A stretch of 64,000 nucleotides of DNA from Pseudanabaena mucicola FACHB-723. Lineage in GTDB: Bacteria > Cyanobacteriota > Cyanobacteriia > Pseudanabaenales > Pseudanabaenaceae. Under the pieces are notes generated by a model that was not told the DNA's origin, made no database searches, and saw nothing but the letters and a program-made list of their open reading frames with translations. Position 1 is the first letter of the stretch; each line of letters starts with the position of its first letter. The position numbers were made by a program, and so were the translations under genes. The DNA lies in contig NZ_JACJQB010000002.1 of assembly GCF_014696385.1 (NCBI RefSeq), positions 124,001 through 188,000 of the forward strand. The letters are read 5' to 3'. Shown here piece after piece: positions 1 to 64,000 of this stretch.

Positions 1-1109
1 TGATTACAAACAATTTTGCACAGTCCCATTTGTTCCACATAGCTTTCTAGAACCACCAACTTTGCTCGATATTGCTTGGCTGCCAAAGCCTCAGTCATGC
101 CAATTTGAGCAAGTGGTGGCGATGTCGGTACAAATGTGGGAACAGGAATTGGCAATGGCGAAGATCTGAATAGCTCCAATAAATTCGTTTGTAAGACCCG
201 TTGCCGAATAAAGTCAATGTCGCGATCATTGCCGCAGGGATAAATATGCCGATCGCAATGAATATCAAGATGCGGAGTTGACTCAGGAATTAATAGACGA
301 TCGCAGTCAAGGGTGCTGCCATTGAGCCAAAGTTTGACGTGATCATGCTCAAGCTCTGTAACTGCGGTGACTTGAGTACGAGTATAAATCTCAATGCCTT
401 CAACTTCGAGCTGTGCTTGCAAAGTTCGCGCTGTCGTCACATCAATATCAGGCAAAATATGGCTGCGATCGGTAATCAATTTGATCGGAATGCCAACCAA
501 ATTCAAGAGTTGAGCAATCACACAACTCAGCGAATCATCGCCTAAAATCACCATGGATTGGGGTGGCTTTTCTAGATTAAATAACTGATTGACGGTTAAG
601 AAATGCTGATCCGTTAGTCCAAAAATCTGGCGGGGGGATGGGACTTGTGACGTTGCGATCGCAAAGGCACGGGAGCTTATTTGTTTTGGGGTATAGTTTC
701 TAAATTTATCGGCATGATGCTCATCTACGGTAAGAATCTGCGCCCCGCGTCTCTGACTTAAAAATTTTACCTCTCCCCAAATTACATCAACCCCTAAACT
801 TTGTAAGGTTTCGAGCGATTCATCTGAGCAAATACCCTTTAGAATTAAATTAATTTGCTTTTTTAAAAGTGTGAATTGCGACAAGGGGGGAGAGGCACAA
901 TGTTTATTTGCTAATTGTTTGAATAAGTATGAAGCACTCACACTCTGACCAATCTTTGTCACATCATATAAATTACCAAAGAGATTATCCAAATTACGAT
1001 TTCCCTCACCGATCCACGCAACTCTAGCTCCACTCTGTGCGGCAAAGCCCACCAATTTGTGAGCATGAGCGCCCATACCAATGACAACGAGGTCATAATC
1101 GACCGACAT
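1..1109 (-). CDS. NAD(P)/FAD disulfide-oxidoreductase-like flavoprotein, 3' part cut by window edge
   Basis: An open frame of about 369 codons runs from ATG at 1109 to the window edge without a stop. The layout is that of the mercuric reductase/lipoamide dehydrogenase family: an N-terminal dinucleotide fold (DLVVIGMGAHA, residues 5-15), a second Rossmann segment (MVILGDDSLSCVIAQLL), and the start of the dimerisation domain (PTFVPTSPPLAQIGMTEALAA). The redox-active segment, usually GTCLNVGCIPSK, reads GNLYDVTKIGQS, so both cysteines are gone. Both glycine motifs are also eroded. It therefore cannot use the normal disulfide chemistry, and FAD or NAD(P)H binding is uncertain. It is divergent from the kinase at 1146 with only 36 bp between the starts. 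The family is fairly sure; the function is unknown. Confidence 0.75.
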   Translation of the reverse strand, partial: MSVDYDLVVIGMGAHAHKLVGFAAQSGARVAWIGEGNRNLDNLFGNLYDVTKIGQSVSASYLFKQLANKHCASPPLSQFTLLKKQINLILKGICSDESLETLQSLGVDVIWGEVKFLSQRRGAQILTVDEHHADKFRNYTPKQISSRAFAIATSQVPSPRQIFGLTDQHFLTVNQLFNLEKPPQSMVILGDDSLSCVIAQLLNLVGIPIKLITDRSHILPDIDVTTARTLQAQLEVEGIEIYTRTQVTAVTELEHDHVKLWLNGSTLDCDRLLIPESTPHLDIHCDRHIYPCGNDRDIDFIRQRVLQTNLLELFRSSPLPIPVPTFVPTSPPLAQIGMTEALAAKQYRAKLVVLESYVEQMGLCKIVCN

Positions 1110-1145
1110 GCTAAATAAGCTCTCAATAACTTAACGACTAAACCA

Positions 1146-3530
1146 ATGCTAGTACAAAACAGCATTTATCTTGATCTGGCGATTGTAGGTGAGCCCCTTA
1201 CCATCAAGTCTGATGTGACCATTATTGCCGCAATTAGACTCATGAATCAGTCCCTACATGCTGCGGAAATAGAACATTGCGATCGCCGATTGTTAGAGTC
1301 TAGAGCTAGCTGCGTACTAGTAATGAATGGGCAGCAACTATTAGGAGTCTTTTCTAAATGGGATGTATTACGTTTAGTTGAAGAACAGGTAGATCTCTAC
1401 CAAACGCCGATGAACGAAGTGATTATGGCAACACCGATCCTCGTTAAGCGATCGCAAATTAAAGACTTTGAAATCATGTTCAATCTCTTGCAGCAGTCAC
1501 TATGTCGCCATCTAGTCATAGTCGATGAGAGTGATCAAGTAATCGGCATTGCCACCCAAGAAAGCATTCTCTTTGCTAAAAACAAGTTAACCGCAGATAC
1601 CTTAACCAATATTGATGCCCAAAAGAAAGCAGTCCTCACCGCAATTCCCGATTTAATCTATCGTGTCAGCGCCGATGGAGTCTATTTAGAATGTTTTGCG
1701 AGTAACTATGTCACAGATCTCCTGCCATCAGACTTTGACATAGTAGGCAAAAAGCTCTCCGATATCCTCACTCCTGAATTGTCATCGCGCAAACTCACCG
1801 CAATTCGCCAAGCAATCGCCACAGATCAAATACAAACCTTTGAGCAACAATGGCAAATCAATGACGTAGTGCAGTATGAGGAGGTGCAAATTGTCAGGGT
1901 CAGCGATCAAGAAGCCTTGACCATTATCTCGAATATTAGCGATCGCAAACGAGCCGAAGAATCACTCCGAGAATCAGAAATGCGGTTTAGAAGTGTATTC
2001 GATGGTGCTGCTGTAGGGATTTCCGTCGCTGCCCCCGATGGTACACATCTATCGGTCAACTCTGCGCTCTGCCAAATGTTGGGATATACAGCATCAGAGA
2101 TGCAAATCCTCACCTTTCAAGAGATTACCCACCCTGACGATCTAGAAAGGGATCTCCATAACTATCGCAAACTCCTGAATAATGAGATCGATAGCTTTCA
2201 TATCGAGAAGCGGTTTCGCCATAAAAATGGAGACTTTATTTGGGGCTTATTAAGTGTTTCCATTGTGCGTGATTCTCAAAATCGACCAATGTATGACATT
2301 GCCCTCATTCAGAATATCAATGAACTAAAAAAGACCCAACAACAACTTTCACTACTGAATCAAGATCTAGAAATTAAAATTCAGCAAAGAACTGAGGAGT
2401 TGGTAAAAAGTGAAACTCGTAAACAGGAAATTCTTAACGCTATTCCCGACTTACTACTTCGGCTCAACCTTCAAGGCGATTGCATTGACTGCATATTACC
2501 GCGCATCCCTGACAAGGAAGCCTTTATACCGATTAAGGAGCATGTCTCCGAAGTTTTAGAACCCACCATTTTAGAATCCCATCTTGCCGCCTCAAGACTT
2601 GCGATCGCCACAGGAGAAGTCCAAATCTATGAACACCAGCTCCAAAAATTTGGCAAATCAATCTATGAAGAGGTCAGAATTAGTCCTTGTAGCGACAATG
2701 AGGTATTGGTACTAGTAAGAGACATTAGCGATCGCAAACAGGCGGAGGCAGACCTTCAGCTTAGCAATGAACGTCTACTCACCATGAATCAAGAGCTAGA
2801 AAGAGTCACCCGACTCAAGGATGAATTTCTCGCAACTATGAGCCATGAATTGCGAACTCCCCTAAATGCGATCTTGGGTATTTCTGAGGGATTAATCGAT
2901 CAGGTATTTGGGGAAATTAATCAGCGCCAACGGGGCTCGTTAAAAACAATTCACAGCAGTGGTCAACATCTTTTAGCCCTGATCAACGATATTCTTGATG
3001 TCGCCAAGATTGAATCAGGCATGTTTACCCTCGATCTCAGCTCAGTGTCGGTACGATATCTCTGTGATAGCAGTCTCGCTTTCATCAAGCCCCTCGCCAC
3101 TCAAAAAAATCTTCAAGTAAGTTTAGTTATTGACGAATCTCTCCCCAAAACGATCATCGTAGACGAGCGCCGCATCAGACAGCTACTCATTAATCTCTTG
3201 AGTAATGCCGTCAAGTTCACCCCCCGACATGGCAAAGTCACACTAGAAGCAAAGGTTGTAAGCAGTGATGATTCCTCTTCGGTCAACGAATTACATTTTT
3301 TGGTATCAGACACGGGCATCGGTATCGCTGACAGCGATATCGGCAAGCTATTTCAACCCTTTGTCCAAATTGATAGCAACCTCAGCCGTCAATATGCAGG
3401 TACTGGGCTAGGTTTAAACTTGGTCAAAAAAATGGCAGAAATGCACGGTGGACAGGTCAGTGTGAGCAGCAAAGTCGGTGAGGGCAGTTGTTTTACTGTA
3501 ACGCTGCCTCACACCAAGAGCGAGTCCTAA
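1146..3530 (+). CDS. CBS-PAS sensor histidine kinase
   Basis: A 794-residue soluble sensor kinase. Two CBS repeats occupy about residues 10-140. Three PAS or PAS-like segments follow (about 160-270, 275-395 and 430-545), the first two ending in SDRKRAEE and the third in SDRKQAEA-type PAC linkers. A short coiled coil leads into HisKA, with phospho-acceptor His567 in MSHELRTPLNAILG. The HATPase domain has the N box (NLLSNAVKFT, about 683), DTGIGI (about 722) and GTGLGLNLVKK (about 752). I see no transmembrane segment and no receiver domain, so it should sense a cytoplasmic signal and phosphorylate a separate regulator. CBS domains often bind adenine nucleotides. ATG 1146 is used; no clear Shine-Dalgarno is visible. 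Confidence 0.92.
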   Translation: MLVQNSIYLDLAIVGEPLTIKSDVTIIAAIRLMNQSLHAAEIEHCDRRLLESRASCVLVMNGQQLLGVFSKWDVLRLVEEQVDLYQTPMNEVIMATPILVKRSQIKDFEIMFNLLQQSLCRHLVIVDESDQVIGIATQESILFAKNKLTADTLTNIDAQKKAVLTAIPDLIYRVSADGVYLECFASNYVTDLLPSDFDIVGKKLSDILTPELSSRKLTAIRQAIATDQIQTFEQQWQINDVVQYEEVQIVRVSDQEALTIISNISDRKRAEESLRESEMRFRSVFDGAAVGISVAAPDGTHLSVNSALCQMLGYTASEMQILTFQEITHPDDLERDLHNYRKLLNNEIDSFHIEKRFRHKNGDFIWGLLSVSIVRDSQNRPMYDIALIQNINELKKTQQQLSLLNQDLEIKIQQRTEELVKSETRKQEILNAIPDLLLRLNLQGDCIDCILPRIPDKEAFIPIKEHVSEVLEPTILESHLAASRLAIATGEVQIYEHQLQKFGKSIYEEVRISPCSDNEVLVLVRDISDRKQAEADLQLSNERLLTMNQELERVTRLKDEFLATMSHELRTPLNAILGISEGLIDQVFGEINQRQRGSLKTIHSSGQHLLALINDILDVAKIESGMFTLDLSSVSVRYLCDSSLAFIKPLATQKNLQVSLVIDESLPKTIIVDERRIRQLLINLLSNAVKFTPRHGKVTLEAKVVSSDDSSSVNELHFLVSDTGIGIADSDIGKLFQPFVQIDSNLSRQYAGTGLGLNLVKKMAEMHGGQVSVSSKVGEGSCFTVTLPHTKSES

Positions 3531-3550
3531 CGAGAATCACAATCACAGGA

Positions 3551-4579
3551 CTAGCGATGTCTGACCAAAAAAGCAGGCAAATCGACTTTGGCGCTATTTC
3601 GTTGCGATCGCAACGGCACTTCATTTCTTGCATCATTTCTTGGCTCATTTACCATCAGTGATTGCCCAAAGCCATGATCAGTAGTAGTCAGCGCTTCTAA
3701 CGGTGATACTAAATGTCTAACGGGTTTTTCCTCTAATAAACGATCAAGAGCGCCACTCAGTTGTAAAGCATGATGCTGATGGCGCACCGATTGTTCTTTC
3801 CAATGCTGGATGGCGGCCTCATATTCCGAGGCTCGCGAGGCTTGCTGCAAAACTTGATTTTGCAATTCCTCAATCTGCTGCTCTAGTTCCTGCACCTTGG
3901 TCAAATCGCTAACATATTCATTCTCTAGTCCCCGTAACGATTGATGCAGTTGCGCTTGGTTCGAGAGGTGCTTAATTAGTTCTTCTTCAAATTGATCGCG
4001 TTGGGTCGTGACTTCCGAGAGTTTGGTTTGGGCTAGCTCAAGGGTCTTGGTTGATTCCTTGAGCAAGGCTTGAGTTGCCTCTAACTCTGCGGTTAAGGTC
4101 TGTTGGGAAATATCAAGAGCTGTATTTTGACATTGCAATTGCTCTATTTGCGTGGTTAATTCCTTAACTTGGCGATCACGATCATCACTAACACTCATGA
4201 TCTCTTTTTCTAATTGATCCACATACTCACATTCAAACTCATACTGCGATCGCAATTTATCTAGTTCCTCCTGCAAACGATTGCGATCGGCAGTTAATGT
4301 CGCAGTCTGGTCATTAGTCTCATTATCATTAATACCATCTGCATCACCATCACCCAGCGCCCAATTTTCCGCAAAAATATCTAAGTCCCCGTCTAGTACC
4401 ATGTTAGTGATTTCGGCGATCGCCTTTCTTTCGGCACTATCAACCCCCAAAATCGCATCTAGCTCTTCATCATCACTAACAGTTACCGCTTCAATTTCTA
4501 CTTCTTGTAGTGCTGTGTCACGCTTCAATCTATTCACAAATGACCTCACCCACAATACCGAGGGATTTTTACATGACAA
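3551..4579 (-). CDS. Coiled-coil protein of unknown function
   Basis: A 342-residue acidic protein I do not recognise. Residues about 45-95 are rich in Asp and Glu. Residues about 95-285 form a nearly unbroken coiled coil (repeating LEKE, LTTQIEQLQ, LEATQALL and LEQQIEELQNQ heptads). The last 60 residues are a basic tail ending in LPAFLVRHR. No enzyme motif, membrane segment or signal peptide is visible. The longest frame begins with TTG at 4579; a GTG in VRSFVNR (residue 12) is an alternative, so the N-terminus is uncertain. It converges with the histidine kinase, with 20 bp between the stops. A structural or scaffolding role is only a guess. Confidence 0.7.
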   Translation of the reverse strand: MSCKNPSVLWVRSFVNRLKRDTALQEVEIEAVTVSDDEELDAILGVDSAERKAIAEITNMVLDGDLDIFAENWALGDGDADGINDNETNDQTATLTADRNRLQEELDKLRSQYEFECEYVDQLEKEIMSVSDDRDRQVKELTTQIEQLQCQNTALDISQQTLTAELEATQALLKESTKTLELAQTKLSEVTTQRDQFEEELIKHLSNQAQLHQSLRGLENEYVSDLTKVQELEQQIEELQNQVLQQASRASEYEAAIQHWKEQSVRHQHHALQLSGALDRLLEEKPVRHLVSPLEALTTTDHGFGQSLMVNEPRNDARNEVPLRSQRNSAKVDLPAFLVRHR

Positions 4580-5527
4580 ACATTAGCAGACTTTACTAAG
4601 TTTGCAATATTTTTTTGAATTGCCTCAAATTTGTTCCCAGCCTATTATTGCGATCGCAGTTAGCCAAGTAGCCGCTATTAAAATTTGCAATCTAAGTTCT
4701 CGCTAATCACAGTCCTAAAATATCGATATATCTATCGACTATTTTGGAGGATATAAAACCCAACAAGCCAGTGGCGGCGCGAAGCACCGCCACTGGCTTG
4801 TTGGGTTTTGACTGACAGAATACAGCTATAACGCATCAAAGCTGCTGAATTTTTTAAGATTTCGCAAAAAACTTTATCGCGAATGATTAGTAATTCTTAT
4901 ATCTTGACTGTAAATGTTTTGCTTATCTTTTTATTGATTTGTATACAGTCATGAAATTTTTAAACATAAAAATCTGAATTTAGCTCATTGCAAACATATT
5001 TATCAAATCAATCCTAAATAGTTTCTATAAATTTAGTTTTGATATCTATCAAAGGGATGATTTGTTGCCATTTGTGGCACTTTATTTCTGAAATCATGTC
5101 TTCGTCAGGCTTGTATCAATACCTTCAGACATCTCAATTGTAACCAAAGCCGAAAATTTCTTGTGTATTGAGGTCTGAGGCACATAAACACTTTTTGTCT
5201 GCAAAAATACCTACCTCTAAAGGCATACTTTTGCAGCATATTTTTTGTGATTAATCTTACCAAGTTCCATTTTTATAAAGAATCCTAATGGGAAAGAAGA
5301 TAAATATCGATTTTCGGCAAATAAGAAGCTTTAAAACCCTTTCCCTGTAAGCTTTTGAAGCCTAAAGTATTGCCATTCTAAATAACCATGTTAATCTGAA
5401 GTTCATGAATAAAAACACCTAGTTTTTTATTCCTAACCCGCTAAATTACTTGTTAGTGATTTTGCTTGTAAGCCATTCTCAGTCGAGCTTTCATCCATAA
5501 ATACTAATCATTTCTGTCTTAACACCT
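4580..5527. other. 948-bp stretch without a recognisable gene
   Basis: No frame here looks like a protein gene on either strand. It holds the 23-bp-stem palindrome at 4755-4809. After that comes about 700 bp of AT-rich DNA leading to rlpA, with many short T and A runs. It would serve as the rlpA promoter region and perhaps a long leader. I looked for a GC-rich c-di-AMP (ydaO) riboswitch core, because that class can precede cell-wall genes, and found none. Confidence 0.5.
4755..4809. repeat. Perfect 23-bp-stem palindrome, class with GGCGGCGC core
   Basis: Arms 4755-4777 and 4787-4809 are perfectly complementary. The outer ends are AAAACCCAA and TTGGGTTTT, the inner part is GCCAGTGGCGG, and the apex holds GCGAAGC at 4779-4785. 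The same AAGCCAGTGGCGGCGC core recurs at 33425-33440. There is no gene nearer than 170 bp on the left, so it is not obviously a terminator for a neighbour. Confidence 0.85.
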
Positions 5528-6643
5528 ATGCTTAATTGGAACTGGAGCCACACTATATCCACCTCAGTTGTGTCTCTTGCAATCGTCTCAAGTCTTGCCA
5601 GCCATAGCGCACAGGCTCAAACAGTATCTTCGGAAATCAAATCTACCCACACATCTACCTCTCTAGCAACTCCTGAAGCCACATCTAACCTAAAGGTCGG
5701 GGAAACGAGATCACAGGCACTTAGCAAAGGCAAAGATGAATCTATTGCCCGCATATATAGTCACCAAGTAGATGGTAAGAAGGCCGCTACGGTATATGTC
5801 CGTGGTATTCCTGTAGTTACTTACATCGAATCTGACGAAGTAACCGAAAAATTAAGCGCAACTACTAAGACCAATTCCAATAGCTCTGAAAAAACTAAAG
5901 GTCTAACCAAGAGCGAAGTTAAGGGGGAAACCAAAAAGAATTCAGACTCACTTAAGTCCCCATCAACGACAATTAATAGTGAAACAAACCTAGCTAAAGC
6001 TAGTGAAGACACCTCCGAAAGTCTGCTACTTTCTGCTAATCCCATCGAGCGCGCTACCGCAGCAGCAGCACTAATCAATCAACTAAATCGCGATGGTCTC
6101 GATGCCAGTCAGATTATCCCCGCTTGGAAAAATGGCGACTTTGTGATCAAGCTTGGCGATCGCGCCACCATCAAGTTTGACGAGCAAGCTCTTTCTCCTG
6201 CATCCCTAGAAAATAATGCCGAGGATGTATTAGAGTCCGCCAACCTATTGCGTCGCTTGCTCGGTGGTGCTTCTCCCCTCTCAGAAGTAGCTAATGCCCC
6301 CAAGCCAAAAGTTGTTGTTGCGAATCCCGCACTAAGCGATCGCATTGTGGGTGTGATGTCGGGGATGGCTTCTTGGTACGGGCCCGGATTTGATGGCAAC
6401 TATAGCGCCAGTGGTGAAGTTTTTAGAGCGAGTGACTTGACTGCTGCACACCCTAGCTTGCCCTTCGGCTCTATGGTGCGGGTTGTGAATATGGACAATG
6501 GACAGTCCGTAGTCGTCCGCATCAATGACCGTGGCCCCTATGCCCATGGGCGGGTCATTGATATCTCTGCGGGTGCTGCGAGTGTCATTGGTCTGATCTC
6601 CTCTGGGGTTGCACCAGTCAGGTTAGAAGTTTTATCGAAATAA
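5528..6643 (+). CDS. rlpA: Septal ring lytic transglycosylase, RlpA family
   Basis: A 371-residue exported protein. Residues 1-31 form a signal peptide ending SHSAQA. A low-complexity Ser/Thr/Lys-rich linker follows to about residue 160. The C-terminal double-psi beta-barrel of RlpA starts near residue 278 with MASWYGPGFDGNYSASGEVF and includes LPFGSMVRVVN, VVVRINDRGPYAHGRVIDIS and the final VRLEVL. RlpA proteins cleave denuded peptidoglycan at septa; here the DPBB Asp in RINDRGPY and the SWYG motif are present. There is no SPOR domain. The stop at 6641-6643 is followed one base later by a 22-bp palindrome. The gene has an unusually long upstream region. Confidence 0.9.
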   Translation: MLNWNWSHTISTSVVSLAIVSSLASHSAQAQTVSSEIKSTHTSTSLATPEATSNLKVGETRSQALSKGKDESIARIYSHQVDGKKAATVYVRGIPVVTYIESDEVTEKLSATTKTNSNSSEKTKGLTKSEVKGETKKNSDSLKSPSTTINSETNLAKASEDTSESLLLSANPIERATAAAALINQLNRDGLDASQIIPAWKNGDFVIKLGDRATIKFDEQALSPASLENNAEDVLESANLLRRLLGGASPLSEVANAPKPKVVVANPALSDRIVGVMSGMASWYGPGFDGNYSASGEVFRASDLTAAHPSLPFGSMVRVVNMDNGQSVVVRINDRGPYAHGRVIDISAGAASVIGLISSGVAPVRLEVLSK

Positions 6644-6644
6644 A

Positions 6645-6695
6645 TCTAAATAAAATGAGTTGCGGCGCTTCGTGCCGCAACTCATTTTATTTAGA
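6645..6695. terminator. 22-bp perfect palindrome after rlpA
   Basis: Arms 6645-6666 and 6674-6695 pair perfectly, with loop GCTTCGT; the minus strand reads ACGAAGC at the apex. It begins one base after the rlpA stop. The outer A and T tracts suit a bidirectional terminator, but the stem is much longer than usual. Confidence 0.7.
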
Positions 6696-6742
6696 CGGGA
6701 AACAGCTATGCTTTTGATCTTGATTTTATTGAGGTTGATTGC

Positions 6743-8317
6743 TTGACACAGCTATTTACGACGATCGCAGCTCTGCGTGCTTACTTAAAGTCTCAAAAAT
6801 TTTCACAACCTCATGGACAATTATCGGTGGGGTTTGTGCCGACAATGGGCGCTCTGCACATAGGGCATTTGAGTTTGATCGATCGTGCTAGAGATGAAAA
6901 CACTTGCGTTGTGGTCAGTATTTTTGTCAATCCCTTACAGTTTGGTGCAGGCGAAGATTTTGACAAATATCCGCGTACCTTAGCTAGCGATCAACAAATT
7001 TGTGAGCAAGCTGGGGTTGATGCCATTTTTGCGCCCAATGCCTCAGAGATGGGTGTCACTAGTCATACCGTTACGCAAGTTATTCCCCCCTCGGCAATGA
7101 CCGATATTTTGTGTGGACGATCGCGGATTGGACATTTTCAAGGGGTTGCCACGATCGTCACCAAGCTCTTGAATGTTGTGCAGCCTGATCGCGCCTATTT
7201 TGGTAATAAGGATGGTCAACAATTAGCAATCATTCGCCGCTTAGTTAATGACTTAAATATACCTGTGGAGATTATCGGCTGTCCGACCTTGCGCGAACCG
7301 AGTGGATTAGCCCATAGCTCCCGTAATCAGTATTTATCGGATTGCGATCGCATTTTAGCGGCGCAGATCTATCAAAGTTTGCAAAGGGCTAAGCAACAAT
7401 TTTTTAGGGGAGGGACAACTAGCTCATCAGAGCCAATTTTGCAAGTTGTCCGCGATTATCTAGCGAAGCTGTCAGCAATTGACCTAGAGTATATTGAGTT
7501 AGTCGATGCCAAGACCTTACAACCCTGTCAGCAAATTACACCTGATGCAGAGTTAATGTTGGCAATCGCTGCTCGAATCGGAAATACACGCTTGATTGAT
7601 AATATTTTGCTGAGTCCTACCGTTACACCCCGAAAACCGATCATTGCGATCGATGGCCCCGCAGGGGCGGGCAAATCTACTGTCACCAAGCAGGTGGCAA
7701 ACCAGTTAGGTTTATTATTCCTTGATACTGGTGCGATGTACCGCAGTGTAACTTTAGCGGCGTTGCGCGAGGGGCTAGATCTGCAAGATCAAGACAAAGT
7801 AAAAGCGATCGCGGCTAAGTCCAAAATTCAATTGTTTGCCAATCCGATCGCAGGGCAGCCGATGCAGGTGCTACTCAATGGCGAAGACATCACCACTGAT
7901 ATTCGTACGCCTGAAGTCACTGCCAATGTTTCGACCATCGCCGCACAACCTGCGGTTCGCAAAATTTTGGTCAAGCAACAACAATTAATCGGTCAAGCTG
8001 GCGGCGTGGTGATGGAAGGGCGGGACATTGGCACCCATGTTTTTCCTGAAGCTGAAGTAAAAATATTTTTGACTGCCTCAGCACAAGAACGGGCGAAGCG
8101 TCGGCAAGCTGACCTGATCGCGCAGGGACAGGTCGCACCCGATTTAGCTACCCTTGAGCAAGAAATTCAAGAACGCGATCGCAAAGACTCTACCCGCGAC
8201 CATGCCCCTCTAACCCAAGCTAAAGATGCAACTTTAGTCAATACAGATGGTCTAACCATAGAAGAAGTGGTCGCAGCCATTGTAAATTTGTATGAAGCCA
8301 AGGTACAAACCCTATGA
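6743..8317 (+). CDS. panC/cmk: Bifunctional pantothenate synthetase / cytidylate kinase
   Basis: A 524-residue fusion typical of cyanobacteria. The PanC half (about 1-280) joins pantoate and beta-alanine with ATP. Its HIGH motif is residues 39-42 in MGALHIGHLSL, and it has the conserved SRIGHFQGVATIVTKLLN and FGNKDGQQ segments. The cytidylate kinase half (about 297-524) phosphorylates CMP and dCMP. Its P-loop GPAGAGKST is at 305-313, with LDTGAMYR and GRDIGTHVFPEAEVKIFL following. The start is TTG at 6743, with GAGG eleven bases upstream. The stop overlaps the start of the lptA-like gene by four bases, so the two are co-transcribed. Confidence 0.95.
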   Translation: MTQLFTTIAALRAYLKSQKFSQPHGQLSVGFVPTMGALHIGHLSLIDRARDENTCVVVSIFVNPLQFGAGEDFDKYPRTLASDQQICEQAGVDAIFAPNASEMGVTSHTVTQVIPPSAMTDILCGRSRIGHFQGVATIVTKLLNVVQPDRAYFGNKDGQQLAIIRRLVNDLNIPVEIIGCPTLREPSGLAHSSRNQYLSDCDRILAAQIYQSLQRAKQQFFRGGTTSSSEPILQVVRDYLAKLSAIDLEYIELVDAKTLQPCQQITPDAELMLAIAARIGNTRLIDNILLSPTVTPRKPIIAIDGPAGAGKSTVTKQVANQLGLLFLDTGAMYRSVTLAALREGLDLQDQDKVKAIAAKSKIQLFANPIAGQPMQVLLNGEDITTDIRTPEVTANVSTIAAQPAVRKILVKQQQLIGQAGGVVMEGRDIGTHVFPEAEVKIFLTASAQERAKRRQADLIAQGQVAPDLATLEQEIQERDRKDSTRDHAPLTQAKDATLVNTDGLTIEEVVAAIVNLYEAKVQTL

Positions 8318-8850
8318 CCTTTTCATTTTCTAAGTTCGCTTTTCCCACCGCGATCTCTAAATTATTGCTTGTTGCCATCCCCTTTGCGATCGCAGCCAGT
8401 GCATTACCACCCACTCAAGCGCAAAACACTTCGTTAACGATTCGTGCGGATGTGCAAGAGGCAAACTCAATTACAGGCGTAGTCACTGCTACGGGCAATG
8501 TGCGGATGACCTATCCTGCCAGACAGATTGATGCGGTGGCAGCACAAGCACAATATTTCTCCAAGGAACAAAAAGTCGTTTTGACGGGGGATGTCACAGT
8601 GACCCAAGAGGGCGTAAATAGTATCAAAGCAGAGACCATTACCTATCTTGTTACTGAAGGTAAATTTGTCGCATCCCCAGCGAACAATCAACAGGTAGAG
8701 ACTATCTATGTCGTCCCCGATCGTGACCTAGCAACCACGCCTGCCACATCTGCCACCTCCGTCGAGCAAATTAAACCTGCATTCAAAAAACAACGGGTCA
8801 GTCCACCAACCACCATTAACTCGGATAGTTCTCAAAAACCGTCTAATTAA
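8314..8850 (+). CDS. lptA: LptA/OstA-like periplasmic lipopolysaccharide-transport protein
   Basis: A 178-residue exported protein with a signal peptide ending LPPTQAQ (about residue 36). One OstA/LptA-type beta-jellyroll stretch follows: IRADVQEANSITGVVTATGNVRM, then ATQ-like repeats containing AQYFSKEQKVVLTGDVTVTQEG. Such proteins bridge the periplasm and carry LPS from the inner to the outer membrane. The last 50 residues are Pro/Thr-rich and probably disordered. The ATG overlaps the panC/cmk stop (ATGA type), and lptB follows 87 bp downstream, which supports the role. Confidence 0.82.
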   Translation: MTFSFSKFAFPTAISKLLLVAIPFAIAASALPPTQAQNTSLTIRADVQEANSITGVVTATGNVRMTYPARQIDAVAAQAQYFSKEQKVVLTGDVTVTQEGVNSIKAETITYLVTEGKFVASPANNQQVETIYVVPDRDLATTPATSATSVEQIKPAFKKQRVSPPTTINSDSSQKPSN

Positions 8851-8937
8851 GTTATCTTGCTAAGTTAGGAATCCCCGTCACCGAGAGTGCAGAGAATGTC
8901 ACATTTCCCCATCCGAGCATAATTCCGAGCATCAGTA

Positions 8938-9666
8938 ATGCAAATCACCCTCGACAACGTTAGTAAAAATTACAGCGGTAGACAGGTCGTCCAGCAAGTA
9001 AGTCTCACTGTCAAGCAGGGAGAAATTGTGGGGTTATTGGGTCCCAACGGTGCTGGTAAGACGACCTCGTTTTATATGGCAACAGGGCTAGTGCAGCCCG
9101 ATAGCGGCAGTGTTTGGCTAGACAAGCAAGATATCACCCGCTTACCTATCCATAAACGCGCCCGCATGGGTATGGCATACCTTGCCCAAGAAGCCACGAT
9201 TTTTCGGCAGCTATCGGTGCGTGACAATCTATTGCTGGTGATGCAACAAACCAATGTCCCCCAGCATTTGCGGATTCATCGCCTCCGCACCTTGTTAGAA
9301 GAATTTCGACTGACCAAGATTGCTGACACATTGGGAATCCAAGTTTCAGGGGGAGAACGTCGCCGCACCGAAATCGCCAGAGCCTTGGCAGTGGGTGTCG
9401 ATGGACCTAAATTTATTTTGCTAGATGAACCCTTTGCGGGAATTGACCCGATCGCCGTGAGTGAGATTCAGACGATTATTAGTAATTTACGCGATCGCAA
9501 TATGGGCGTGTTAATTACTGACCACAATGTCCGTGAAACCCTCACAATTACCGATCGCGCCTACATCATGCGTGAAGGTGAAGTATTTGCCGATGGCTCT
9601 AGTCGAGAATTAGCCGACGATCCTGATGTTCGCAAATACTATTTGGGTGAAAAGTTTCACTTTTAA
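8938..9666 (+). CDS. lptB: LPS export ABC transporter ATP-binding protein LptB
   Basis: A 242-residue ABC ATPase. Walker A GPNGAGKTT is at 35-43, the Q-loop lies in AYLAQEATIFRQLSVRDNL, the signature is VSGGERRRTEIARALA, Walker B is FILLDEPFAGIDP, and the switch His is in ITDHNVRETL. The combination of GERRR in the signature with the DHNVRETL H-loop is characteristic of LptB. It powers LPS extraction from the inner membrane together with LptF/LptG. It lies between the lptA-like gene and the LptF/G permease, all on the plus strand. Confidence 0.94.
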   Translation: MQITLDNVSKNYSGRQVVQQVSLTVKQGEIVGLLGPNGAGKTTSFYMATGLVQPDSGSVWLDKQDITRLPIHKRARMGMAYLAQEATIFRQLSVRDNLLLVMQQTNVPQHLRIHRLRTLLEEFRLTKIADTLGIQVSGGERRRTEIARALAVGVDGPKFILLDEPFAGIDPIAVSEIQTIISNLRDRNMGVLITDHNVRETLTITDRAYIMREGEVFADGSSRELADDPDVRKYYLGEKFHF

Positions 9667-9794
9667 TTTTGATTTAATTTGATTTTGATTTCTGATTGAA
9701 TTTTTGATTTTTGCGCCCATTTTCTATTTTTGAATGGCAATGGCATAAAAAAATACACAACTGTTTCCAAGAACCTGTAATCTCGATAAAGGAA

Positions 9795-10982
9795 ATGACA
9801 ACCTCACCAACAACGCATACGAGGAAAAAATCTACTAACGTGTCGCTAGGATGGCTGCCAAGACTATCGATCATGGATCGCTATTTGATCATCCAGATGC
9901 TAGTTCCCTTCTTATTTGGAGTGGGCGCATTTTCCTCGGTGATTTTAGCGATCGGTTCCCTATTTGAGCTAATTCGGCTGATCACTGATGCAGGCTTGAG
10001 TGTTTTAGTAGCTCTGCAAATTTTTGGCTATCAAGTTCCGGGCTTCATGGTCTATTCCTTCCCGATGTCAATGTTACTAGCGACATTGCTGTCCTATAGC
10101 CGCATGTCAGGCGACGGAGAAACAACCGCCCTCCGCAGTTGTGGGGTGAGTGCCTACCGTTTAGTTTTACCTGCTTTGGTGCTGAGTTTATTTGTCACAG
10201 GGCTGACCTATGTCTTTAATGAGGCAATTGTCCCCGCAGCAAACTGGCAGTCTCGCAGTACCCTCAGAGCAGCTCTAAATCAGGAAAATGTTCAGTTTAA
10301 AAGTCAAGATATTTTCTATCAACAATATGGCGAAGTGCCACAAGAGGATGGCAGTAAAAAGCAGGGACTAGTCCGCAGTTTTTATGCCCGTAGCTTTGAT
10401 GGCAAAGAGATGCGCGGGTTAACCGTTCTCGATTTTTCTCAGGGACAACTCCAACAAATCCTTGCTGCTGAGTCGGCAATTTGGCTACCCGATCAAAATG
10501 TTTGGAGATTCACCAAGGGAACAACTTATTTGGTGGGGCCAGATGGCAATTACCGGAGTATTCTCCGCTTTGATGATCAAAATCTGCAATTACCCCGCGC
10601 CCCACTTGATTTAGCACAGGAGCAGCGTAGCGCTGAGGAAATGAATATTGCCGATATTCGCCGCAATATTGAGCTACTCAAGCAATCTGGCAATACCAAA
10701 GAGATCCGTAAGCTAGAGGTCAGGTTAGAACAGAAATATGCACTCCCCTTTATCTGTGTGGTATTTGCGATTGTGGGTGCTTCCTTGGGGATGCGTCCCC
10801 AAAGAACTGGCGCTGCGATCGGATTTGGATTAAGCGTGCTGATTATTTTTGGCTATTATCTATTGCTATTTATCTGCGGGGCTTTGGGACAAGTCGAGTT
10901 TCTCTCACCGATCGCCGCCGCTTGGATGCCTAATTTAATTGGGCTTACTGCAGGCGTAGTGATTTTGACCCGTGTTACCTAA
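9795..10982 (+). CDS. LptF/LptG-family LPS export permease
   Basis: A 395-residue inner-membrane protein of the YjgP/YjgQ family. It has transmembrane helices near the start (YLIIQMLVPFLFGVGAFSSVILAI, then FGYQVPGFMVYSFPMSMLLATLL), the family segment SRMSGDGETTALRSCGVSAYRLVLPAL, a large periplasmic jellyroll domain, and three C-terminal helices including ALPFICVVFAIVGASLGMRPQR. ATG 9795 is preferred; a TTG at 9711 would add 28 residues that look non-coding. Only one permease gene is seen here, as is usual in cyanobacteria, so F versus G cannot be decided. It works with LptB just upstream. Confidence 0.9.
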   Translation: MTTSPTTHTRKKSTNVSLGWLPRLSIMDRYLIIQMLVPFLFGVGAFSSVILAIGSLFELIRLITDAGLSVLVALQIFGYQVPGFMVYSFPMSMLLATLLSYSRMSGDGETTALRSCGVSAYRLVLPALVLSLFVTGLTYVFNEAIVPAANWQSRSTLRAALNQENVQFKSQDIFYQQYGEVPQEDGSKKQGLVRSFYARSFDGKEMRGLTVLDFSQGQLQQILAAESAIWLPDQNVWRFTKGTTYLVGPDGNYRSILRFDDQNLQLPRAPLDLAQEQRSAEEMNIADIRRNIELLKQSGNTKEIRKLEVRLEQKYALPFICVVFAIVGASLGMRPQRTGAAIGFGLSVLIIFGYYLLLFICGALGQVEFLSPIAAAWMPNLIGLTAGVVILTRVT

Positions 10983-11028
10983 ATACATTTTTAAAAGTGG
11001 GGCAAAGCCCCACTTTTAAAATGTATTT
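10981..11028. terminator. Bidirectional terminator palindrome with GCAAAGC apex
   Basis: Arms 10981-11003 and 11007-11028 pair with one bulged base around loop AAA (GGGGCAAAGCCCC). The hairpin overlaps the stop codon of the LptF/G gene and lies between two convergent genes. A and T tracts on the outer arms fit termination in both directions. Confidence 0.75.
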
Positions 11029-11060
11029 GTACTCAAGCAAAGGCATTTTTAGCTTTGCTA

Positions 11061-11684
11061 TTATTTTTTCTTCGATTTATTCACAGGCACTTCAACAATC
11101 GCATTTTCAACTTGCGTGGTTGACTCGTTATTGTCTGTTTCATCCTCATCGTTCTCAATTTCAAAGGGGGAAGAACTTGCCGCACTACTATCAGCAGAGA
11201 TTTTTACCTCAGCATTGGGCGACTTGAGCGCTTCATCCAGAACTTGACGAGCATGTTCAGCCTGCGATCGCGCATCTAAAAACTTCATATTCAACTGAGC
11301 AAAACTCTTGAGCGTCTTAAAACCTTCCTTAATGCTGTTGATTTGCTCCTCAGAGACAATCTCATCGCTGAACAGGATATCGATTTGCGATCGCACCTGC
11401 ATCGCATCAGATCGTAATTCTTGAATTTTAATTTTTAAGGTTGCAAGGTTATTTAAGACTTGCACAGCTTGAGTAATCGGATCTTCGCGATCTTCAGACA
11501 TAGAAAGTTCTCTCACTTCAATAAATTGGTCAGGACTAAAGCCATCAGCAAGGTCAGTATCGAGTTTACCTGAGTCCATCAATTCCATCAGTTCTGCCAT
11601 TGCCTTTTCCCGTGCTTTTGGCGAATCTTTGCCACTCACGCTTAAGACAACTTCGGGACTTTGGGCAAGGGTATAGCGCACCAT
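11061..11684 (-). CDS. Conserved hypothetical protein
   Basis: A 207-residue soluble protein, not recognised. It begins MVRYTLAQSPEVVLSV at ATG 11684; a TTG ten codons upstream is less likely. Residues about 20-60 resemble a small helical module (KAREKAMAELMELMDSGKL). Residues about 80-155 are helical and heptad-like (LNNLATLKIKIQELRSDAMQVRSQIDIL). The last 45 residues are acidic, low in complexity and end in Lys residues. No catalytic motif or signal sequence is seen. It converges with the LptF/G gene and is separated from it by a palindrome. Confidence 0.6.
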   Translation of the reverse strand: MVRYTLAQSPEVVLSVSGKDSPKAREKAMAELMELMDSGKLDTDLADGFSPDQFIEVRELSMSEDREDPITQAVQVLNNLATLKIKIQELRSDAMQVRSQIDILFSDEIVSEEQINSIKEGFKTLKSFAQLNMKFLDARSQAEHARQVLDEALKSPNAEVKISADSSAASSSPFEIENDEDETDNNESTTQVENAIVEVPVNKSKKK

Positions 11685-12055
11685 AGCTTTAAATATCTTT
11701 TGACATCTAGACAATGAGTAACGATATTACAGTGCAAAGCACCGCAAAACATTATAGAAACTAACAAAAAATAGTGATATATCATCAACTATTCCTACTT
11801 TTTTATTAGCGCAAATACCAAAGTTACGCTTTGTGTCTCATGCGATCGCCAAAGCAGATCAGCTAAAATTCAATTTCCAGATAAATCAAAGTTTTCCAAG
11901 TTTATTGTTTTTCTATGGAACTAGGCGCAATTAAATATAAAACCCTGAAACCTGTAGCACACGCTGCGCGTGCTACAGGTTTTACCTCTAGGTTTTAATT
12001 ATGCCTAGCCACTTAAACAAAAGCTAGAACACATTCGGGGAAGCAAATCGTACCC
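11685..12055. other. 371-bp intergenic region between divergent genes
   Basis: This region separates the hypothetical gene (minus) from the GAF/HPt gene (plus). Its right half is taken up by copy A of the MITE-like repeat (11918-12016). The left half is AT-rich and probably carries the promoter of the minus-strand gene. I see no coding frame. Confidence 0.5.
11918..12016. repeat. MITE-like palindromic repeat, copy A (most complete)
   Basis: About 99 bp that is palindromic along its whole length. The outer ends CTAGGCGCAATTAA (11921 on) and TTAATTATGCCTAG (to 12009) are imperfect inverted repeats. The inner ends ACCTGTAGCAC and GTGCTACAGGT flank the centre ACGCTGCGCGT. Related copies are at 43466, 47057 and 54672. 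It has no coding capacity. The two inverted ends suggest a mobile or formerly mobile miniature element; target-site duplications are not obvious. Confidence 0.72.
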
Positions 12056-14056
12056 ATGGATTCTCATCTCCTAGACCAAATTCGCCATCTCTGCCGCGAT
12101 CGCGCTGCCTATGAACACCTCAAAGCCATCTTGGTTCAGCAAGAGCGTGTCCATCAACTTAGCTGGGAAGAGCATTACGAAAAGCTTCTAGCTAGCCAGT
12201 CATCAGATTCACCTGCATCGAATTTACTTAGCAATATCATCGCTAGAGAAAAAGCCCTCGCCCAACTTGCCGATACAATTCAGCGCTCACCATCTCTAGA
12301 GCTAGTTTTACAAGTTGCCGTACAGGTGGCCCAAAAATTACTACAAGTCGATCGTGTTGCTATTTTTCGGTTTCACGATGACGGACGAGGAGAATTTGCC
12401 ACCGATGCGATCGCAAGCGGTGTGGAGTCCTTTGCAAATATGCCTGAAAGACAGCTTTCCTTGGCACGGCATCTGGCTGAGTCGATCCAAGCAGAATCTG
12501 AAGGTCACATTGCAGAACAAGAGGAGCAAATTGTCGCCAATATTCGTAGTTCTAGTATCTCTAATCACATCAGTAATTTACTAGAGGAAATCGGAATTTC
12601 TGCTTACGCTTCCAATAAGATCCATGCAGGACAAGAAGTTTGGGGGACTCTAGTAGCCTTTTATGGCAACAATCATCAGAGTTGTTCCGAGAGTGATCGC
12701 ACTTCCCTATCCCTCATTGCCGCTCAAATTGGCATTGCAATTTCCCTCACCAATTTACGTCAGCAATCCCACGATCTCACCGAGGATCTACAAGTCCTCA
12801 AAAATGAGCTAGATCATTTGCACCGAGCCGTTGCCGAAATCGCCGCCAGTGACAATCAATCTGTACAAAATCTAGTTGTCAATCAAGATATTGATGCCGA
12901 TGAGCCAACTATTCTGCAAGAACCGACTGTAGAAACTATAACTTCTATAGAAGCTCCAGAAACTATCTCTATACATGATATTGAGCAAGAAACAGAAGCA
13001 GAAGAATCTGCAAAGGTTTCTAGTATCTCCCAAGTACCTGAGCCAGAAATTGCACCTCAAGATATAGAGAATGTTGTTATAGAAGTACCAATAGAGGTGA
13101 GCCATCCTGATCAGGAAACTGTGTTAATAGAGTCTCAAATCACAGAGTTCAATCACGAGCAAGAAGTTCCAGAAGAGTCTCCATTGGAAATAGATAGTCA
13201 CCAGCAGGAAACCCATCCCCTTGCCAATATTGACTCTGATTTCCATGAAGCTTTAGCGGCTTTACCAACGGAAACAAGTTCATTAGTTTTAGCAGTTGCC
13301 GACATTGAGAAAACATCTATTCCATTAGTAGATGAGGATTTAACTTTATCAAGTAGAACGATAGATGTAGATACAACCTCAGTCATGCCTGTCGCTGCTG
13401 ATGAGAACATTACATCCGTTGACTTGGCAATGAATTTTGAACAGGCAGATGCACCTGCTACCAGAACAATTCCCACCGCAGAAATTCAGTCGTTGACTGA
13501 TGTAGAAGGTGTGCTGGTAGAGGATTCATCAAAAGAAGCTGCTCTAGAAATATCTATCGATCATTTTAATTTAGTGGAGCTTCAGCATGGTTTGGATACA
13601 ACTGAGTCATGCCAACAGGAGCAACAGTATGATCTTCCAGTGACTGAGCCAACAATAGAACAGGTGCATCGGTTACCGATTGATCTCTGTGCATTTTTAG
13701 AGCAAGAGACTAACCCTGTAATTGACTTGCAGTTTTTAGAAACTCTCACCAATTGCGATCGCAATCTCGCCTTAGAAGTAATCGATACTTACCTACAAGA
13801 AACCCCGCTCTTAGTTCAAGCCATCGATCAAGCCCTAGCGACAAATAATCACACTCAGCTCTGGGAATTGTTAAATAAATTGCGCTCCAGTAGCGGTAAG
13901 GTTGGTGCATTGACCCTTGTCTATCAATGCCGCCAGCTTGAGTCTTCCATCAAAGCAAATTATGTTGTTCTGATCTACGCTTGTTTGGCGAGGGTTGCCA
14001 TTGAGTCACAGAAGGCAATAGAGTCACTACGCATATTGCGATCGCAATACACCTAA
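12056..14056 (+). CDS. GAF-domain protein with long acidic linker and degenerate HPt domain
   Basis: A 666-residue soluble protein. An N-terminal helical part (1-75) is followed by a GAF domain (about 80-225: VDRVAIFRFHDDGRGEF and GQEVWGTLVAFYGN). A coiled-coil stretch and about 280 residues of Glu/Ile/Thr-rich, probably disordered linker follow. The C-terminus (about 550-655) matches an HPt four-helix bundle. Where HPt domains have His in an AHxLKGSS context, this protein has LLNKLRSSSGKVGA, so the phospho-acceptor is replaced by Asn607. It may still dock to receiver domains without transferring phosphate. No kinase core is present. Confidence 0.78.
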   Translation: MDSHLLDQIRHLCRDRAAYEHLKAILVQQERVHQLSWEEHYEKLLASQSSDSPASNLLSNIIAREKALAQLADTIQRSPSLELVLQVAVQVAQKLLQVDRVAIFRFHDDGRGEFATDAIASGVESFANMPERQLSLARHLAESIQAESEGHIAEQEEQIVANIRSSSISNHISNLLEEIGISAYASNKIHAGQEVWGTLVAFYGNNHQSCSESDRTSLSLIAAQIGIAISLTNLRQQSHDLTEDLQVLKNELDHLHRAVAEIAASDNQSVQNLVVNQDIDADEPTILQEPTVETITSIEAPETISIHDIEQETEAEESAKVSSISQVPEPEIAPQDIENVVIEVPIEVSHPDQETVLIESQITEFNHEQEVPEESPLEIDSHQQETHPLANIDSDFHEALAALPTETSSLVLAVADIEKTSIPLVDEDLTLSSRTIDVDTTSVMPVAADENITSVDLAMNFEQADAPATRTIPTAEIQSLTDVEGVLVEDSSKEAALEISIDHFNLVELQHGLDTTESCQQEQQYDLPVTEPTIEQVHRLPIDLCAFLEQETNPVIDLQFLETLTNCDRNLALEVIDTYLQETPLLVQAIDQALATNNHTQLWELLNKLRSSSGKVGALTLVYQCRQLESSIKANYVVLIYACLARVAIESQKAIESLRILRSQYT

Positions 14057-14059
14057 AGC

Positions 14060-14110
14060 CCCAAAAACAGGTAAGGAAAAGGCTAAGCCTTTTCCTTACC
14101 TGTTTTTGGG
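14060..14110. terminator. 24-bp perfect palindrome between convergent genes
   Basis: Arms 14060-14083 and 14087-14110 pair perfectly around loop TAA; the apex reads AGGCTAAGCCT. It starts four bases after the GAF/HPt stop and ends five bases before the smtB stop, so it can serve both convergent genes. Confidence 0.8.
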
Positions 14111-14114
14111 TGGA

Positions 14115-14501
14115 TTACTCGTCTAAATGCTCAGAAACCGACTGATATAGCTCTAGAACATGGTGATCCAGCAATTGGTAATAGACGCGACGCTTACTTT
14201 TACGGTAACTAACTAAACGCATCGTTCTTAACACCCTAAGCTGGTGAGATACTGCTGACTCACTCATACCGACTAATTCTGCCAGATCATGCACGCATAA
14301 CTCCTGCCGCGATAGGATCGACAAAATTCTGAGGCGATTGGGATCTCCCAACATCGCAAAAAATTCTGCCATGATCTGTGCCTTTTCCACTGACAAAATG
14401 TCATCGGTTAAATTTTGCAATACTGCAGGTTCAGCTTCACAGTGATCGCAATTTGGTATCTCTTGCACACTGCGATCGGAAATTGGAGAGGAATTTAACA
14501 T
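14115..14501 (-). CDS. smtB: ArsR/SmtB-family zinc-responsive repressor
   Basis: A 128-residue winged-helix repressor. The DNA-binding helix region [35 protein letters not shown] closely follows SmtB/ZiaR. The C-terminal alpha-5 zinc site is intact in [19 protein letters not shown] (Asp, His, then His and Glu from the partner subunit). An N-terminal CDHC pair resembles the extra cysteine site of ZiaR. Apo-protein should bind the operator in the smtA promoter and release it when zinc binds. It is divergent from smtA, with 95 bp between the starts. Confidence 0.92.
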
Positions 14502-14540
14502 GTATCCATTTTACGAAAAAGTGATCGCATTAGTTTATTC

Positions 14541-14570
14541 TTGACTTATGAATATATATTCATATATAAT
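14541..14570 (+). promoter_or_regulatory. smtA promoter with SmtB operator filling the spacer
   Basis: TTGACT (14541-14546) and TATAAT (14565-14570) are separated by 18 bp. That spacer is a perfect 18-bp palindrome, TATGAATATATATTCATA (14547-14564). It fits the ArsR/SmtB operator pattern TGAAnAnnTATTCAnAT. A repressor dimer bound here would cover both promoter boxes. Confidence 0.82.
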
Positions 14571-14596
14571 AAGCTCAATCGCATAGGATTAAATTC

Positions 14597-14764
14597 ATGA
14601 CCACTATTACTGAAACTAAATGTGCTTGTCCTAAATGCTCTTGCATCGTCTCCCTCGATACAGCAATCATGGCAAATGGCAAGCCCTATTGCAGCAAAGC
14701 CTGCGCTGATGGACATCCCGCAGGCTCGACAGGTTGCAAAAAATCTGGCTGTGGCTGTGGTTAA
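14597..14764 (+). CDS. smtA: Bacterial metallothionein SmtA
   Basis: A 55-residue protein read directly from the sequence. It has nine cysteines (9, 11, 14, 16, 32, 36, 47, 52, 54) in the spacing of cyanobacterial SmtA, plus the YCSKACADGH segment with His40. SmtA sequesters zinc in a four-metal cluster. Compared with the Synechococcus protein as I remember it, the second ligand His49 is Lys49 and the terminal His is absent. It lies divergent to smtB, behind a promoter whose spacer is the SmtB operator, so zinc induction is expected. A small hairpin with an AAAAGAGGAGG stem follows the stop. Confidence 0.93.
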   Translation: MTTITETKCACPKCSCIVSLDTAIMANGKPYCSKACADGHPAGSTGCKKSGCGCG

Positions 14765-14765
14765 G

Positions 14766-14798
14766 CAAAAGAGGAGGTGATTACCTCCTCTTTTGCTT
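14766..14798 (+). terminator. Terminator after smtA
   Basis: AGCAAAAGAGGAGGT and ACCTCCTCTTTTGCT pair around GATT, starting just after the smtA stop and ending in a T-rich stretch. Confidence 0.75.
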
Positions 14799-14849
14799 TG
14801 ATGTTTGGTTACGCTATAGTACAAATCATCAGCTTCACCAAAATCAAAG

Positions 14850-15698
14850 ATGCTAAATTTAGACGAAATCATGTCACTTGCTCGCCCAATCGCTTGGGGA
14901 GCGGGTGACATTTTGATGAAGTATTATCAAGATCCTCAAGACTTAGATATCAGGTCGAAGGGTGGTGAAGATGGAAATGTAACTGCCGCCGATTTAGCTG
15001 CCAATGAATTTATTTTGCAACAGCTAAAAGAGGCTTTTGGCACTGAAGAATTTGCCTATCTCAGTGAAGAAACTGAAGATAATATCAATCGTCTTGATTG
15101 TGAATGGGTCTGGATCATCGATCCGATGGATGGAACCAGTGACTTTATTCGCCGTACTAATGAATTTGCGGTACATATTGGCTTAGCCTATCGCCAACGA
15201 CCTGTATTGGGGCTAGTTGCCACACCTGCCCAAGATCGTCTATTTCAAGCCATACTCGGTAAAGGGGCATATGTGGAAACCAGAGACGGTCAAAAGCAAC
15301 GCATCCATGTTTCTGACAAAGCTAAACTCGATCAAATGGTGGTCGTTGCTAGTCGTAGCCATCGCAATGCCCAACTAGAAAGCATCCTCCATGAGTTACC
15401 CAAAGCTGCGGAAATTGCTGTTGGTAGCATTGGCGGTAAATTCGCGGCGATCGCATCAGGTCATGCAGACGTATATATCTCTGTCTCTGGCAAATCTGCC
15501 CCCAAAGATTGGGACTACTGCGCTCCTGAAATTATCTTGACCGAGGCGGGCGGCAAGCTTACCCATGCGGATTTAACCGAGTTGTCGTACAACAATCTCG
15601 AACTACGCCAATGGGGAACGATCGTGGCTAGTAATGGTCATTGTCATCAACAAATTTGTGACATTAGCCAAATTGCGATCGCACCAATTAAAAAGTAG
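14850..15698 (+). CDS. 3'(2'),5'-bisphosphate nucleotidase / inositol monophosphatase family (CysQ-like)
   Basis: A 282-residue Mg-dependent phosphatase. The metal site is shown by SEETED (about 75), DPMDGTSDF (about 91-99) and WDYCAPEIILTEAGG near the C-terminus. The family includes inositol monophosphatase, fructose-1,6-bisphosphatase-like enzymes and CysQ, which removes the 3' phosphate from PAP during sulfate assimilation. The overall pattern and the DGTSDF form suit CysQ, but substrate cannot be fixed from sequence. ATG 14850 lies 85 bp after smtA on the same strand; the terminator between them suggests separate transcription. Confidence 0.83.
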   Translation: MLNLDEIMSLARPIAWGAGDILMKYYQDPQDLDIRSKGGEDGNVTAADLAANEFILQQLKEAFGTEEFAYLSEETEDNINRLDCEWVWIIDPMDGTSDFIRRTNEFAVHIGLAYRQRPVLGLVATPAQDRLFQAILGKGAYVETRDGQKQRIHVSDKAKLDQMVVVASRSHRNAQLESILHELPKAAEIAVGSIGGKFAAIASGHADVYISVSGKSAPKDWDYCAPEIILTEAGGKLTHADLTELSYNNLELRQWGTIVASNGHCHQQICDISQIAIAPIKK

Positions 15699-15770
15699 CA
15701 GTTGTCAGTACATTTAAAACATCTAGAAACTTAAGGAACAAGGGACTTAAGCCCCCTGTCTATTTTGATT

Positions 15771-16097
15771 ATGAAATTACAAGTAACTTTAATTGGCATT
15801 GCGATCGTTGCTGTGGGCATGGCTATCAGCAATCCCAGCAAAGAACGTTACGTTGAATATGCTGCCACCGAGTTTTCAGAAACAGGCAAAAATTCACTCT
15901 GTGCTGGCGATATGCCGATCGCCGCCCAACAGTCCTGTAAATTTCTGATCTCACAAGGGAAAGGAGTGATTACAGGCATCGTTGAGAACTCAACAAAACA
16001 GCAAAACTTCATATTGTTTAGTCTCTACGAAACTGATATGCCTGACAAAAAAATTACGACGATCGCGGCTCTTGGAAATTTCTATATGCTTAAATAA
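15771..16097 (+). CDS. DUF4359-type small exported or membrane-anchored protein
   Basis: A 108-residue protein starting MKLQVTLIGIAIVAVGMAISNPS at ATG 15771; a TTG two codons earlier is less likely. One hydrophobic N-terminal helix acts as a signal or anchor. The rest has the ERYVEYAATEF, AGDMPIAAQQSCKFLISQGKG and NFILFSLYET segments of the DUF4359 family, found mainly in cyanobacteria. Its function is unknown. It converges with obg, and the palindrome between them overlaps the obg stop codon. Confidence 0.72.
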   Translation: MKLQVTLIGIAIVAVGMAISNPSKERYVEYAATEFSETGKNSLCAGDMPIAAQQSCKFLISQGKGVITGIVENSTKQQNFILFSLYETDMPDKKITTIAALGNFYMLK

Positions 16098-16107
16098 TCG
16101 CCATCTC

Positions 16108-16148
16108 CCCATAAAAAAAGCGGTGCTAAGCACCGCTTTTTTTATGGG
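16108..16148. terminator. Bidirectional terminator overlapping the obg stop
   Basis: Arms 16108-16126 and 16130-16148 pair perfectly around TAA (GGTGCTAAGCACC). Seven A and seven T residues suit both directions. The right arm includes the obg stop codon (16142-16144). Confidence 0.82.
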
Positions 16149-17137
16149 TTTTGTTGATCAAATTTTTCCAACTTTTTCCAAACCGAGCGCAAAAGTATAT
16201 CTAGCCCTTTTTTCGATGCTGCGGAAATAGCTAAAATCGGTTGATCAAATTGAGCGGCAATTTCCTCCACATCTTCAGGCAACATTGCATCAATCTTATT
16301 CAAAGCCAAAATTTGCGGCTTATCCGATAAACCATGACCATAGGCTTCTAATTCTTCTTGAATCGTGTGATAGGCAGCAAGGGGATCGTCCTGTGTCACA
16401 TCAATCAGATGAATCAATAGCTTCGTGCGTTCCACATGACGCAAAAAGTCATGCCCTAAACCAATTCCCTCAGAAGCCCCTTCGATTAAGCCGGGAATAT
16501 CCGCAAACACAATGCCATCACCTGAAGGCTTAGACACCACACCCAAATTTGGAACAAGGGTAGTAAAGGGATAATCCGCAATTTTGGGACGGGCTGCCGA
16601 CACCACCGAAATTAGGGTTGATTTACCCGCATTCGGCAAGCCAATGATACCCACTTCCGCAATTAACTTTAATTCCAGATAGAGATTTAACTCTTCTCCC
16701 GGTAATCCGGGTAGGGCATAGTCAGGGGCGCGATTTTGATTGCTCAAGAAATATTTATTCCCCAAGCCACCCTTGCCCCCCTTTGCCACAAACAAAGTTT
16801 GTCCAGCCTCGGTTAGATCTCCTAACACTTCACCTGTCTCTTCATTCATCACCACCGTACCAATCGGCACTTTGATAATGCGATCATTGCCTTTACGCCC
16901 CGTCATATTACTGGGGCCGCCGCGTTCACCATTTTCCGCTTTAAAAATATTCTCGAAGCGAAAGTCTAACAATGTTTGTAGATCGGTTGTGGCTTCCAAA
17001 ATCACAGAACCGCCATTGCCACCATTGCCACCCGCAGGCCCGCCCGCAGGCACATACTTCTCGCGGCGAAATGCGACCAGCCCATCGCCACCATCGCCAG
17101 ACTTGACATGTATCGTAACTCGATCAATAAAATGCAT
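16142..17137 (-). CDS. obg: GTPase Obg/CgtA
   Basis: A 331-residue ribosome-associated GTPase. The N-terminal glycine-rich OBG fold ([37 protein letters not shown]) spans about 1-158. The G domain follows with G1 [10 protein letters not shown]2 region [13 protein letters not shown]3 [10 protein letters not shown]4 LNKID and G5 ISAAS. It takes part in 50S subunit maturation and stress control. ATG 17137 matches the family N-terminus; a longer frame would add 13 residues. There is no C-terminal OCT domain, as in many cyanobacteria. Confidence 0.95.
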
Positions 17138-17280
17138 CGCTAACTCAATTACTTGCTCTATACCGCGACAATCCAATTAACTTGCAGGATTGTCTCTATC
17201 GGCTTTATTCCTATTATGCAGTGATTCAGCCTATCGCTATCAATAAATAAAAAAGTATCGCTGTAGCAACACTAAAACCC

Positions 17281-17317
17281 AAAGAGATGTGCGGCGCTTC
17301 GCGCCGCACATCTCTTT
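17281..17317. terminator. 17-bp perfect palindrome after the SH3 gene
   Basis: Arms 17281-17297 and 17301-17317 pair perfectly around TTC; the minus strand reads GGCGCGAAGCGCC at the apex. It is preceded by AAAACCC on the plus strand. It lies ten bases past the stop of the minus-strand SH3-domain gene. Confidence 0.75.
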
Positions 17318-17326
17318 TACGCTTAA

Positions 17327-17770
17327 CTATTCCTTAGTAATATTGCCAGCCCTTACCCAACCTTCTTCTTTGGTGCTTTCATTCCTGACAAATACCCATT
17401 CGCGATCAGGGGTTTCTTTAATAACGGCAACCTTGGCATTAAAGTCTGCACCGCCAACATTATTTGCCGATTGACTAGGTTCAGCACGAAATACTAACCC
17501 AATACCAGCATTAACTTTACCCTGATATTTGGCATCGTTAGATTTGGGTTTCGCGGTGACCGTTGGTTTTGGGACTGGCTGCACCTTGATCGCGGCGATC
17601 GGCGACTTGGGTGCAGGTACAGCTTTGAGGTCATTGGCAAAAACAGGTCTTTGAGGACTCTGTCTATAGGGCAAAATGACGTAGTACCAGCCGATTGCCA
17701 CGATTGAGGCAATTAGCCCCAAACTAAAGGCTAAGCTAACACTCGATTTTGCAGTTTCTGGAAATCTCAT
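17327..17770 (-). CDS. Membrane-anchored SH3b-domain protein
   Basis: A 147-residue protein. A single hydrophobic helix near the N-terminus (SVSLAFSLGLIASIVAIGWYYVILPY, about 10-35, given here in part) anchors it. A Pro/Lys-rich linker follows to about residue 80. The C-terminal bacterial SH3 domain (about 85-145) includes GIGLVFRAEPSQSANNVGG and REWVFVRNESTKEEGWVRAGNI. SH3b domains often bind peptidoglycan or peptides, so a cell-envelope role is likely but unproven. It is a single gene on the minus strand between hisZ and obg. Confidence 0.75.
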   Translation of the reverse strand: MRFPETAKSSVSLAFSLGLIASIVAIGWYYVILPYRQSPQRPVFANDLKAVPAPKSPIAAIKVQPVPKPTVTAKPKSNDAKYQGKVNAGIGLVFRAEPSQSANNVGGADFNAKVAVIKETPDREWVFVRNESTKEEGWVRAGNITKE

Positions 17771-17861
17771 TCAAAAATACCTAATCAAGATCAAATCAAT
17801 TGCTGTATTGATGATTGGTTGAATAGATTACCTTAAGTTATCCAAATTGAATAGAGATTTT

Positions 17862-19061
17862 TTAGCTGACACTTTCTAGGCTTGCCGCACCGTCATTGCT
17901 AATCCATGCAATCTGAGTAATACCTCGCAATCGCGCATGGTTTCGCACTTCTGTTTCAGCCCGAAATTCTAACTCTAACTCAATTGCATCACTTGCTAGA
18001 TCTTGGCGTAGCTTGGCAGCATAGGCAAAGGCGGATTGCATCGCCTTGGGACTTTGGGCAACAACTAAGCATTTAGATGTCACGAGGGTTTGGGGTAAGC
18101 GTGATTGCAAAGCTTGTTGCAGATCTTCGAGATTAATGCAAAAACCAATGCTGGGATAGCTGATGTTTTGAGGATGATAAACGCCGAGAAGATGATCGTA
18201 GCGTCCTCCTTGAGCAACTACATAGTTGTTACAGGCAACTTCAAAGACAATGCCTGTGTAATAGTCAAAGGTCTGCATAAAGCTGAGATCGAGAATTAGC
18301 CGATCGACTGAAGTAGTACCTGTACTTTCCCAAAGTTCGATCAGGGACTTGAGATAATTAATTTCCCCTGTCAGGCTCGATGTCCATGCACTGTTGGATA
18401 GTCGGCTAAGTACATCCTTGGGCTTGCCGCGGAGATCGATTAATTCGAGGGCATAACCTTTGACATCTGTGGGTAAGTCCATTTCCTGTAGAGAAATGCG
18501 ATCAAGACTAGCTAGGCATTGTCGAACTTTATCGCGATATTGCTCTGGGAAAAGCTCTAGCAATGCCCCCGTGAGTCGAGCATCACCAAGAATAATTTGC
18601 CAATTTTCTAGTTCTACGCGATCGAGGCTTTCGGCAAGCAGCATCAAGATTTCGCCATCGGCAAGTAAACCCGATGCGCCCAATAGCTCTACACCTGCTT
18701 GAAAAGATTCTTCTGAGGTGTTGTTGGATCTACGCCGAAATACATTGGCGTTGTAATAGAGTCGCTGCGGACAGGTCGCCACATTGCCGCCAAGTCGCGC
18801 CGCATAGGCACGGGCAATTGAGGCAGTAAATTCGGGACGTAAGCCCAAAATATCGATGCTGTTGCTATGGAGTTGAATTACGGATTCAGGATCGACAGCG
18901 CCCCCTGCGGTTAGCGATCGCAAATGTTCAACGGTGGGGGTAATGATGCGTTGATAGCCCCATGACTGAAAAACTTGTTGAATACGACTCTCGATCCAAC
19001 GCTTTTGAGCAACGTCTAGGGGAAGTAAATCTTTTGCGCCAGTCGGCAGTTGATGCACCAT
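17862..19061 (-). CDS. hisZ: ATP phosphoribosyltransferase regulatory subunit HisZ
   Basis: A 399-residue class II synthetase-like protein. It shows the histidyl-tRNA synthetase core without full synthetase features: LPTGAKDLLP at the start, GLRPEFTASIARAYAAR (motif 2 region), RLYYNANVFRRR, ESFQAGVELLG, and FDYYTGIVFEV. The C-terminal part is short and does not look like a complete anticodon-binding domain. HisZ activates the short form of HisG in histidine synthesis. Length and motifs match cyanobacterial HisZ. No other his gene is in the window, which is normal for cyanobacteria. Confidence 0.88.
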   Translation of the reverse strand: MVHQLPTGAKDLLPLDVAQKRWIESRIQQVFQSWGYQRIITPTVEHLRSLTAGGAVDPESVIQLHSNSIDILGLRPEFTASIARAYAARLGGNVATCPQRLYYNANVFRRRSNNTSEESFQAGVELLGASGLLADGEILMLLAESLDRVELENWQIILGDARLTGALLELFPEQYRDKVRQCLASLDRISLQEMDLPTDVKGYALELIDLRGKPKDVLSRLSNSAWTSSLTGEINYLKSLIELWESTGTTSVDRLILDLSFMQTFDYYTGIVFEVACNNYVVAQGGRYDHLLGVYHPQNISYPSIGFCINLEDLQQALQSRLPQTLVTSKCLVVAQSPKAMQSAFAYAAKLRQDLASDAIELELEFRAETEVRNHARLRGITQIAWISNDGAASLESVS

Positions 19062-19106
19062 ACAATTCTCTCAGTCTTCGCGTTCCATCGTACCGTGAAT
19101 TCTTGC

Positions 19107-19153
19107 ACAAAAAAATTGAAAGCTCCGCTTTGCAGAGCTTTCAATTTTTTTGT
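19107..19153. terminator. 19-bp perfect palindrome after the M56 peptidase gene
   Basis: Arms 19107-19125 and 19135-19153 pair perfectly; the minus strand reads CTGCAAAGCGG at the apex. It lies immediately after the M56 stop codon and upstream of hisZ, both on the minus strand. Confidence 0.8.
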
Positions 19154-20017
19154 TTAGTAGTGCAATGGCAAAACGGTTAGAGGCAGTAAAGCAAAGCTGA
19201 GCCAAAATAGCGATCGCAAAGAGAATTGTGGCAAAGGTTCAGGGGTTGCCAACAAAAAATTGATGCGTTCTTCGAGGCGATCGCAGGTATTGGTTGCCCC
19301 AAAAGCTGCGGCAAAGGTGGTGTTGGGGGTTGAATTGCTAGTGACCATCAGCAGTAATGACTCGGCTAGCAATAAGCCATCAGCATATTGAGCCGCCCAA
19401 CGATCGGCGCGAAGTTCACGCAGTAGTAATAATTCTTCCCAGAGAGCTTGGGTATTGGGCAGCCAAGGCATGACTTGACGGAGACAACCGAGCCAGAAAA
19501 ACCAAAAGGTATCACGGTAATAGGCATGGGCGCGTTCATGCAATAGCACAGCTTCAAGGTGTTCAGCATCCAGTTTATTGAGCAAACCTTGGCTGATAAA
19601 AAGTTGCGATCGCCAAAAGCCGATTTGGGCGGCGAATAGCATCGGCATATCTAAGATTTGCATGGATTCCTCAGACTCAGCATTTTCAGTCTCGATCACC
19701 AGATTTTGTAATTTTTGTAAAGATTGCCAACCGCTCCAAGCAAGTTGAGCTGATCGCAAAATGCTGTAGATCAGAAATAGAATTGCGATCGCATAGCTGA
19801 GTTGACCAGCCTGTAAACCAATCATCTGTCCCTCTGCCCCCATCCAAATAACGGCGATCGCCGTCATCACGACCAGCAGTGGCGGCAACACAAAACAGAT
19901 CAGGGCAGTTTGCCAGCGACTTAGCCAGTTATGACCACCAGACTCGATAAGGTTTTTCCAACCATAACGCATTGCCCAAGCAAGGCAGAGCGATCCCAAA
20001 ATCATGACAAAATGCAT
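19154..20017 (-). CDS. M56-family membrane metallopeptidase (BlaR1/MecR1-like)
   Basis: A 287-residue membrane protein starting MHFVMILGSL at ATG 20017, with AGGAGG about ten bases upstream; a longer frame overlaps blaI and is unlikely. Several hydrophobic helices surround a zinc-protease site HERAH in AVLLHERAHAYYRD, with ELRADRWAAQYADG supplying the third ligand region. It has no penicillin-binding sensor domain. In BlaR1/MecR1 systems this protease inactivates the partner repressor; here that partner is the BlaI-type gene four bases upstream. The signal sensed is unknown. Confidence 0.85.
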   Translation of the reverse strand: MHFVMILGSLCLAWAMRYGWKNLIESGGHNWLSRWQTALICFVLPPLLVVMTAIAVIWMGAEGQMIGLQAGQLSYAIAILFLIYSILRSAQLAWSGWQSLQKLQNLVIETENAESEESMQILDMPMLFAAQIGFWRSQLFISQGLLNKLDAEHLEAVLLHERAHAYYRDTFWFFWLGCLRQVMPWLPNTQALWEELLLLRELRADRWAAQYADGLLLAESLLLMVTSNSTPNTTFAAAFGATNTCDRLEERINFLLATPEPLPQFSLRSLFWLSFALLPLTVLPLHY

Positions 20018-20021
20018 TGGC

Positions 20022-20450
20022 TTAGCCCTCCTGTGATGGGGATCTTGATTGACGGAGTTTGGTGAGACGATCGGCAATCGCTTCGAGTTTGTCCATGCTT
20101 GCCCTGTCAAGATCATCGGCAAAGGCAGCCACAATATCGGCATCACCCAATTCTAGAAAGCGATTCAGTTGGTGATAGGCTTGCAAAGCCTGTGCTTCGG
20201 CACGAGATATTCGCGCTTGCCAATAGAGTGTTCTACCTTCCTTCTCACAATGAATCCAGCCCTTTTGTTCGAGGCGACGGAGTACCGTCATCACCGAGCC
20301 ATAGGCTAATTCGCGATCGGGATCATTCAAAATGCGATCGTGAATATCGGTCGCACCTAATCTGGTGCTGTTCCAGATAATATTTAGAATTTCTGACTCT
20401 AGCGGGCCCAATGACAGATGTTTGGGGCGATATTTGGGTAGCGGGGTCAT
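20022..20450 (-). CDS. BlaI/MecI/CopY-family transcriptional repressor
   Basis: A 142-residue winged-helix repressor. LGPLESEILNIIWNSTRLGATDIHDRI and YGSVMTVLRRLEQKGWIHCEKEGRTLYWQARISR match the BlaI/MecI DNA-binding domain. The C-terminal helices form the dimerisation region. It is followed with a four-base gap by the M56 protease, forming a two-gene repressor-protease unit. The divergent neighbour is sufS, 216 bp away, whose regulation by this protein is possible but unshown. Confidence 0.88.
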   Translation of the reverse strand: MTPLPKYRPKHLSLGPLESEILNIIWNSTRLGATDIHDRILNDPDRELAYGSVMTVLRRLEQKGWIHCEKEGRTLYWQARISRAEAQALQAYHQLNRFLELGDADIVAAFADDLDRASMDKLEAIADRLTKLRQSRSPSQEG

Positions 20451-20666
20451 AATACTAAACAGGCTATGAATAAGAAGGCTTTAAGGCAGCATTGTCTATC
20501 ACACTATAACGCTTCTAGCCCCCACCTGATTCAGCATAGACTGCTAAAATTAAGTAGACAAAATGCCAGAAAAATGTGAAACGCATTCGGCATTTCAGAC
20601 CGTCGCCGCCACCACATCTAAATATTTAAGATAGCTAATATTCAAGACAGCACCATAGCAAGCCCC

Positions 20667-21917
20667 ATGACACTAACCTACGAGAAGACTTTGGCAGATC
20701 GGGTCAGAGCAGATTTCGAGATTTTGAATCAAGAAGTTAACGGCAAACCCCTTATCTATTTTGACAATGCTGCCAGTTCGCAAAAGCCTAAGTCAGTAAT
20801 TGAGGCTTGGAAATACTATTACGAGCATGACAATGCCAATGTCCATCGCGGCGCACATACCCTCAGCGCTAGAGCAACCGATGCCTACGAAGGCGCAAGG
20901 GAAAAGGTCGCTAAATTTGTCAATGCCAAGTCATCAGAAGAAATTATCTATACCCGCAATGCCAGTGAAGCAATTAATCTAGTTGCCTATACTTGGGGTT
21001 GGGCTAATCTCAAGGAAGGAGATGAGGTGATCCTCTCAGTGATGGAGCATCACAGTAATATCGTCCCTTGGCAATTAATTGCTCAGCGCACAGGTGCAGT
21101 GCTGAAGTTTCTCGAACCCACCAGCGAAGGGCTGTTGAGCGTTGAGCAGTTTCGGTCTTTGCTAAGTCCTAAGACCAAACTAGTTTCCATCGTCCATGTT
21201 TCCAATACCCTCGGTTGCGTCAACCCCGTCGAGGAGATTATTCCCCTAGCCCATGCTCAGGGTGCAAAGGTGCTGCTCGATGCCTGTCAGAGTGTCCCCC
21301 ATATGCCGATTGATGTCCAAGCCCTAGATTGTGATTGGCTGGTAGCTTCGGGACATAAAATGTGCGCCCCAACGGGCATTGGATTTCTCTATGGTAAGCG
21401 GGAGCTATTGCTAGAAATGCCTCCCTTTATGGGTGGTGGGGAAATGATCGCTGATGTCTTCCTTGATCATTCGACCTATGCAGGTTTGCCCCATAAGTTT
21501 GAGGCAGGTACACCTGCGATCGGTGAGGCAATTGCCCTCGGTGCTGCGGTTGATTATTTGATGGCAATCGGCATGGACAAGATCCATGACTATGAGCAGG
21601 AATTAATTAATTACCTGATGGCACAACTCGAACAAATTCCTGATATCAAGGTCTATGGGCCAAGGCACAATCGCGCAGGTTTAGCTGCCTTCACGATTGC
21701 CCATGGCATTCATGCCAACGATCTATCGGCAATGCTTGACCAAGATGGGATCGCGATTCGGTCTGGGCATCATTGCACACAGCCTTTACATCGTTTTTTA
21801 GGCATCAGTGGTACGGCTCGTGCCAGTGTTTACTTTTACAACACCAAAGCAGAAATTGATACATTTATTACAGCGCTCAAAGATGCGATCGCATTTTTTA
21901 AAAATGTCATGGCTTAA
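20667..21917 (+). CDS. sufS: Cysteine desulfurase SufS
   Basis: A 416-residue PLP enzyme of the group II (SufS/CsdA) desulfurases. The PLP lysine is Lys231 in [13 protein letters not shown] and the catalytic cysteine is Cys370 in [15 protein letters not shown]. Other family segments are [25 protein letters not shown] and [11 protein letters not shown]. It takes sulfur from cysteine for Fe-S cluster assembly by the SUF system. sufBCD are not adjacent in this window; dprA follows 21 bp downstream. Confidence 0.95.
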
Positions 21918-21938
21918 ACGCCTTAAAACCCTTAACTA

Positions 21939-23030
21939 ATGGAAAGAGCCTACTGGTTAGCATGGTCACAGGTACGGGGGCTTGGTCCCGTTTTACTAAA
22001 ACGCATTTACCAAACCTTCGACTCTATGGCGGAGGCATGGCAAGCATTACCAAAGGAGCTGCAACAGGTCGAGGGCATTGGCGGGCAAACCCTTGAGTCC
22101 ATCCGTCAAGCCCAGCAAGAAGTTGAACCTTTGTCACTCTTGGCAGTCCATGAGCATGACAACCTCAATTTTTGGACTCCTTGCGATCGCGAATATCCGC
22201 AATTACTGTGGGAGATCCCCGATCCGCCGCCAATTTTGTACTATCGCGGTCATCTCACCAGTTGGAATGAACGGAATACCGTAGCGATCGTTGGTACGCG
22301 CCGCGCCACCCCCTATGGTCGCAGGTGGACTAAAAAGCTGGTAACGGCTTTAGCGGAGCGTGGTTTTACGATTATTTCAGGCATGGCAGAGGGCATCGAT
22401 GGCGAAGCCCACAAAGCCTGTTTAGATGTTGGTGGACAAACTGTGGCAGTCGTAGGCACAGGAGTCGATCAAATTTATCCCCATCGGCACAAGGATTTAT
22501 ATAACCAAATTCTCAACTCAGGCTTAGTCCTGAGTGAATATCCGCAGGGTACAACGCCTCAAAAAGCACATTTCCCTGCCCGTAATCGGATTATTGCAGG
22601 ACTCAGCCGCGTCACATTGGTGATCGAAGCTCCCGATCGTTCAGGAGCTTTGATCACGGCTTATCAAGCCAATGAATATGGACGAGATGTCTATGCTCTG
22701 CCCAATTCCCTTGATGTGAGTGAAGCTAAGGGCTGTTTAAAGCTTTTGGGTAAAGGCGCACAGGCGATTTTAGGTGTAGATGAGTTGCTGGAATCCTTGG
22801 GAATGCTGCCGCATTTAGATCAAACTACCACTGCGATCGCAATTGATCATCTTGCCCCACTGCAACAGAGCATCCTCCAATCAATTGGTTTTGGCGATCC
22901 CGTTGGTCTTGATTGGATTGTGGAACAGGTCAAAGCCCCCTCTGGTGAGGTTTTAGGCGCACTAACCCATTTAGAACTGATGGGGGCAATCGCCCCATAC
23001 CCTGGAATGCGCTATCAACGACTCACTTAA
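21939..23030 (+). CDS. dprA: DNA-processing protein DprA/Smf
   Basis: A 363-residue protein. N-terminal helices (about 1-75) resemble a helix-hairpin-helix pair. A Rossmann-type DprA core follows with VAIVGTRRATPYGRR, IISGMAEGIDGEAHKA, TVAVVGTGVDQIYPHRHKDLY, LSEYPQGT and FPARNRIIAGLS, and there is a C-terminal winged-helix region. DprA loads RecA on incoming single-stranded DNA during transformation. comEC is also in this window (47133-49535), so parts of a competence pathway are present. It starts 21 bp after sufS and is likely co-transcribed with it. Confidence 0.95.
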   Translation: MERAYWLAWSQVRGLGPVLLKRIYQTFDSMAEAWQALPKELQQVEGIGGQTLESIRQAQQEVEPLSLLAVHEHDNLNFWTPCDREYPQLLWEIPDPPPILYYRGHLTSWNERNTVAIVGTRRATPYGRRWTKKLVTALAERGFTIISGMAEGIDGEAHKACLDVGGQTVAVVGTGVDQIYPHRHKDLYNQILNSGLVLSEYPQGTTPQKAHFPARNRIIAGLSRVTLVIEAPDRSGALITAYQANEYGRDVYALPNSLDVSEAKGCLKLLGKGAQAILGVDELLESLGMLPHLDQTTTAIAIDHLAPLQQSILQSIGFGDPVGLDWIVEQVKAPSGEVLGALTHLELMGAIAPYPGMRYQRLT

Positions 23031-23033
23031 CGG

Positions 23034-23071
23034 AAAAGAAAAAAGACGGCATCAGCCGTCTTTTTTCTTTT
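23034..23071. terminator. Bidirectional terminator between dprA and lepA
   Basis: Arms 23034-23050 and 23055-23071 pair perfectly around ATCA, with a GACGGC/GCCGTC stem base and A/T tracts. It lies three bases past the dprA stop and faces the end of lepA. Confidence 0.85.
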
Positions 23072-23106
23072 GCAGCCTGTTTTTTAATTCAGCACAAAGC
23101 GCTGTA

Positions 23107-24918
23107 TCAATCACCATTCAATTGCAAAATTGCCATAAAGGCGGCTTGTGGTACTTCCACCGTACCAATCGACTTCATCCGCTTTTTACCTTTCTTCTGC
23201 TTCTCTAGCAATTTCTTCTTACGAGAAATATCACCGCCGTAACACTTGCTCAACACATTTTTACGCAATGCCGAAATATTTTCCCGCGCCAAAATCTTAG
23301 AGCCGATCGCCGCCTGAATTGGAATTTGAAATTGTTGCTTAGGAATCAGTTCCCTCAGTTTAGAAACCAAAGCGCGACCAACATTATAGGACTTGTCACG
23401 ATGGACAATACAGGCTAAAGCATCGACGGGTTCTTCATTAACCAGAATATCCACCAACACCAAATCATTCGGACGATAGCCAATGACTTGATACTCCATG
23501 CTGGCATAGCCCTTAGTACGCGACTTCATCTGATCAAAGAAATCCGTCACCATTTCCGCCAAAGGCAGTTCATAGATTAAAGTTGCCCGCTCAGTGGTGA
23601 TGTACTTAGTATCAACAAATACGCCGCGTCTCGCCACACAGAGATCCATTAATGTCCCAATGTAAGTTTGAGGAGTCATAATCTCTAGCTTGACGTATGG
23701 CTCTTCAATCAATTTCCGTGAATTAGGCGGAGGCAATTCACTAGGGTTATCAATCATCAAGATCTCGTCGTTATTGGTCGTCACTTGATAAACCACCGAT
23801 GGCGCAGTCACAATCAAATCGAGGTTATATTCACGCTCCAACCTTTCCTGCACAATCTCCATATGCAGCATCCCCAAAAATCCGCAACGGAAGCCAAAGC
23901 CCATCGCGTTAGAGGTTTCTGGCTCATAATTTAAAGCCGCATCATTGAGCTTGAGTTTAGTTAAGGCTTCACGCAACTCCTCAAACTGATCGGCATCAGT
24001 GGGAAACATGCCGCAAAATACCATCGGTTTTGCTTCTTCATAGCCCGGAAATGGCTCAGGTGCAGAGTCAACCGCCGAAGTAATCGTGTCACCAACCCGC
24101 GCATGGGCTACGGTTTTAATTGCCGCAGCAAGATAACCCACCTCACCTGCATGTAATTCATCGACTTGGATTTGGCTAGGGGCAAGTACGCCTAACTCAT
24201 CAATTACATATTCCTGACCCGATGCCATAAATTTAATGCGATCACCTTTTTTGACCGTGCCATCCATAACACGGAAATAGACGATGACACCACGATAGGC
24301 ATCATAATAACTATCAAAAATCAAAGCCCGTAAAGGCTGATCAACGGTATCTTTTGGTGCTGGCACTTTAGAAACGATTGATTCCAAAATCTCGCGAATC
24401 CCGATCCCTTGCTTTGCCGAGGCATGGATGGCATCCACACAATCTAAGCCAATTAGCTCCTCAATTTCATGGGCAATGCGATCGGGATCTGCCCCGGGCA
24501 AATCAATTTTATTAAGAACAGGCACAATTTCCAAATTATTCTCTAAGGCTAAGTAGACATTAGCCAGAGTTTGCGCTTCTACCCCCTGTGACGCATCCAC
24601 TACCAACAAAGCCCCCTCACAAGCCGCCAAACTACGAGACACCTCATAGGAAAAGTCCACATGCCCTGGGGTATCAATTAAATTAATTGTATATTCCTCA
24701 CCATCAAGGGCTTGGTACTTCATTCTTGCCGCTTGTAGTTTGATGGTAATACCGCGCTCTCGCTCTAAGTCCATATTGTCGAGAAATTGGGCTTTCATAT
24801 CTCGGTCTGCCACCGTGCCTGTAAATTGCAACAAGCGATCGGCAAGCGTTGACTTACCATGGTCGATATGGGCAATGATCGAGAAGTTACGAATACGAGA
24901 GACGGGTACGTTGGTCAT
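23107..24918 (-). CDS. lepA: Elongation factor 4 (LepA)
   Basis: A 603-residue translational GTPase. G1 AHIDHGKST is at about 16-24, G3 is DTPGHVDF, G4 is LNKID, and a SAKQGIGI segment serves as G5. The LepA-specific C-terminal domain is present, including [23 protein letters not shown]-type [17 protein letters not shown] and [24 protein letters not shown]. LepA remodels stalled ribosomes. It is a single gene on the minus strand, convergent with dprA and divergent from infB. Confidence 0.97.
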
Positions 24919-25384
24919 AAAGTCAAAACAATAGGGGGCAAAACAATCAGGGGCAAAACATTTCGCGACTACTCGATCCTACATCAAAGTAAATTAATGT
25001 AAATAACTGTAACAGTTTCCATAGGCGCGATCTCGCTAAAACCAATACCCAAAAATTGTATTTGGGGTGTATTTAAGGTTAATGTACAAGAGCTAGTAGA
25101 CTAAGTGGGATTTTGCCAAAATTTATGAGTCAAGTTTGCTAAATGCTCTTATTACTAGGTTGCATGGGTAATAATAGCTATAGTAGTTTCAGCTCCAAGT
25201 TGAAACCAACTTGACACCTAAATTCAGGCTAAACCTGTTCAAGCAGGAATAGCTAGGCGCTTCTAAGATTAACTATGGTCAATGTAATTCAGTCAATGTA
25301 ATTCAACCTAGCAAAAGATAGGAAGCAACTTCTATGTAAATTCAATTTCGTTACCTAAAACAGTTTCGCAGGGCAGAGTAAGCA
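24919..25384. other. 466-bp region between lepA and infB, with overlapping inverted repeats
   Basis: It holds the divergent promoters of lepA and infB. In the infB leader, GTTTCA/TGAAAC (25186-25206) and CAAGTT/AACTTG (25196-25213) share bases and cannot both form. A second set, CAGG/CCTG/CAGG (25225-25247), has the same property. A 14-base direct repeat GTCAATGTAATTCA occurs twice around 25275-25302. ATAGCTAGGCGC at 25249-25260 resembles the outer end of the MITE-like repeat. No gene is visible. Confidence 0.45.
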
Positions 25385-28300
25385 ATGAGTATAAGCAATC
25401 GAGTTCGACTATATGAACTCTCACGAGAGCTAGACCTTGACACCAAAGATGTCATGGCAGTGTGCGAACAACTAAATATAGTTGTCAAAAGTCATAGTAG
25501 TACAATTACAGAATCCGAGGCGGAATTGGTTCGCATCAAAGCCCCTCAAGACCATCCCAAAGCTGAGCCCAAAGCTTCTGATAAGAAGACAACCGCGACA
25601 GCCAAACCCAAAGAATCTGAAGCTCGCACTGCCAAACAACAAATTTTGGCGGTCACCAAGCCCACGATTAGGCTAAGCACAGGCTCTGACAATGTAGAAG
25701 CTCAGCCACCCCTTAACTCACCCAGTCCAATTGCCGAGCCTAGCTCTGTATCTCCTGCCCAAACTGCCACTAATAATTCTTCTTCGCCCATGCCTCATGC
25801 TCCTTCGTTAGTTAAGCCTCCCAGTCGTCCTTCTTCAGAAGGGGAACAGTCCGAAATCACATCTGCACCTAAAATCGAATTGACTTCAGAACCTGCATTG
25901 ACCACACCAATCACCCCTAAAGCAAGCAAAGACTCTCAGCCCGCATCGCCATCAGAACCTAGGGCAGAGTTGACTCCTCCTCCATCACTACCTAAGCCTC
26001 CTGAAAAAGTTGTAGCGGTTCCTGTACCTCCCAAAGTTGTATCTATACCCAAGGAAGCACCTGTCAAGCAAGGAGCTGTAGCCAAGGATCAAACACCCCG
26101 CAAAGACATGACAAGGGGTGAGCGATCGCCACAGTCGGACAAGTCTGAACGTGTTCCTCCCAAGCAAGCATTAGTAAGTGTGTCACCACCACAGGTAAAG
26201 CTAAACAAACCCGTTGCGCCAGAGCGTCCCAAAACTCCTGTTGCCGTTACACCGAAGGCAGTGATTGCACCTAAACCTCCTGTGGCTAGACCTAATGATG
26301 AGCCAAAGGTTGCGGCAAAAGCTCGCGTTGACGAGGATAAGAATGAAGCTAATAGCCCAACTGAAGCAATAAGAATCAACAAGCCTGAGCGCCCTAAACT
26401 AAATCGTCCTGTGGAAGCTCCTGCGGCGGCGGCTCCTGCGGCGGGTAGACCCCAAACCCGTGGGCCTAAACTAGTCAAAGATTCGGTACTGATCGAGAGG
26501 GGAATCACTGCACCCACTGAGCCACCCCATAATTTGCGTCCACCGATGCCAACTTTGATGCGTGCGCCAGAAAAGCCTGTCATCGCCGATAAAACAGGCA
26601 AGAAGCCTGAAAGTGCTGGCGGTTTTAGTCCGCCAACTCTACCTGAGCTTTTAGAGAAACCCACCTTGCCAAATAAAGCTAATAAGCGCAAGGGTAAATC
26701 TAAGGAAGAGGAAGAAAAGGATTTACTAGAACTGAAGGAAAAGAATCGCTTGAACAAACCCAAGCGATATCTGCGTGATTTTGATGATGACGATGATGAT
26801 GATGCGACTGATGCTGCCAATGAGCTAGCACAGATCAGTCTATCCCTAGCGCGTCCAACGGCTAGACCCAAGGCAATAACTGTCCCAGCGAAGCCCACCA
26901 TGGCGGCTGACATTAAGCCAACTCAAAAGGGCAAGAAATCTGCACCAAGTCGTGATCGTCGCCATCATCAAGTTGAAGTCGTTCCCGAAAAGCCAACTTC
27001 TGTAGAAATTGAAGAAGGTATGACCGTGGCGGTACTGGCTAAGCGCTTGGTACTTTCGGAAACTGAAGTAATTCGCACCCTATTTATGAAGGGGATCATG
27101 GCGAATATTAACCAGACCCTTGATGTGGGTACTGCCAAGATGGTAGCAACGGAATTGGGCTATGAAGTCCATGCCCCTGAAGTGGTTGAGCTGGCGCTGA
27201 AGACCGAGATGATTGAAGTTGACGACCTTGATAAGTTGCAACGTCGTCCCCCTGTTGTCACGATCATGGGTCACGTTGACCATGGTAAAACCACTTTATT
27301 GGATGCGATTCGCAAGAGTAAGGTCGCCCAAGGAGAAGCAGGTGGGATTACGCAGCATATCGGTGCTTACCACGTTGATGTTGAGCATAATGGTCAAGAT
27401 CAACAGATCGTCTTCCTTGATACCCCTGGACACGAAGCCTTTACGGCAATGCGGGCAAGAGGAACTAAGGTTACTGACATTGCGGTGCTAGTGGTTGCTG
27501 CCGATGATGGTGTGCAACCGCAAACTATTGAAGCAATTAGCCATGCCCGTGCAGCTAAAGTGCCAATTGTGGTCGCTATTAACAAGGTGGACAAGATTGA
27601 GGCGCAACCCGATCGCATTCGTCAAGAATTGACTGAATATGCCCTTGTAGCTGAAGAATGGGGCGGCGATACGATCATGGTTCCAGTCAGTGCAATTCGT
27701 GGAGAAAATCTCGATACCCTGTTGGAAATGATCTTATTGGTTGCCGAAGTTGAAGATCTGCAAGCCAACCCCAACCGTACTGCGAAGGGTACAGTCATTG
27801 AAGCCCACCTTGATAAGGCGAAGGGACCTGTTGCCACTTTACTCGTCCAAAACGGTACATTGCGCGTTGGTGACATCTTTGTGGCGGGTGCAGCCTTTGG
27901 TAAGGTGCGTGCCATGGTCGATGATCGCGGTGCGCGGGTCGATAAAGCGTCTCCATCCTTCGCGGTGGAAGTCCTTGGTTTGGGCGATGTACCTGCGGCA
28001 GGTGATGAGTTTGAGGTCTATCTTGATGAAAAACAAGCCCGTGCGATTGCCGATCAACGCACGATGGATCAACGCCAAGCCCGCTTGATTCAAGCGATGG
28101 CATCCCGTCGTGTCACCCTCGGAACTTTGTCCGAAAAGGTCAAGGAAGGCGATCTCAAGGAACTCAATATTATCCTCAAGGCAGACGTACAAGGCTCTCT
28201 CGAAGCAATTCTTGGCTCATTAGCGCAACTACCTCAGCGTGAAGTACAACTACGGATCTTGCTATCTGCGCCTGGGGAAATCACCGAAAACGATATTAGT

Positions 28301-28774
28301 TTGGCGGCAGCGAGTTCAGCAGTTGTGCTTGGCTTCAATACCACCATGGCTCCTGGAGCAAGACAGGCTGCCGATGAGATGGGTGTCGATTTCCGCGATT
28401 ACAACGTCATCTATAAGCTCTTGGAAGATATTCAAGATGCGATGGAAGGCTTACTCGATCCTGAAATGGTCGAGGAGTATCTTGGTCAGGCAGAAGTCCG
28501 CGCGATCTTTACCATCGGTAAGGGTGCTGTGGCTGGTTGCTATGTCCAGAATGGCAAGTTGATCCGCAACTGTAATGTCCGTGTTAAGCGCGGTAATGAA
28601 GTTGTGCATACGGCTGTGCTTGACTCACTTCGACGGGTTAAGGATGATGCGAAGGAAGTTGCCTCTGGATTTGAGTGCGGTATCTCTCTTGCTAAGTTCT
28701 CGTCATGGAAGGAAGGCGATGTTATCGAAGCATTCCGTATGGTCACCAAGCGTCGGACTTTAGCTACTTCCTAA
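25385..28774 (+). CDS. infB: Translation initiation factor IF-2
   Basis: A 1129-residue IF-2, long for the family. An IF2_N module (about 1-50: [23 protein letters not shown]) is followed by about 500 residues of Pro/Lys/Ala-rich disordered linker with an Asp run near 465. A second IF2_N module (about 540-600) precedes the G domain with G1 GHVDHGKTT at 629-637, DTPGHEAF and NKVDK. Domains II to IV follow to residue 1129. IF-2 delivers initiator tRNA to the ribosome. nusA and ylxR, its common partners, are not upstream; lepA is divergent instead. Confidence 0.97.
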
Positions 28775-28820
28775 CTTTTCCTCAAAATCAAGGCAGCACT
28801 TATGTTTCCTTGATTAGCTA

Positions 28821-28863
28821 TAAAAAAATCCTCACTCGTCATAAACGAGTGAGGATTTTTTTA
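28821..28863. terminator. Bidirectional terminator between infB and the transketolase-like gene
   Basis: Arms 28821-28839 and 28845-28863 pair perfectly (ATCCTCACTCGT stem) around CATAA, with seven A and seven T at the outer ends. Confidence 0.85.
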
Positions 28864-28876
28864 GCTACAGTTCAAA

Positions 28877-31087
28877 TTAAGCAATCAACTGCTTGGCACG
28901 AGTCGCGATCGCAGATGCATTCATACCATTGAAGTCAAACAACTGACCTGCGGATGCTGTGGTTTCACCACGCTTCCATGAAAAGACATCGCGCTTGCTA
29001 TTACTGCGAAGCATGACTGGTTCTAGCATCGACGAAGCGCCGCCAATGACACCGAGTAAAGCATCACCACCAAAGAAAGACTCAAACTCAGCATCGGTTA
29101 GGAACTTGCCATCTGGCTCTGAGCAAGTATCCCAAGCCACATCGGAAGCGCGATAGATGCGGCGAGGGCTGACAATGGAAACAATCTTAGAACCAATTCC
29201 TTGCTCAGCAAGCTGTTGGGCAGCTTCATAGACTGGCTGAAGCATCATGTCTCCAATGACTGCGAAGACTACTTTCTTATTACCCGCAGTTTCTTGCAAA
29301 GTAATTGCACCGTCTTCAAGAGCTTTACGGGTCTGCTCAAAGGTGGTGCGGATTGGTAAAGGTGACTTGCTAGCCGTGATCACTATACCTTTGTTGCGAG
29401 CATTCAACGCCCAGTCATAGCAAACTTGAATACTATTAGCATCAGGTGGGAACAGAGGGAACACGTTGCCATTACGCATCATGGCGGCGAAGTAACCTTC
29501 AATTTCAGGGCGTTGGTGTGTCCAACCGTTGCGACCTTGCTCTAAAGCACCTGCGGTGAAGAGGCAAACCGTTGCAGGAGTAGAACGGCGCAACTCTGCC
29601 ATCGCCTGCGTGACTGTCTGCCAAATCGGTAGACCATTAATCGCGAAGGACTCATAGGAACACCACAGAGATCGGCTGCCAAACAAGGACAAACCAACGG
29701 CTAAACCTGCACAGGCATCTTCGTTGAGAGGTTCATAGACCTGTCCGCCTGGTTGTTGATTGTAGAGAGCATCGGTGGTGGGGTGATTGATTTTCAGAGC
29801 TTGGTTAATATTGGCAATGCCCGAAGCCTCATTACCATCGGCATTAGTGACCACATAGCTTTTATCAGTTTGTCCGACATAGCCCACTAAGCGACCCATG
29901 GCTGTGGTCGAAATTTTTGCTTCTCCAGCCGCATATTCTTCTAAGGGCAAAGTACCTAAATCGGTTAAAGCGAGGACAGATTCTGTCACCGCCGTTTTAG
30001 AAGAAGAGCCGCCACCAGCCCATTCCAAGTTGGTGCGAACGGTTTGCCATGCTTCAGGATTGAGCGCACGGGATACTAATCCAGCGACGACATCGGGGTT
30101 TTCAAGGGTATGGTGAGCATAGAGGTTATGGGATTTTGCGCCGCGTGCGTGGACTCCAGCACCTTTGAGTTGCTTGATGATAAATACGGTCAACTTGCCG
30201 CCAAAAGCAAGTTTTGCGGCCTTATCTGCGCCCACCAACACTGCTTCGGTGAAGGCTAAGCGTTGCTTTAGGGAGAACACGGTGCTATCAACATAAGCGC
30301 CCTCTTGATTTTGATCATCAAAATCCTTAGCATCAACCAGAATTACTTCATCAAAGCCATTACCTTTCCAAAATGCAATCATTTCGGCATTGGTCTTGGT
30401 CGAAACCATGCTGTGATGCTCTTGGCTGAAGCCATTCCACACCAGAATTGGCACAAAGTTGGTAACTTCAGGATAGGCCGTGTGGAAATGGGCAATTGAA
30501 CTAATGGGGTAGGGTTCACCCATGCCACCATCACCCATGGTTACGGGGAAAAGTTTGTTACGGTGCAACAATGCTGCTGCCATCGCAAAATGTTGTCCCT
30601 GTCCGAGGGGGCCAGCAGGGGCAAGAATGCCAGGGATGAAGCCAGACAAGTGACCCAGTAAGCCGTGTTTTTCGCGATATCGTTCACGCATTTGCGCTAC
30701 GGTGCTAATGCCCATGTCTTCAAGGGAGCGATCGAGGAACATGGCGCTGTAGTAACCAGGGGCATGGTGTCCCACTTCGGTAGGCATATTTTTGTGACCG
30801 AGCATGTAAAATGCGGCGACAGCTTCGGCACTACTGGCAAAGCCACCAGGATGTCCCGATGCCTTACTAGCGGTAACTTGCAAGGTGAGATAACGCAGGG
30901 CATCGGCGGCAAGTAAGGTTTGGAATACCGCAGCGCGATCATTGGGATCGCTCACGCCAGACTTATCTGGACTAAGCACTGGCACGCGCCCTAGCTCGTC
31001 GAACCCCTCCAACGGTTCGCCAAAATACTGAATGCCTTCACAAAAAGCGGGAGTGGCTGCGTTCGTGGTGTTAGGGGTTGCGACCAT
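28877..31087 (-). CDS. Thiamine-diphosphate enzyme, transketolase/phosphoketolase-like
   Basis: A 736-residue ThDP enzyme. The N-terminal half has ASKASGHPGGFASSAEAV and MGDGGMGEPYPISS, which is the ThDP- and Mg-binding segment. The middle has YEPLNEDACAGLAVGLSLFGSRSLWCSYESFAI, and the C-terminal domain follows. Order and length fit transketolase or phosphoketolase. It lacks the typical phosphoketolase opening segment I would expect. As I recall, it resembles the second, divergent phosphoketolase-like protein of Synechocystis (sll0529). The substrate is unresolved: it may cleave sugar phosphates to acetyl phosphate or act as a transketolase. Confidence 0.72.
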   Translation of the reverse strand: MVATPNTTNAATPAFCEGIQYFGEPLEGFDELGRVPVLSPDKSGVSDPNDRAAVFQTLLAADALRYLTLQVTASKASGHPGGFASSAEAVAAFYMLGHKNMPTEVGHHAPGYYSAMFLDRSLEDMGISTVAQMRERYREKHGLLGHLSGFIPGILAPAGPLGQGQHFAMAAALLHRNKLFPVTMGDGGMGEPYPISSIAHFHTAYPEVTNFVPILVWNGFSQEHHSMVSTKTNAEMIAFWKGNGFDEVILVDAKDFDDQNQEGAYVDSTVFSLKQRLAFTEAVLVGADKAAKLAFGGKLTVFIIKQLKGAGVHARGAKSHNLYAHHTLENPDVVAGLVSRALNPEAWQTVRTNLEWAGGGSSSKTAVTESVLALTDLGTLPLEEYAAGEAKISTTAMGRLVGYVGQTDKSYVVTNADGNEASGIANINQALKINHPTTDALYNQQPGGQVYEPLNEDACAGLAVGLSLFGSRSLWCSYESFAINGLPIWQTVTQAMAELRRSTPATVCLFTAGALEQGRNGWTHQRPEIEGYFAAMMRNGNVFPLFPPDANSIQVCYDWALNARNKGIVITASKSPLPIRTTFEQTRKALEDGAITLQETAGNKKVVFAVIGDMMLQPVYEAAQQLAEQGIGSKIVSIVSPRRIYRASDVAWDTCSEPDGKFLTDAEFESFFGGDALLGVIGGASSMLEPVMLRSNSKRDVFSWKRGETTASAGQLFDFNGMNASAIATRAKQLIA

Positions 31088-31307
31088 AGATTTTTTTTGA
31101 CCTTGGATTTGTACAGACTAGAAATTTAACTATGCAATAGATAGAGATTCAGAGATGTTGAAACTTTCTCTACGAGCCATTTTAGTACGTTGCGGGGACG
31201 CGATTGCGCCTTTATCGTGGCTGCTGCGATCGCAATAAAATTCTTCAACAATTCCCAAACAATGTTGCTAAAAATTTACATCAGTTATGTTATAGTAAGA
31301 AATGCAC

Positions 31308-31381
31308 GGCAGCTTGGCTCAGGTGGTTAGAGCGACGGTCTCATAATCCGTAGGTCCCGGGTTCAAATCCCGGAGCTGCTA
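31308..31381 (+). tRNA. tRNA with CAT anticodon, probably elongator tRNA-Met
   Basis: A 74-nt cloverleaf. The acceptor stem GGCAGCT pairs with AGCTGCT with a first G-U pair, the D arm is GCTC...GAGC, the anticodon loop CTCATAA has CAT at 31342-31344, and the T arm is CCGGGTTCAAATCCCGG. The 31-39 pair is U-U. There is no encoded CCA. Absence of the initiator G-C-rich anticodon stem argues against tRNA-fMet; tRNA-Ile with lysidine remains possible. A hairpin terminator follows at 31397. Confidence 0.9.
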
Positions 31382-31396
31382 TATCAGAATATCTAT

Positions 31397-31435
31397 AAAA
31401 AACATCGGTGGTGCATAGTGCCGCCGATGTTTTTT
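31397..31435 (+). terminator. Terminator after the CAT tRNA
   Basis: AAAAAACATCGGTGG and CCGCCGATGTTTTTT pair with one G-U, the inner part being GTGCATAGTG. It starts 16 bases after the tRNA. Confidence 0.8.
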
Positions 31436-31485
31436 GTTCATGATAGTATGTAAACAATTTACTCCCTAACGCAAAGGACAAGATT

Positions 31486-32250
31486 ATGGGATTACTCGAT
31501 CGCATTGGTATGGTGGTCAAGTCCAATGTAAATGCAATGGTTTCGGCTGCTGAAGATCCAGAAAAAATTCTGGAGCAATCAATCATTGATATGCAGGAAG
31601 ATTTGGTGCAATTGCGCCAAGCTGTAGCGCAGTCAATGGCTGCCCTCAAGCGCCAAGAGCAACAATATAATCAAAGTGCCACTCAAGCCCAAGAGTGGGA
31701 AAAGCGGGCTATGCTAGCTCTCCAAAAGGGGGATGAAAACCTAGCTAGAGAAGCCCTAAATCGCAAGAAAACCCATGCTGACTCGGCGGCAACCTTAAAG
31801 GCTGGTTTGGATCAGCAATCAGGGCAGGTGGAACTGCTCAAGAAAAATTTAATTGCGATCGAAGGCAAAATTTCTGAGGCGAAAACCAAGAAGGAAATGC
31901 TCAAGGCGCGGATGCAGTCGGCAAAAGCCCAAGAAAACCTCAACAATATGTTGGGCAAGGTGAATACAACCTCGGCGGCGGCTACCTTTGAACGCATGGA
32001 AGAGCGTGTCTTGATGGCAGAAGCTAAGGCAAGTGCTAGTGCTGAGTTGGGTATGGACAATCTAGAGTCTCAGTTTGCTCAGCTAGAGGCTGGCAGTGGG
32101 GTTGATGATGAGTTGGCAGCCCTCAAAGCCAAAATGATGACAGGTAGCCCTGCATCTCAAGGCGCTTTGCCTCCCTCTGATTCAGTGAAGCCCAGCGTTG
32201 GTCAGGCTATTGATGCTGAACTAGAAGCTCTACGTCGTCAAATGGGTTAA
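31486..32250 (+). CDS. vipp1: Vesicle-inducing protein in plastids (Vipp1/IM30), PspA family
   Basis: A 254-residue ESCRT-III-like membrane-remodelling protein. It begins MGLLDRIGMVVKSNVNAMVSAAEDPEKILEQ, the amphipathic helix and hinge of PspA/IM30. Long coiled-coil helices follow to about residue 215. The C-terminal extension ends in IDAELEALRRQMG, which distinguishes Vipp1 from PspA. It maintains thylakoid membranes. It stands alone on the plus strand after the tRNA. Confidence 0.94.
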   Translation: MGLLDRIGMVVKSNVNAMVSAAEDPEKILEQSIIDMQEDLVQLRQAVAQSMAALKRQEQQYNQSATQAQEWEKRAMLALQKGDENLAREALNRKKTHADSAATLKAGLDQQSGQVELLKKNLIAIEGKISEAKTKKEMLKARMQSAKAQENLNNMLGKVNTTSAAATFERMEERVLMAEAKASASAELGMDNLESQFAQLEAGSGVDDELAALKAKMMTGSPASQGALPPSDSVKPSVGQAIDAELEALRRQMG

Positions 32251-32300
32251 TTACGCTAAGTGGATTTTCTGTAAAGCTTTGCAGATTAGAACATAAACCC

Positions 32301-32345
32301 AAAAAGCATGAAAATCGGCACTTAGTGCCGATTTTCATGCTTTTT
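32301..32345. terminator. 21-bp perfect palindrome after vipp1
   Basis: Arms 32301-32321 and 32325-32345 pair perfectly around TTA; the minus strand apex reads GGCACTAAGTGCC. AAACCC precedes it. It abuts the broken 5' end of the DUF2442 pseudogene. Confidence 0.8.
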
Positions 32346-32352
32346 GCTTTAA

Positions 32353-32561
32353 GACGAAAAGTCTACGATCAGCGTTGATTTGATGGATGGGCGGACAATT
32401 GTAGCCCCATTAGTGTGGTGTGGTATTCGAGGTTATTGAATGTAACTATTGAGCAGCTTGCTAGGTGGGAAATTTGCGGTGATGGTTATGGTATTCACTG
32501 GGAAGATCTTGATGAGGATTTGAGTACGGAAGGTATGTTTCATGGTGCGCCTGCACCATGA
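32353..32561 (+). pseudogene. DUF2442-family remnant broken by a 5-bp tandem duplication
   Basis: Frame 1 reads SVDLMDGRTIVAPLVW (32368-32418). Frame 2 continues WYSRLLNVTIEQLARWEIC and then GDGYGIHWEDLDEDLSTEG to a TGA at 32559-32561. Together they match DUF2442, whose hallmark is DGRTI...WYPRL...GIHWPDLDEDLS. The junction holds TGTGG twice in tandem (32414-32423). Removing one copy restores a single frame. The 5' end, including a start codon, is missing and lies against the vipp1 palindrome. An in-frame TAA sits just upstream. The remnant is non-functional as read; sequencing error is the alternative for the frameshift but not for the lost start. Confidence 0.82.
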
Positions 32562-32649
32562 AATTCAAGAGCAATTAGTTGAGGCGATCATCTCTTTAAT
32601 CTATATGCAAGCTAAAGGCGATCGCTTAGATTTGGCGCTGGTCAGTTAA
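32542..32649 (+). CDS. 35-residue frame after the DUF2442 remnant
   Basis: ATG 32542 opens MVRLHHEIQEQLVEAIISL and ends GDRLDLALVS. It overlaps the end of the pseudogene by 20 bases in another frame. It may be the decayed start of a neighbouring toxin-antitoxin-like gene or chance; there is no homology I can name. The remaining bases to 32838 show no gene. Confidence 0.2.
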   Translation: MVRLHHEIQEQLVEAIISLIYMQAKGDRLDLALVS

Positions 32650-32838
32650 AGCGTGATCGACGTATTTGCGCCTTTTTTGTCACTACGAAATAAGCATTTC
32701 AGCACCCATCGCTGATTAGCTGACCAATGCCCAACCTCATAAACCAAGCATTTGTTTGACATCATTTCAAGCGATCGCGATTTTACCTTTAGCAAATAGC
32801 GATCACTTTGTAATGATTTATTAAATAGAGATAGCCCT

Positions 32839-33303
32839 TTATTTCCAAAAATTCACACTAAGCATTGATTCAATATCTTGATTAAATTCCCAGCTATCAG
32901 GAAAATCAACAGACTTATAAACAACTTCCGATCTCACGATAAATAAAGCGTCCTCAAATGATTGCTGAAACAGTTCAGGACTATTCACATAATTTTTTAA
33001 ACTAGGCGACTGTCTGAGAATATCCCTAATTCTGATGCGTGTTCTTGCGATCGTAGTTTGCCAACCAGCGTAGTCATACTCACTCTTAACATAACAGCGT
33101 TTTAGAAGATGTTCGATAAGTGTGGTCAGACTGTTTTTTAGCTCACGCCTATCTCTGCCAGCCAAACCTTCTAACTCCTCTATTAGATTTTCAATATCAA
33201 GATCTTGTAAATTGCCAGTTTTCAATTGTGCGATCGCAGTTTCTAACCACAAATTGAGATCGGAGTCATACAGCGATATCTTTCGTGCAATTGCCTGAGT
33301 CAT
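32839..33303 (-). CDS. DUF29 family protein
   Basis: A 154-residue helical protein. YDSDLNLWLETAIAQLKTGNLQDLDIENLIEELEGLAGRDRRELKNSLTTLIEHLLK is the DUF29 signature (quoted here in pieces: YDSDLNLWLE, LDIENLIEELEGL, RRELKNSLTTLIEHLLK). It also carries the later IRDILRQSPSLKNYV and FPDSWEFNQDIESML. ATG 33303 follows AGGAG and is preferred over a start seven codons upstream. The function is unknown; such genes are scattered in many copies in cyanobacterial genomes and are often linked with mobile or accessory DNA. It sits in a gene-poor stretch with a pseudogene. Confidence 0.82.
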   Translation of the reverse strand: MTQAIARKISLYDSDLNLWLETAIAQLKTGNLQDLDIENLIEELEGLAGRDRRELKNSLTTLIEHLLKRCYVKSEYDYAGWQTTIARTRIRIRDILRQSPSLKNYVNSPELFQQSFEDALFIVRSEVVYKSVDFPDSWEFNQDIESMLSVNFWK

Positions 33304-33418
33304 TAGGCTCACTCCTGTGATCACTCATCTCAATTTATTTTAATCGTAAGATTAACTATAAGCGATCGCCTTTACTGCACTTACTGCAAATAGCGATTTA
33401 GCGCAAACTTATAAACCA

Positions 33419-33465
33419 AACAAAAAGCCAGTGGCGGCGCAAAGCGCCACCACTGGCTTTTTGTT
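33419..33465. terminator. 22-bp palindrome with GCAAAGC apex after the lipoprotein gene
   Basis: Arms 33419-33440 and 33444-33465 pair with one mismatch around AAA (GGCGCAAAGCGCC). Its AAGCCAGTGGCGGCGC arm is the same as in the palindrome at 4755. It lies just past the stop of the minus-strand lipoprotein gene. Confidence 0.78.
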
Positions 33466-33470
33466 AAGGG

Positions 33471-35222
33471 TTAGTTAGCTAAAACTTTAATTGGTGTTGA
33501 CTTAGTTGCAGATAGATCACTAGGCACAGAGGGAATAACCGTTGATTTAACATCAGTCTTCTCGGCTGGTTTGGACTCAGTTGCTTTAGCATCTGGTTTA
33601 GATTCAGTCTGAGGCACTGGCGTGTTGGCTTTACGGGACTCAAAGTAATTTTTGAGATAGTTGCGCGGTGAACTAGTTGCGGGTGCAGTCTTTTGAACGG
33701 TTTCTACCACATCTTTATCCTTGGCAGGCTCAGACTTTGCAGCATTTGGAGTTGTTGCTTCGGGCTTAGCTATCGGCTCAACTTTTGGTGCGATCGATTT
33801 ATTAGGTTCAGTGGTAGGTGTTGTCCTGAGTCTAAAAGGTGCGGGCTTAACTGGTTCAGCAGCTTTAGGTGCAATCTTGACGGGGACTGGTGTTACGACG
33901 AGATTAACTGGCTCCACAATAGGCTCAGCTTTCACAGGCTCAGTTTTAATTTTTGGGGCAACCTTGATTGGTTCAGGAGCCTTGATCGGTGCAATCGGGA
34001 CAATTTTAGTAGTGATAGGTGCAGGAGCAACAGGCGCAACGGGAACCACTGGCACTACAGGAATTACTGGCGATTCCTTGGCAACGGGCTTGGTTTCTTC
34101 TTGCTTAGGTGCAGCGGTTGGTGCAGCAGTAGTGGATTCAGGCTTAGGCGTTGTGACGGGCTGTTCCACTGGTGCAACTACTGGAGCAACTGACTCCTCA
34201 GGGGTGGGAGTTGGCTCAGGAGTTGGCGGCACGTAATTAGGATCGACGATCGCATCGATATTGGCAATTTTTTCGCCACTGACTAGACGCGCTAGGGTAT
34301 CACTGCCATTGGGTTGATAGTTAATCACATGGGCAGTGCTGTTAAATACATTTGCGATCGCATCGCCATCGGGTTCTAGCAATTCGAGTTTTACCCAGTT
34401 CTGACCAGTTTTGAAACCTTTGAGATAGATTGGCTCCCAGCGATCGAAGGTAAAGCTTTGTCCGTCAACGGTGGCGCGAACTTGCCAATCATCAACAAAC
34501 TCATCATCCTTTCCTAAAACATGCGGTGGAGTATTTTGCAGATAAAAATCGAGCATGATTGGCTCTGCACCATAGGTTCCCACAGGACGGCTATAGGTGA
34601 GCAGGGGTACTTTAGGTTCGGGTGTATTTTCGCCAGTCTTAGTCAAGACATGGAAAGTTGTCTGAGCATAGGCTCCCTGATTTTTAAAGCTTTCATGCCA
34701 AGGGCGCGAGGCAAAGGCGCGAATTGTGTGTGTACCTGCACTGAGATGATCAAAGGTAACAGTCTGGTTGAGATCGTAAAGCGCTTTATATTCTTGGTTG
34801 TCCAAGGTCACATGGACATGGGGGCCAAGTCCAAATTCAGCATTTTTAAAAATTGGTAAGTTCTTGACATCAAATTTGACTGATACTTGATCGTTGCTGA
34901 GTACCTCGTCAAGTTTGGGGCTAACGATATTCACCTGAGGTTCATAGCGCTCAAGTAGGCTGTTCAATCGTTGAATTTCGGCGGGAGGTGAAACTTCGGT
35001 AATGTTGACCGATTCAAATTTACTGACAGGGGCTTTAGTTACTGGCTTCTTATCGCCGCCGCAAGCTGTCAGGGAGAAGCACAGGGCGATCGCCATCACT
35101 AAGCTGGATAACTTTTTCCAAGGAAAATTGATAGTACGCCAATAGGATTGAACTCGCGAAGTCTTTGGCTTGTCTTCGGGGTGGTTAGAGTTTGCGATCG
35201 CGCTCATAAAAACTATGCTCAA
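33471..35222 (-). CDS. Large Pro-rich lipoprotein of unknown function
   Basis: A 583-residue protein. A basic N-terminus leads to a hydrophobic stretch and lipobox LTAC (about residues 40-56), so it should be a lipoprotein. Residues about 75-330 form a folded part with two beta-rich modules: KNLPIFKNAEFGLGPHVHVTL...AGTHTIRAFASRPWHE and LTYSRPVGTYGAEPIMLDFYL...WVKLELLEPDGDAI. Residues about 335-560 are Pro/Thr/Ala/Lys-rich repeats, likely an extended linker across the cell wall. The modules look Ig-like, but I cannot assign the family. It is divergent from trpC. ATG at residue 6 (MSAIANSN) is an alternative start. Confidence 0.75.
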   Translation of the reverse strand: MSIVFMSAIANSNHPEDKPKTSRVQSYWRTINFPWKKLSSLVMAIALCFSLTACGGDKKPVTKAPVSKFESVNITEVSPPAEIQRLNSLLERYEPQVNIVSPKLDEVLSNDQVSVKFDVKNLPIFKNAEFGLGPHVHVTLDNQEYKALYDLNQTVTFDHLSAGTHTIRAFASRPWHESFKNQGAYAQTTFHVLTKTGENTPEPKVPLLTYSRPVGTYGAEPIMLDFYLQNTPPHVLGKDDEFVDDWQVRATVDGQSFTFDRWEPIYLKGFKTGQNWVKLELLEPDGDAIANVFNSTAHVINYQPNGSDTLARLVSGEKIANIDAIVDPNYVPPTPEPTPTPEESVAPVVAPVEQPVTTPKPESTTAAPTAAPKQEETKPVAKESPVIPVVPVVPVAPVAPAPITTKIVPIAPIKAPEPIKVAPKIKTEPVKAEPIVEPVNLVVTPVPVKIAPKAAEPVKPAPFRLRTTPTTEPNKSIAPKVEPIAKPEATTPNAAKSEPAKDKDVVETVQKTAPATSSPRNYLKNYFESRKANTPVPQTESKPDAKATESKPAEKTDVKSTVIPSVPSDLSATKSTPIKVLAN

Positions 35223-35300
35223 CTCACATTACACACGCAAATATACCGAAAAATGAGCGCTTTACATGTAAAGAAACCCCATAACTTTGTAAATCAATGC

Positions 35301-35330
35301 AATTAATTGATACTGAGTGATCAATTAATT
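35301..35330. promoter_or_regulatory. AT-rich 11-bp inverted repeat between divergent genes
   Basis: AATTAATTGAT (35301-35311) and ATCAATTAATT (35320-35330) are perfect inverted repeats with an 8-bp spacer. They lie in the 232-bp divergent promoter region between the lipoprotein gene and trpC. There is no GC stem, so an operator is more likely than a terminator. Confidence 0.35.
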
Positions 35331-35454
35331 ATGGCTTGGCTTGATTGCGGCGAAGGCATAATTTGATTTTTGACAACAAGTTTTTTGAGTTTCTAATTGA
35401 AAAATTGTTCTATGCTAAAAGTTGTTCTCTCCATGCTCGAAATTGTTTTCTGTA

Positions 35455-36324
35455 ATGCAAGTACGCCGCCAATCTGAAACCGCTCGTGACCAAGGCTATG
35501 CGATCGCAAAATCCACCGATACGCCACAAAATATTTTAGAAAAGATTGTTTGGCACAAGGAGCGTGAAGTTGCTCAGATGTATGCAAATGAATCCCTTGA
35601 GTCAATCAAAGCGAGAGTCGAAAAGTTACCCACACCTAAAGATTTTTATGGTAGCTTGCAAAATGCTAGCATCCAACCCGCACTAATTGCCGAAGTCAAG
35701 AAAGCATCTCCTAGCAAAGGCGTATTTCGCGAAGATTTTGATCCAATTGCGATCGCAAAGGCATACCAAGGTGGCGGTGCAAGCTGTCTCTCAGTTTTGA
35801 CAGACTCTCAGTTTTTTCAAGGCAGCTTCGAGAACCTGAGCCTAGTCCGTCAAGCCGTTGACTTACCGCTATTGTGCAAAGAATTTATTATTGATCCCTA
35901 CCAAATCTATCTAGGTCGATTGTATGGCGCAGATGCCGTGCTATTAATTGCCGCAGTTCTTACTGATGCTGATTTAACTGAGTTGCAAGCCATAATTCAC
36001 CAACTCAACATGACCGCACTAGTCGAGGTACATACCCAATTTGAGCTTGATCGCGTATTACAGATTCCTGATGTGCGCCTCATTGGCATTAATAATCGCA
36101 ATTTAGAAACCTTTGTGGTTGATTTAGCTCAAACCCAAGTCTTGATGGAACGTTTAGATGCTGCCACAAGAGCAAAATATCTCTGGGTGAGTGAATCTAG
36201 CATTTACACCCGTCAAGATTTGGATTTTGTCCAAAATTGTGGCGCAAGTGCAGTTTTGGTCGGAGAGTCGTTAATTAAGAAGCAAAATGTCGAAACTGCT
36301 ACTCAAAATTTACTGGGTAGCTAG
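35455..36324 (+). CDS. trpC: Indole-3-glycerol phosphate synthase
   Basis: A 289-residue TIM-barrel enzyme of tryptophan synthesis, closing the indole ring of CdRP. It shows PALIAEVKKASPSKGVFREDFDP, GGGASCLSVLTDSQFFQG, PLLCKEFIIDPYQIYLGRLYGADAVLLI, LIGINNRNLETFVVDL and VSESSIYTRQDLDF, with catalytic Lys and Glu residues in the expected strands. ATG 35455 (MQVRRQ) fits; a longer frame would add 11 residues. The gene stands alone among trp genes, as is common in cyanobacteria. Its TAG stop lies inside a copy of the MITE-like end sequence. Confidence 0.95.
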   Translation: MQVRRQSETARDQGYAIAKSTDTPQNILEKIVWHKEREVAQMYANESLESIKARVEKLPTPKDFYGSLQNASIQPALIAEVKKASPSKGVFREDFDPIAIAKAYQGGGASCLSVLTDSQFFQGSFENLSLVRQAVDLPLLCKEFIIDPYQIYLGRLYGADAVLLIAAVLTDADLTELQAIIHQLNMTALVEVHTQFELDRVLQIPDVRLIGINNRNLETFVVDLAQTQVLMERLDAATRAKYLWVSESSIYTRQDLDFVQNCGASAVLVGESLIKKQNVETATQNLLGS

Positions 36325-36365
36325 GCGCAATTAGTTCCAACAAAAAAGTGCGCTTTTGGCGCACT
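36317..36365 (+). terminator. trpC terminator joined to a half-copy of the MITE-like end
   Basis: GTAGCTAGGCGCAATTAG (36317-36334) matches the outer end of the MITE-like repeat and supplies the trpC stop codon. AAAAAAGTGCGC...GCGCACTTTTTT follows (about 36343-36371), with loop TTTTG, a standard terminator. Confidence 0.6.
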
Positions 36366-36402
36366 TTTTTGTTTATTCAAATAATGATGACGATGAGATC
36401 GA

Positions 36403-36549
36403 TTAGATCAAGCCGATTTGAGAAAGAATACCTTGTCCAGTGATTAGTTCTGTCGCTAAACCGATAACGAAGCCAAGCATTGCAAGACGACCGTTCCAAG
36501 TTTCTGCGAAGTTGTTAAAACCGAATTTAGGCTCTGTGGTGTTTTCCAT
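36403..36549 (-). CDS. High-light-inducible protein (HLIP/Scp), HliC-like
   Basis: A 48-residue one-helix protein read directly from the minus strand. It has the chlorophyll-binding motif ETWNGRLAMLGFVIGLATEL, preceded by FGFNNFA and followed by ITGQGILSQIGLI. HLIPs are related to light-harvesting CAB proteins, bind chlorophyll and carotenoid as dimers, and protect photosystem assembly intermediates under high light. The length matches the shortest class (HliC/ScpB). ATG 36549 is preceded by AAGGAG. It is near psaD, which lies upstream on the same strand. Confidence 0.93.
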   Translation of the reverse strand: MENTTEPKFGFNNFAETWNGRLAMLGFVIGLATELITGQGILSQIGLI

Positions 36550-36732
36550 TGCAATAATCTCCTTGGGGTTTAACTGTTAAGTAAAGTTAAAAGTCTTTCA
36601 TTGACTTAATATTACTTCATATTTTTTAATATACTATACCGCTAAAGGTAGATTCAAGCAGGCTATCAGAGTGATTAGAAAAACCTATAGATTCTGAGGT
36701 ATAGCAAAGCGAGAGTTAGTTAGTACAAATCA

Positions 36733-36785
36733 AAACCCAAGAATCGGGTGGCGGCACACTGCGCCGCCACCCGATTCTTGGGTTT
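36733..36785. repeat. 23-bp perfect palindrome with GGTGGCGGC core
   Basis: Arms 36733-36755 and 36763-36785 pair perfectly around ACACTGC. The ends are AAACCCAA and TTGGGTTT, as in the palindrome at 4755, while the middle arm (GAATCGGG) differs. Confidence 0.82.
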
Positions 36786-36842
36786 ATGTCCTCAGCAAAA
36801 CTTTTTTGCTATATAGCTACAGCCAGTTACCTCTCAAAATAC

Positions 36843-36870
36843 AAAAGCCACTGCGATCGCAGTGGCTTTT
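36843..36870. terminator. Loopless 28-bp palindrome with HIP1 at its centre, after psaD
   Basis: AAAAGCCACT, then GCGATCGC (HIP1), then AGTGGCTTTT form a perfect palindrome about 50 bp downstream of the psaD stop. A tract of T in the minus-strand sense would allow termination. Confidence 0.65.
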
Positions 36871-36919
36871 ATAAAAATGAAAAAATAAATGAGAGCGATA
36901 TTAATAGACAGGCTATTAA

Positions 36920-37369
36920 TTAAACATCGTAAGTTGCCTTACCAGTAAACTTAACGCTTACAGGATTAGGATTATCACCAATCTTGCGGCTGACGCTATT
37001 AGCGGCAACACGACCAGCATTCACCTTCTCAGGGAATACACCATCTAGAGGATGGAGATACACTTGGTCGCCATTAGGAAATTCGCGCCAAATTTTGTAA
37101 TTGGTGATCTTAAATTTACGCAACTGTGTACCCAGTGCGAGAGCTTGCTCTTTCTTAGCTAAGTAAAGCAAGTTGTCGCCTTTGACCATGGTTGCAGCGC
37201 CGCCTGTAGGCATTTCAAATACTTGTTCTTTAGGGCTATTCCAAGAGATCAGGTACTTTTCTTCGGTGAAGGCTGCGTTGAGCAAACCACCTGTGCTACC
37301 GCCCCAGATTGGGGTTTTGCCAGTGGGAGCAGGAGCAGTAAAGGTTTCTGTTGCTTGTTCTTCTGACAT
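36920..37369 (-). CDS. psaD: Photosystem I subunit II PsaD
   Basis: A 149-residue stromal/cytoplasmic PSI subunit that docks ferredoxin. Family segments are [89 protein letters not shown] and [19 protein letters not shown] (quoted in part). ATG 37369 (MSEEQATE) is chosen because it follows GGGAG by about nine bases and matches the family; a longer frame adds 22 residues. The N-terminus is a few residues longer than the common 140-residue form. Confidence 0.96.
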
Positions 37370-37522
37370 TGAGATGTTCTCCCAAATTGCGTATACGCTT
37401 TTGATATCAAGTGCAAAGATATCATTTCTATACACCCCTGCTTCAAGCTTACTTAACGTTACTTCACGAAGCTTGACAAAACTTTTAGAGAAATCATGGG
37501 CGCAAACGTCACTTTTTTAGGT

Positions 37523-37924
37523 TTATGAGCTAATCAATCGGCTCAAATAGCGCTCGATCAAAATTGCCGCAACGATATCATCAATGGGGCGATCGGGCGA
37601 TCGCATCCCCATCGGCACTAACTTCATCAAACCCGTCGCAGGATAAATTTCCCAGAATCGCTTACGAGCCTCTTCACTGCTAAATCTTTCATCTACCGTA
37701 ATAATTCTTAAATCTGGGAAGTTGGACTGTACTTCCGCTTTCCATTGCTTAGATGCGGTCTGATCACCCATTACCATCAACGAAATCGGATAACTCTTTA
37801 ATAAATCACCAACTTTTGCGATCGCAGCAGCACTGGGGATAACTGCCTGAAAATAAAGCTTACGATCTAGACCCATGACCGCAACACCACATTTTTGTTT
37901 TCCGGGATCGAAACCTAAAAGCAC
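37523..37924 (-). CDS. RNase H-fold (RuvC/YqgF-like) protein
   Basis: A 133-residue protein. LLGFDPGKQKCGVAVMG at the start, VDERFSSEEARKRF near residue 85 and DDIVAAILIERYL near the end supply Asp, Glu and Asp in the order used by RuvC and YqgF Holliday-junction or rRNA-processing nucleases. A cyanobacterial resolvase-like RNase H group has this size. Whether it acts on DNA junctions or pre-16S rRNA is open. It lies between psaD and a hydrolase gene on the same strand. Confidence 0.7.
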   Translation of the reverse strand: MLLGFDPGKQKCGVAVMGLDRKLYFQAVIPSAAAIAKVGDLLKSYPISLMVMGDQTASKQWKAEVQSNFPDLRIITVDERFSSEEARKRFWEIYPATGLMKLVPMGMRSPDRPIDDIVAAILIERYLSRLISS

Positions 37925-37980
37925 AGATGTTCCTGAATTAGTAATTGGTGATTTTGCAGTTATGCAAGCGCTGGCTAAAA

Positions 37981-38844
37981 TTATATCGCTTGCATAAATT
38001 CATCAAGCCCTTTGCGGTAGGTTGCAAGAGAATCGAGAAAACCAGAATTATGATCGCCTTTGAGGATAACCATAGTTTTAGGCTGATTGGCTACTTGAAA
38101 ATTGCGATCGCCATGGGCAAAGGGAATAATCTCATCATCGCGACTATGGATGACTAGAACAGGCATTTTAATCTTCGTTAAACGCTCAATCGAGTTATAG
38201 GTAAATTTACATAAAAGTCGTATTGGCAAAAATGGATATAGTTCAGAAGCGCGATCGCTAATAGATGTAAACGTTGAGGCAAGCACTAAACCCCTTGCTT
38301 TAATATTTTCCTGCGAGATTTTCTGTGCTAAATACGAGGCAATCGCTCCACCTAAGGACTCGCCATAGATAATAATTTTTTGTGGGGGAATTTGCTTCTC
38401 CTGTGTCAGATATTGCCAAGCCGCTTCAACATCAAGATAAGTCCCTTCTTCTGTCGGGTTGCCTTCACTTTTGCCATAGCCGCGATAATCGAAGACAAAA
38501 GTAGATAGACCTAACTCTCTAAAGATTGGTAAATAGCTAATCCGATTACTGATATTGCCGCCATTACCATGGCAAAACAAAATTACGCCCTTGCCAATTA
38601 AGTCCTTATCTCTAGCTGGCACAAACCAAGCTGATAAATTGACATTATCCTTAGTAACTAGCGAAATATCTTCAAAGGGTATCCCCAGTATTGCGGGAGT
38701 CTCAACAACATCTTTACTGGGCATAAATACCAAGTTTGACTGACCAATATACAACACAACTGCTAAGCCAATATAGGCAAAGACCAGAATGCGTATGAGT
38801 GGCAGTAAAATTTTTTGAAGTAAAAATGTCAAAAAAGAGGTCAT
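37981..38844 (-). CDS. Membrane-anchored alpha/beta hydrolase
   Basis: A 287-residue protein with one N-terminal transmembrane helix (LLPLIRILVFAYIGLAVVLYIG). The hydrolase fold follows: oxyanion segment LFCHGNGGN, FDYRGYGKSEG, nucleophile GESLGGAIASYLAQ, Asp in VIHSRDDEIIPFAHG, and His in KGDHNSGF. It resembles the ABHD13/BEM46 group. The substrate is unknown. ATG 38844 is preferred; the longer TTG frame would start inside the palindrome at 38881. Confidence 0.85.
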   Translation of the reverse strand: MTSFLTFLLQKILLPLIRILVFAYIGLAVVLYIGQSNLVFMPSKDVVETPAILGIPFEDISLVTKDNVNLSAWFVPARDKDLIGKGVILFCHGNGGNISNRISYLPIFRELGLSTFVFDYRGYGKSEGNPTEEGTYLDVEAAWQYLTQEKQIPPQKIIIYGESLGGAIASYLAQKISQENIKARGLVLASTFTSISDRASELYPFLPIRLLCKFTYNSIERLTKIKMPVLVIHSRDDEIIPFAHGDRNFQVANQPKTMVILKGDHNSGFLDSLATYRKGLDEFMQAI

Positions 38845-38880
38845 GGGATTTGGCGCAGCTATGACTCCAAGATCATAGCT

Positions 38881-38921
38881 AATAAACAAGTGACAGTGCT
38901 TCGCGCTGTCACTTGTTTATT
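38881..38921. terminator. 16-bp palindrome overlapping the LCP-gene stop
   Basis: Arms 38881-38896 and 38906-38921 pair perfectly; the minus-strand apex is GCGCGAAGCAC. It includes the LCP stop codon (38917-38919) and lies between two minus-strand genes. Confidence 0.72.
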
Positions 38922-40428
38922 GTGGTCTGCTTGGGTTAGCTTTGGTCGCAGGTTTGAGGGGAATCCGATTTGCCTGTAGCCAGTCCTTACCAACTCTGAC
39001 TGTAATATCAGACTCTAATTCTCCTGTAGACTCAATTAATACTTCGCCAACGCCTAGGGTATCGCGCAATTTCTGAGCACTTTCAAGATCACCACCCTGA
39101 GCAATAATTTGAGTCTTGGCAAGAGGCTTCGACCAGCGTTCACTAGCGGCAAATACTTGACCATATCCTGCTTTAGACAGCACAGTGGTTGCTCTGCGCG
39201 AGCCTTCAGGTTGAGACATGCTGTCTTGAATTGCCACTCGTAAGTATTCTGGCGAATTATCGAGAGTATTTCCAGATGCTTGTTTCATCACCCCAAAACT
39301 TTGGCTCATGATCGTGGCAAGGCGACGATTATCCAAAATCCAGTAACTGAGATTATCAAATTCGCCAGGGTTACTGAAGCGTCCGGGAGCCATATGCATC
39401 TGCACATTTTTGCGATCAACTTTTGACGCATAGCCTGCAAGGGCAAGGATTTCCTCGACTGACAGGTTAGTGTCAATATTGTCTTTGAGGATACTCATCA
39501 CCTGAGGCAATTTAGCAATTGTCTCAGGCTTGAGTTTCTGTTCAATAAAAGCACGGAAAAAAGCTTGCTGACGCTGAACACGACCAATATCGCCTAGATC
39601 GTCATGGCGAAACCTCATGTATTGAATGGATTTATTACCATCCAAAAATTGCGTGCCTGCATTGAGGTTAATATATAGACGTTGGCTATCATCTTGATAT
39701 TTCATTCGCTTTGGCACATATAGCTCCACGCCACCAAGCGCATCTACTAACTGCCCAAATCCACCAACGTTGAAGCGGATATAGCGATCGATGGGAATGT
39801 CACCCAATACTTCGCTCACGGTTTGAGCAGACAACGCTGCACCACCTGCATAGTTGGCAAAATTAATTTTGGTTCTGCCCACACCCTTAATATCAACACG
39901 GCTATCACGAGGGATAGAGAGTACGGCAACCTTTTGAGTTTCAGGGTCAAAGCGAATCAGCAGCATCGCGTCGCTCATGCCATTGAGGTTACCTTCAACC
40001 TGATCCAACGCTACACCTCTCTCGGCAGGCTGAGCATTGGGCAAGTCAGAGGTCAGAACGATGGTTCCTAGCAAGAGGATATTGACGGGACGGGTGAGGG
40101 TGGGTATACCTGCGATCGCAGAAGTCATATCATCAGCATTTTTATTAAAGACCGACGATTCGTCAGCCGATAGTTGACTTTGCTGGAAGGGTCTACTACT
40201 TAATACAAAAGCAAGCCCTGCGCCCAGTCCCCCCGACAGCAGCGCCACAAATAACACCACAAACAGTGTCCACTTTTGACTGATCGAATGACTGATCGAA
40301 GCTTTTTTGGGCTGCGGTGACTTGTTTGACAAACCTGATTTACCTAGATTGATGGGATTTGTTGCCACAGGTAAAGGATACTCCTCACGACTGAATATTT
40401 GCTTCAGCGATAGTCCATCTATGAGCAA
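38917..40428 (-). CDS. LytR-CpsA-Psr (LCP) family protein with LytR C-terminal domain
   Basis: A 503-residue membrane protein. A cytoplasmic N-terminus and a transmembrane helix (about 55-75) precede the LCP domain: NILLLGT, DAMLLIRFDPETQKVAVLSIPRDSRVDIKGVGRTKINFANYAGGA, VGGFGQLVDALGGVELYVPKRM and QYMRFRHDDLGDIGRVQRQQAF (quoted in part). A LytR_C domain fills about 400-490. LCP enzymes transfer undecaprenyl-linked glycans to the cell wall. The TTG at 40428 is the longest start; a GTG at 40368 after GAGGAG is an alternative. Confidence 0.9.
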   Translation of the reverse strand: MLIDGLSLKQIFSREEYPLPVATNPINLGKSGLSNKSPQPKKASISHSISQKWTLFVVLFVALLSGGLGAGLAFVLSSRPFQQSQLSADESSVFNKNADDMTSAIAGIPTLTRPVNILLLGTIVLTSDLPNAQPAERGVALDQVEGNLNGMSDAMLLIRFDPETQKVAVLSIPRDSRVDIKGVGRTKINFANYAGGAALSAQTVSEVLGDIPIDRYIRFNVGGFGQLVDALGGVELYVPKRMKYQDDSQRLYINLNAGTQFLDGNKSIQYMRFRHDDLGDIGRVQRQQAFFRAFIEQKLKPETIAKLPQVMSILKDNIDTNLSVEEILALAGYASKVDRKNVQMHMAPGRFSNPGEFDNLSYWILDNRRLATIMSQSFGVMKQASGNTLDNSPEYLRVAIQDSMSQPEGSRRATTVLSKAGYGQVFAASERWSKPLAKTQIIAQGGDLESAQKLRDTLGVGEVLIESTGELESDITVRVGKDWLQANRIPLKPATKANPSRPQ

Positions 40429-40670
40429 AGATGGGACTCAACACATTTTTTAAGATACTTGTTTGGCTTCAAGAATTTAAGACAGGGTTCTTGAAAATTT
40501 AGACCAATTTGCCTTTAACTTTAGCACTCTATCGTAACTAATCGTTACAAACTGCTAAATCGATTACCAAGCTATAGGCAGTAATAGCCAAAATTACATG
40601 TGATTTCATGTCTCAGGCAGTTATTGGCATGGATAATACTACAGATCTGTCAAATACCTACTGTTGATTT

Positions 40671-41120
40671 ATGGAAGTTAGATTTCGAGAATGTGATTGG
40701 TTTGACCTATGGATTTGGATCAAATTTAGCGAAGTCCCATCGCAGTCGGAAAAGCAACTGTTAGACGAAGTATTTAATTCTTGGTTTCTATTGGGTAAGT
40801 TGGGTGGCTTTAATGCTTGCAATATGCAGGTACAAGAAACTGGCGTGGATGTTAGTTATTTCGACTATGACAACCAAGCCGCCGATGACGAAATGATGTC
40901 TCTCATGCACAACATGACTGATATAGAGTATGAAAATGATTGGGCGCGTTGTTGGGTTGATTTGGGTACAACCGATGCGATCGCAATTGATATTTTGGTC
41001 AATGCGCTACGTCAGTTTGATAAAGAATATGTTGCGATCGAGGAAGTAATCATTGGCGGGCAGAACTCAGACTGGATGGTGGAGCAGAGAAGTTTAGACG
41101 ACGAAGATTATGATCGTTAA
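40671..41120 (+). CDS. DUF3531 family protein
   Basis: A 149-residue soluble acidic protein. MEVRFRECDWFDLWIWIKF, EVFNSWFLLGKLGGFNACN and YENDWARCWVDLGTTDAIAIDILVNALRQFDKEYV (in part) match DUF3531, conserved in cyanobacteria and plastids. The function is not known. It stands alone on the plus strand before gloA, with a 15-bp palindrome between. Confidence 0.85.
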   Translation: MEVRFRECDWFDLWIWIKFSEVPSQSEKQLLDEVFNSWFLLGKLGGFNACNMQVQETGVDVSYFDYDNQAADDEMMSLMHNMTDIEYENDWARCWVDLGTTDAIAIDILVNALRQFDKEYVAIEEVIIGGQNSDWMVEQRSLDDEDYDR

Positions 41121-41132
41121 TCCTTTTGATAA

Positions 41133-41165
41133 GGTTATTTCCCCGCCTTGGGCGGGGAAATAACC
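41133..41165. terminator. 15-bp palindrome after the DUF3531 gene
   Basis: GGTTATTTCCCCGCC (41133-41147) pairs perfectly with its complement at 41151-41165 around TTG. Confidence 0.7.
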
Positions 41166-41235
41166 CCGTACTTCACTAGACCGTAAAACGCTATATGTAG
41201 CAAGATGAATAGTAGGAGATTTTTATAGAGGCAAT

Positions 41236-41619
41236 ATGCGCGTTTTACACACAATGATACGAGTTGGAAATTTAGAGCGATCTCTCGATTTTTATAGCAA
41301 TGTTCTTGGCATGAAAATCTTGCGCCGTAAAGATTACCCCACAGGTCGTTTTACATTAGCCTTTGTGGGCTATGGTGACGAGTCCAGCAATGCTGTCATT
41401 GAGCTAACCCATAATTGGGACACCGAGGCATATGAAATCGGCACTGGCTACGGTCATATTGCCCTTGGCATGGAAAATATCTATACAGCCTGTGAGGCAA
41501 TTCGTCAAAAAGGTGGCAAAATTACCCGTGAACCAGGTCCGATGAAGCATGGTACAACCGAAATTGCCTTTGTTGAAGATCCCGATGGCTATAAAATCGA
41601 GCTAATCCAACTTAAGTAG
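41236..41619 (+). CDS. gloA: Lactoylglutathione lyase (glyoxalase I)
   Basis: A 127-residue glyoxalase I. Family segments are [61 protein letters not shown] and [14 protein letters not shown]. Metal ligands His5, Glu56, His74-region and Glu122 appear in place. It converts the hemithioacetal of methylglyoxal to lactoylglutathione. It is a single-gene unit. Confidence 0.95.
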
Positions 41620-41663
41620 ATCAGGCTATTGTTTAGGTGATCTTCAAAAATCCATAGTCATAC

Positions 41664-41699
41664 CAAAACTAAAAATGGCTACGCCATTTTTTAGTTTTG
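41664..41699. terminator. Palindrome after gloA
   Basis: CAAAACTAAAAATGGC pairs with GCCATTTTTTAGTTTTG with one bulge; the minus strand reads GGCGTAGCC at the apex. Confidence 0.7.
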
Positions 41700-41747
41700 A
41701 TTTAAAAATTGTTATAAGCTGTAAAGCCGCACACCAGTAGCCTAGTC

Positions 41748-43088
41748 ATGCGTAGACCCCGATATTCATCTTCTTGGCAATCCAAGCGCAAATCTTGGTT
41801 GCGAAATACCTTACTTCTGATCCTGATTGGTTTGCCATTATTACTAATTTTGGCTGAACTGATTGCGAGAGGGGCAATTTTGGCAACAGGTAGCAATAAT
41901 GCACTCGTTCCCAATAAAAATGTTGCGATCGCACAGTCTTATGCCTTTAAATTACAGGACTCTAATGGTAATGCTTATCCTGGACTCTCAGATTCAGGAC
42001 TACTGCAAGTAAAACGCAGCCCTCTGCTGGGCTATGAATTGATGCCTAGTCAGAGTAGCGAATATTGGCAGATTAATGACCAAGGATTTCGTCAAGACTC
42101 GTCTGTTCCAATCATCAAGCCTGCCAATGAAATTCGAGTATTTTTGGTGGGAGGCTCTACGGCTTTCACCGATATGGCGGAAAAAAATCAAAAGGCTTTA
42201 GCTTTCAAGATGGAAAAGCTCTTGAATGATCGAGTACGCGCTCAAAATGCTAACCCTGAAAAGTTTAAGCCTAAAGAAACTCCTTTCTTTGCTGATCAAG
42301 TTGAGGCGATGCAAGCACTTCCTGCAAGGATTCAAGATGGTAGTTATCGGGTAATTGCGGCGGCTGTACCAGGCTATAGCTCTGGCAATGAGTTAGCATT
42401 ACTAGCCCATAGGGTAATGGCCTATAACCCAAATGCTCTAGTTGTTCTTGATGGCTATGAAGATTTGCGATCACCAAGTGATCAGAATGCGCGCGAAATT
42501 GGCAACATTGAGCAGATGTTACGCGATCCCATCGCCCAATATCGCCAGCATCAGAGTCAGCTATTTAGTAACTGGTTAAGCTCATTCTATTTAGTCAAAG
42601 CTTGGCAAAAGTGGGTAGTTCCCGTCAGTGCAGCTAACTTTAACTCTGACTATCAAATTTTCAACACTGAGCAATTTAGCAAAGATCCGCAAGAGTTGAA
42701 AAAGCGGGTTGATCGCTATCTCTATAACACTCAGCAAATGACGCGCTTAGCCTCTGGCATACCTTCTTTAATTGTGCTTCAGCCAGAAATTACTGGTAAA
42801 CAGAACTTAACGAAGGAAGAAGAGGAAATCCTCAAGTCATTGGGTAAAGAATATCGCGATCGCATTTCTAATGCCTATAAGGTTGCCGAACAAACCCTGA
42901 ATGAAAGTGCCGTCAAGCCCAAATTTGTTAATTTCTATCAGCTATTTCAAGGCACAAATCAACAGTCTTTCATCGATCCGATCCATCTTACGGAAGCAGC
43001 TAATGACTTACTAGCCCAAAAGTTATACGAAAATATCGAACGTTTATTCTTGGTGCAGCCTGCTCCCAATACTCAAAATCCTGCCTAG
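41748..43088 (+). CDS. SGNH-hydrolase-like membrane protein
   Basis: A 446-residue protein with one N-terminal transmembrane helix (LLLILIGLPLLLILAELIARGAI). The periplasmic part has SGNH blocks: RVFLVGGSTAFTD holds the block I serine, VPGYSSGNELALLAHRVM is the glycine block, and IDPIHLTEAANDLLA holds the terminal Asp and His. The middle has YNPNALVVLDGYED. Many such proteins acylate or deacylate surface glycans. The stop TAG (43086-43088) lies inside the left arm of a 24-bp palindrome. Confidence 0.78.
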   Translation: MRRPRYSSSWQSKRKSWLRNTLLLILIGLPLLLILAELIARGAILATGSNNALVPNKNVAIAQSYAFKLQDSNGNAYPGLSDSGLLQVKRSPLLGYELMPSQSSEYWQINDQGFRQDSSVPIIKPANEIRVFLVGGSTAFTDMAEKNQKALAFKMEKLLNDRVRAQNANPEKFKPKETPFFADQVEAMQALPARIQDGSYRVIAAAVPGYSSGNELALLAHRVMAYNPNALVVLDGYEDLRSPSDQNAREIGNIEQMLRDPIAQYRQHQSQLFSNWLSSFYLVKAWQKWVVPVSAANFNSDYQIFNTEQFSKDPQELKKRVDRYLYNTQQMTRLASGIPSLIVLQPEITGKQNLTKEEEEILKSLGKEYRDRISNAYKVAEQTLNESAVKPKFVNFYQLFQGTNQQSFIDPIHLTEAANDLLAQKLYENIERLFLVQPAPNTQNPA

Positions 43089-43134
43089 AAATATAAAAAG
43101 GCAACGCAAAGCGTTGCCTTTTTATATTTCTAGG
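43084..43134. terminator. 24-bp perfect palindrome including the SGNH-gene stop
   Basis: Arms 43084-43107 and 43111-43134 pair perfectly around AAA (AACGCAAAGCGTT). The stop codon TAG of the SGNH gene is in the left arm (CCTAGAAATAT). Confidence 0.82.
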
Positions 43135-43246
43135 TATTACCCCATAAAGCTTGAGAATAGATCTTTTAGAAAATTTCTCTGTTTTTCATCTCAGCACTTT
43201 GCGCTGTAAAGTAAACTATTAGGTCAGTGGAGTTTAATAAATATTT

Positions 43247-43345
43247 ATGGTAGAACCAATTTTGTCAGGCATTTGCCTCGGTCTTATTTTCATTACCCTC
43301 GGTGGACTATTTTTCGCTGCTTATCAGCAATACCGCCGCGTCTAA
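43247..43345 (+). CDS. petG: Cytochrome b6-f complex subunit PetG
   Basis: A 32-residue membrane peptide read directly: [20 protein letters not shown], then [12 protein letters not shown] and a TAA. It matches PetG, which typically starts MVEPLLSGIVLGLIPVTL and ends AYLQYRRGDQLDL. PetG is a small single-helix subunit needed for cytochrome b6-f stability. The protein ends about five residues early after YRRV. A hairpin terminator follows. No other pet gene is adjacent. Confidence 0.9.
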
Positions 43346-43366
43346 TGCGTCTAATCAGGACATAAC

Positions 43367-43411
43367 ATCAAAAAGCAGAAGGGTAGCCAAGCAGCCCTTC
43401 TGCTTTTTGAT
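43367..43411 (+). terminator. petG terminator
   Basis: ATCAAAAAGCAGAAGGG (43367-43383) pairs perfectly with 43395-43411, with an 11-base loop TAGCCAAGCAG, 21 bases after the petG stop. Confidence 0.8.
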
Positions 43412-43465
43412 AATGATCCCTTCCCAGTAAAAGATTAGCTTTGCGTCGCAACTCTAATTTTTGGA

Positions 43466-43548
43466 TTTGAAACCTAAACCCTGTGGCGCACGCTGCGCGT
43501 GCGCCACAGGGTTTAGGATTTTATATTGAATTGCACCTAGCTACTTAA
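43466..43548. repeat. MITE-like palindromic repeat, copy B
   Basis: Inner arms AAACCCTGTGGCGCACGC and its complement meet at 43492-43498. The right outer end, ATATTGAATTGCACCTAGCT (to about 43542), then ACTTAA matches copies A and D. The left outer end has diverged. It sits between petG and a minus-strand gene. Confidence 0.68.
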
Positions 43549-43568
43549 CCCAAATAATAAAGTGAATT

Positions 43569-43901
43569 TTATTCCTCTGATTCTTCTGGTTGCTCTAAAT
43601 ATCGACAAATTTCATTAATTTTCATGCGATAGATATGTGGCCAGCCGCCATTGGTTTCAATATCGCGTAGGAGATTAAATAGCTCATGCCGACTGGTTGG
43701 TAATGCAGGTTGAAACAAATCGTCGCGAATGCGTTTATGTGTTGCTTCTAGGACACGCAAAATTTGCAAAAGACGATCAGGCTCCCCCTGCTGCTCTTGA
43801 GCAATTTCCCAAAGGCGGTCGCTGATCCCCTCAAGCTCGGATAAATCATTGGTTTGTCTATGTTGTGGTTGGTTCTGTGATTGGATTTCTGTTTGTGCCA
43901 A
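43569..43901 (-). CDS. Conserved cyanobacterial hypothetical protein
   Basis: A 110-residue soluble helical protein, not recognised beyond being of a type conserved in cyanobacteria. The N-terminal 20 residues are Gln/Asn-rich. Then come LSELEGISDRLWEIAQEQQG, LLQILRVLEATHKRIRDDLFQPALP, and HELFNLLRDIETNGGWPHIYRMKI followed by an acidic tail. There are no catalytic motifs. It is divergent from psbO (239 bp apart). Confidence 0.6.
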   Translation of the reverse strand: MAQTEIQSQNQPQHRQTNDLSELEGISDRLWEIAQEQQGEPDRLLQILRVLEATHKRIRDDLFQPALPTSRHELFNLLRDIETNGGWPHIYRMKINEICRYLEQPEESEE

Positions 43902-44139
43902 GCTAAGTACCCTCGTGCGCGATAATATGGTGATTGGAATTTTACGAATTAAGTGTCTTTAGCGAGCTTACCTCTATGGCTAGTCTAAAGCACCATAAAC
44001 TCCCTAGCGATCTCAATTTAAAATCCCAAATCAGATCGTATTTTTATAGTGTTAGTTTTAGAGCGTGCAAGTCACAGTCTAAGATAACTCTAACAATACT
44101 ACCCGTTAAAATATCCGTTAAATTAAGAAGAGGTTATTT

Positions 44140-44979
44140 ATGAAATTTCGTAGTTTTACGAAAGCAATTTTTACATTGTGTATCAGTTTATGTATGTTAG
44201 TCGCAAGCGGCGTATTTGCTAGCACTGCGATCGCAGGTACTCAAGGTCTGACCTATGACCAAATCAGAAATACGGGTCTAGCCAATAAATGTCCTGATAT
44301 TCTTGGCTCTTCTCGCGGCGGACGCAATTTTATTCCCATAGGTGCTGGCGAAACTGCACAAATTTCCGAGCTTTGCCTAGAGCCAACTTCATTTTTCGTT
44401 AAGGAAGAGTCTAGCAACAAGCGTAAAAAGCCTGAGTTTGTTGCCAGCAAGTTGGTGACTCGCTCAACCTCTAGCCTTGACTTTGTTAAAGCAACTGTAA
44501 CTGGTAATAGCGATGGCAGTCTCAGCTTGGTTGAAACTGATGGCCTTGACTATCAACCCATCACCGTTAAAATGCCTGGTGGCGAACTAGTCGCAATTTT
44601 GTTCACCATCAAGGGTTACAACGCTAAAACAGCTCCTGGAGTGAATGGCATCACCACATCAGTTGACTTTATTGGTTCTACTGATGTACCAACCTATCGC
44701 GGTTCTGGTTTTATCGATCCTAAGGGTCGTGGTCTGGCGATCGGTTATGACTCTGCCGAAGCTCTCCCTGCAAAGCGCAATGAGTTTGATAATCGCAGCG
44801 TTAAGGATGACTCTACATCTAAAGGTACGATGTCCTTGCAAATTGCCAAACTCAATGCTGATACTGGCGAAATTGCTGGTACTTTTGAGACCGAGCAAAC
44901 CTCTGACAATGACCTTGGTGGTGTTGAACCCAAGGAAGTGCTAATTCGCGGCGTATTTTACGGCAAGGTTAACTCTTAA
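44140..44979 (+). CDS. psbO: Photosystem II manganese-stabilising protein PsbO
   Basis: A 279-residue lumenal extrinsic PSII subunit. A signal peptide runs to about residue 32 (FASTAIAG). Mature segments are LTYDQIRNTGLANKCP, ELCLEPTSFFVKEE, QPITVKMPGGELVAILFTIKG, GSGFIDPKGRGLAIGYDSA and GTFETEQTSDNDLGGVEPKEVLIRGVFYG (quoted in part). Cys50-region and Cys78-region form the conserved disulfide. It stabilises the oxygen-evolving Mn cluster. An AAGAAGAGG ribosome-binding site precedes the ATG, and a strong terminator follows. Confidence 0.97.
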   Translation: MKFRSFTKAIFTLCISLCMLVASGVFASTAIAGTQGLTYDQIRNTGLANKCPDILGSSRGGRNFIPIGAGETAQISELCLEPTSFFVKEESSNKRKKPEFVASKLVTRSTSSLDFVKATVTGNSDGSLSLVETDGLDYQPITVKMPGGELVAILFTIKGYNAKTAPGVNGITTSVDFIGSTDVPTYRGSGFIDPKGRGLAIGYDSAEALPAKRNEFDNRSVKDDSTSKGTMSLQIAKLNADTGEIAGTFETEQTSDNDLGGVEPKEVLIRGVFYGKVNS

Positions 44980-44987
44980 TTTTGTTA

Positions 44988-45020
44988 AAAAAAAGGGTTC
45001 CTTTTAGGAACCCTTTTTTT
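44988..45020. terminator. Terminator between psbO and the S9 peptidase gene
   Basis: AAAAAAAGGGTTCC (44988-45001) pairs with GGAACCCTTTTTTT (45007-45020) around TTTTA. It serves both convergent genes. Confidence 0.85.
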
Positions 45021-45030
45021 GTGAGAATTT

Positions 45031-47016
45031 TTAGTCTTGCAGGTGTTTTTTGAAGAAGTCCAAGGTGTAGCCAATTTCTAGAACTTGGTTACTGCGCTTG
45101 CTGGAGCCGTGACCTTCATCGGGGAAGATTACTAGTTGTGAAGGGATTTTTTTCTGTTCTAGAATTTGTTGAATTTGGAGAGCTTCACCGACAGGGACAC
45201 GCGGATCGTTAGCTCCTTGGATAATTAGTAATGGCGCTTTAATGCGATCGCTATAGGTGACAGGAGATAAATCAATCAAAGCTTGACGATCCTTAACAGG
45301 ATCACCATATTCACTAATTCGTAAAATGCGGCGATAGGGGGCAGTATTTTCTAAAAATGTGAGTAAATTACTGATACCCACAATCGATACGCCTGCGTCA
45401 TAACTTCCCGCAAATTTAGACATCCCCATCAGTGCCGCATAGCCACCATAACTACCACCCACAACGCCAACTTTTGGGATAATGCCATTAATTTGCCAAT
45501 TTTCACGGATATAGATGGAGGCATCTTCAATATCGGTGACTACATTCAAGCGATCGCGACCATTATCCGCATTGAGCCATGTCTTGCCATAGCCTTCACT
45601 ACCGCGCACATTCGGATCAACAAATACAAATCCTGCATTTACAAATAGCTGTGCGTAACGATTAAAGCCAGGAATGCTTTGTCCTTCTGGCCCCCCATGG
45701 AAATTCACAACCACTGGACAAGGTTTTTCTAGGGGCTTTTGAGGGGTATTTTCGCATTGTGGCGATCGGTAGACAAACATGGGTATTTTCGCGTTACCAT
45801 CGCGGGTGGGATAGCTTTCTAACTTTGCCGCCACAAATTTACTAGTGTCAATTTCAGGAGCGCTAGGTACTACCCACTGAGTCAACTTTTGGGTTTGCCA
45901 ATCGTAAACATAGCTCAGTCTAGGGGCAGTAGCAGTTTCTACGCCGATGGTGGTGTAGCGTCCATTACGGGTAGTCGTGCCTGCATATACATGATCAGCA
46001 TTTGTAAATTCAGGTAATTGAATTGTCTCGAAATTATTAGCCGCGATCACAATTAGCTTGGTGTAGCCGCCATCATTAATTGAGTACAAAATTCGCTGGC
46101 GTTGCTCATCAATACTGAAGTCTGATACATCTGCTTGCAACTCTGGGGTGATAGGCGTAAATTTTTGGTCTTTATAGCGATAAAGACGACGAAATTCGCT
46201 AAATTTGGGTGTTAAGACTAAATATTCGTCAGCACTGACACCATATTGAACGCTATAGTCTTCTTGCTCACCCTGTCCGAGCATGGGCGTAGTCTGTCTA
46301 GTCTTGACATCATATTCATAATATTCTCGCGATTGACTGCCTGTGGCTTTACCAAACAGAAACTTTTCACGGTTGCCTGTTTGGGGATTGACATATACAT
46401 CAGCGATCCACCATATGCCATCACCCCCAGATATTTGCACTTTCTGTTTGGTTTGGAGGTCGTAGCGATAGATCACTACTGAGTCGGGCTTAATATCATT
46501 GGCACTGAAATAAATTGTGCGGGAGTCATTGCCCACATATTGCAGCGTTGTACGAACCCCTGCTAAGTGTTGAATTACTTCTAATTTGCCGCCATTGCTA
46601 GATTGGAAATATAGTCCCGGGGCTTCTTCACCTTGGCGATCGCGAGATAGCAAGAGATGCTTACCATCGGGAGTCATACCTGCAATCGTGGTGGCATCTT
46701 GTCCGCCTGTAATTTGGACGGGAAATTTTTTCGCGCCATCGAGTCGCCACACTTGTGATGTGCCTGTAATGCTCCAAGTAAAAAACATGCGTTTGCCATC
46801 GGGTGTCACCATACCCATCCCCGGGGAGCGCACATCTAAAATTGATTCGATGGGGCGAGTAACTTCGGGGGGTAATGCGGGTGGGGCATAGCGTTGGAGT
46901 ATTTCAGGTGACACACTATTGCGACCTAACCCTGTGTACTGAGCCATGGCAGGGGCAGTTGATATAGTTAGGCTCGTCAGAATAATTGGGAAGATTAGCG
47001 ATCGCATATTACGCAT
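45031..47016 (-). CDS. Exported S9-family prolyl oligopeptidase (acylaminoacyl-peptidase-like)
   Basis: A 661-residue serine peptidase. A signal peptide (LIFPIILTSLTISTAPAMAQ) leads to a beta-propeller (about 50-390, with repeated WRLDG, IYRYDLQTKQK, YEYDVKTRQTT blades) and an alpha/beta-hydrolase domain. The nucleophile is in GGSYGGYAALMG, the Asp in IQGANDPRVPVGEA and the His in FPDEGHGSSKR. The oxyanion segment is VVVNFHGGPEGQ. It should degrade peptides outside the cytoplasm. ATG 47016 (MRNMRSL) or 47007 gives a proper signal peptide; the longer frame is rejected. Confidence 0.9.
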   Translation of the reverse strand: MRNMRSLIFPIILTSLTISTAPAMAQYTGLGRNSVSPEILQRYAPPALPPEVTRPIESILDVRSPGMGMVTPDGKRMFFTWSITGTSQVWRLDGAKKFPVQITGGQDATTIAGMTPDGKHLLLSRDRQGEEAPGLYFQSSNGGKLEVIQHLAGVRTTLQYVGNDSRTIYFSANDIKPDSVVIYRYDLQTKQKVQISGGDGIWWIADVYVNPQTGNREKFLFGKATGSQSREYYEYDVKTRQTTPMLGQGEQEDYSVQYGVSADEYLVLTPKFSEFRRLYRYKDQKFTPITPELQADVSDFSIDEQRQRILYSINDGGYTKLIVIAANNFETIQLPEFTNADHVYAGTTTRNGRYTTIGVETATAPRLSYVYDWQTQKLTQWVVPSAPEIDTSKFVAAKLESYPTRDGNAKIPMFVYRSPQCENTPQKPLEKPCPVVVNFHGGPEGQSIPGFNRYAQLFVNAGFVFVDPNVRGSEGYGKTWLNADNGRDRLNVVTDIEDASIYIRENWQINGIIPKVGVVGGSYGGYAALMGMSKFAGSYDAGVSIVGISNLLTFLENTAPYRRILRISEYGDPVKDRQALIDLSPVTYSDRIKAPLLIIQGANDPRVPVGEALQIQQILEQKKIPSQLVIFPDEGHGSSKRSNQVLEIGYTLDFFKKHLQD

Positions 47017-47056
47017 ATTAATAGACTCACAGTAAAAGTATTGATTATTTAAATTA

Positions 47057-47130
47057 ATTAACTGGGCGCAATTAAGTATCAAACCCTAAAACCTGTGGTG
47101 CATGCGCCACAGGTTTTAGGGTTTGAATTG
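47057..47130. repeat. MITE-like palindromic repeat, copy C
   Basis: The left outer end TTAACTGGGCGCAATTAAGT matches copies A and D. The inner palindrome 47081-47124 has AAACCCTAAAACCTGTGG against its complement, meeting at GCATGC with no loop and one mismatch. The right outer end has diverged and abuts the comEC stop (47133). Confidence 0.7.
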
Positions 47131-47132
47131 GC

Positions 47133-49535
47133 TCATATTGGTGACTGGGCATCTTGCTGATCGCGGAGAGTTTGAAAATCTTGGTCAGGATTCCATTGAA
47201 TTGAACCATCACGCCCCGTCCATAACACTTTGGTTTTATTCTCATAGAGCTGATTAACCATTGCTTCAGAAAGACTAGTTGAGGATGCGATCGCAATTCG
47301 CGGATTGATTGCCTGTAATAGTGTTGGCTCAAGTTGCCCCCCCGTCCACCAAAGCACATTACTCGATAACTGGGGTAGCAACTCCACCTGTTCAGATATT
47401 TTACTTTGGGATTTTTGGTCAGTGTTGGCAATTAGTAACCAAGACAATTCACCAGTTTTAATTTTCAGTACATCAGGTGACTGGTTAAGTAATTGCAACG
47501 ATATTTGATTGTTAATGGTGATGGTTTCGCCCAATTTTGTGGAGACAATGGGGGTGTTGGCACTGGTCAAAGCCTGTTGGAGTGACTGATAGGTTTTAGG
47601 CGTAACGCCAATATTCATGTCCCGAAACTGACCAATCTTAGTTGAACCAGTAGCTAAGACATTCCAGCCATCACTAAAATCAGGTTGAGTATCGGTAGAA
47701 ATTGCCCAATCGAGACGATTAATGCCGAGCTTTTGGATTAATGGCTGCAAGGTAAAACTAGCAAATTGGCGATTGCCACTATTGATCAGCACCGTTTGTC
47801 CTTGATTTTTAATCAGCATGATCGGCACATCATTAAATGATGGCAAGATGATTTGAAAGGTATTTGCCTGTGCGATCGCATTGGGAACAAACATCACCCC
47901 ACAGGCTAAAGCAAAGGCAATTGTCCAGCGCTGCATCTTTTTAAACCAAGGCACTAGCCAAATAGCGATGAACAACATATAGGCGACCAACATTTGCCAA
48001 ATTGTGATCGCACCAACACTAGTATTCGCATTGGGCAAACTAGTAATCCATTGAGCTAGCCCAATCGTCCAATGCAATAGGGGATAGAGAAACCATGCAA
48101 TCGCTGCACCCAGTGGCACAAACAGCACTCCCAAAAATCCGCTAATAATGCCGCCATAGGTGGAGATGGATACTAAAGGCGTAGTGATCATATTCGCCAA
48201 CAAGCTATAGGGTGAGAGCTTGCCAAACACCAGTAGTTGCAGTGGCAATGTCCAGATATAAGCAGCGATCGGCACGGATAGTAATTCTGCGATCGCAGGT
48301 GGCAGCCATTCCAATCGCTCCATGATTGAACGAGAGGTAGTGATTAAGCCAAAGGTTGCTAAAAAACTAAACTGAAACCCTAAATCCCAAATCCAGAGTG
48401 GTTGATATAGCAATAGCAATACGGCGGTGACAATTAGCCCAACTACGGGGCGGCTACGTCGCTGCACCACCAAACCAATCAAACTACCAAAGCCCATCAC
48501 CACGGCGCGTAAAATTGATGGGCTAGCCCCCGTCAGCAGTAAATATGCCCCTAAACAAAGGCAACCAATCATGAATTGTGACTTTAGCGAACTGGTGCGG
48601 GTGATGGCGATCGCTGCCCCAAGTACCAAGGTGACTTGAAAGCCAGAAGCCGCCAACACTGCCGCTAGTCCTGCCTGAATAAAGACATCTTTAAGATCGC
48701 TGGGTAAATCTACAGCCCGACTGCCCAAAACCAAGGAACTCAAGAGCGCCCCCTCTGGCACTCCTGCCCCTGTCACATGGGCGCGAACAATGCGACTGAC
48801 AAACCACCATTCCCCAAAACTCGGTGAATCTCCCTGCAACAAGAGTGAACGTCCACTCAGTCCCGCAAATACACCCTGTCGCGCTAAGTAGTTTTTGAAA
48901 TCAAATGCCCCAAAATTATCGGCACGGCTCGGTACATATAATCGTCCTGATAGCTCTAATAATTGCCCTGACTTTAATCCTGTAGATTCAATCAAGGGGA
49001 CAGTGACATACAGCTTGCCCGATGTGGCGATGAATTTTTGCTCATTAAGTGTCTTAAGCCGTTCTTCCTGCATCTGCCTGAGCATTTCTGCTTTCTTCTG
49101 TCTAACCTCGGCATCATCTTTTTCATCTTCAGGCTCAGGAGTCACAGGTTTAGGAGGCTCATCATTCGCTTTGCCAGAGGGGTTAATTTCTTGCACCTCT
49201 AACAAAAACTTTGCCCTATCACTACGAGTTAGACTAGGTGTCTCGATGACCTTGCCACGGACGATAACATTAGATAATGGCGCGTATTTAGAAACGTCTT
49301 CCGCTTGCGGTTGAGGGGTGCGAACTTTGACGTAGAAACAGGCAAAGATTGCAATTAGGGTGGCTGCTAGATAAACCCAACGTTTAGGACCCAATCGCCA
49401 CATTGCAGGAACTAAGAGGGATATCCCAAACCCAATCCCAAAGACTGCATAAAAGCCTGTCCAATCTGATAAAAAACTGGCATAAGCACCTGCCACAAAG
49501 GACAAAGCTAATACTAGGGCGACTTGCGATTTCAT
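47133..49535 (-). CDS. comEC: Competence channel protein ComEC/Rec2
   Basis: An 800-residue polytopic membrane protein. N-terminal helices and an OB-fold DUF4131 region (SNVIVRGKVIETPS, FDFKNYLARQGVFAGL) precede the Competence domain (LGSRAVDLPSDLKDVFIQAGLAAVLAASGFQVTL, SPSILRAVVMG, LWIWDLGFQFSFLATFGLI). The C-terminal beta-lactamase-like domain (about 590-800) keeps TVLINSGNRQFASFTLQPLIQKLGINRLDWAIS but no histidine at all, so the HxHxDH metal site is gone. ComEC carries one DNA strand across the inner membrane. dprA is at 21939. Confidence 0.92.
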   Translation of the reverse strand: MKSQVALVLALSFVAGAYASFLSDWTGFYAVFGIGFGISLLVPAMWRLGPKRWVYLAATLIAIFACFYVKVRTPQPQAEDVSKYAPLSNVIVRGKVIETPSLTRSDRAKFLLEVQEINPSGKANDEPPKPVTPEPEDEKDDAEVRQKKAEMLRQMQEERLKTLNEQKFIATSGKLYVTVPLIESTGLKSGQLLELSGRLYVPSRADNFGAFDFKNYLARQGVFAGLSGRSLLLQGDSPSFGEWWFVSRIVRAHVTGAGVPEGALLSSLVLGSRAVDLPSDLKDVFIQAGLAAVLAASGFQVTLVLGAAIAITRTSSLKSQFMIGCLCLGAYLLLTGASPSILRAVVMGFGSLIGLVVQRRSRPVVGLIVTAVLLLLYQPLWIWDLGFQFSFLATFGLITTSRSIMERLEWLPPAIAELLSVPIAAYIWTLPLQLLVFGKLSPYSLLANMITTPLVSISTYGGIISGFLGVLFVPLGAAIAWFLYPLLHWTIGLAQWITSLPNANTSVGAITIWQMLVAYMLFIAIWLVPWFKKMQRWTIAFALACGVMFVPNAIAQANTFQIILPSFNDVPIMLIKNQGQTVLINSGNRQFASFTLQPLIQKLGINRLDWAISTDTQPDFSDGWNVLATGSTKIGQFRDMNIGVTPKTYQSLQQALTSANTPIVSTKLGETITINNQISLQLLNQSPDVLKIKTGELSWLLIANTDQKSQSKISEQVELLPQLSSNVLWWTGGQLEPTLLQAINPRIAIASSTSLSEAMVNQLYENKTKVLWTGRDGSIQWNPDQDFQTLRDQQDAQSPI

Positions 49536-49539
49536 GGGT

Positions 49540-49815
49540 TTAGCTCAAATCGTCGTCATAGTTATTATGAATTTTGCGATCGCTAAATTCCGATGGTGGA
49601 CGATCGTTACTCCAAGCCCACCAAGCCGCCTCACATTCACAATGATAGAATTCTTGCCATTTACGTTGATAATTCTCAATATATACAGGCGATCGGCGGT
49701 TTATCCACACAGCTTTAGCCTTACTTGGTAGTTGACTACATCGAGGACAGCAAAAACCACTAGCATGAGTCGCCTTCTCGACCCAATCTGGAGGAATCGG
49801 ATTAAAAGCATCCAT
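49540..49815 (-). CDS. Small zinc-ribbon-like hypothetical protein
   Basis: A 91-residue protein. A CCPRC motif at about 22-26 and HCECEAAWWAWSNDRPP at about 58-74 suggest a zinc-ribbon-like metal site. The rest is IPPDWVEKATHASGF and VWINRRSPVYIENYQRKWQEFY. It is 4 bp upstream of comEC on the same strand, so it is co-transcribed and may belong to the same process. I do not recognise the family. Confidence 0.6.
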   Translation of the reverse strand: MDAFNPIPPDWVEKATHASGFCCPRCSQLPSKAKAVWINRRSPVYIENYQRKWQEFYHCECEAAWWAWSNDRPPSEFSDRKIHNNYDDDLS

Positions 49816-49819
49816 TCAT

Positions 49820-50644
49820 TTATTTCTTCTTGCTAAACCACAGTTCTAAATCGGCAAGACTCTGAAAATCCAAAATCGCCTCAGCAAGACTTTCTAATCG
49901 GGGGATATGTAAGCGCATAATGCGAGTATGAAGTTTTGGTGGTAAAGTCCCAAACCTGTGGGTCAATTGCTTAAGGATAATCGCTAATAATCCTTGTTTG
50001 AGACCTTCTTGGCGACCTTCTCGAAGAATTGCTTGATATGTCACAGACTCGCGCATAATATCCCTCTTCAAAATTTTCTTAATAACATTTTCTTCTAAAA
50101 CCAGACCTGCTAACACATAGGTTGCAGCTCCTATGGTTTTACGATCGTTGAGATCAGGTATTTCGTTAATTTTTTGAGCAATTTCTTGCAGTAGATGCTC
50201 TTTATTGGGGTCATTTACAAGTATAGCAAAGGGCAGCATACCTGAAGATTCTAAGAATTCGCTTGGTTCTTGCTCCCATAGTCTGATTACTTCAAATTGA
50301 TGATGCGTTGTATCTTCCTCAAATTTGTTCTGAAAAACCAGATCGGAGCTTGTTGTTTTTAAATAAATTACGACCTGACGTATCTTTTTATCTGGGAATC
50401 TTCTTTTCCCACGTACCCAGTAATCCAACATTCTGAAAGGGATTTGCGGATCAGATTTAGTTTGAAATTCTAAATGCAGTAGCAGACCTTCTGCTTCTAG
50501 CAAAATTAAGCTATCTGCACGAATTGGTTCAACTGCTAGCTCTTGAGGTTGCACTTGTGTAAGTAAGATTGGCTCACCCAGCAACCATGAAGCAATATCA
50601 GCAGAGTAAGTTTCGGCAATAAATTTACAAATATTGTCAAACAT
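49820..50644 (-). CDS. Rpn-type PD-(D/E)XK nuclease with DUF4351 tail
   Basis: A 274-residue protein. The N-terminal part has the Rpn/PDDEXK transposase-like pattern: FIAETYSADIASWLLGEP, RADSLILLEAEGLLLHLEFQTKSDPQIPFRMLDYW, then VVIYLK. Here D-x-x-x-L and HLEFQTK supply the D/ExK residues. The C-terminal 60 residues match DUF4351 (LLAIILKQLTHRFGTLPPKLHTRIMRL). Such proteins are numerous in cyanobacteria and are thought to promote recombination. It is 4 bp upstream of the zinc-ribbon gene and comEC, forming a three-gene unit. Confidence 0.8.
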   Translation of the reverse strand: MFDNICKFIAETYSADIASWLLGEPILLTQVQPQELAVEPIRADSLILLEAEGLLLHLEFQTKSDPQIPFRMLDYWVRGKRRFPDKKIRQVVIYLKTTSSDLVFQNKFEEDTTHHQFEVIRLWEQEPSEFLESSGMLPFAILVNDPNKEHLLQEIAQKINEIPDLNDRKTIGAATYVLAGLVLEENVIKKILKRDIMRESVTYQAILREGRQEGLKQGLLAIILKQLTHRFGTLPPKLHTRIMRLHIPRLESLAEAILDFQSLADLELWFSKKK

Positions 50645-50782
50645 TGACTGGTTTTAGACTTTTGAGAGGTTTTACATAGATTAAGTTGCTAATGACCAAA
50701 TATTAACAACTATAAACATTCACGCTAAGATGTAAAGGTTTGTTACAGATTGTTGATTGTTCTAACGTCATTTAAGTGAGCC

Positions 50783-52474
50783 GTGCCAGCTTTATCCTCT
50801 GAAACCAATTATCGCTGGAGTCGTGACAACTACTCTGAATTCGCTCGTACCATTGATATTTGGCGTACTGTCCTTATATTTTCTTGGATGATCTGGATCG
50901 ATGGCAAGAAATGGAGCTACATCGGTGGCAAAACTGAAGCCAAGGCAAAAAAACGTACTCGCAAACGGGCTGTCTGGTTACGTGAGTCAATGCTACAACT
51001 TGGTCCCACATTTATTAAGGTGGGTCAACTGCTCTCTACTCGTGCGGATATTTTGCCCGCTGAGTCGGTAGAAGAGCTATCAAAATTACAGGACAAAGTG
51101 CCTGCTTTCACCGCGACCAAAGCTCAGCAAATTATCGAAGCTGAACTGGGGAAACCCCTTGATCAAATGTTTAGCTACTTTGAGCCAGTTCCCCTCGCGG
51201 CGGCGAGTCTTGGTCAGGTACATAAAGCCCTATTACCCACTGGGGAAGAGATCGTTGTCAAGGTGCAACGACCGGGGTTATTAAAATTATTTGCGATTGA
51301 TTTAGGTATTCTCAAGCGGATTGCTCAATATTTTCAAAACCATCCCAAGCATGGGCGCGGACGTGACTGGGTTGGTATTTATGAAGAATGCAGCAAAATT
51401 CTATATGAGGAAGCCGACTATTTAAATGAAGGCAAAAATGCCGATACCTTTCGTCGTAATTTCCGTGGGGATCACCGTATTATCGTACCGCGAGTCTATT
51501 GGCGCTATGCTTCGCGGCGAGTCTTGACTTTAGAATACCTACCAGGCATTAAGGTCAGCAACTATGCTGCCCTTGAAGCGGCGGGAATCGATCGCAGTGC
51601 GATCGCCCGTATCGGAGCAGAAGCCTATTTAGAACAATTACTCAATCACGGTTTCTTTCACGCTGATCCCCATCCTGGCAACTTGGCGGTCACAGGCAAA
51701 GGTGAATTAATTTTCTATGATTTCGGGATGATGGGACAGATTCAGTCAATTACCCGCGATAAGTTGTTACGCACTTTCTTTGGTATTGCTCAAAAGGATG
51801 CCGAAGCAGTGATTAATTCCTTGGTAGAACTAGGTGCATTAGAAATAACTGGTGATAGTGGCCCCATTCGTCGATCGGTGCAGTATATGCTCGATAACTT
51901 TATGGGACAGCCGATGGAAAAACAGTCGGTTGCTGCCATTAGTGATGATTTGTACGATATCGCCTATGACCAACCCTTTCGGTTTCCTGCCACCTTTACC
52001 TTTGTGCTTCGCGCCATCTCTACCCTCGAAGGTTTAGGGAAAGGACTGGATCCCAGCTTTAACTTTATGGAAGTAGCTAAACCCTACGCAACAAATCTTA
52101 TGGAAAATGGTAGTAACAGAGAATCGGGTAGCCTATCCACCGCTTTTTTTGGGGAATTAGGCAGACAGGCGGCACAGGTCAGCAATACTGCGATCGCATT
52201 ACCGCGTCGGATTGATGACACCCTTGCAAAGCTCGATCGCGGCGATATTCGCGTCAGAATCAAGTCGCAAGAAACTGACCGCTTGTTAAGGCGGCTTAGC
52301 AATGTCGGCATCGGTGCAATTTATGCCTTGTTGGGAGCAACTTGCTTGCTCTGTGCCACCCTGCTATTTATTAATGGTTGGCAAATTCCTGCATTGGGTG
52401 CAACCATAGTTGCAGTGATCTTTGTGTTAACTTTATTGCGCCTGCTATCACGAATAGATCGTCCTGAAAGATGA
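50783..52474 (+). CDS. ABC1/UbiB-family atypical protein kinase
   Basis: A 563-residue ADCK/UbiB kinase-like protein. Motifs are the KxGQ segment (LGPTFIKVGQLLSTRADILP), the Ala-rich nucleotide loop (LAAASLGQVHKA), VVKVQRPG, LEYLPGIKV, the catalytic HADPHPGNLAV and the metal motif FYDFGMMG. Two transmembrane helices lie at the C-terminus. These ATPases support quinone or isoprenoid lipid metabolism; cyanobacteria have several paralogues. GTG 50783 gives MPALSSETNYRW; no strong ribosome-binding site is evident. Confidence 0.92.
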   Translation: MPALSSETNYRWSRDNYSEFARTIDIWRTVLIFSWMIWIDGKKWSYIGGKTEAKAKKRTRKRAVWLRESMLQLGPTFIKVGQLLSTRADILPAESVEELSKLQDKVPAFTATKAQQIIEAELGKPLDQMFSYFEPVPLAAASLGQVHKALLPTGEEIVVKVQRPGLLKLFAIDLGILKRIAQYFQNHPKHGRGRDWVGIYEECSKILYEEADYLNEGKNADTFRRNFRGDHRIIVPRVYWRYASRRVLTLEYLPGIKVSNYAALEAAGIDRSAIARIGAEAYLEQLLNHGFFHADPHPGNLAVTGKGELIFYDFGMMGQIQSITRDKLLRTFFGIAQKDAEAVINSLVELGALEITGDSGPIRRSVQYMLDNFMGQPMEKQSVAAISDDLYDIAYDQPFRFPATFTFVLRAISTLEGLGKGLDPSFNFMEVAKPYATNLMENGSNRESGSLSTAFFGELGRQAAQVSNTAIALPRRIDDTLAKLDRGDIRVRIKSQETDRLLRRLSNVGIGAIYALLGATCLLCATLLFINGWQIPALGATIVAVIFVLTLLRLLSRIDRPER

Positions 52475-52487
52475 TCGATAGTAGTAA

Positions 52488-52565
52488 ATGCCATTTGCGA
52501 CTTTCATAATTTTCATTTTTCCATTTTTCATTACCACTGCTTTAGTTTTCGCCCATGGGCAGTAA
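52488..52565 (+). CDS. Possible 25-residue hydrophobic peptide
   Basis: ATG 52488 opens MPFATFIIFIFPFFITTALV and ends FAHGQ before a TAA. It is one continuous hydrophobic helix. It lies between two genes and has no clear ribosome-binding site. I cannot match it to any small photosystem subunit, and an AT-rich stretch could give this by chance. Confidence 0.18.
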   Translation: MPFATFIIFIFPFFITTALVFAHGQ

Positions 52566-52624
52566 ACTAAAGATTGCGATAGCTAGAGTCAGTCAATTAA
52601 ATACGTCGAGCCGAACCATTTAAC

Positions 52625-53362
52625 ATGAAGCGTCTATTTGCGGGAGCAACCGATACAGGTTGTGTCAGATCAGCCAACCAAGATTCTTACTATATCGATC
52701 CCAATGGCAGATTTTTTGTAGTTGCTGATGGCATGGGAGGACATGCAGGCGGCGAGATCGCAAGTAAGATTGCTGTCGATGCAATTCGTGCATGTCTAGA
52801 AGCACTTTGGGAGATCGAGGAAGATACACAAACCTTAATGCAAGAGGCAATCTTTAAGGCAAATCAAGAAATCATTCGCGATCAATCAGCAAATCCTGTG
52901 CGATCGGATATGGGGACAACCATTGTTGTATTGGTATTTCGTAATGAGCAACCCTGGTTTTGTCATATTGGGGACTCCCGACTATATCGCCTGCGTGGAG
53001 CCAAGCTAGAACAGATCAGCGATGACCATACATGGATTGCAAGGGCAATTCAGACAGGGGTAGTCAATCCCGAAGATGCGAAAACCCATCCTTGGCGACA
53101 TATGCTCTTGCAATGCTTGGGACGTGAAGATGTCAAGTCCATTACAGCTCAAGAACTTGAATGGCAACCGGGCGATCGCTTTTTGATCTGTAGTGATGGT
53201 TTAACGGAGGAGTTGAGTGATGATCGAATCACGCATCATCTCAAGAGCATTCGTAATTGTCAGCAAGCCGCCCAAGCTCTAATTGAATCTGCAAAGTTGC
53301 GCGGCGGTCGCGACAATATTACGGTGGTGATTGTCTCTAATGAGCTAACCCCCAACGGTTAA
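52625..53362 (+). CDS. PP2C-type serine/threonine protein phosphatase
   Basis: A 245-residue soluble Mn/Mg phosphatase. Motifs are GCVRSANQDS, FFVVADGMGGHAGGEIAS, DMGTTIVVLVF, FCHIGDSRLYRLRGAKLEQISDDHTWI, FLICSDGLTEELSD and GGRDNITVVIV, giving the Asp metal ligands. Length and order match cyanobacterial PphA, which dephosphorylates the PII signal protein; the identity of the target here is inferred only. It begins with MKRLFAGATDTG. Confidence 0.9.
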   Translation: MKRLFAGATDTGCVRSANQDSYYIDPNGRFFVVADGMGGHAGGEIASKIAVDAIRACLEALWEIEEDTQTLMQEAIFKANQEIIRDQSANPVRSDMGTTIVVLVFRNEQPWFCHIGDSRLYRLRGAKLEQISDDHTWIARAIQTGVVNPEDAKTHPWRHMLLQCLGREDVKSITAQELEWQPGDRFLICSDGLTEELSDDRITHHLKSIRNCQQAAQALIESAKLRGGRDNITVVIVSNELTPNG

Positions 53363-53428
53363 ACACAAGGAGTAAGATCATTCAAATATGAATGATTGCT
53401 GTTGTTGTTGATCATTCTACAAAGCGTA

Positions 53429-54028
53429 ATGAATAGACTTTGGAGAATCGCTTTTTTATTTTTAATCACCTTATCCCTAATTGCTTTGATTGGGATTTCT
53501 GATTTTCGTTTTTTTGCCGACTCGGAGACAAAATCTAGCCTTGCCGAAGAAGCTTGGGGGCAAGCAGGCTCGATCGCCTATCAGGCGGCGGCAAAAACCA
53601 TGCGCTCAAAAAATAGAGATGGACTAGCGCTAGATAATATCCAGAAACGCTATTTACGTCGATATTTCCTTAACTACATTGATCGGGTCACAGTCATTTA
53701 CAACGCGCAGATGATGGATCGCTGGGTGTTTGGGAATGTGGCTGTTCACTTTGGCGAAATTGAGTCGATTGCCCAAACCTATTGCGATCGCATTTATCTA
53801 CGGGATGCTTACAAACCTGAAGACATAAAACAGTTATCACTCCTCGTGCATGAAATGGTACATGTCCGCCAATGCTTCCAAAATGGCGGATTGGATCAAT
53901 TTGGTTATCAATATTTTGTCGAATATAAACGCGCCAAGCAAAAATACGAAAATAACCTAATGGAGAGAGAAGCCTATGACTTACAAAGTCGCTTCGTCCA
54001 AAAATATCAACAGGAGCAACAGGGTTGA
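53429..54028 (+). CDS. Exported metalloprotease-like protein with HExxH site
   Basis: A 199-residue protein. MNRLWRIAFLFLITLSLIAL is an N-terminal membrane anchor or signal. The zinc motif HEMVHVRQC in LSLLVHEMVHVRQCFQNG matches HExxH, with a YFVEYKRAKQKYENNLMEREAYDLQ segment whose Glu may be the third ligand. It resembles the DUF4157 metalloprotease fold. A start at 53396 would add eleven residues; ATG 53429 is preferred. recR follows. Confidence 0.7.
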   Translation: MNRLWRIAFLFLITLSLIALIGISDFRFFADSETKSSLAEEAWGQAGSIAYQAAAKTMRSKNRDGLALDNIQKRYLRRYFLNYIDRVTVIYNAQMMDRWVFGNVAVHFGEIESIAQTYCDRIYLRDAYKPEDIKQLSLLVHEMVHVRQCFQNGGLDQFGYQYFVEYKRAKQKYENNLMEREAYDLQSRFVQKYQQEQQG

Positions 54029-54076
54029 CCCGAAGCAACGTTAAAATTGTTAACGTCACTTCATGCCTCTGCTATC

Positions 54077-54673
54077 TTGTATACTCGCCCCCTAGCTAAT
54101 CTGATCGAACAATTGCAGCGACTACCTGGGGTTGGAGCAAAAACCGCTCAACGCTTATCGCTGCATATCATCAAACGACCCACTGAAGAAATCGAAGCCC
54201 TTGCCCAAGCACTAATTCAGGCTAAGCAACAGGTGGGAAGCTGTACCATCTGCGGACATCTATCCGCAGAGCCAATTTGTGAAATCTGCGCCCATCCCAA
54301 TCGTGATAATTCTGTGATTTGCGTAGTCTCAGACTCCCGTGATTTGATTGCCCTCGAAAAAACCCGTGAATATCGTGGCAAATATCATGTGCTGGGCGGA
54401 CTAATCTCGCCCATGGATGGCATAAGTCCCGATCAGCTTAATATTCAAAATCTTGTTCGCCGCGTTAGTGGCAATAAAGTATCTGAGGTAATTATGGCGA
54501 TTGCCCCTAGTGTTGAAGGCGAAACGACAACTTTATATGTCGGTGGATTGCTGAAGCCCTTTACAAAAGTTACGCGCATCGCCTTTGGCATTCCAATGGG
54601 TGGTGATTTAGAATATGCCGATGAAGTAACCCTTGCGAAAGCAATTGAAGGTAGGCGCGAGCTGGATATGTAG
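54077..54673 (+). CDS. recR: Recombination mediator RecR
   Basis: A 198-residue RecR. The helix-hairpin-helix [23 protein letters not shown], a four-cysteine zinc finger ([19 protein letters not shown]), and a Toprim domain ([37 protein letters not shown], in part) are present. RecR works with RecO and RecF to load RecA. The family start MYTRPLANL falls on TTG 54077; a longer TTG frame from 54047 adds ten residues. It is about 50 bp after the metalloprotease gene. Confidence 0.93.
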
Positions 54674-54766
54674 TTGACGTAAAATCCAGTGCTACAACCC
54701 GTGGCACGCACGGTGTGTGCGCCACAGGTTGTAGGGATTTATATTTAATTGCACCCAGTTACTTAA
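54672..54766. repeat. MITE-like palindromic repeat, copy D
   Basis: The right outer end ATTTAATTGCACCCAGTTAC continues into TTAA and matches copies A and B. The inner arms CTACAACCCGTGGC and GCCACAGGTTGTAG pair. The apex is CACGGTGTG. The left outer end is short. It starts at the recR stop codon (54671-54673). Confidence 0.65.
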
Positions 54767-54813
54767 TGAATTTTCGAGAAAATTTGCCCAAGCGCTAAAA
54801 ATATCGAAAATAA

Positions 54814-55437
54814 ATGGAAATATCTGGTTGCATATTGTTACAACATGTCGATAATATCTTGCTGATTCACGATGCCATAATGACGATGATTAACCCATTT
54901 TCTAGCAGAATTTCTACCACAGCGTTATCTGGGTTAATTGGTTCGGGTTGCATGATCTTTGGTGTACCATGTTTACCCTCAATCAGCACCAGTCAAGCCG
55001 CTCGACAGCCACAGGCAATTTTAGTTTTAGGTGGTGAGCCGTCTCGCGAAAAATTTGCGGCTCAGTTTGCGCTCAAACATCCACAGTTACCGATATTTGT
55101 CTCTTCTGGCAGTCCAGAGGAATATGCTGAGTATGTTTTTGATCAGGCAGGCGTAAAACGCGATCGCATTCACTTAGATTATCGTGCAGTTGATACGGTG
55201 ACTAACTTTACAGTGATGGTCTCGGAGTTAGAACAGCGTAATATCAAGGATGTATATGTGATTACCTCCGAGTTTCATATGCCCCGCGCCTTGGTTATTG
55301 GCAAGATTGTTTTAGGTAGTCGTGGCATTGAGATGCATCCTGTCACATTTCCTTCGCCAATTAGATCCGCAGAGCAACCTGTTAAGGCTTGGCGTGATGG
55401 TTTGCGATCGGTCTTTTGGGTTGTAACTGGCTCTTAG
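54814..55437 (+). CDS. YdcF/SanA-like DUF218 protein
   Basis: A 207-residue protein. A hydrophobic N-terminal part (TALSGLIGSGCMIFGVPCLP) anchors or exports it. The DUF218 fold follows: AILVLGGEPSREKFAAQFA, LPIFVSSGSPEEYAEYVF, DYRAVDTVTNFTVMVSEL and VYVITSEFHMPRALVIGKIVLG. Acidic and His positions of the ElyC/SanA/YdcF family are present. The role is probably envelope-related, but the reaction is unknown. ATG at 54880 (MTMINPF) is an alternative start. Confidence 0.82.
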   Translation: MEISGCILLQHVDNILLIHDAIMTMINPFSSRISTTALSGLIGSGCMIFGVPCLPSISTSQAARQPQAILVLGGEPSREKFAAQFALKHPQLPIFVSSGSPEEYAEYVFDQAGVKRDRIHLDYRAVDTVTNFTVMVSELEQRNIKDVYVITSEFHMPRALVIGKIVLGSRGIEMHPVTFPSPIRSAEQPVKAWRDGLRSVFWVVTGS

Positions 55438-55565
55438 AAGTTGCTTCGAGCCGCAACTTCTTTCTTGTTTTTGGTTCTAAACAAATTTTGAGAAAATTTT
55501 GAAAATACTATTGCTCTAAAATCCACTTCGGTGTTATCTTAGTAAAGCGCTAAAACAAGCGCAAC

Positions 55566-55638
55566 GCCGGGATAGCTCAGTTGGTAGAGCAGTGGACTGA
55601 AAATCCACGTGTCACGAGTTCAAATCTCGTTCCTGGCA
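55566..55638 (+). tRNA. tRNA-Phe (GAA)
   Basis: A 73-nt cloverleaf. The acceptor GCCGGGA pairs with TCCTGGC, the D arm is GCTC...GAGC, the anticodon loop CTGAAAA has GAA at 55599-55601, the stem GTGGA pairs with TCCAC, and the T arm is ACGAG...CTCGT. The discriminator is A and CCA is not encoded. Confidence 0.97.
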
Positions 55639-55706
55639 TAAATTTCCAGATAAACAACTTAAATTAGCTTCAATTAGTTTAAATCAGCCATATTTAAGTC
55701 ATAACC

Positions 55707-55741
55707 AAAGAAAAGGGTTCGCTCAGCGAACCCTTTTCTTT
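55707..55741 (+). terminator. Terminator downstream of tRNA-Phe
   Basis: AAAGAAAAGGGTTCGCT and AGCGAACCCTTTTCTTT pair around a minimal centre; the minus-strand apex is GCTGAGC. Confidence 0.78.
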
Positions 55742-55805
55742 ACAGCCCAAATCGCTGTAAGATGCCAAAGGCTCGTCATTACGTAATTGATTGGAGAAAA
55801 CAGCC

Positions 55806-56324
55806 TTGAAAGGAATTTTGATTAGCTTTGGCATTATGGCAGTTGCTGTACTGGTCATTGTAGTTGCTCAAATTACAGGCGGACAGGCAGCAGTTGCTAG
55901 CACTGGTGCTCCATCGACAGGCGCACCGAGTCAAACAGAAGTAAAAATAGCAGAAGCACCTTTAATTAGTATGAGCGATTCAGAAATCAAAGAAACTGGC
56001 ACTGGTCTCAAATATAAAGTGATCACGGCTGGTACAGGTGCAACACCGAAGAAGGGCGACACCGTAATTGTGCATTACACTGGCACACTCGAAGATGGAA
56101 CTAAGTTTGATAGTTCTCGCGATCGCAATAGTCCTTTTTCGTTCAAGCTTGGCGTTGGTCAAGTGATTAAGGGCTGGGATGAGGGTCTTTCAATTATGCG
56201 AGTGGGTGATCGCTACACCTTGATTATTCCTCCCGATCTCGGTTATGGCGCTCGTGGTGCAGGTGGAGTCATCCCTCCTAATGCCACCTTGATTTTTGAT
56301 GTTGAGCTATTGCGTATTTCCTAA
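55806..56324 (+). CDS. FKBP-type peptidyl-prolyl cis-trans isomerase
   Basis: About 172 residues. A hydrophobic N-terminal helix ([20 protein letters not shown]) anchors or exports it. A short linker precedes a complete FKBP domain (about 75-170): [45 protein letters not shown] and [19 protein letters not shown]...[14 protein letters not shown] (in part). It folds periplasmic or lumenal proteins. TTG 55806 follows GGAG at 55793 by nine bases and is chosen; an in-frame TTG at 55791 would add five residues. Confidence 0.92.
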
Positions 56325-56356
56325 ATACTTCTAAAATCCCAACTTTTTAATATCCT

Positions 56357-56404
56357 AAGAAGCGATCACAGTTGATTTTATAAAATCAACTGTGATCGCT
56401 TCTT
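56357..56404. repeat. 48-bp perfect palindrome with no loop
   Basis: AAGAAGCGATCACAGTTGAT continues to a TTTATAAA centre and is mirrored perfectly (arms 56357-56380 and 56381-56404). It lies about 30 bp after the FKBP stop and probably terminates that gene. Confidence 0.82.
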
Positions 56405-56424
56405 TAGTTAGTATTTTATTTCAG

Positions 56425-56473
56425 TTAAAACCCAAACAAATAGCAGTGCTACTGCTATTTGTTTGGGTTTTAA
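56425..56473. repeat. 23-bp perfect palindrome with AAAACCCAAA ends
   Basis: Arms 56425-56447 and 56451-56473 pair perfectly around GCT. The ends are TTAAAACCC and GGGTTTTAA, like the other AAAACCC-ended palindromes, and the core is TAGCAGT. Confidence 0.82.
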
Positions 56474-56579
56474 GTCTTAAGAAAAAATTATATTGCTAGA
56501 CAAAAGCCAGATTTTAAATATCTTGTTATATCCCCATCAATCTCTCTGTTAGGCGCTTTAGAGACTGCAAAGAAGAATG

Positions 56580-56593
56580 GTATTCTACGATAC
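56580..56593 (+). promoter_or_regulatory. NtcA-type box upstream of urtA
   Basis: GTATTCTACGATAC is GTA-N8-TAC, the NtcA consensus. A TATATA box follows 17 bp later (56611). This spacing is shorter than the usual 22 bp, so the exact promoter is unsure. NtcA control of urt genes is established in other cyanobacteria. Confidence 0.5.
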
Positions 56594-56751
56594 AACTAGT
56601 TCAGTTTAACTATATAAGGATGAATCGTCAGTTGTTTTGATTGATGCAAAAAAAGGAGTAACATTATCACTCTAATTTTTGATTAATATTATCGAAAATT
56701 CGCTTTCGCATAAAACGTATTCTTCTCAAGTTCTGGAGGCACTAAAGTTTA

Positions 56752-58071
56752 ATGGGCAGTCAAATGAATCGTCGTAAATTTATAGTTTATGGATCTGCGG
56801 CTCTAGGAGTCAGCAGTTTGATTAAGGCATGTGCGCCAGCTACTACTACCCCCACGGCGACCACCGCAGCAGGTACAGCATCACCAACCGCCACAGCCGC
56901 TAGCGGTGACACCATCAAGGTTGGTATTTTGCACTCTTTGAGTGGCACGATGGCAATCAGTGAAAAGAGTTTAGTTGATGCAACTCAACTTGCGATCGAA
57001 GAAATCAATAAAGCTGGCGGTGTATTAGGTAAACAAATTGAAGCGATTGTTGAAGATGGCGCTTCTGACTGGCCAACATTTGCTGAAAAAGCTAAGAAAC
57101 TGATCGATCAGGATAAAGTTGTAGCTGTCTTCGGTTGCTGGACTTCCGCTAGCCGTAAGGCCGTGCTACCAGTATTTGAATCCAAGGATCATTTACTCTT
57201 CTATCCTGTTCAATATGAAGGACAAGAATGCTCGAAGAATATCTTCTACACTGGTGCTGCTCCTAACCAACAAATTGAGCCTTCTGTAGACTGGCTACTC
57301 AAGAATAAGGGTAAAGAATTCTTCCTTGTTGGTTCTGACTATGTATTCCCCCGTACTGCGAATACTATCATCAAAGCACAATTGGAAGCTTCAGGTGGCA
57401 AGGTAGTCGGTGAAGATTACCTACCTTTGGGCAACTCTGAAGTCACCCCGATTATTTCCAAGATCAAGCAAGCATTGCCTAATGGCGGCGTAATCTATAA
57501 CTCCCTGAACGGTGATAGCAACGTTGCTTTCTTCAAGCAAATGCAAGGTGCTGGTCTCACTGCGGACAAATATCCTTCGATGTCTGTCAGTATCGCGGAA
57601 GAAGAAGTCAAGGCAATTGGTCCTGAATTCCTGAAGGGTCACTACGCTGCTTGGAACTACTTCATGACCGTTGACAATCCTGCCAACAAGAAGTTTGTAG
57701 AAGCATTCAAAGCCAAGTATGGCGCAGATCGCGTAACCAATGATCCGATGGAAGCTGGTTACATTGCTGTCAACATTTGGGCGCAAGCAGTTAAGAAGGC
57801 AGGTAAAGCTGATGATCTTGAAGCTGTAAGAATGGCTGCTCTTGGTCAAACCTTTGACGCTCCTGAAGGCAAGGTAACTATGGAAAACAGCCATCACCTT
57901 TCTAAGTTTGTAAGAATTGGTGAAGTTACAGCCGATGGTCAGTTCAAGATTGTCAACGAAACCAAAGAAGCAGTTGCACCATTACCTTGGAACCAATTTG
58001 TTGCAGAAACTAAAGGCTACTACTGCGATTACTCTGACAAAGCGAAGGGTGGCAAGTTCAAAAAAGCTTAA
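56752..58071 (+). CDS. urtA: Urea ABC transporter substrate-binding protein UrtA
   Basis: A 439-residue periplasmic binding protein. The N-terminus has [21 protein letters not shown], read here as twin Arg plus hydrophobic stretch plus a lipobox-like cysteine, so it is exported and probably lipid-anchored. A Thr/Ala-rich linker precedes the type I binding fold: [71 protein letters not shown] (in part). This pattern is UrtA. It captures urea for UrtBCDE. A GGAGG lies 12 bases upstream of ATG 56752. Confidence 0.95.
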
Positions 58072-58104
58072 GCATTCTGTATAACTTTAAGCTAAAGCTA
58101 AACG

Positions 58105-58146
58105 AAAAGATGTAAGGGCAATTGATTAATTGCCCTTACATCTTTT
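58105..58146 (+). terminator. Hairpin between urtA and urtB
   Basis: AAAAGATGTAAGGGCAATT and its complement (58128-58146) form a 19-bp perfect stem around GATT, 33 bases after urtA. It may partly terminate, giving more UrtA than membrane components, or protect the urtA 3' end. Confidence 0.72.
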
Positions 58147-58191
58147 CAATATCTATGTCAAGACCGAATACCGATAAATGTTGATAGAAAC

Positions 58192-59361
58192 ATGACAGAC
58201 AACCTTCTTCAACTTCTTCAGGGAGTATTTAACGGCATCAGTACAGGTTCGGTTTTGTTGCTAGCTGCACTGGGTTTGGCGATCGTCTTTGGTTTGATGG
58301 GCGTAATTAATATGGCTCATGGAGAACTGATGATGTTTGGAGCCTATACAACTTTTGTGGTGCAGAATGGCTTCAAAGGGTTAGGAGAACCTTGGACAGA
58401 TTTTTATGTATTCGCAGCGCTGATAGCTGCTTTTTTAGTGACCGCAGCGATTGGCTTTCTCTTAGAAAAGGGAGTAATTCGTCATCTTTATGGCAGACCA
58501 TTAGAAACATTGCTGGCAACTTGGGGCGTGAGCCTGATTTTTCAGCAATTCGTGCGTAGTGTGAACTGGATAATTTTAGCGGGACTCATCATTTTTAGCA
58601 TTTTATATTTTGGTGGCGTTTGGATTCTCCAAAAGCGCCCCAATTGGCTAGCAATTCGTAGTTGGGCGATCGCAATTTTATTGCCCCTATCCCTTGCGAT
58701 TTCGGGAACTGTGGCTGTATTTATGGCGCAGACTTATAAAATTGCCGTAACTCAGCCTTGGTTTGGAGCGCAAAATGTAGATGTAACTGCTCCAAAATGG
58801 TTGCGTGGAGGTCTAGAGCTTGGCGCGATTCAGCTTCCCTATGTGCGTTTATTTATCATTGCGCTCACAATTGTTTGCGTAGTTGGCATTTATTTATTTC
58901 TAGAAAAATCTCCTTGGGGTTTACGCATCCGCGCTGTCATGCAAAACCGCCAGATGAGTTCTTGCTTGGGTATTCCCACCAAAACTGTTGATGCTCTAAC
59001 CTTTTCCCTTGGCTCAGGTCTAGCAGGAGTAGCGGGCTGTGCGGTCAGTTTCCTTGGCTCCGTTGGTCCTAATACTGGTCAGAACTACATCGTAGACACA
59101 TTTATGGTAGTCGTCGTTGGTGGTGTTGGTAAGTTGATCGGTAGTATTGCGGCAGCGATGGCAATTGGGATTACGAGCTATCTATTTGGATCGCAGACCT
59201 TTGTCACTTTGTTTGGTCCACAAAGCCCCGTCGCAGGATTTTTTACTTTCTTTGGGACAACCAGCATGGCGAAAGTATTGCTATTCCTGATGATTGTTGC
59301 GTTCTTACAGTACAAGCCTGCAGGCATGTTTCCTCCGAAAGGTCGTTCCGTGGAGTTGTAA
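58192..59361 (+). CDS. urtB: Urea ABC transporter permease UrtB
   Basis: A 389-residue polytopic permease of the LivH type. Segments are LLQGVFNGISTGSVLLLAALGLAIVFGLMGVINMAHGELMMFGAY (in part), the substrate-channel loop VIRHLYGRPLETLLATWGVSLIFQQ, the ABC-contact loop WGLRIRAVMQNRQMSSCLGIPT and the closing FPPKGRSVEL. Second gene of urtABCDE. Confidence 0.95.
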   Translation: MTDNLLQLLQGVFNGISTGSVLLLAALGLAIVFGLMGVINMAHGELMMFGAYTTFVVQNGFKGLGEPWTDFYVFAALIAAFLVTAAIGFLLEKGVIRHLYGRPLETLLATWGVSLIFQQFVRSVNWIILAGLIIFSILYFGGVWILQKRPNWLAIRSWAIAILLPLSLAISGTVAVFMAQTYKIAVTQPWFGAQNVDVTAPKWLRGGLELGAIQLPYVRLFIIALTIVCVVGIYLFLEKSPWGLRIRAVMQNRQMSSCLGIPTKTVDALTFSLGSGLAGVAGCAVSFLGSVGPNTGQNYIVDTFMVVVVGGVGKLIGSIAAAMAIGITSYLFGSQTFVTLFGPQSPVAGFFTFFGTTSMAKVLLFLMIVAFLQYKPAGMFPPKGRSVEL

Positions 59362-59382
59362 TCACCATTAGAGAATAGATAA

Positions 59383-60579
59383 ATGAGCATGATCGAAGAT
59401 ATATCTCAGAATATTCCGACTTCTGCGATCGCAAAAAAAAACTGGCGATCGCTTGGCATTGAAATTGCTGTTGGTTTTGCGATCGCACTAATTTTGATTT
59501 TTGTGATCCCCCCTATTTTTACTGCCACAGGTCAAGAATTTAGAATTACGATGCTAGGTAGATTCCTCGCTCTAGCAATTGTGGCTTTGGGAATTGACTT
59601 AATCTGGGGCTTTACAGGACTTTTGAGTTTAGGGCATGGAGTTTTCTTTGGTTTAGGTGGCTATGCCTTGGCAATGCACCTAAAACTACAATTTCCAGCC
59701 GATGCAACTCAAAAGCTACCTGAATTTATGCCTCTTTACGGCATCAATAAGCTTCCCGCCCTATGGGAACCATTTCATTCTTTCCAATTTACGGTATTAG
59801 CAATTGTCCTTATTCCTGCGATTGTTGGAGCAGTTTTAGGATACTTGGTATTCCGTAATCGGATTCGCGGTGTCTATTTCTCAATTCTCACCCAAGCTAC
59901 CACAATCATCTTTTTCAACTTTTTCAATGGCCAGCAACAACTGATTAATGGAACTAATGGGCTTACTGATTTCAAAACCATTTTTGGCTATGACATCAAT
60001 GCCCCTGAAACCCAAAGAGTTTTCTACATTCTGACTGTAGTCTTTCTTGGCTTAGCCTATGTACTCTGTCGTTGGTTGACCAGTGGTAGATTTGGGCGAT
60101 TACTCATTGCCCTAAGAGATGATGAGAATCGTGCGCGTTTTTCGGGCTATAACCCCACAGGTTTTAAGGTTTTAGTATTTGCGATATCCGCAGTTTTAGC
60201 AGGCATCGGCGGTGCGTTGTTTACGCCCCAGACAGGCATCATTTCCCCTAAATCCATGGATATTGCCCTTTCCATTGAGATGGTCATTTGGGTAGCGGTA
60301 GGTGGTCGCGCCACTCTAATCGGTGCATTAATCGGTACGATCTTAGTTAACTTTGCCAAAAGTTTACTAAGTGAACAGTTTCCTGAAGTTTGGTTATTCT
60401 TTCAGGGCGCGATGTTTTTACTCGTCGTTATGGTGCTGCCCGATGGTTTGGTGGGTTGGTGTCGCACCACTGGTGTATTGCTATTCAAGAGATTATTTGG
60501 TGGCAGACCAACCGTTACATATCCCAGTCTTGAGTTAGATCCAGAGGTACAAAATGAACGGCAAAATCTTAGAGATTGA
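59383..60579 (+). CDS. urtC: Urea ABC transporter permease UrtC
   Basis: A 398-residue permease of the LivM type. It has LIWGFTGLLSLGHGVFFGLGGYALAMHL, the loop GRFGRLLIALRDDENRARFSGYNP, and GGRATLIGALIGTILVNFAKSLLSE (in part). It pairs with UrtB to form the channel. The stop overlaps the urtD start region by 26 bp (urtD ATG at 60554), indicating tight coupling. Confidence 0.95.
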   Translation: MSMIEDISQNIPTSAIAKKNWRSLGIEIAVGFAIALILIFVIPPIFTATGQEFRITMLGRFLALAIVALGIDLIWGFTGLLSLGHGVFFGLGGYALAMHLKLQFPADATQKLPEFMPLYGINKLPALWEPFHSFQFTVLAIVLIPAIVGAVLGYLVFRNRIRGVYFSILTQATTIIFFNFFNGQQQLINGTNGLTDFKTIFGYDINAPETQRVFYILTVVFLGLAYVLCRWLTSGRFGRLLIALRDDENRARFSGYNPTGFKVLVFAISAVLAGIGGALFTPQTGIISPKSMDIALSIEMVIWVAVGGRATLIGALIGTILVNFAKSLLSEQFPEVWLFFQGAMFLLVVMVLPDGLVGWCRTTGVLLFKRLFGGRPTVTYPSLELDPEVQNERQNLRD

Positions 60580-61303
60580 AGATGTTACGGTAAGCTTTGA
60601 TGGGTTTAAAGCAATTAATCACTTGAACTTTGACATGGAACAAGGGGAATTGCGAGTGATTATTGGGCCTAATGGTGCTGGTAAAACAACATTCTTAGAT
60701 GTAATTACTGGCAAAGTAAAGCCGACCGAAGGTAAAGTTCGGTTTAAAGGCAGAAATACACGATCGCTAGCGGAACATCAAATCGCCAGAATGGGCGTGG
60801 GACGTAAATTCCAAACTCCACGCATCTATCTCAATCTCACCCCAAGAGAGAATCTAGAACTCGCCAGTAATCCTAACAAGAATGTTTTTTCCACTCTTTT
60901 TAAGTCACCATCGGTAGTCGAAAAGCAAAAGGTAAACGACCTATTGCAAACAATTGGACTGATGAATAAAGCCACGATGAAAGCGGAATTCTTGTCCCAT
61001 GGCGAAAAACAATGGCTAGAAATTGGCATGTTAGTCGCTCAATCTCCCGATCTCTTGCTTGTGGATGAACCCGTTGCTGGGTTGACCGATGAGGAAACTG
61101 AACAAACAGGCGAACTATTAATGTCACTCGCAGAATCCCATTCGATTATTGTGATTGAACATGACATGGAATTTGTCCGCCAGATCGCTCGCAAGGTCAC
61201 GGTTTTACATGAAGGTTCAGTGCTTTGCGAAGGTAACTTCGATGAAGTCAAGAATAATCCTCGAGTCGTTGAAGTTTATTTAGGTCAGCAAGAAGAAGAT
61301 TAG
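60554..61303 (+). CDS. urtD: Urea ABC transporter ATP-binding protein UrtD
   Basis: A 249-residue ABC ATPase of the LivG type. Walker A GPNGAGKTT lies in VIIGPNGAGKTTFLDVITG. The signature is degenerate (LSHGEKQWLEIGMLVA), as is usual for UrtD, Walker B is LLLVDEPVAGL, and the switch is IVIEHDMEFV. It energises UrtBC with UrtE. It starts within the 3' end of urtC. Confidence 0.95.
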   Translation: MNGKILEIEDVTVSFDGFKAINHLNFDMEQGELRVIIGPNGAGKTTFLDVITGKVKPTEGKVRFKGRNTRSLAEHQIARMGVGRKFQTPRIYLNLTPRENLELASNPNKNVFSTLFKSPSVVEKQKVNDLLQTIGLMNKATMKAEFLSHGEKQWLEIGMLVAQSPDLLLVDEPVAGLTDEETEQTGELLMSLAESHSIIVIEHDMEFVRQIARKVTVLHEGSVLCEGNFDEVKNNPRVVEVYLGQQEED

Positions 61304-61333
61304 TTAACATTCAACTTAAAGCAAAGGTGATTT

Positions 61334-62056
61334 ATGGAAGAAGTTTACGATCCAATTTTACAAATTAATAATCTCAATGTTTATTATGGCGAAAGTCATA
61401 TTTTACGAAATGTTGATATGGGTGTGGCTTCAGGAAAAATGGTCTGCCTGATTGGTCGCAATGGAGTTGGTAAAACGACGCTCCTAAAAACAGTAATGGG
61501 ATTGCTCAAGCCCAGACAGGGAGAAATATCTTTTTTTGGTAAAGATATTAATGAGCTAACCCCTGATCAACGCGCCCGCATGGGTGTGGGCTATGTGCCT
61601 CAGGGGCGTGAAGTAATGCCGCGCATGAGTGTTAAGGAAAACCTTTTGCTAGGTCTTGAGTCTCGTCCTGTTAGTCCTGCGGTACGTCAAACTCTTTTGG
61701 ATATGGTGTTTGAGCTTTTTCCTGTTTTGAAGTCAATGCTCAATCGGATGGGCGGTGACTTGAGTGGTGGTCAACAGCAACAACTTGCGATCGCAAGAGC
61801 ATTGATGGGACAACCAAAGTTACTCATCCTTGATGAACCAACGGAAGGAATTCAGCCTTCGATCATTTTGGAAATTGAAGCGGCGGTTAAGCATATTATT
61901 GCAACGACAGGCATCTCAATTCTATTGGTAGAGCAGCATTTACACTTTGTGCGCCAAGCCGATTGGTACTACGCCATGCAAAAAGGCGGCATTGTCGCTT
62001 CTGGCAAAACGTCAGAACTAAGTAACGAAGTCATTCAAACATTTCTAGCGGTTTAA
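61334..62056 (+). CDS. urtE: Urea ABC transporter ATP-binding protein UrtE
   Basis: A 240-residue ABC ATPase of the LivF type. Walker A is GRNGVGKTT, the Q-loop is VGYVPQGREVMPRMSVKENL, the signature LSGGQQQQLAIARALMG, Walker B LLILDEPTEGIQPS and the switch LLVEQHLHF. These UrtE features are clear. It ends the urt operon and is followed by a 15-bp palindrome before ureD. Confidence 0.96.
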   Translation: MEEVYDPILQINNLNVYYGESHILRNVDMGVASGKMVCLIGRNGVGKTTLLKTVMGLLKPRQGEISFFGKDINELTPDQRARMGVGYVPQGREVMPRMSVKENLLLGLESRPVSPAVRQTLLDMVFELFPVLKSMLNRMGGDLSGGQQQQLAIARALMGQPKLLILDEPTEGIQPSIILEIEAAVKHIIATTGISILLVEQHLHFVRQADWYYAMQKGGIVASGKTSELSNEVIQTFLAV

Positions 62057-62060
62057 TATT

Positions 62061-62093
62061 GTAATAAAGGGCAGCATAGCTGCCCTTTATTAC
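62061..62093 (+). terminator. 15-bp palindrome between urtE and ureD
   Basis: GTAATAAAGGGCAGC (62061-62075) and its complement (62079-62093) pair around ATA. It lies four bases after the urtE stop and 20 bases before ureD. The outer T tract is weak, so read-through into the urease genes is possible. Confidence 0.7.
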
Positions 62094-62113
62094 ACGATGA
62101 GGATACTTTCTTT

Positions 62114-62938
62114 ATGGTTGCATCTTGGGCAGGAGAATTAGAACTAGAATTTAGCAAACGGAGTCAACAAACAATATTAAATCGTAGCTATACCGTAGCA
62201 CCTTGGAAAATCCAGCGATCGTTATATCCTGAAGGTGAAGAAGTTTGTCATTGCATTCTCTTACATACCGCAGGTGGTTTAGTCGGTGGCGATCGCCTAT
62301 CAGCCAAAATTCATTTACAACCGCAAACCCAAGCCCTAATTACTACTGCTGCCGCCAGTAAAATCTATCGCAGTACAGGTGCAGAATCCTTACAAAATAT
62401 CCATATTCAAATTGATGAAGGCGCAAATTTGGAATGGTTTCCCCAAGAGACAATTGTGTTTTCCAAAGCGCAATATCGTCAGCAAACAAGAATTGAACTA
62501 GCCCCAACTGCTACCTGTACAATGTGGGAAATCATTCGGTTTGGTCGTACAGCTAGAGGGGAAAAATTTCTAGAAGGTAACTGGCGATCGCACACAGAGG
62601 TATGGCGAGACCAAAGCCCCTTGTGGATTGATCGACAACATCTTCATGGAAATATTGACATATTAGGCAGTCCTAACGCTTTAAATGGTTTTGCGATCGC
62701 AGCAAATTTTATCTTTGTCGGCACAACCGTAGAACCTGAATTAATTACCCAGATTCGTTCTACTTGGGAACATGGCAATTATCAGGGAATGTCAGGAGTG
62801 ACGCGATCGCAATCAGGTTTAGTCTGTCGCTATTGTGGTGATTCCTCTGGTGATGCGCGTAAATGGTTTCAAGAAATTTGGCAGCTTTTGCGTGTATCCT
62901 ATAGGGATAGAAAGATATGCGTACCTAGAGTTTGGTAA
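62114..62938 (+). CDS. ureD: Urease accessory protein UreD
   Basis: A 274-residue protein. UreD features are [79 protein letters not shown] and the closing [16 protein letters not shown] (in part). UreD scaffolds UreF and UreG on apo-urease for nickel insertion. It is directly upstream of ureA, and the urt operon precedes it, linking urea import and hydrolysis. Confidence 0.95.
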
Positions 62939-62945
62939 TTATCCC

Positions 62946-63248
62946 ATGCAACTTACGCCTCAAGAAAAAGATAAATTATTGATTTTTACGGCTGCATTAC
63001 TAGCAGAACGTCGTAAAGCTAAAGGCTTGAAGTTAAATTATCCTGAAGCAGTCGCGTTCATCACTGCCGAGATTTTGGAAGGAGCAAGGGAAGGTCGCAC
63101 GGTTGCTGAGCTAATGTCCTATGGCGCGACTTTGCTCACCCGTGATGATGTGATGGAAGGCATTCCCGAAATGATCCATGATGTGCAAGTGGAAGCAACT
63201 TTTCCCGATGGAACTAAGCTTGTGACAGTACATAATCCTATCCGCTAA
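62946..63248 (+). CDS. ureA: Urease gamma subunit UreA
   Basis: A 100-residue protein beginning [20 protein letters not shown] and containing [50 protein letters not shown] and [20 protein letters not shown] (in part). This matches UreA, which is about 100 residues long. ATG 62946 lies seven bases after ureD; an in-frame start further up, inside ureD, is rejected. A Uma2 gene separates it from ureB. Confidence 0.97.
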
Positions 63249-63280
63249 CCAGCAATCCAAATACATTATGGAGGTCTGAG

Positions 63281-63925
63281 ATGATTGCGATCACTACACC
63301 CCAAAACAAACAAAAGTTGGCAGATGGCAAACCTAAATTAACCTTTGACCAGTTTTTAAAAATATATCCAGAATATGGACATTTTGAACTGATCGATGGT
63401 GAGGTAGTTGAGATTTGTGAAATGGCATTTACACGCAATCATGATGATGTTGGTGAATTCATTGATAGACGCTTTTATCGAGAGGTGGAACGTTTGTCTC
63501 TCAATTATGTAATTAAAAGAGCTATTCCCATCAGAACTATTGACCAACAAGGCAATGAACGCGGACGGATACCTGATTTAAGCGTAATTGATGCAACTAT
63601 TTGGCGATCTAATCGTGGTGACTATAGGGGTTTACGCGAAACAATTCAGCTAGCTGTTGAAGTCATTTCTACAAATTGGGAGGATGATTATATTGACAAG
63701 TTTGAGGAATATGAACGGATTGGTATTCCCGAATATTGGATTGTCGATTATTTAGCGATCGCAAGCCGTGAGTTTCTTGGTAACCCTAAAATACCGACTG
63801 TGTTTGTTAATTTACTAGATGAAAATGGCAAATATCAAACAACTAAATTTACAGGAGATGACAAAATTATTTCACAGACTTTTCCTGAACTAGACCTAAC
63901 TGCTGCTCAAATTCTGAACATTTAG
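63281..63925 (+). CDS. Uma2-family PD-(D/E)XK nuclease-like protein
   Basis: A 214-residue protein of the Uma2 (DUF820) group. FDQFLKIYPEYGHFELIDGEVVEIC, GRIPDLSVIDATIW and LAVEVISTNWEDDYIDKFEEYERIGIPEYWIVDY give the Glu, Asp and E-V-x-K pattern (Asp in PDLSVI, Glu and Lys in VEVIS...DKFEEY). Uma2 proteins are expanded in cyanobacteria, with unclear function. It is inserted between ureA and ureB, in the same direction, with GGAGG before the ATG. Confidence 0.87.
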   Translation: MIAITTPQNKQKLADGKPKLTFDQFLKIYPEYGHFELIDGEVVEICEMAFTRNHDDVGEFIDRRFYREVERLSLNYVIKRAIPIRTIDQQGNERGRIPDLSVIDATIWRSNRGDYRGLRETIQLAVEVISTNWEDDYIDKFEEYERIGIPEYWIVDYLAIASREFLGNPKIPTVFVNLLDENGKYQTTKFTGDDKIISQTFPELDLTAAQILNI

Positions 63926-63980
63926 GATGTATAGCTGCATCCCAATTAAATAAAAATCAAATAAAAATGGAGATAAGTCT

Positions 63981-64000
63981 ATGATTGTTGGTGAAATCAT
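63981..64000 (+). CDS. ureB: Start of urease beta subunit UreB, cut by window end
   Basis: ATG 63981 followed by MIVGEI matches the UreB N-terminus (MIPGEI). GGAG lies about 11 bases upstream. Only six codons are in the window; the position after ureA and Uma2 supports the call. Confidence 0.78.

Follow-up and report, generated by a model that had tools for sequence, protein, structure and literature searches.

The gene under study lies in a window of 64,000 nucleotides (the whole stretch of DNA that was analysed) from Pseudanabaena mucicola FACHB-723. Its product consists of a GAF domain, an acidic linker and a C-terminal HPt domain in which the phospho-acceptor position is occupied by Asn (Table 1). 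Going by strand, the gene has no co-oriented neighbour next to it: upstream lies a divergent gene of no known family, and downstream an ArsR-type regulator in the opposite orientation. Beyond the divergent gene are an ABC ATPase, which we take to be LptB-like, and a permease. The divergent neighbour is found in 38 of the 58 related genomes (own included), other cyanobacterial families among them; at one of the 15 loci that combine it with the gene (L051), about 2 kb lies between the two.

Table 1 Features of the gene and its surroundings, in window positions.
Feature	Positions	Strand	Basis or context
ABC ATPase (LptB-like) and LptF/LptG permease, upstream context	8938..10982	+	Upstream in 11/18 loci
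Divergent neighbour, 217 aa, no Pfam or NCBIfam family	11061..11714	-	Adjoins the gene in 15/18 loci
GAF – acidic linker – pseudo-HPt protein, 666 aa	12056..14056	+	ORF, Pfam, orthologues
Hyperconserved N-terminal helical segment, residues 1–45	12056..12190	+	Alignment; helices in a low-confidence model
GAF domain, residues 81–229, without a conserved Cys inside	12296..12742	+	Pfam PF01590, 45.7 bits; alignment
Acidic, fast-evolving linker, about residues 261–547	12836..13696	+	Composition, length range, median dN/dS 0.54
Pseudo-HPt domain, about residues 548–666	13697..14053	+	Pfam PF01627, AlphaFold2 pLDDT 89, PDB fold matches
Codon AAT of Asn607, phospho-acceptor position	13874..13876	+	Coordinates by arithmetic; aligned to the His of HPts
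Helix E, residues 637–662 analysed; derived, nearly invariant hydrophobic face	13964..14041	+	Constraint comparison

Searches against Pfam at E values up to 1 returned GAF families and Hpt alone, and neither a kinase nor a receiver in the 666-residue chain; no NCBIfam family matched the protein. It is thus not a hybrid histidine kinase or phosphorelay protein of the kind that has a kinase or receiver in the same chain. The first-pass annotation had placed a GAF domain and a long acidic linker ahead of the HPt, and both are there; the linker has 286 residues, of which 22% are Asp or Glu, with a net charge of −57, and its length ranges from 193 to 455 residues among 22 sequences. A short motif resembling ISQNGLPPLFL was seen by eye in 14 of the 22 orthologue linkers printed and is absent from the window's protein. 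The N-terminal segment of 45 residues is very strongly conserved and lies outside every Pfam domain.

In the bilin-binding GAF domains of cyanobacteriochromes and phytochromes the chromophore is attached through a conserved Cys within the domain. No Cys is found among the invariant or nearly invariant columns of the GAF alignment, the sole conserved one being C13, outside the domain; the window's GAF therefore differs from the bilin-binding type in this respect. The model of the GAF part is poor (pLDDT 64.3), and the fold matches to bilin-type GAFs, obtained with that model of pLDDT 64, assign no ligand.

A predicted HPt fold with Asn at the phospho-acceptor position

Residue 607 is Asn, within LLNKLRSSSGKVGA, and the Pfam Hpt match covers residues 574–637 at E 4.9e-8, its 33.5 bits exceeding the cut-off of 24.6; the GAF match likewise scores above its own cut-off. 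In the profile alignment the column of Asn607 is His in all 44 distinct related Hpts, and Asn607 aligns with the His of IHKLHG in 3myf_A, which we take to be the phospho-site. The AlphaFold2 model of the HPt part, made from 18 sequences, has a mean pLDDT of 89.0, with helices at model residues 14–20, 25–51, 55–72, 75–90 and 93–121; Asn607, numbered 63 in the model, falls in the third of these (helix C). In the fold comparisons (Foldseek and VIA-align 2) HPt structures come out on top, led by 3myf_D (Z 16.4, rmsd 2.5, 115 residues aligned) and including 7c1i HptB (Z 16.1) and 1wn0 ZmHP2 (Z 15.0). Among the matches listed, VIA ranks 1–21 are HPt chains, and unrelated helical chains appear from Z of about 12. 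The domain thus passes the PF01627 profile cut-off and is predicted to have the helical HPt fold, on the comparison with known HPt structures that the first-pass annotation had proposed. It is named a pseudo-HPt here rather than an HPt because the phosphorylatable His on helix C is absent.

The small residue at H+4 is retained: it is Ser in the window's protein and, over the 19 aligned rows, Ser in 12, Ala in 5, Thr in 1 and Leu in 1. No invariant or nearly invariant His column occurs in the HPt domain in these 19 rows, and no other His takes the phospho-site, an arrangement that would have overturned the original description. The sequence, the predicted fold and the orthologues together support a domain that is non-phosphorylatable at the usual site. 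Two peculiarities of the window's own HPt are that six residues present in 17 of 17 aligned orthologues are missing between positions 13765 and 13766 (the start of helix B), and that it has the longest end branch (0.54) among the 19 pseudo-HPts in the tree.

The other Hpts examined retain His. They are the best or selected matches from 290 genomes, not all matches; 54 loci were submitted to the profile and 45 aligned, two of them being the same place, which leaves the 44 distinct domains, and His is present in 35 of the 35 from outside the genus. The nine loci that did not align to the first profile all come from the window's own genome, and there His was recovered with a broader profile in seven and, at just 1.2 bits, in an eighth (L133), and by eye in L132. 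In that genome, which has 17 Hpt matches including the window's, His is accordingly present in 16 of 16 others, two of these on weak alignments. Bacterial Hpts without His made up 90 of 10,312 (0.9%) in one survey, which also counted 3,111 of 152,269 receivers without Asp (PMC12632262). Hpts without His are therefore already known, and the window's protein adds to a known kind.

Distribution in Pseudanabaena and selection on the domain

The search covered 58 related genomes including the window's own, with the genus Pseudanabaena represented by that genome and 25 others. The gene is present in 24 of the 25; the one genome without it (G016) is 76% complete and also lacks the conserved neighbour gene. 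The phospho-site is covered in 24 of the 25 orthologue sequences (the window's counted, and near copies such as L012 and L013 included); of these, 23 carry Asn and one, from a metagenome-assembled genome (MAG), carries Ser, the codons being AAT in 21, AAC in two and AGT in one. Aligning the orthologues at residue 607, as had been proposed, gives His in none of the 24, so that the case in which orthologues keep His does not arise. Sequencing error is excluded because Asn is also found in 22 other genomes, and the change from His to Asn is fixed in nearly the whole genus.

The remaining orthologue (L028 in genome G010, identical with L056; MAG ULC068bin1) ends at 292 residues and has lost the whole HPt part while keeping the GAF domain. 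In this protein (L028 1501–2379, L056 6001–6879) the N-terminal helix is intact and several otherwise nearly invariant GAF residues are changed. A scan of contigs with the alignment gave 18 loci, 15 of them in Pseudanabaena, each of which duplicates an orthologue already counted and is not an independent count; the same scan with a single protein as query gave no match.

The full-length gene was found in the genus only. Eleven of 12 further genomes from the family gave matches, those listed being local GAF or Hpt pieces, and among the matches listed for these 12 there was no full-length or His-bearing orthologue. Beside the conserved neighbour in six non-genus genomes the profile detected no HPt in ORFs of at least 100 aa, a search that a very diverged HPt could escape and that in one of the six (L147) covered about 0.7 kb of that side. 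In the tree the 19 pseudo-HPt rows group in a single clade (support 100/99) whose stem measures 1.12 changes per column; with few columns and unsettled bootstrap values, the tree resolved no parent of the domain.

Selection was estimated from 21 of the 25 coding sequences (L013, L021, L024 and L028 left out), which give 210 pairs; medians were taken from the 54 pairs whose dS was under 1.5 in the GAF part and in the HPt part alike. The median dN/dS comes to 0.097 in the N-terminal plus GAF region, rises to 0.539 in the linker and falls to 0.118 in the HPt, where the maximum is 0.248. The HPt domain is under strong purifying selection and is thus not decaying; a decaying gene was ruled out as an explanation on these ratios. 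Change on the stem followed by strong conservation would be the trace expected from the gain of a new role. Since His has given way to Asn genus-wide and selection is nevertheless strong, the HPt is probably a partner-binding rather than a phosphate-passing domain.

Constraint compared with a His-bearing family

The distribution of constraint was compared between 19 of the 24 pseudo-HPts and a control set of 21 HPts with His, all from a single hybrid-kinase family of Pseudanabaena. The control consists of L006, which has HisKA, HATPase, receiver and Hpt domains in the part analysed, and 20 others, grouped as one family by search matches and alignment; four further genomes of the genus that had matches were left out. 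The two sets are matched in divergence, with a mean identity of 0.759 in the control against 0.727 and an overall entropy of 0.61 in the control against 0.64. Helix A is alike in both (0.61 in the pseudo-HPts, 0.66 in the control). Variability is higher in the pseudo-HPts in the N-terminal part of helix B (0.63, control 0.39) and in the C-terminal part of helix C (0.79, control 0.30), but lower across helices D (0.49, control 0.72) and E (0.44, control 0.71). Around the old site, Asn607 is nearly fixed and Arg610 (H+3) is fully fixed in the pseudo-HPts.

The difference in helix E lies on one face, which helix periodicity would place at the exposed side. Positions 638, 639 and 649 are mostly Glu, Asp and Asp in the control and invariably Val, Leu and Ile in the pseudo-HPts. 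Eight outer positions of the helix have an entropy of 0.19 against 1.21 in the control, a figure that flatters the claim because the positions were chosen with the conservation table already in view, and over six of these eight the mean hydropathy is +1.64 against −0.95 in canonical relatives. Two of the 31 canonical relatives scored exceed the pseudo-HPts in helix E hydropathy (2.12). The contrast between the whole of helices C and E was reached by 178 of 20,000 plain permutations and, with 16 of 100 circular shifts also reaching the observed value, is suggestive and not proof. The alignments thus suggest that constraint may have moved from the surroundings of the phospho-site to the hydrophobic face of helix E.

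Possible functions of the pseudo-HPt

The reading that we favour, at a probability of about 0.45, is that a phosphotransfer-dead HPt persists as a module that binds irrespective of phosphorylation, the protein being a GAF-sensor adaptor that meets its partner mainly through the helix E face. The helix-flanked GAF part would probably sense a ligand or state and would probably dimerise, and the acidic linker, from its composition and variability, would be a flexible tether. The C-terminal HPt would have lost phosphotransfer and retained its fold for binding that does not depend on phosphorylation. Judging from where selection acts, the partner would be bound mainly by the new hydrophobic face of helix E and the turn between helices D and E, with the old phospho-site contributing less. 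In Ypd1 the receiver-docking site is made of helix A, the N-terminal part of helix B and the C-terminal part of helix C (PMC6341664). A moved interface is favoured because part of this receiver-docking surface is relaxed and a new conserved hydrophobic face is present elsewhere; putative reuse as a binding module is on that account preferred to the simple receiver sequestration proposed in the first-pass annotation. The nearly fixed Asn607 and the fully fixed Arg610, which argue for continued importance of the old site, and helix A, conserved as in the control, speak against the helix E reading. More tentatively, an HPt without its phospho-site may have become the output module of a GAF sensor in an ancestor of Pseudanabaena, with the working surface moving from helix C to a hydrophobic face on helices D and E.

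A serious, if rather doubtful, rival reading is a competitor in the manner of the Arabidopsis protein AHP6, which would use the usual docking surface to bind receivers (or kinases), carry no phosphate and make them unavailable to true HPts, to a degree tuned by the GAF domain. AHP6 has the identical change from His to Asn and acts as an inhibitor, in competition for kinases and regulators (PMC6518804, PMC6963811). The near fixation of Asn607, the full fixation of Arg610, the conserved helix A and this precedent all favour such a competitor, and the Asn at the site is retained rather than random. Two of the three docking parts, however, are looser than in the control, and none of the seven neighbouring proteins scanned (8938–17770) is a receiver or kinase. 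The variability at H+4 (Ser, Ala, Thr or Leu) also counts against it, although changes at H+4 of Ypd1 shifted its Kd for the receiver only modestly (0.5–2.9 against 0.94 µM).

Phosphorylation on another residue, such as a Ser or Thr close to position 607 or some other His, is improbable. In its favour, Ser613 is invariant and one MAG orthologue carries Ser in place of the Asn; however, 43 of 44 His-bearing HPts also have Ser at the 613 position, which for that reason is no replacement acceptor, a conserved His is absent from the domain, and the Hpts of ChpA without His were not phosphorylated in vitro (PMC10782961). It is more improbable still that the domain is a functionless, drifting relic of a hybrid kinase. 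The loss of the whole HPt part from ULC068bin1, where the 292-residue GAF protein is kept, would fit such a relic, but among the 24 other Pseudanabaena genomes with the gene 23 retain the HPt part, whose dN/dS lies close to that of the N-terminal plus GAF region and well under the linker's.

Among known systems the nearest in the phospho-site is AHP6, of the HPT-N class, which likewise has Asn in place of the phospho-His (PMC6518804), the feature that the window's protein shares on a predicted HPt fold. AHP6 is, however, a plant inhibitor of the cytokinin relay, and the window's protein is bacterial and fused to a GAF domain by an acidic linker. Bacterial Hpt folds without His occur in ChpA of Pseudomonas aeruginosa and in CheA3 (PMC10782961), but there they belong to chemotaxis kinases that also have Hpts with His, whereas Pfam finds neither kinase nor receiver in the window's protein. 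The C-terminal HPts of hybrid kinases, for example 3myf (Shewanella) and L006, have the fold and most signature residues in common with the pseudo-HPt; they keep His, and L006 has HisKA, HATPase and receiver domains ahead of its HPt, domains that the pseudo-HPt protein lacks. Among the matches listed in the open-access literature, none described the protein or a cyanobacterial GAF–pseudo-HPt.

A 2023 survey of CheA proteins describes the role of Hpts without His as 'yet to be determined' (PMC10782961). The gene described here offers a pseudo-HPt outside a large kinase, and the role of a phosphate-blind bacterial HPt becomes testable with it because it is a single gene, fixed in nearly the whole genus and under measurable selection, with a His-bearing control in the same genomes. 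It also gives a bacterial counterpart for comparison with plant AHP6. If true, the moved working surface would be a route in bacteria from a phosphorelay part to a plain binding domain. Bacterial pseudo-receivers and pseudo-histidine kinases, although of other domain types, are likewise two-component domains kept after loss of the phospho-site (PMC12632262).
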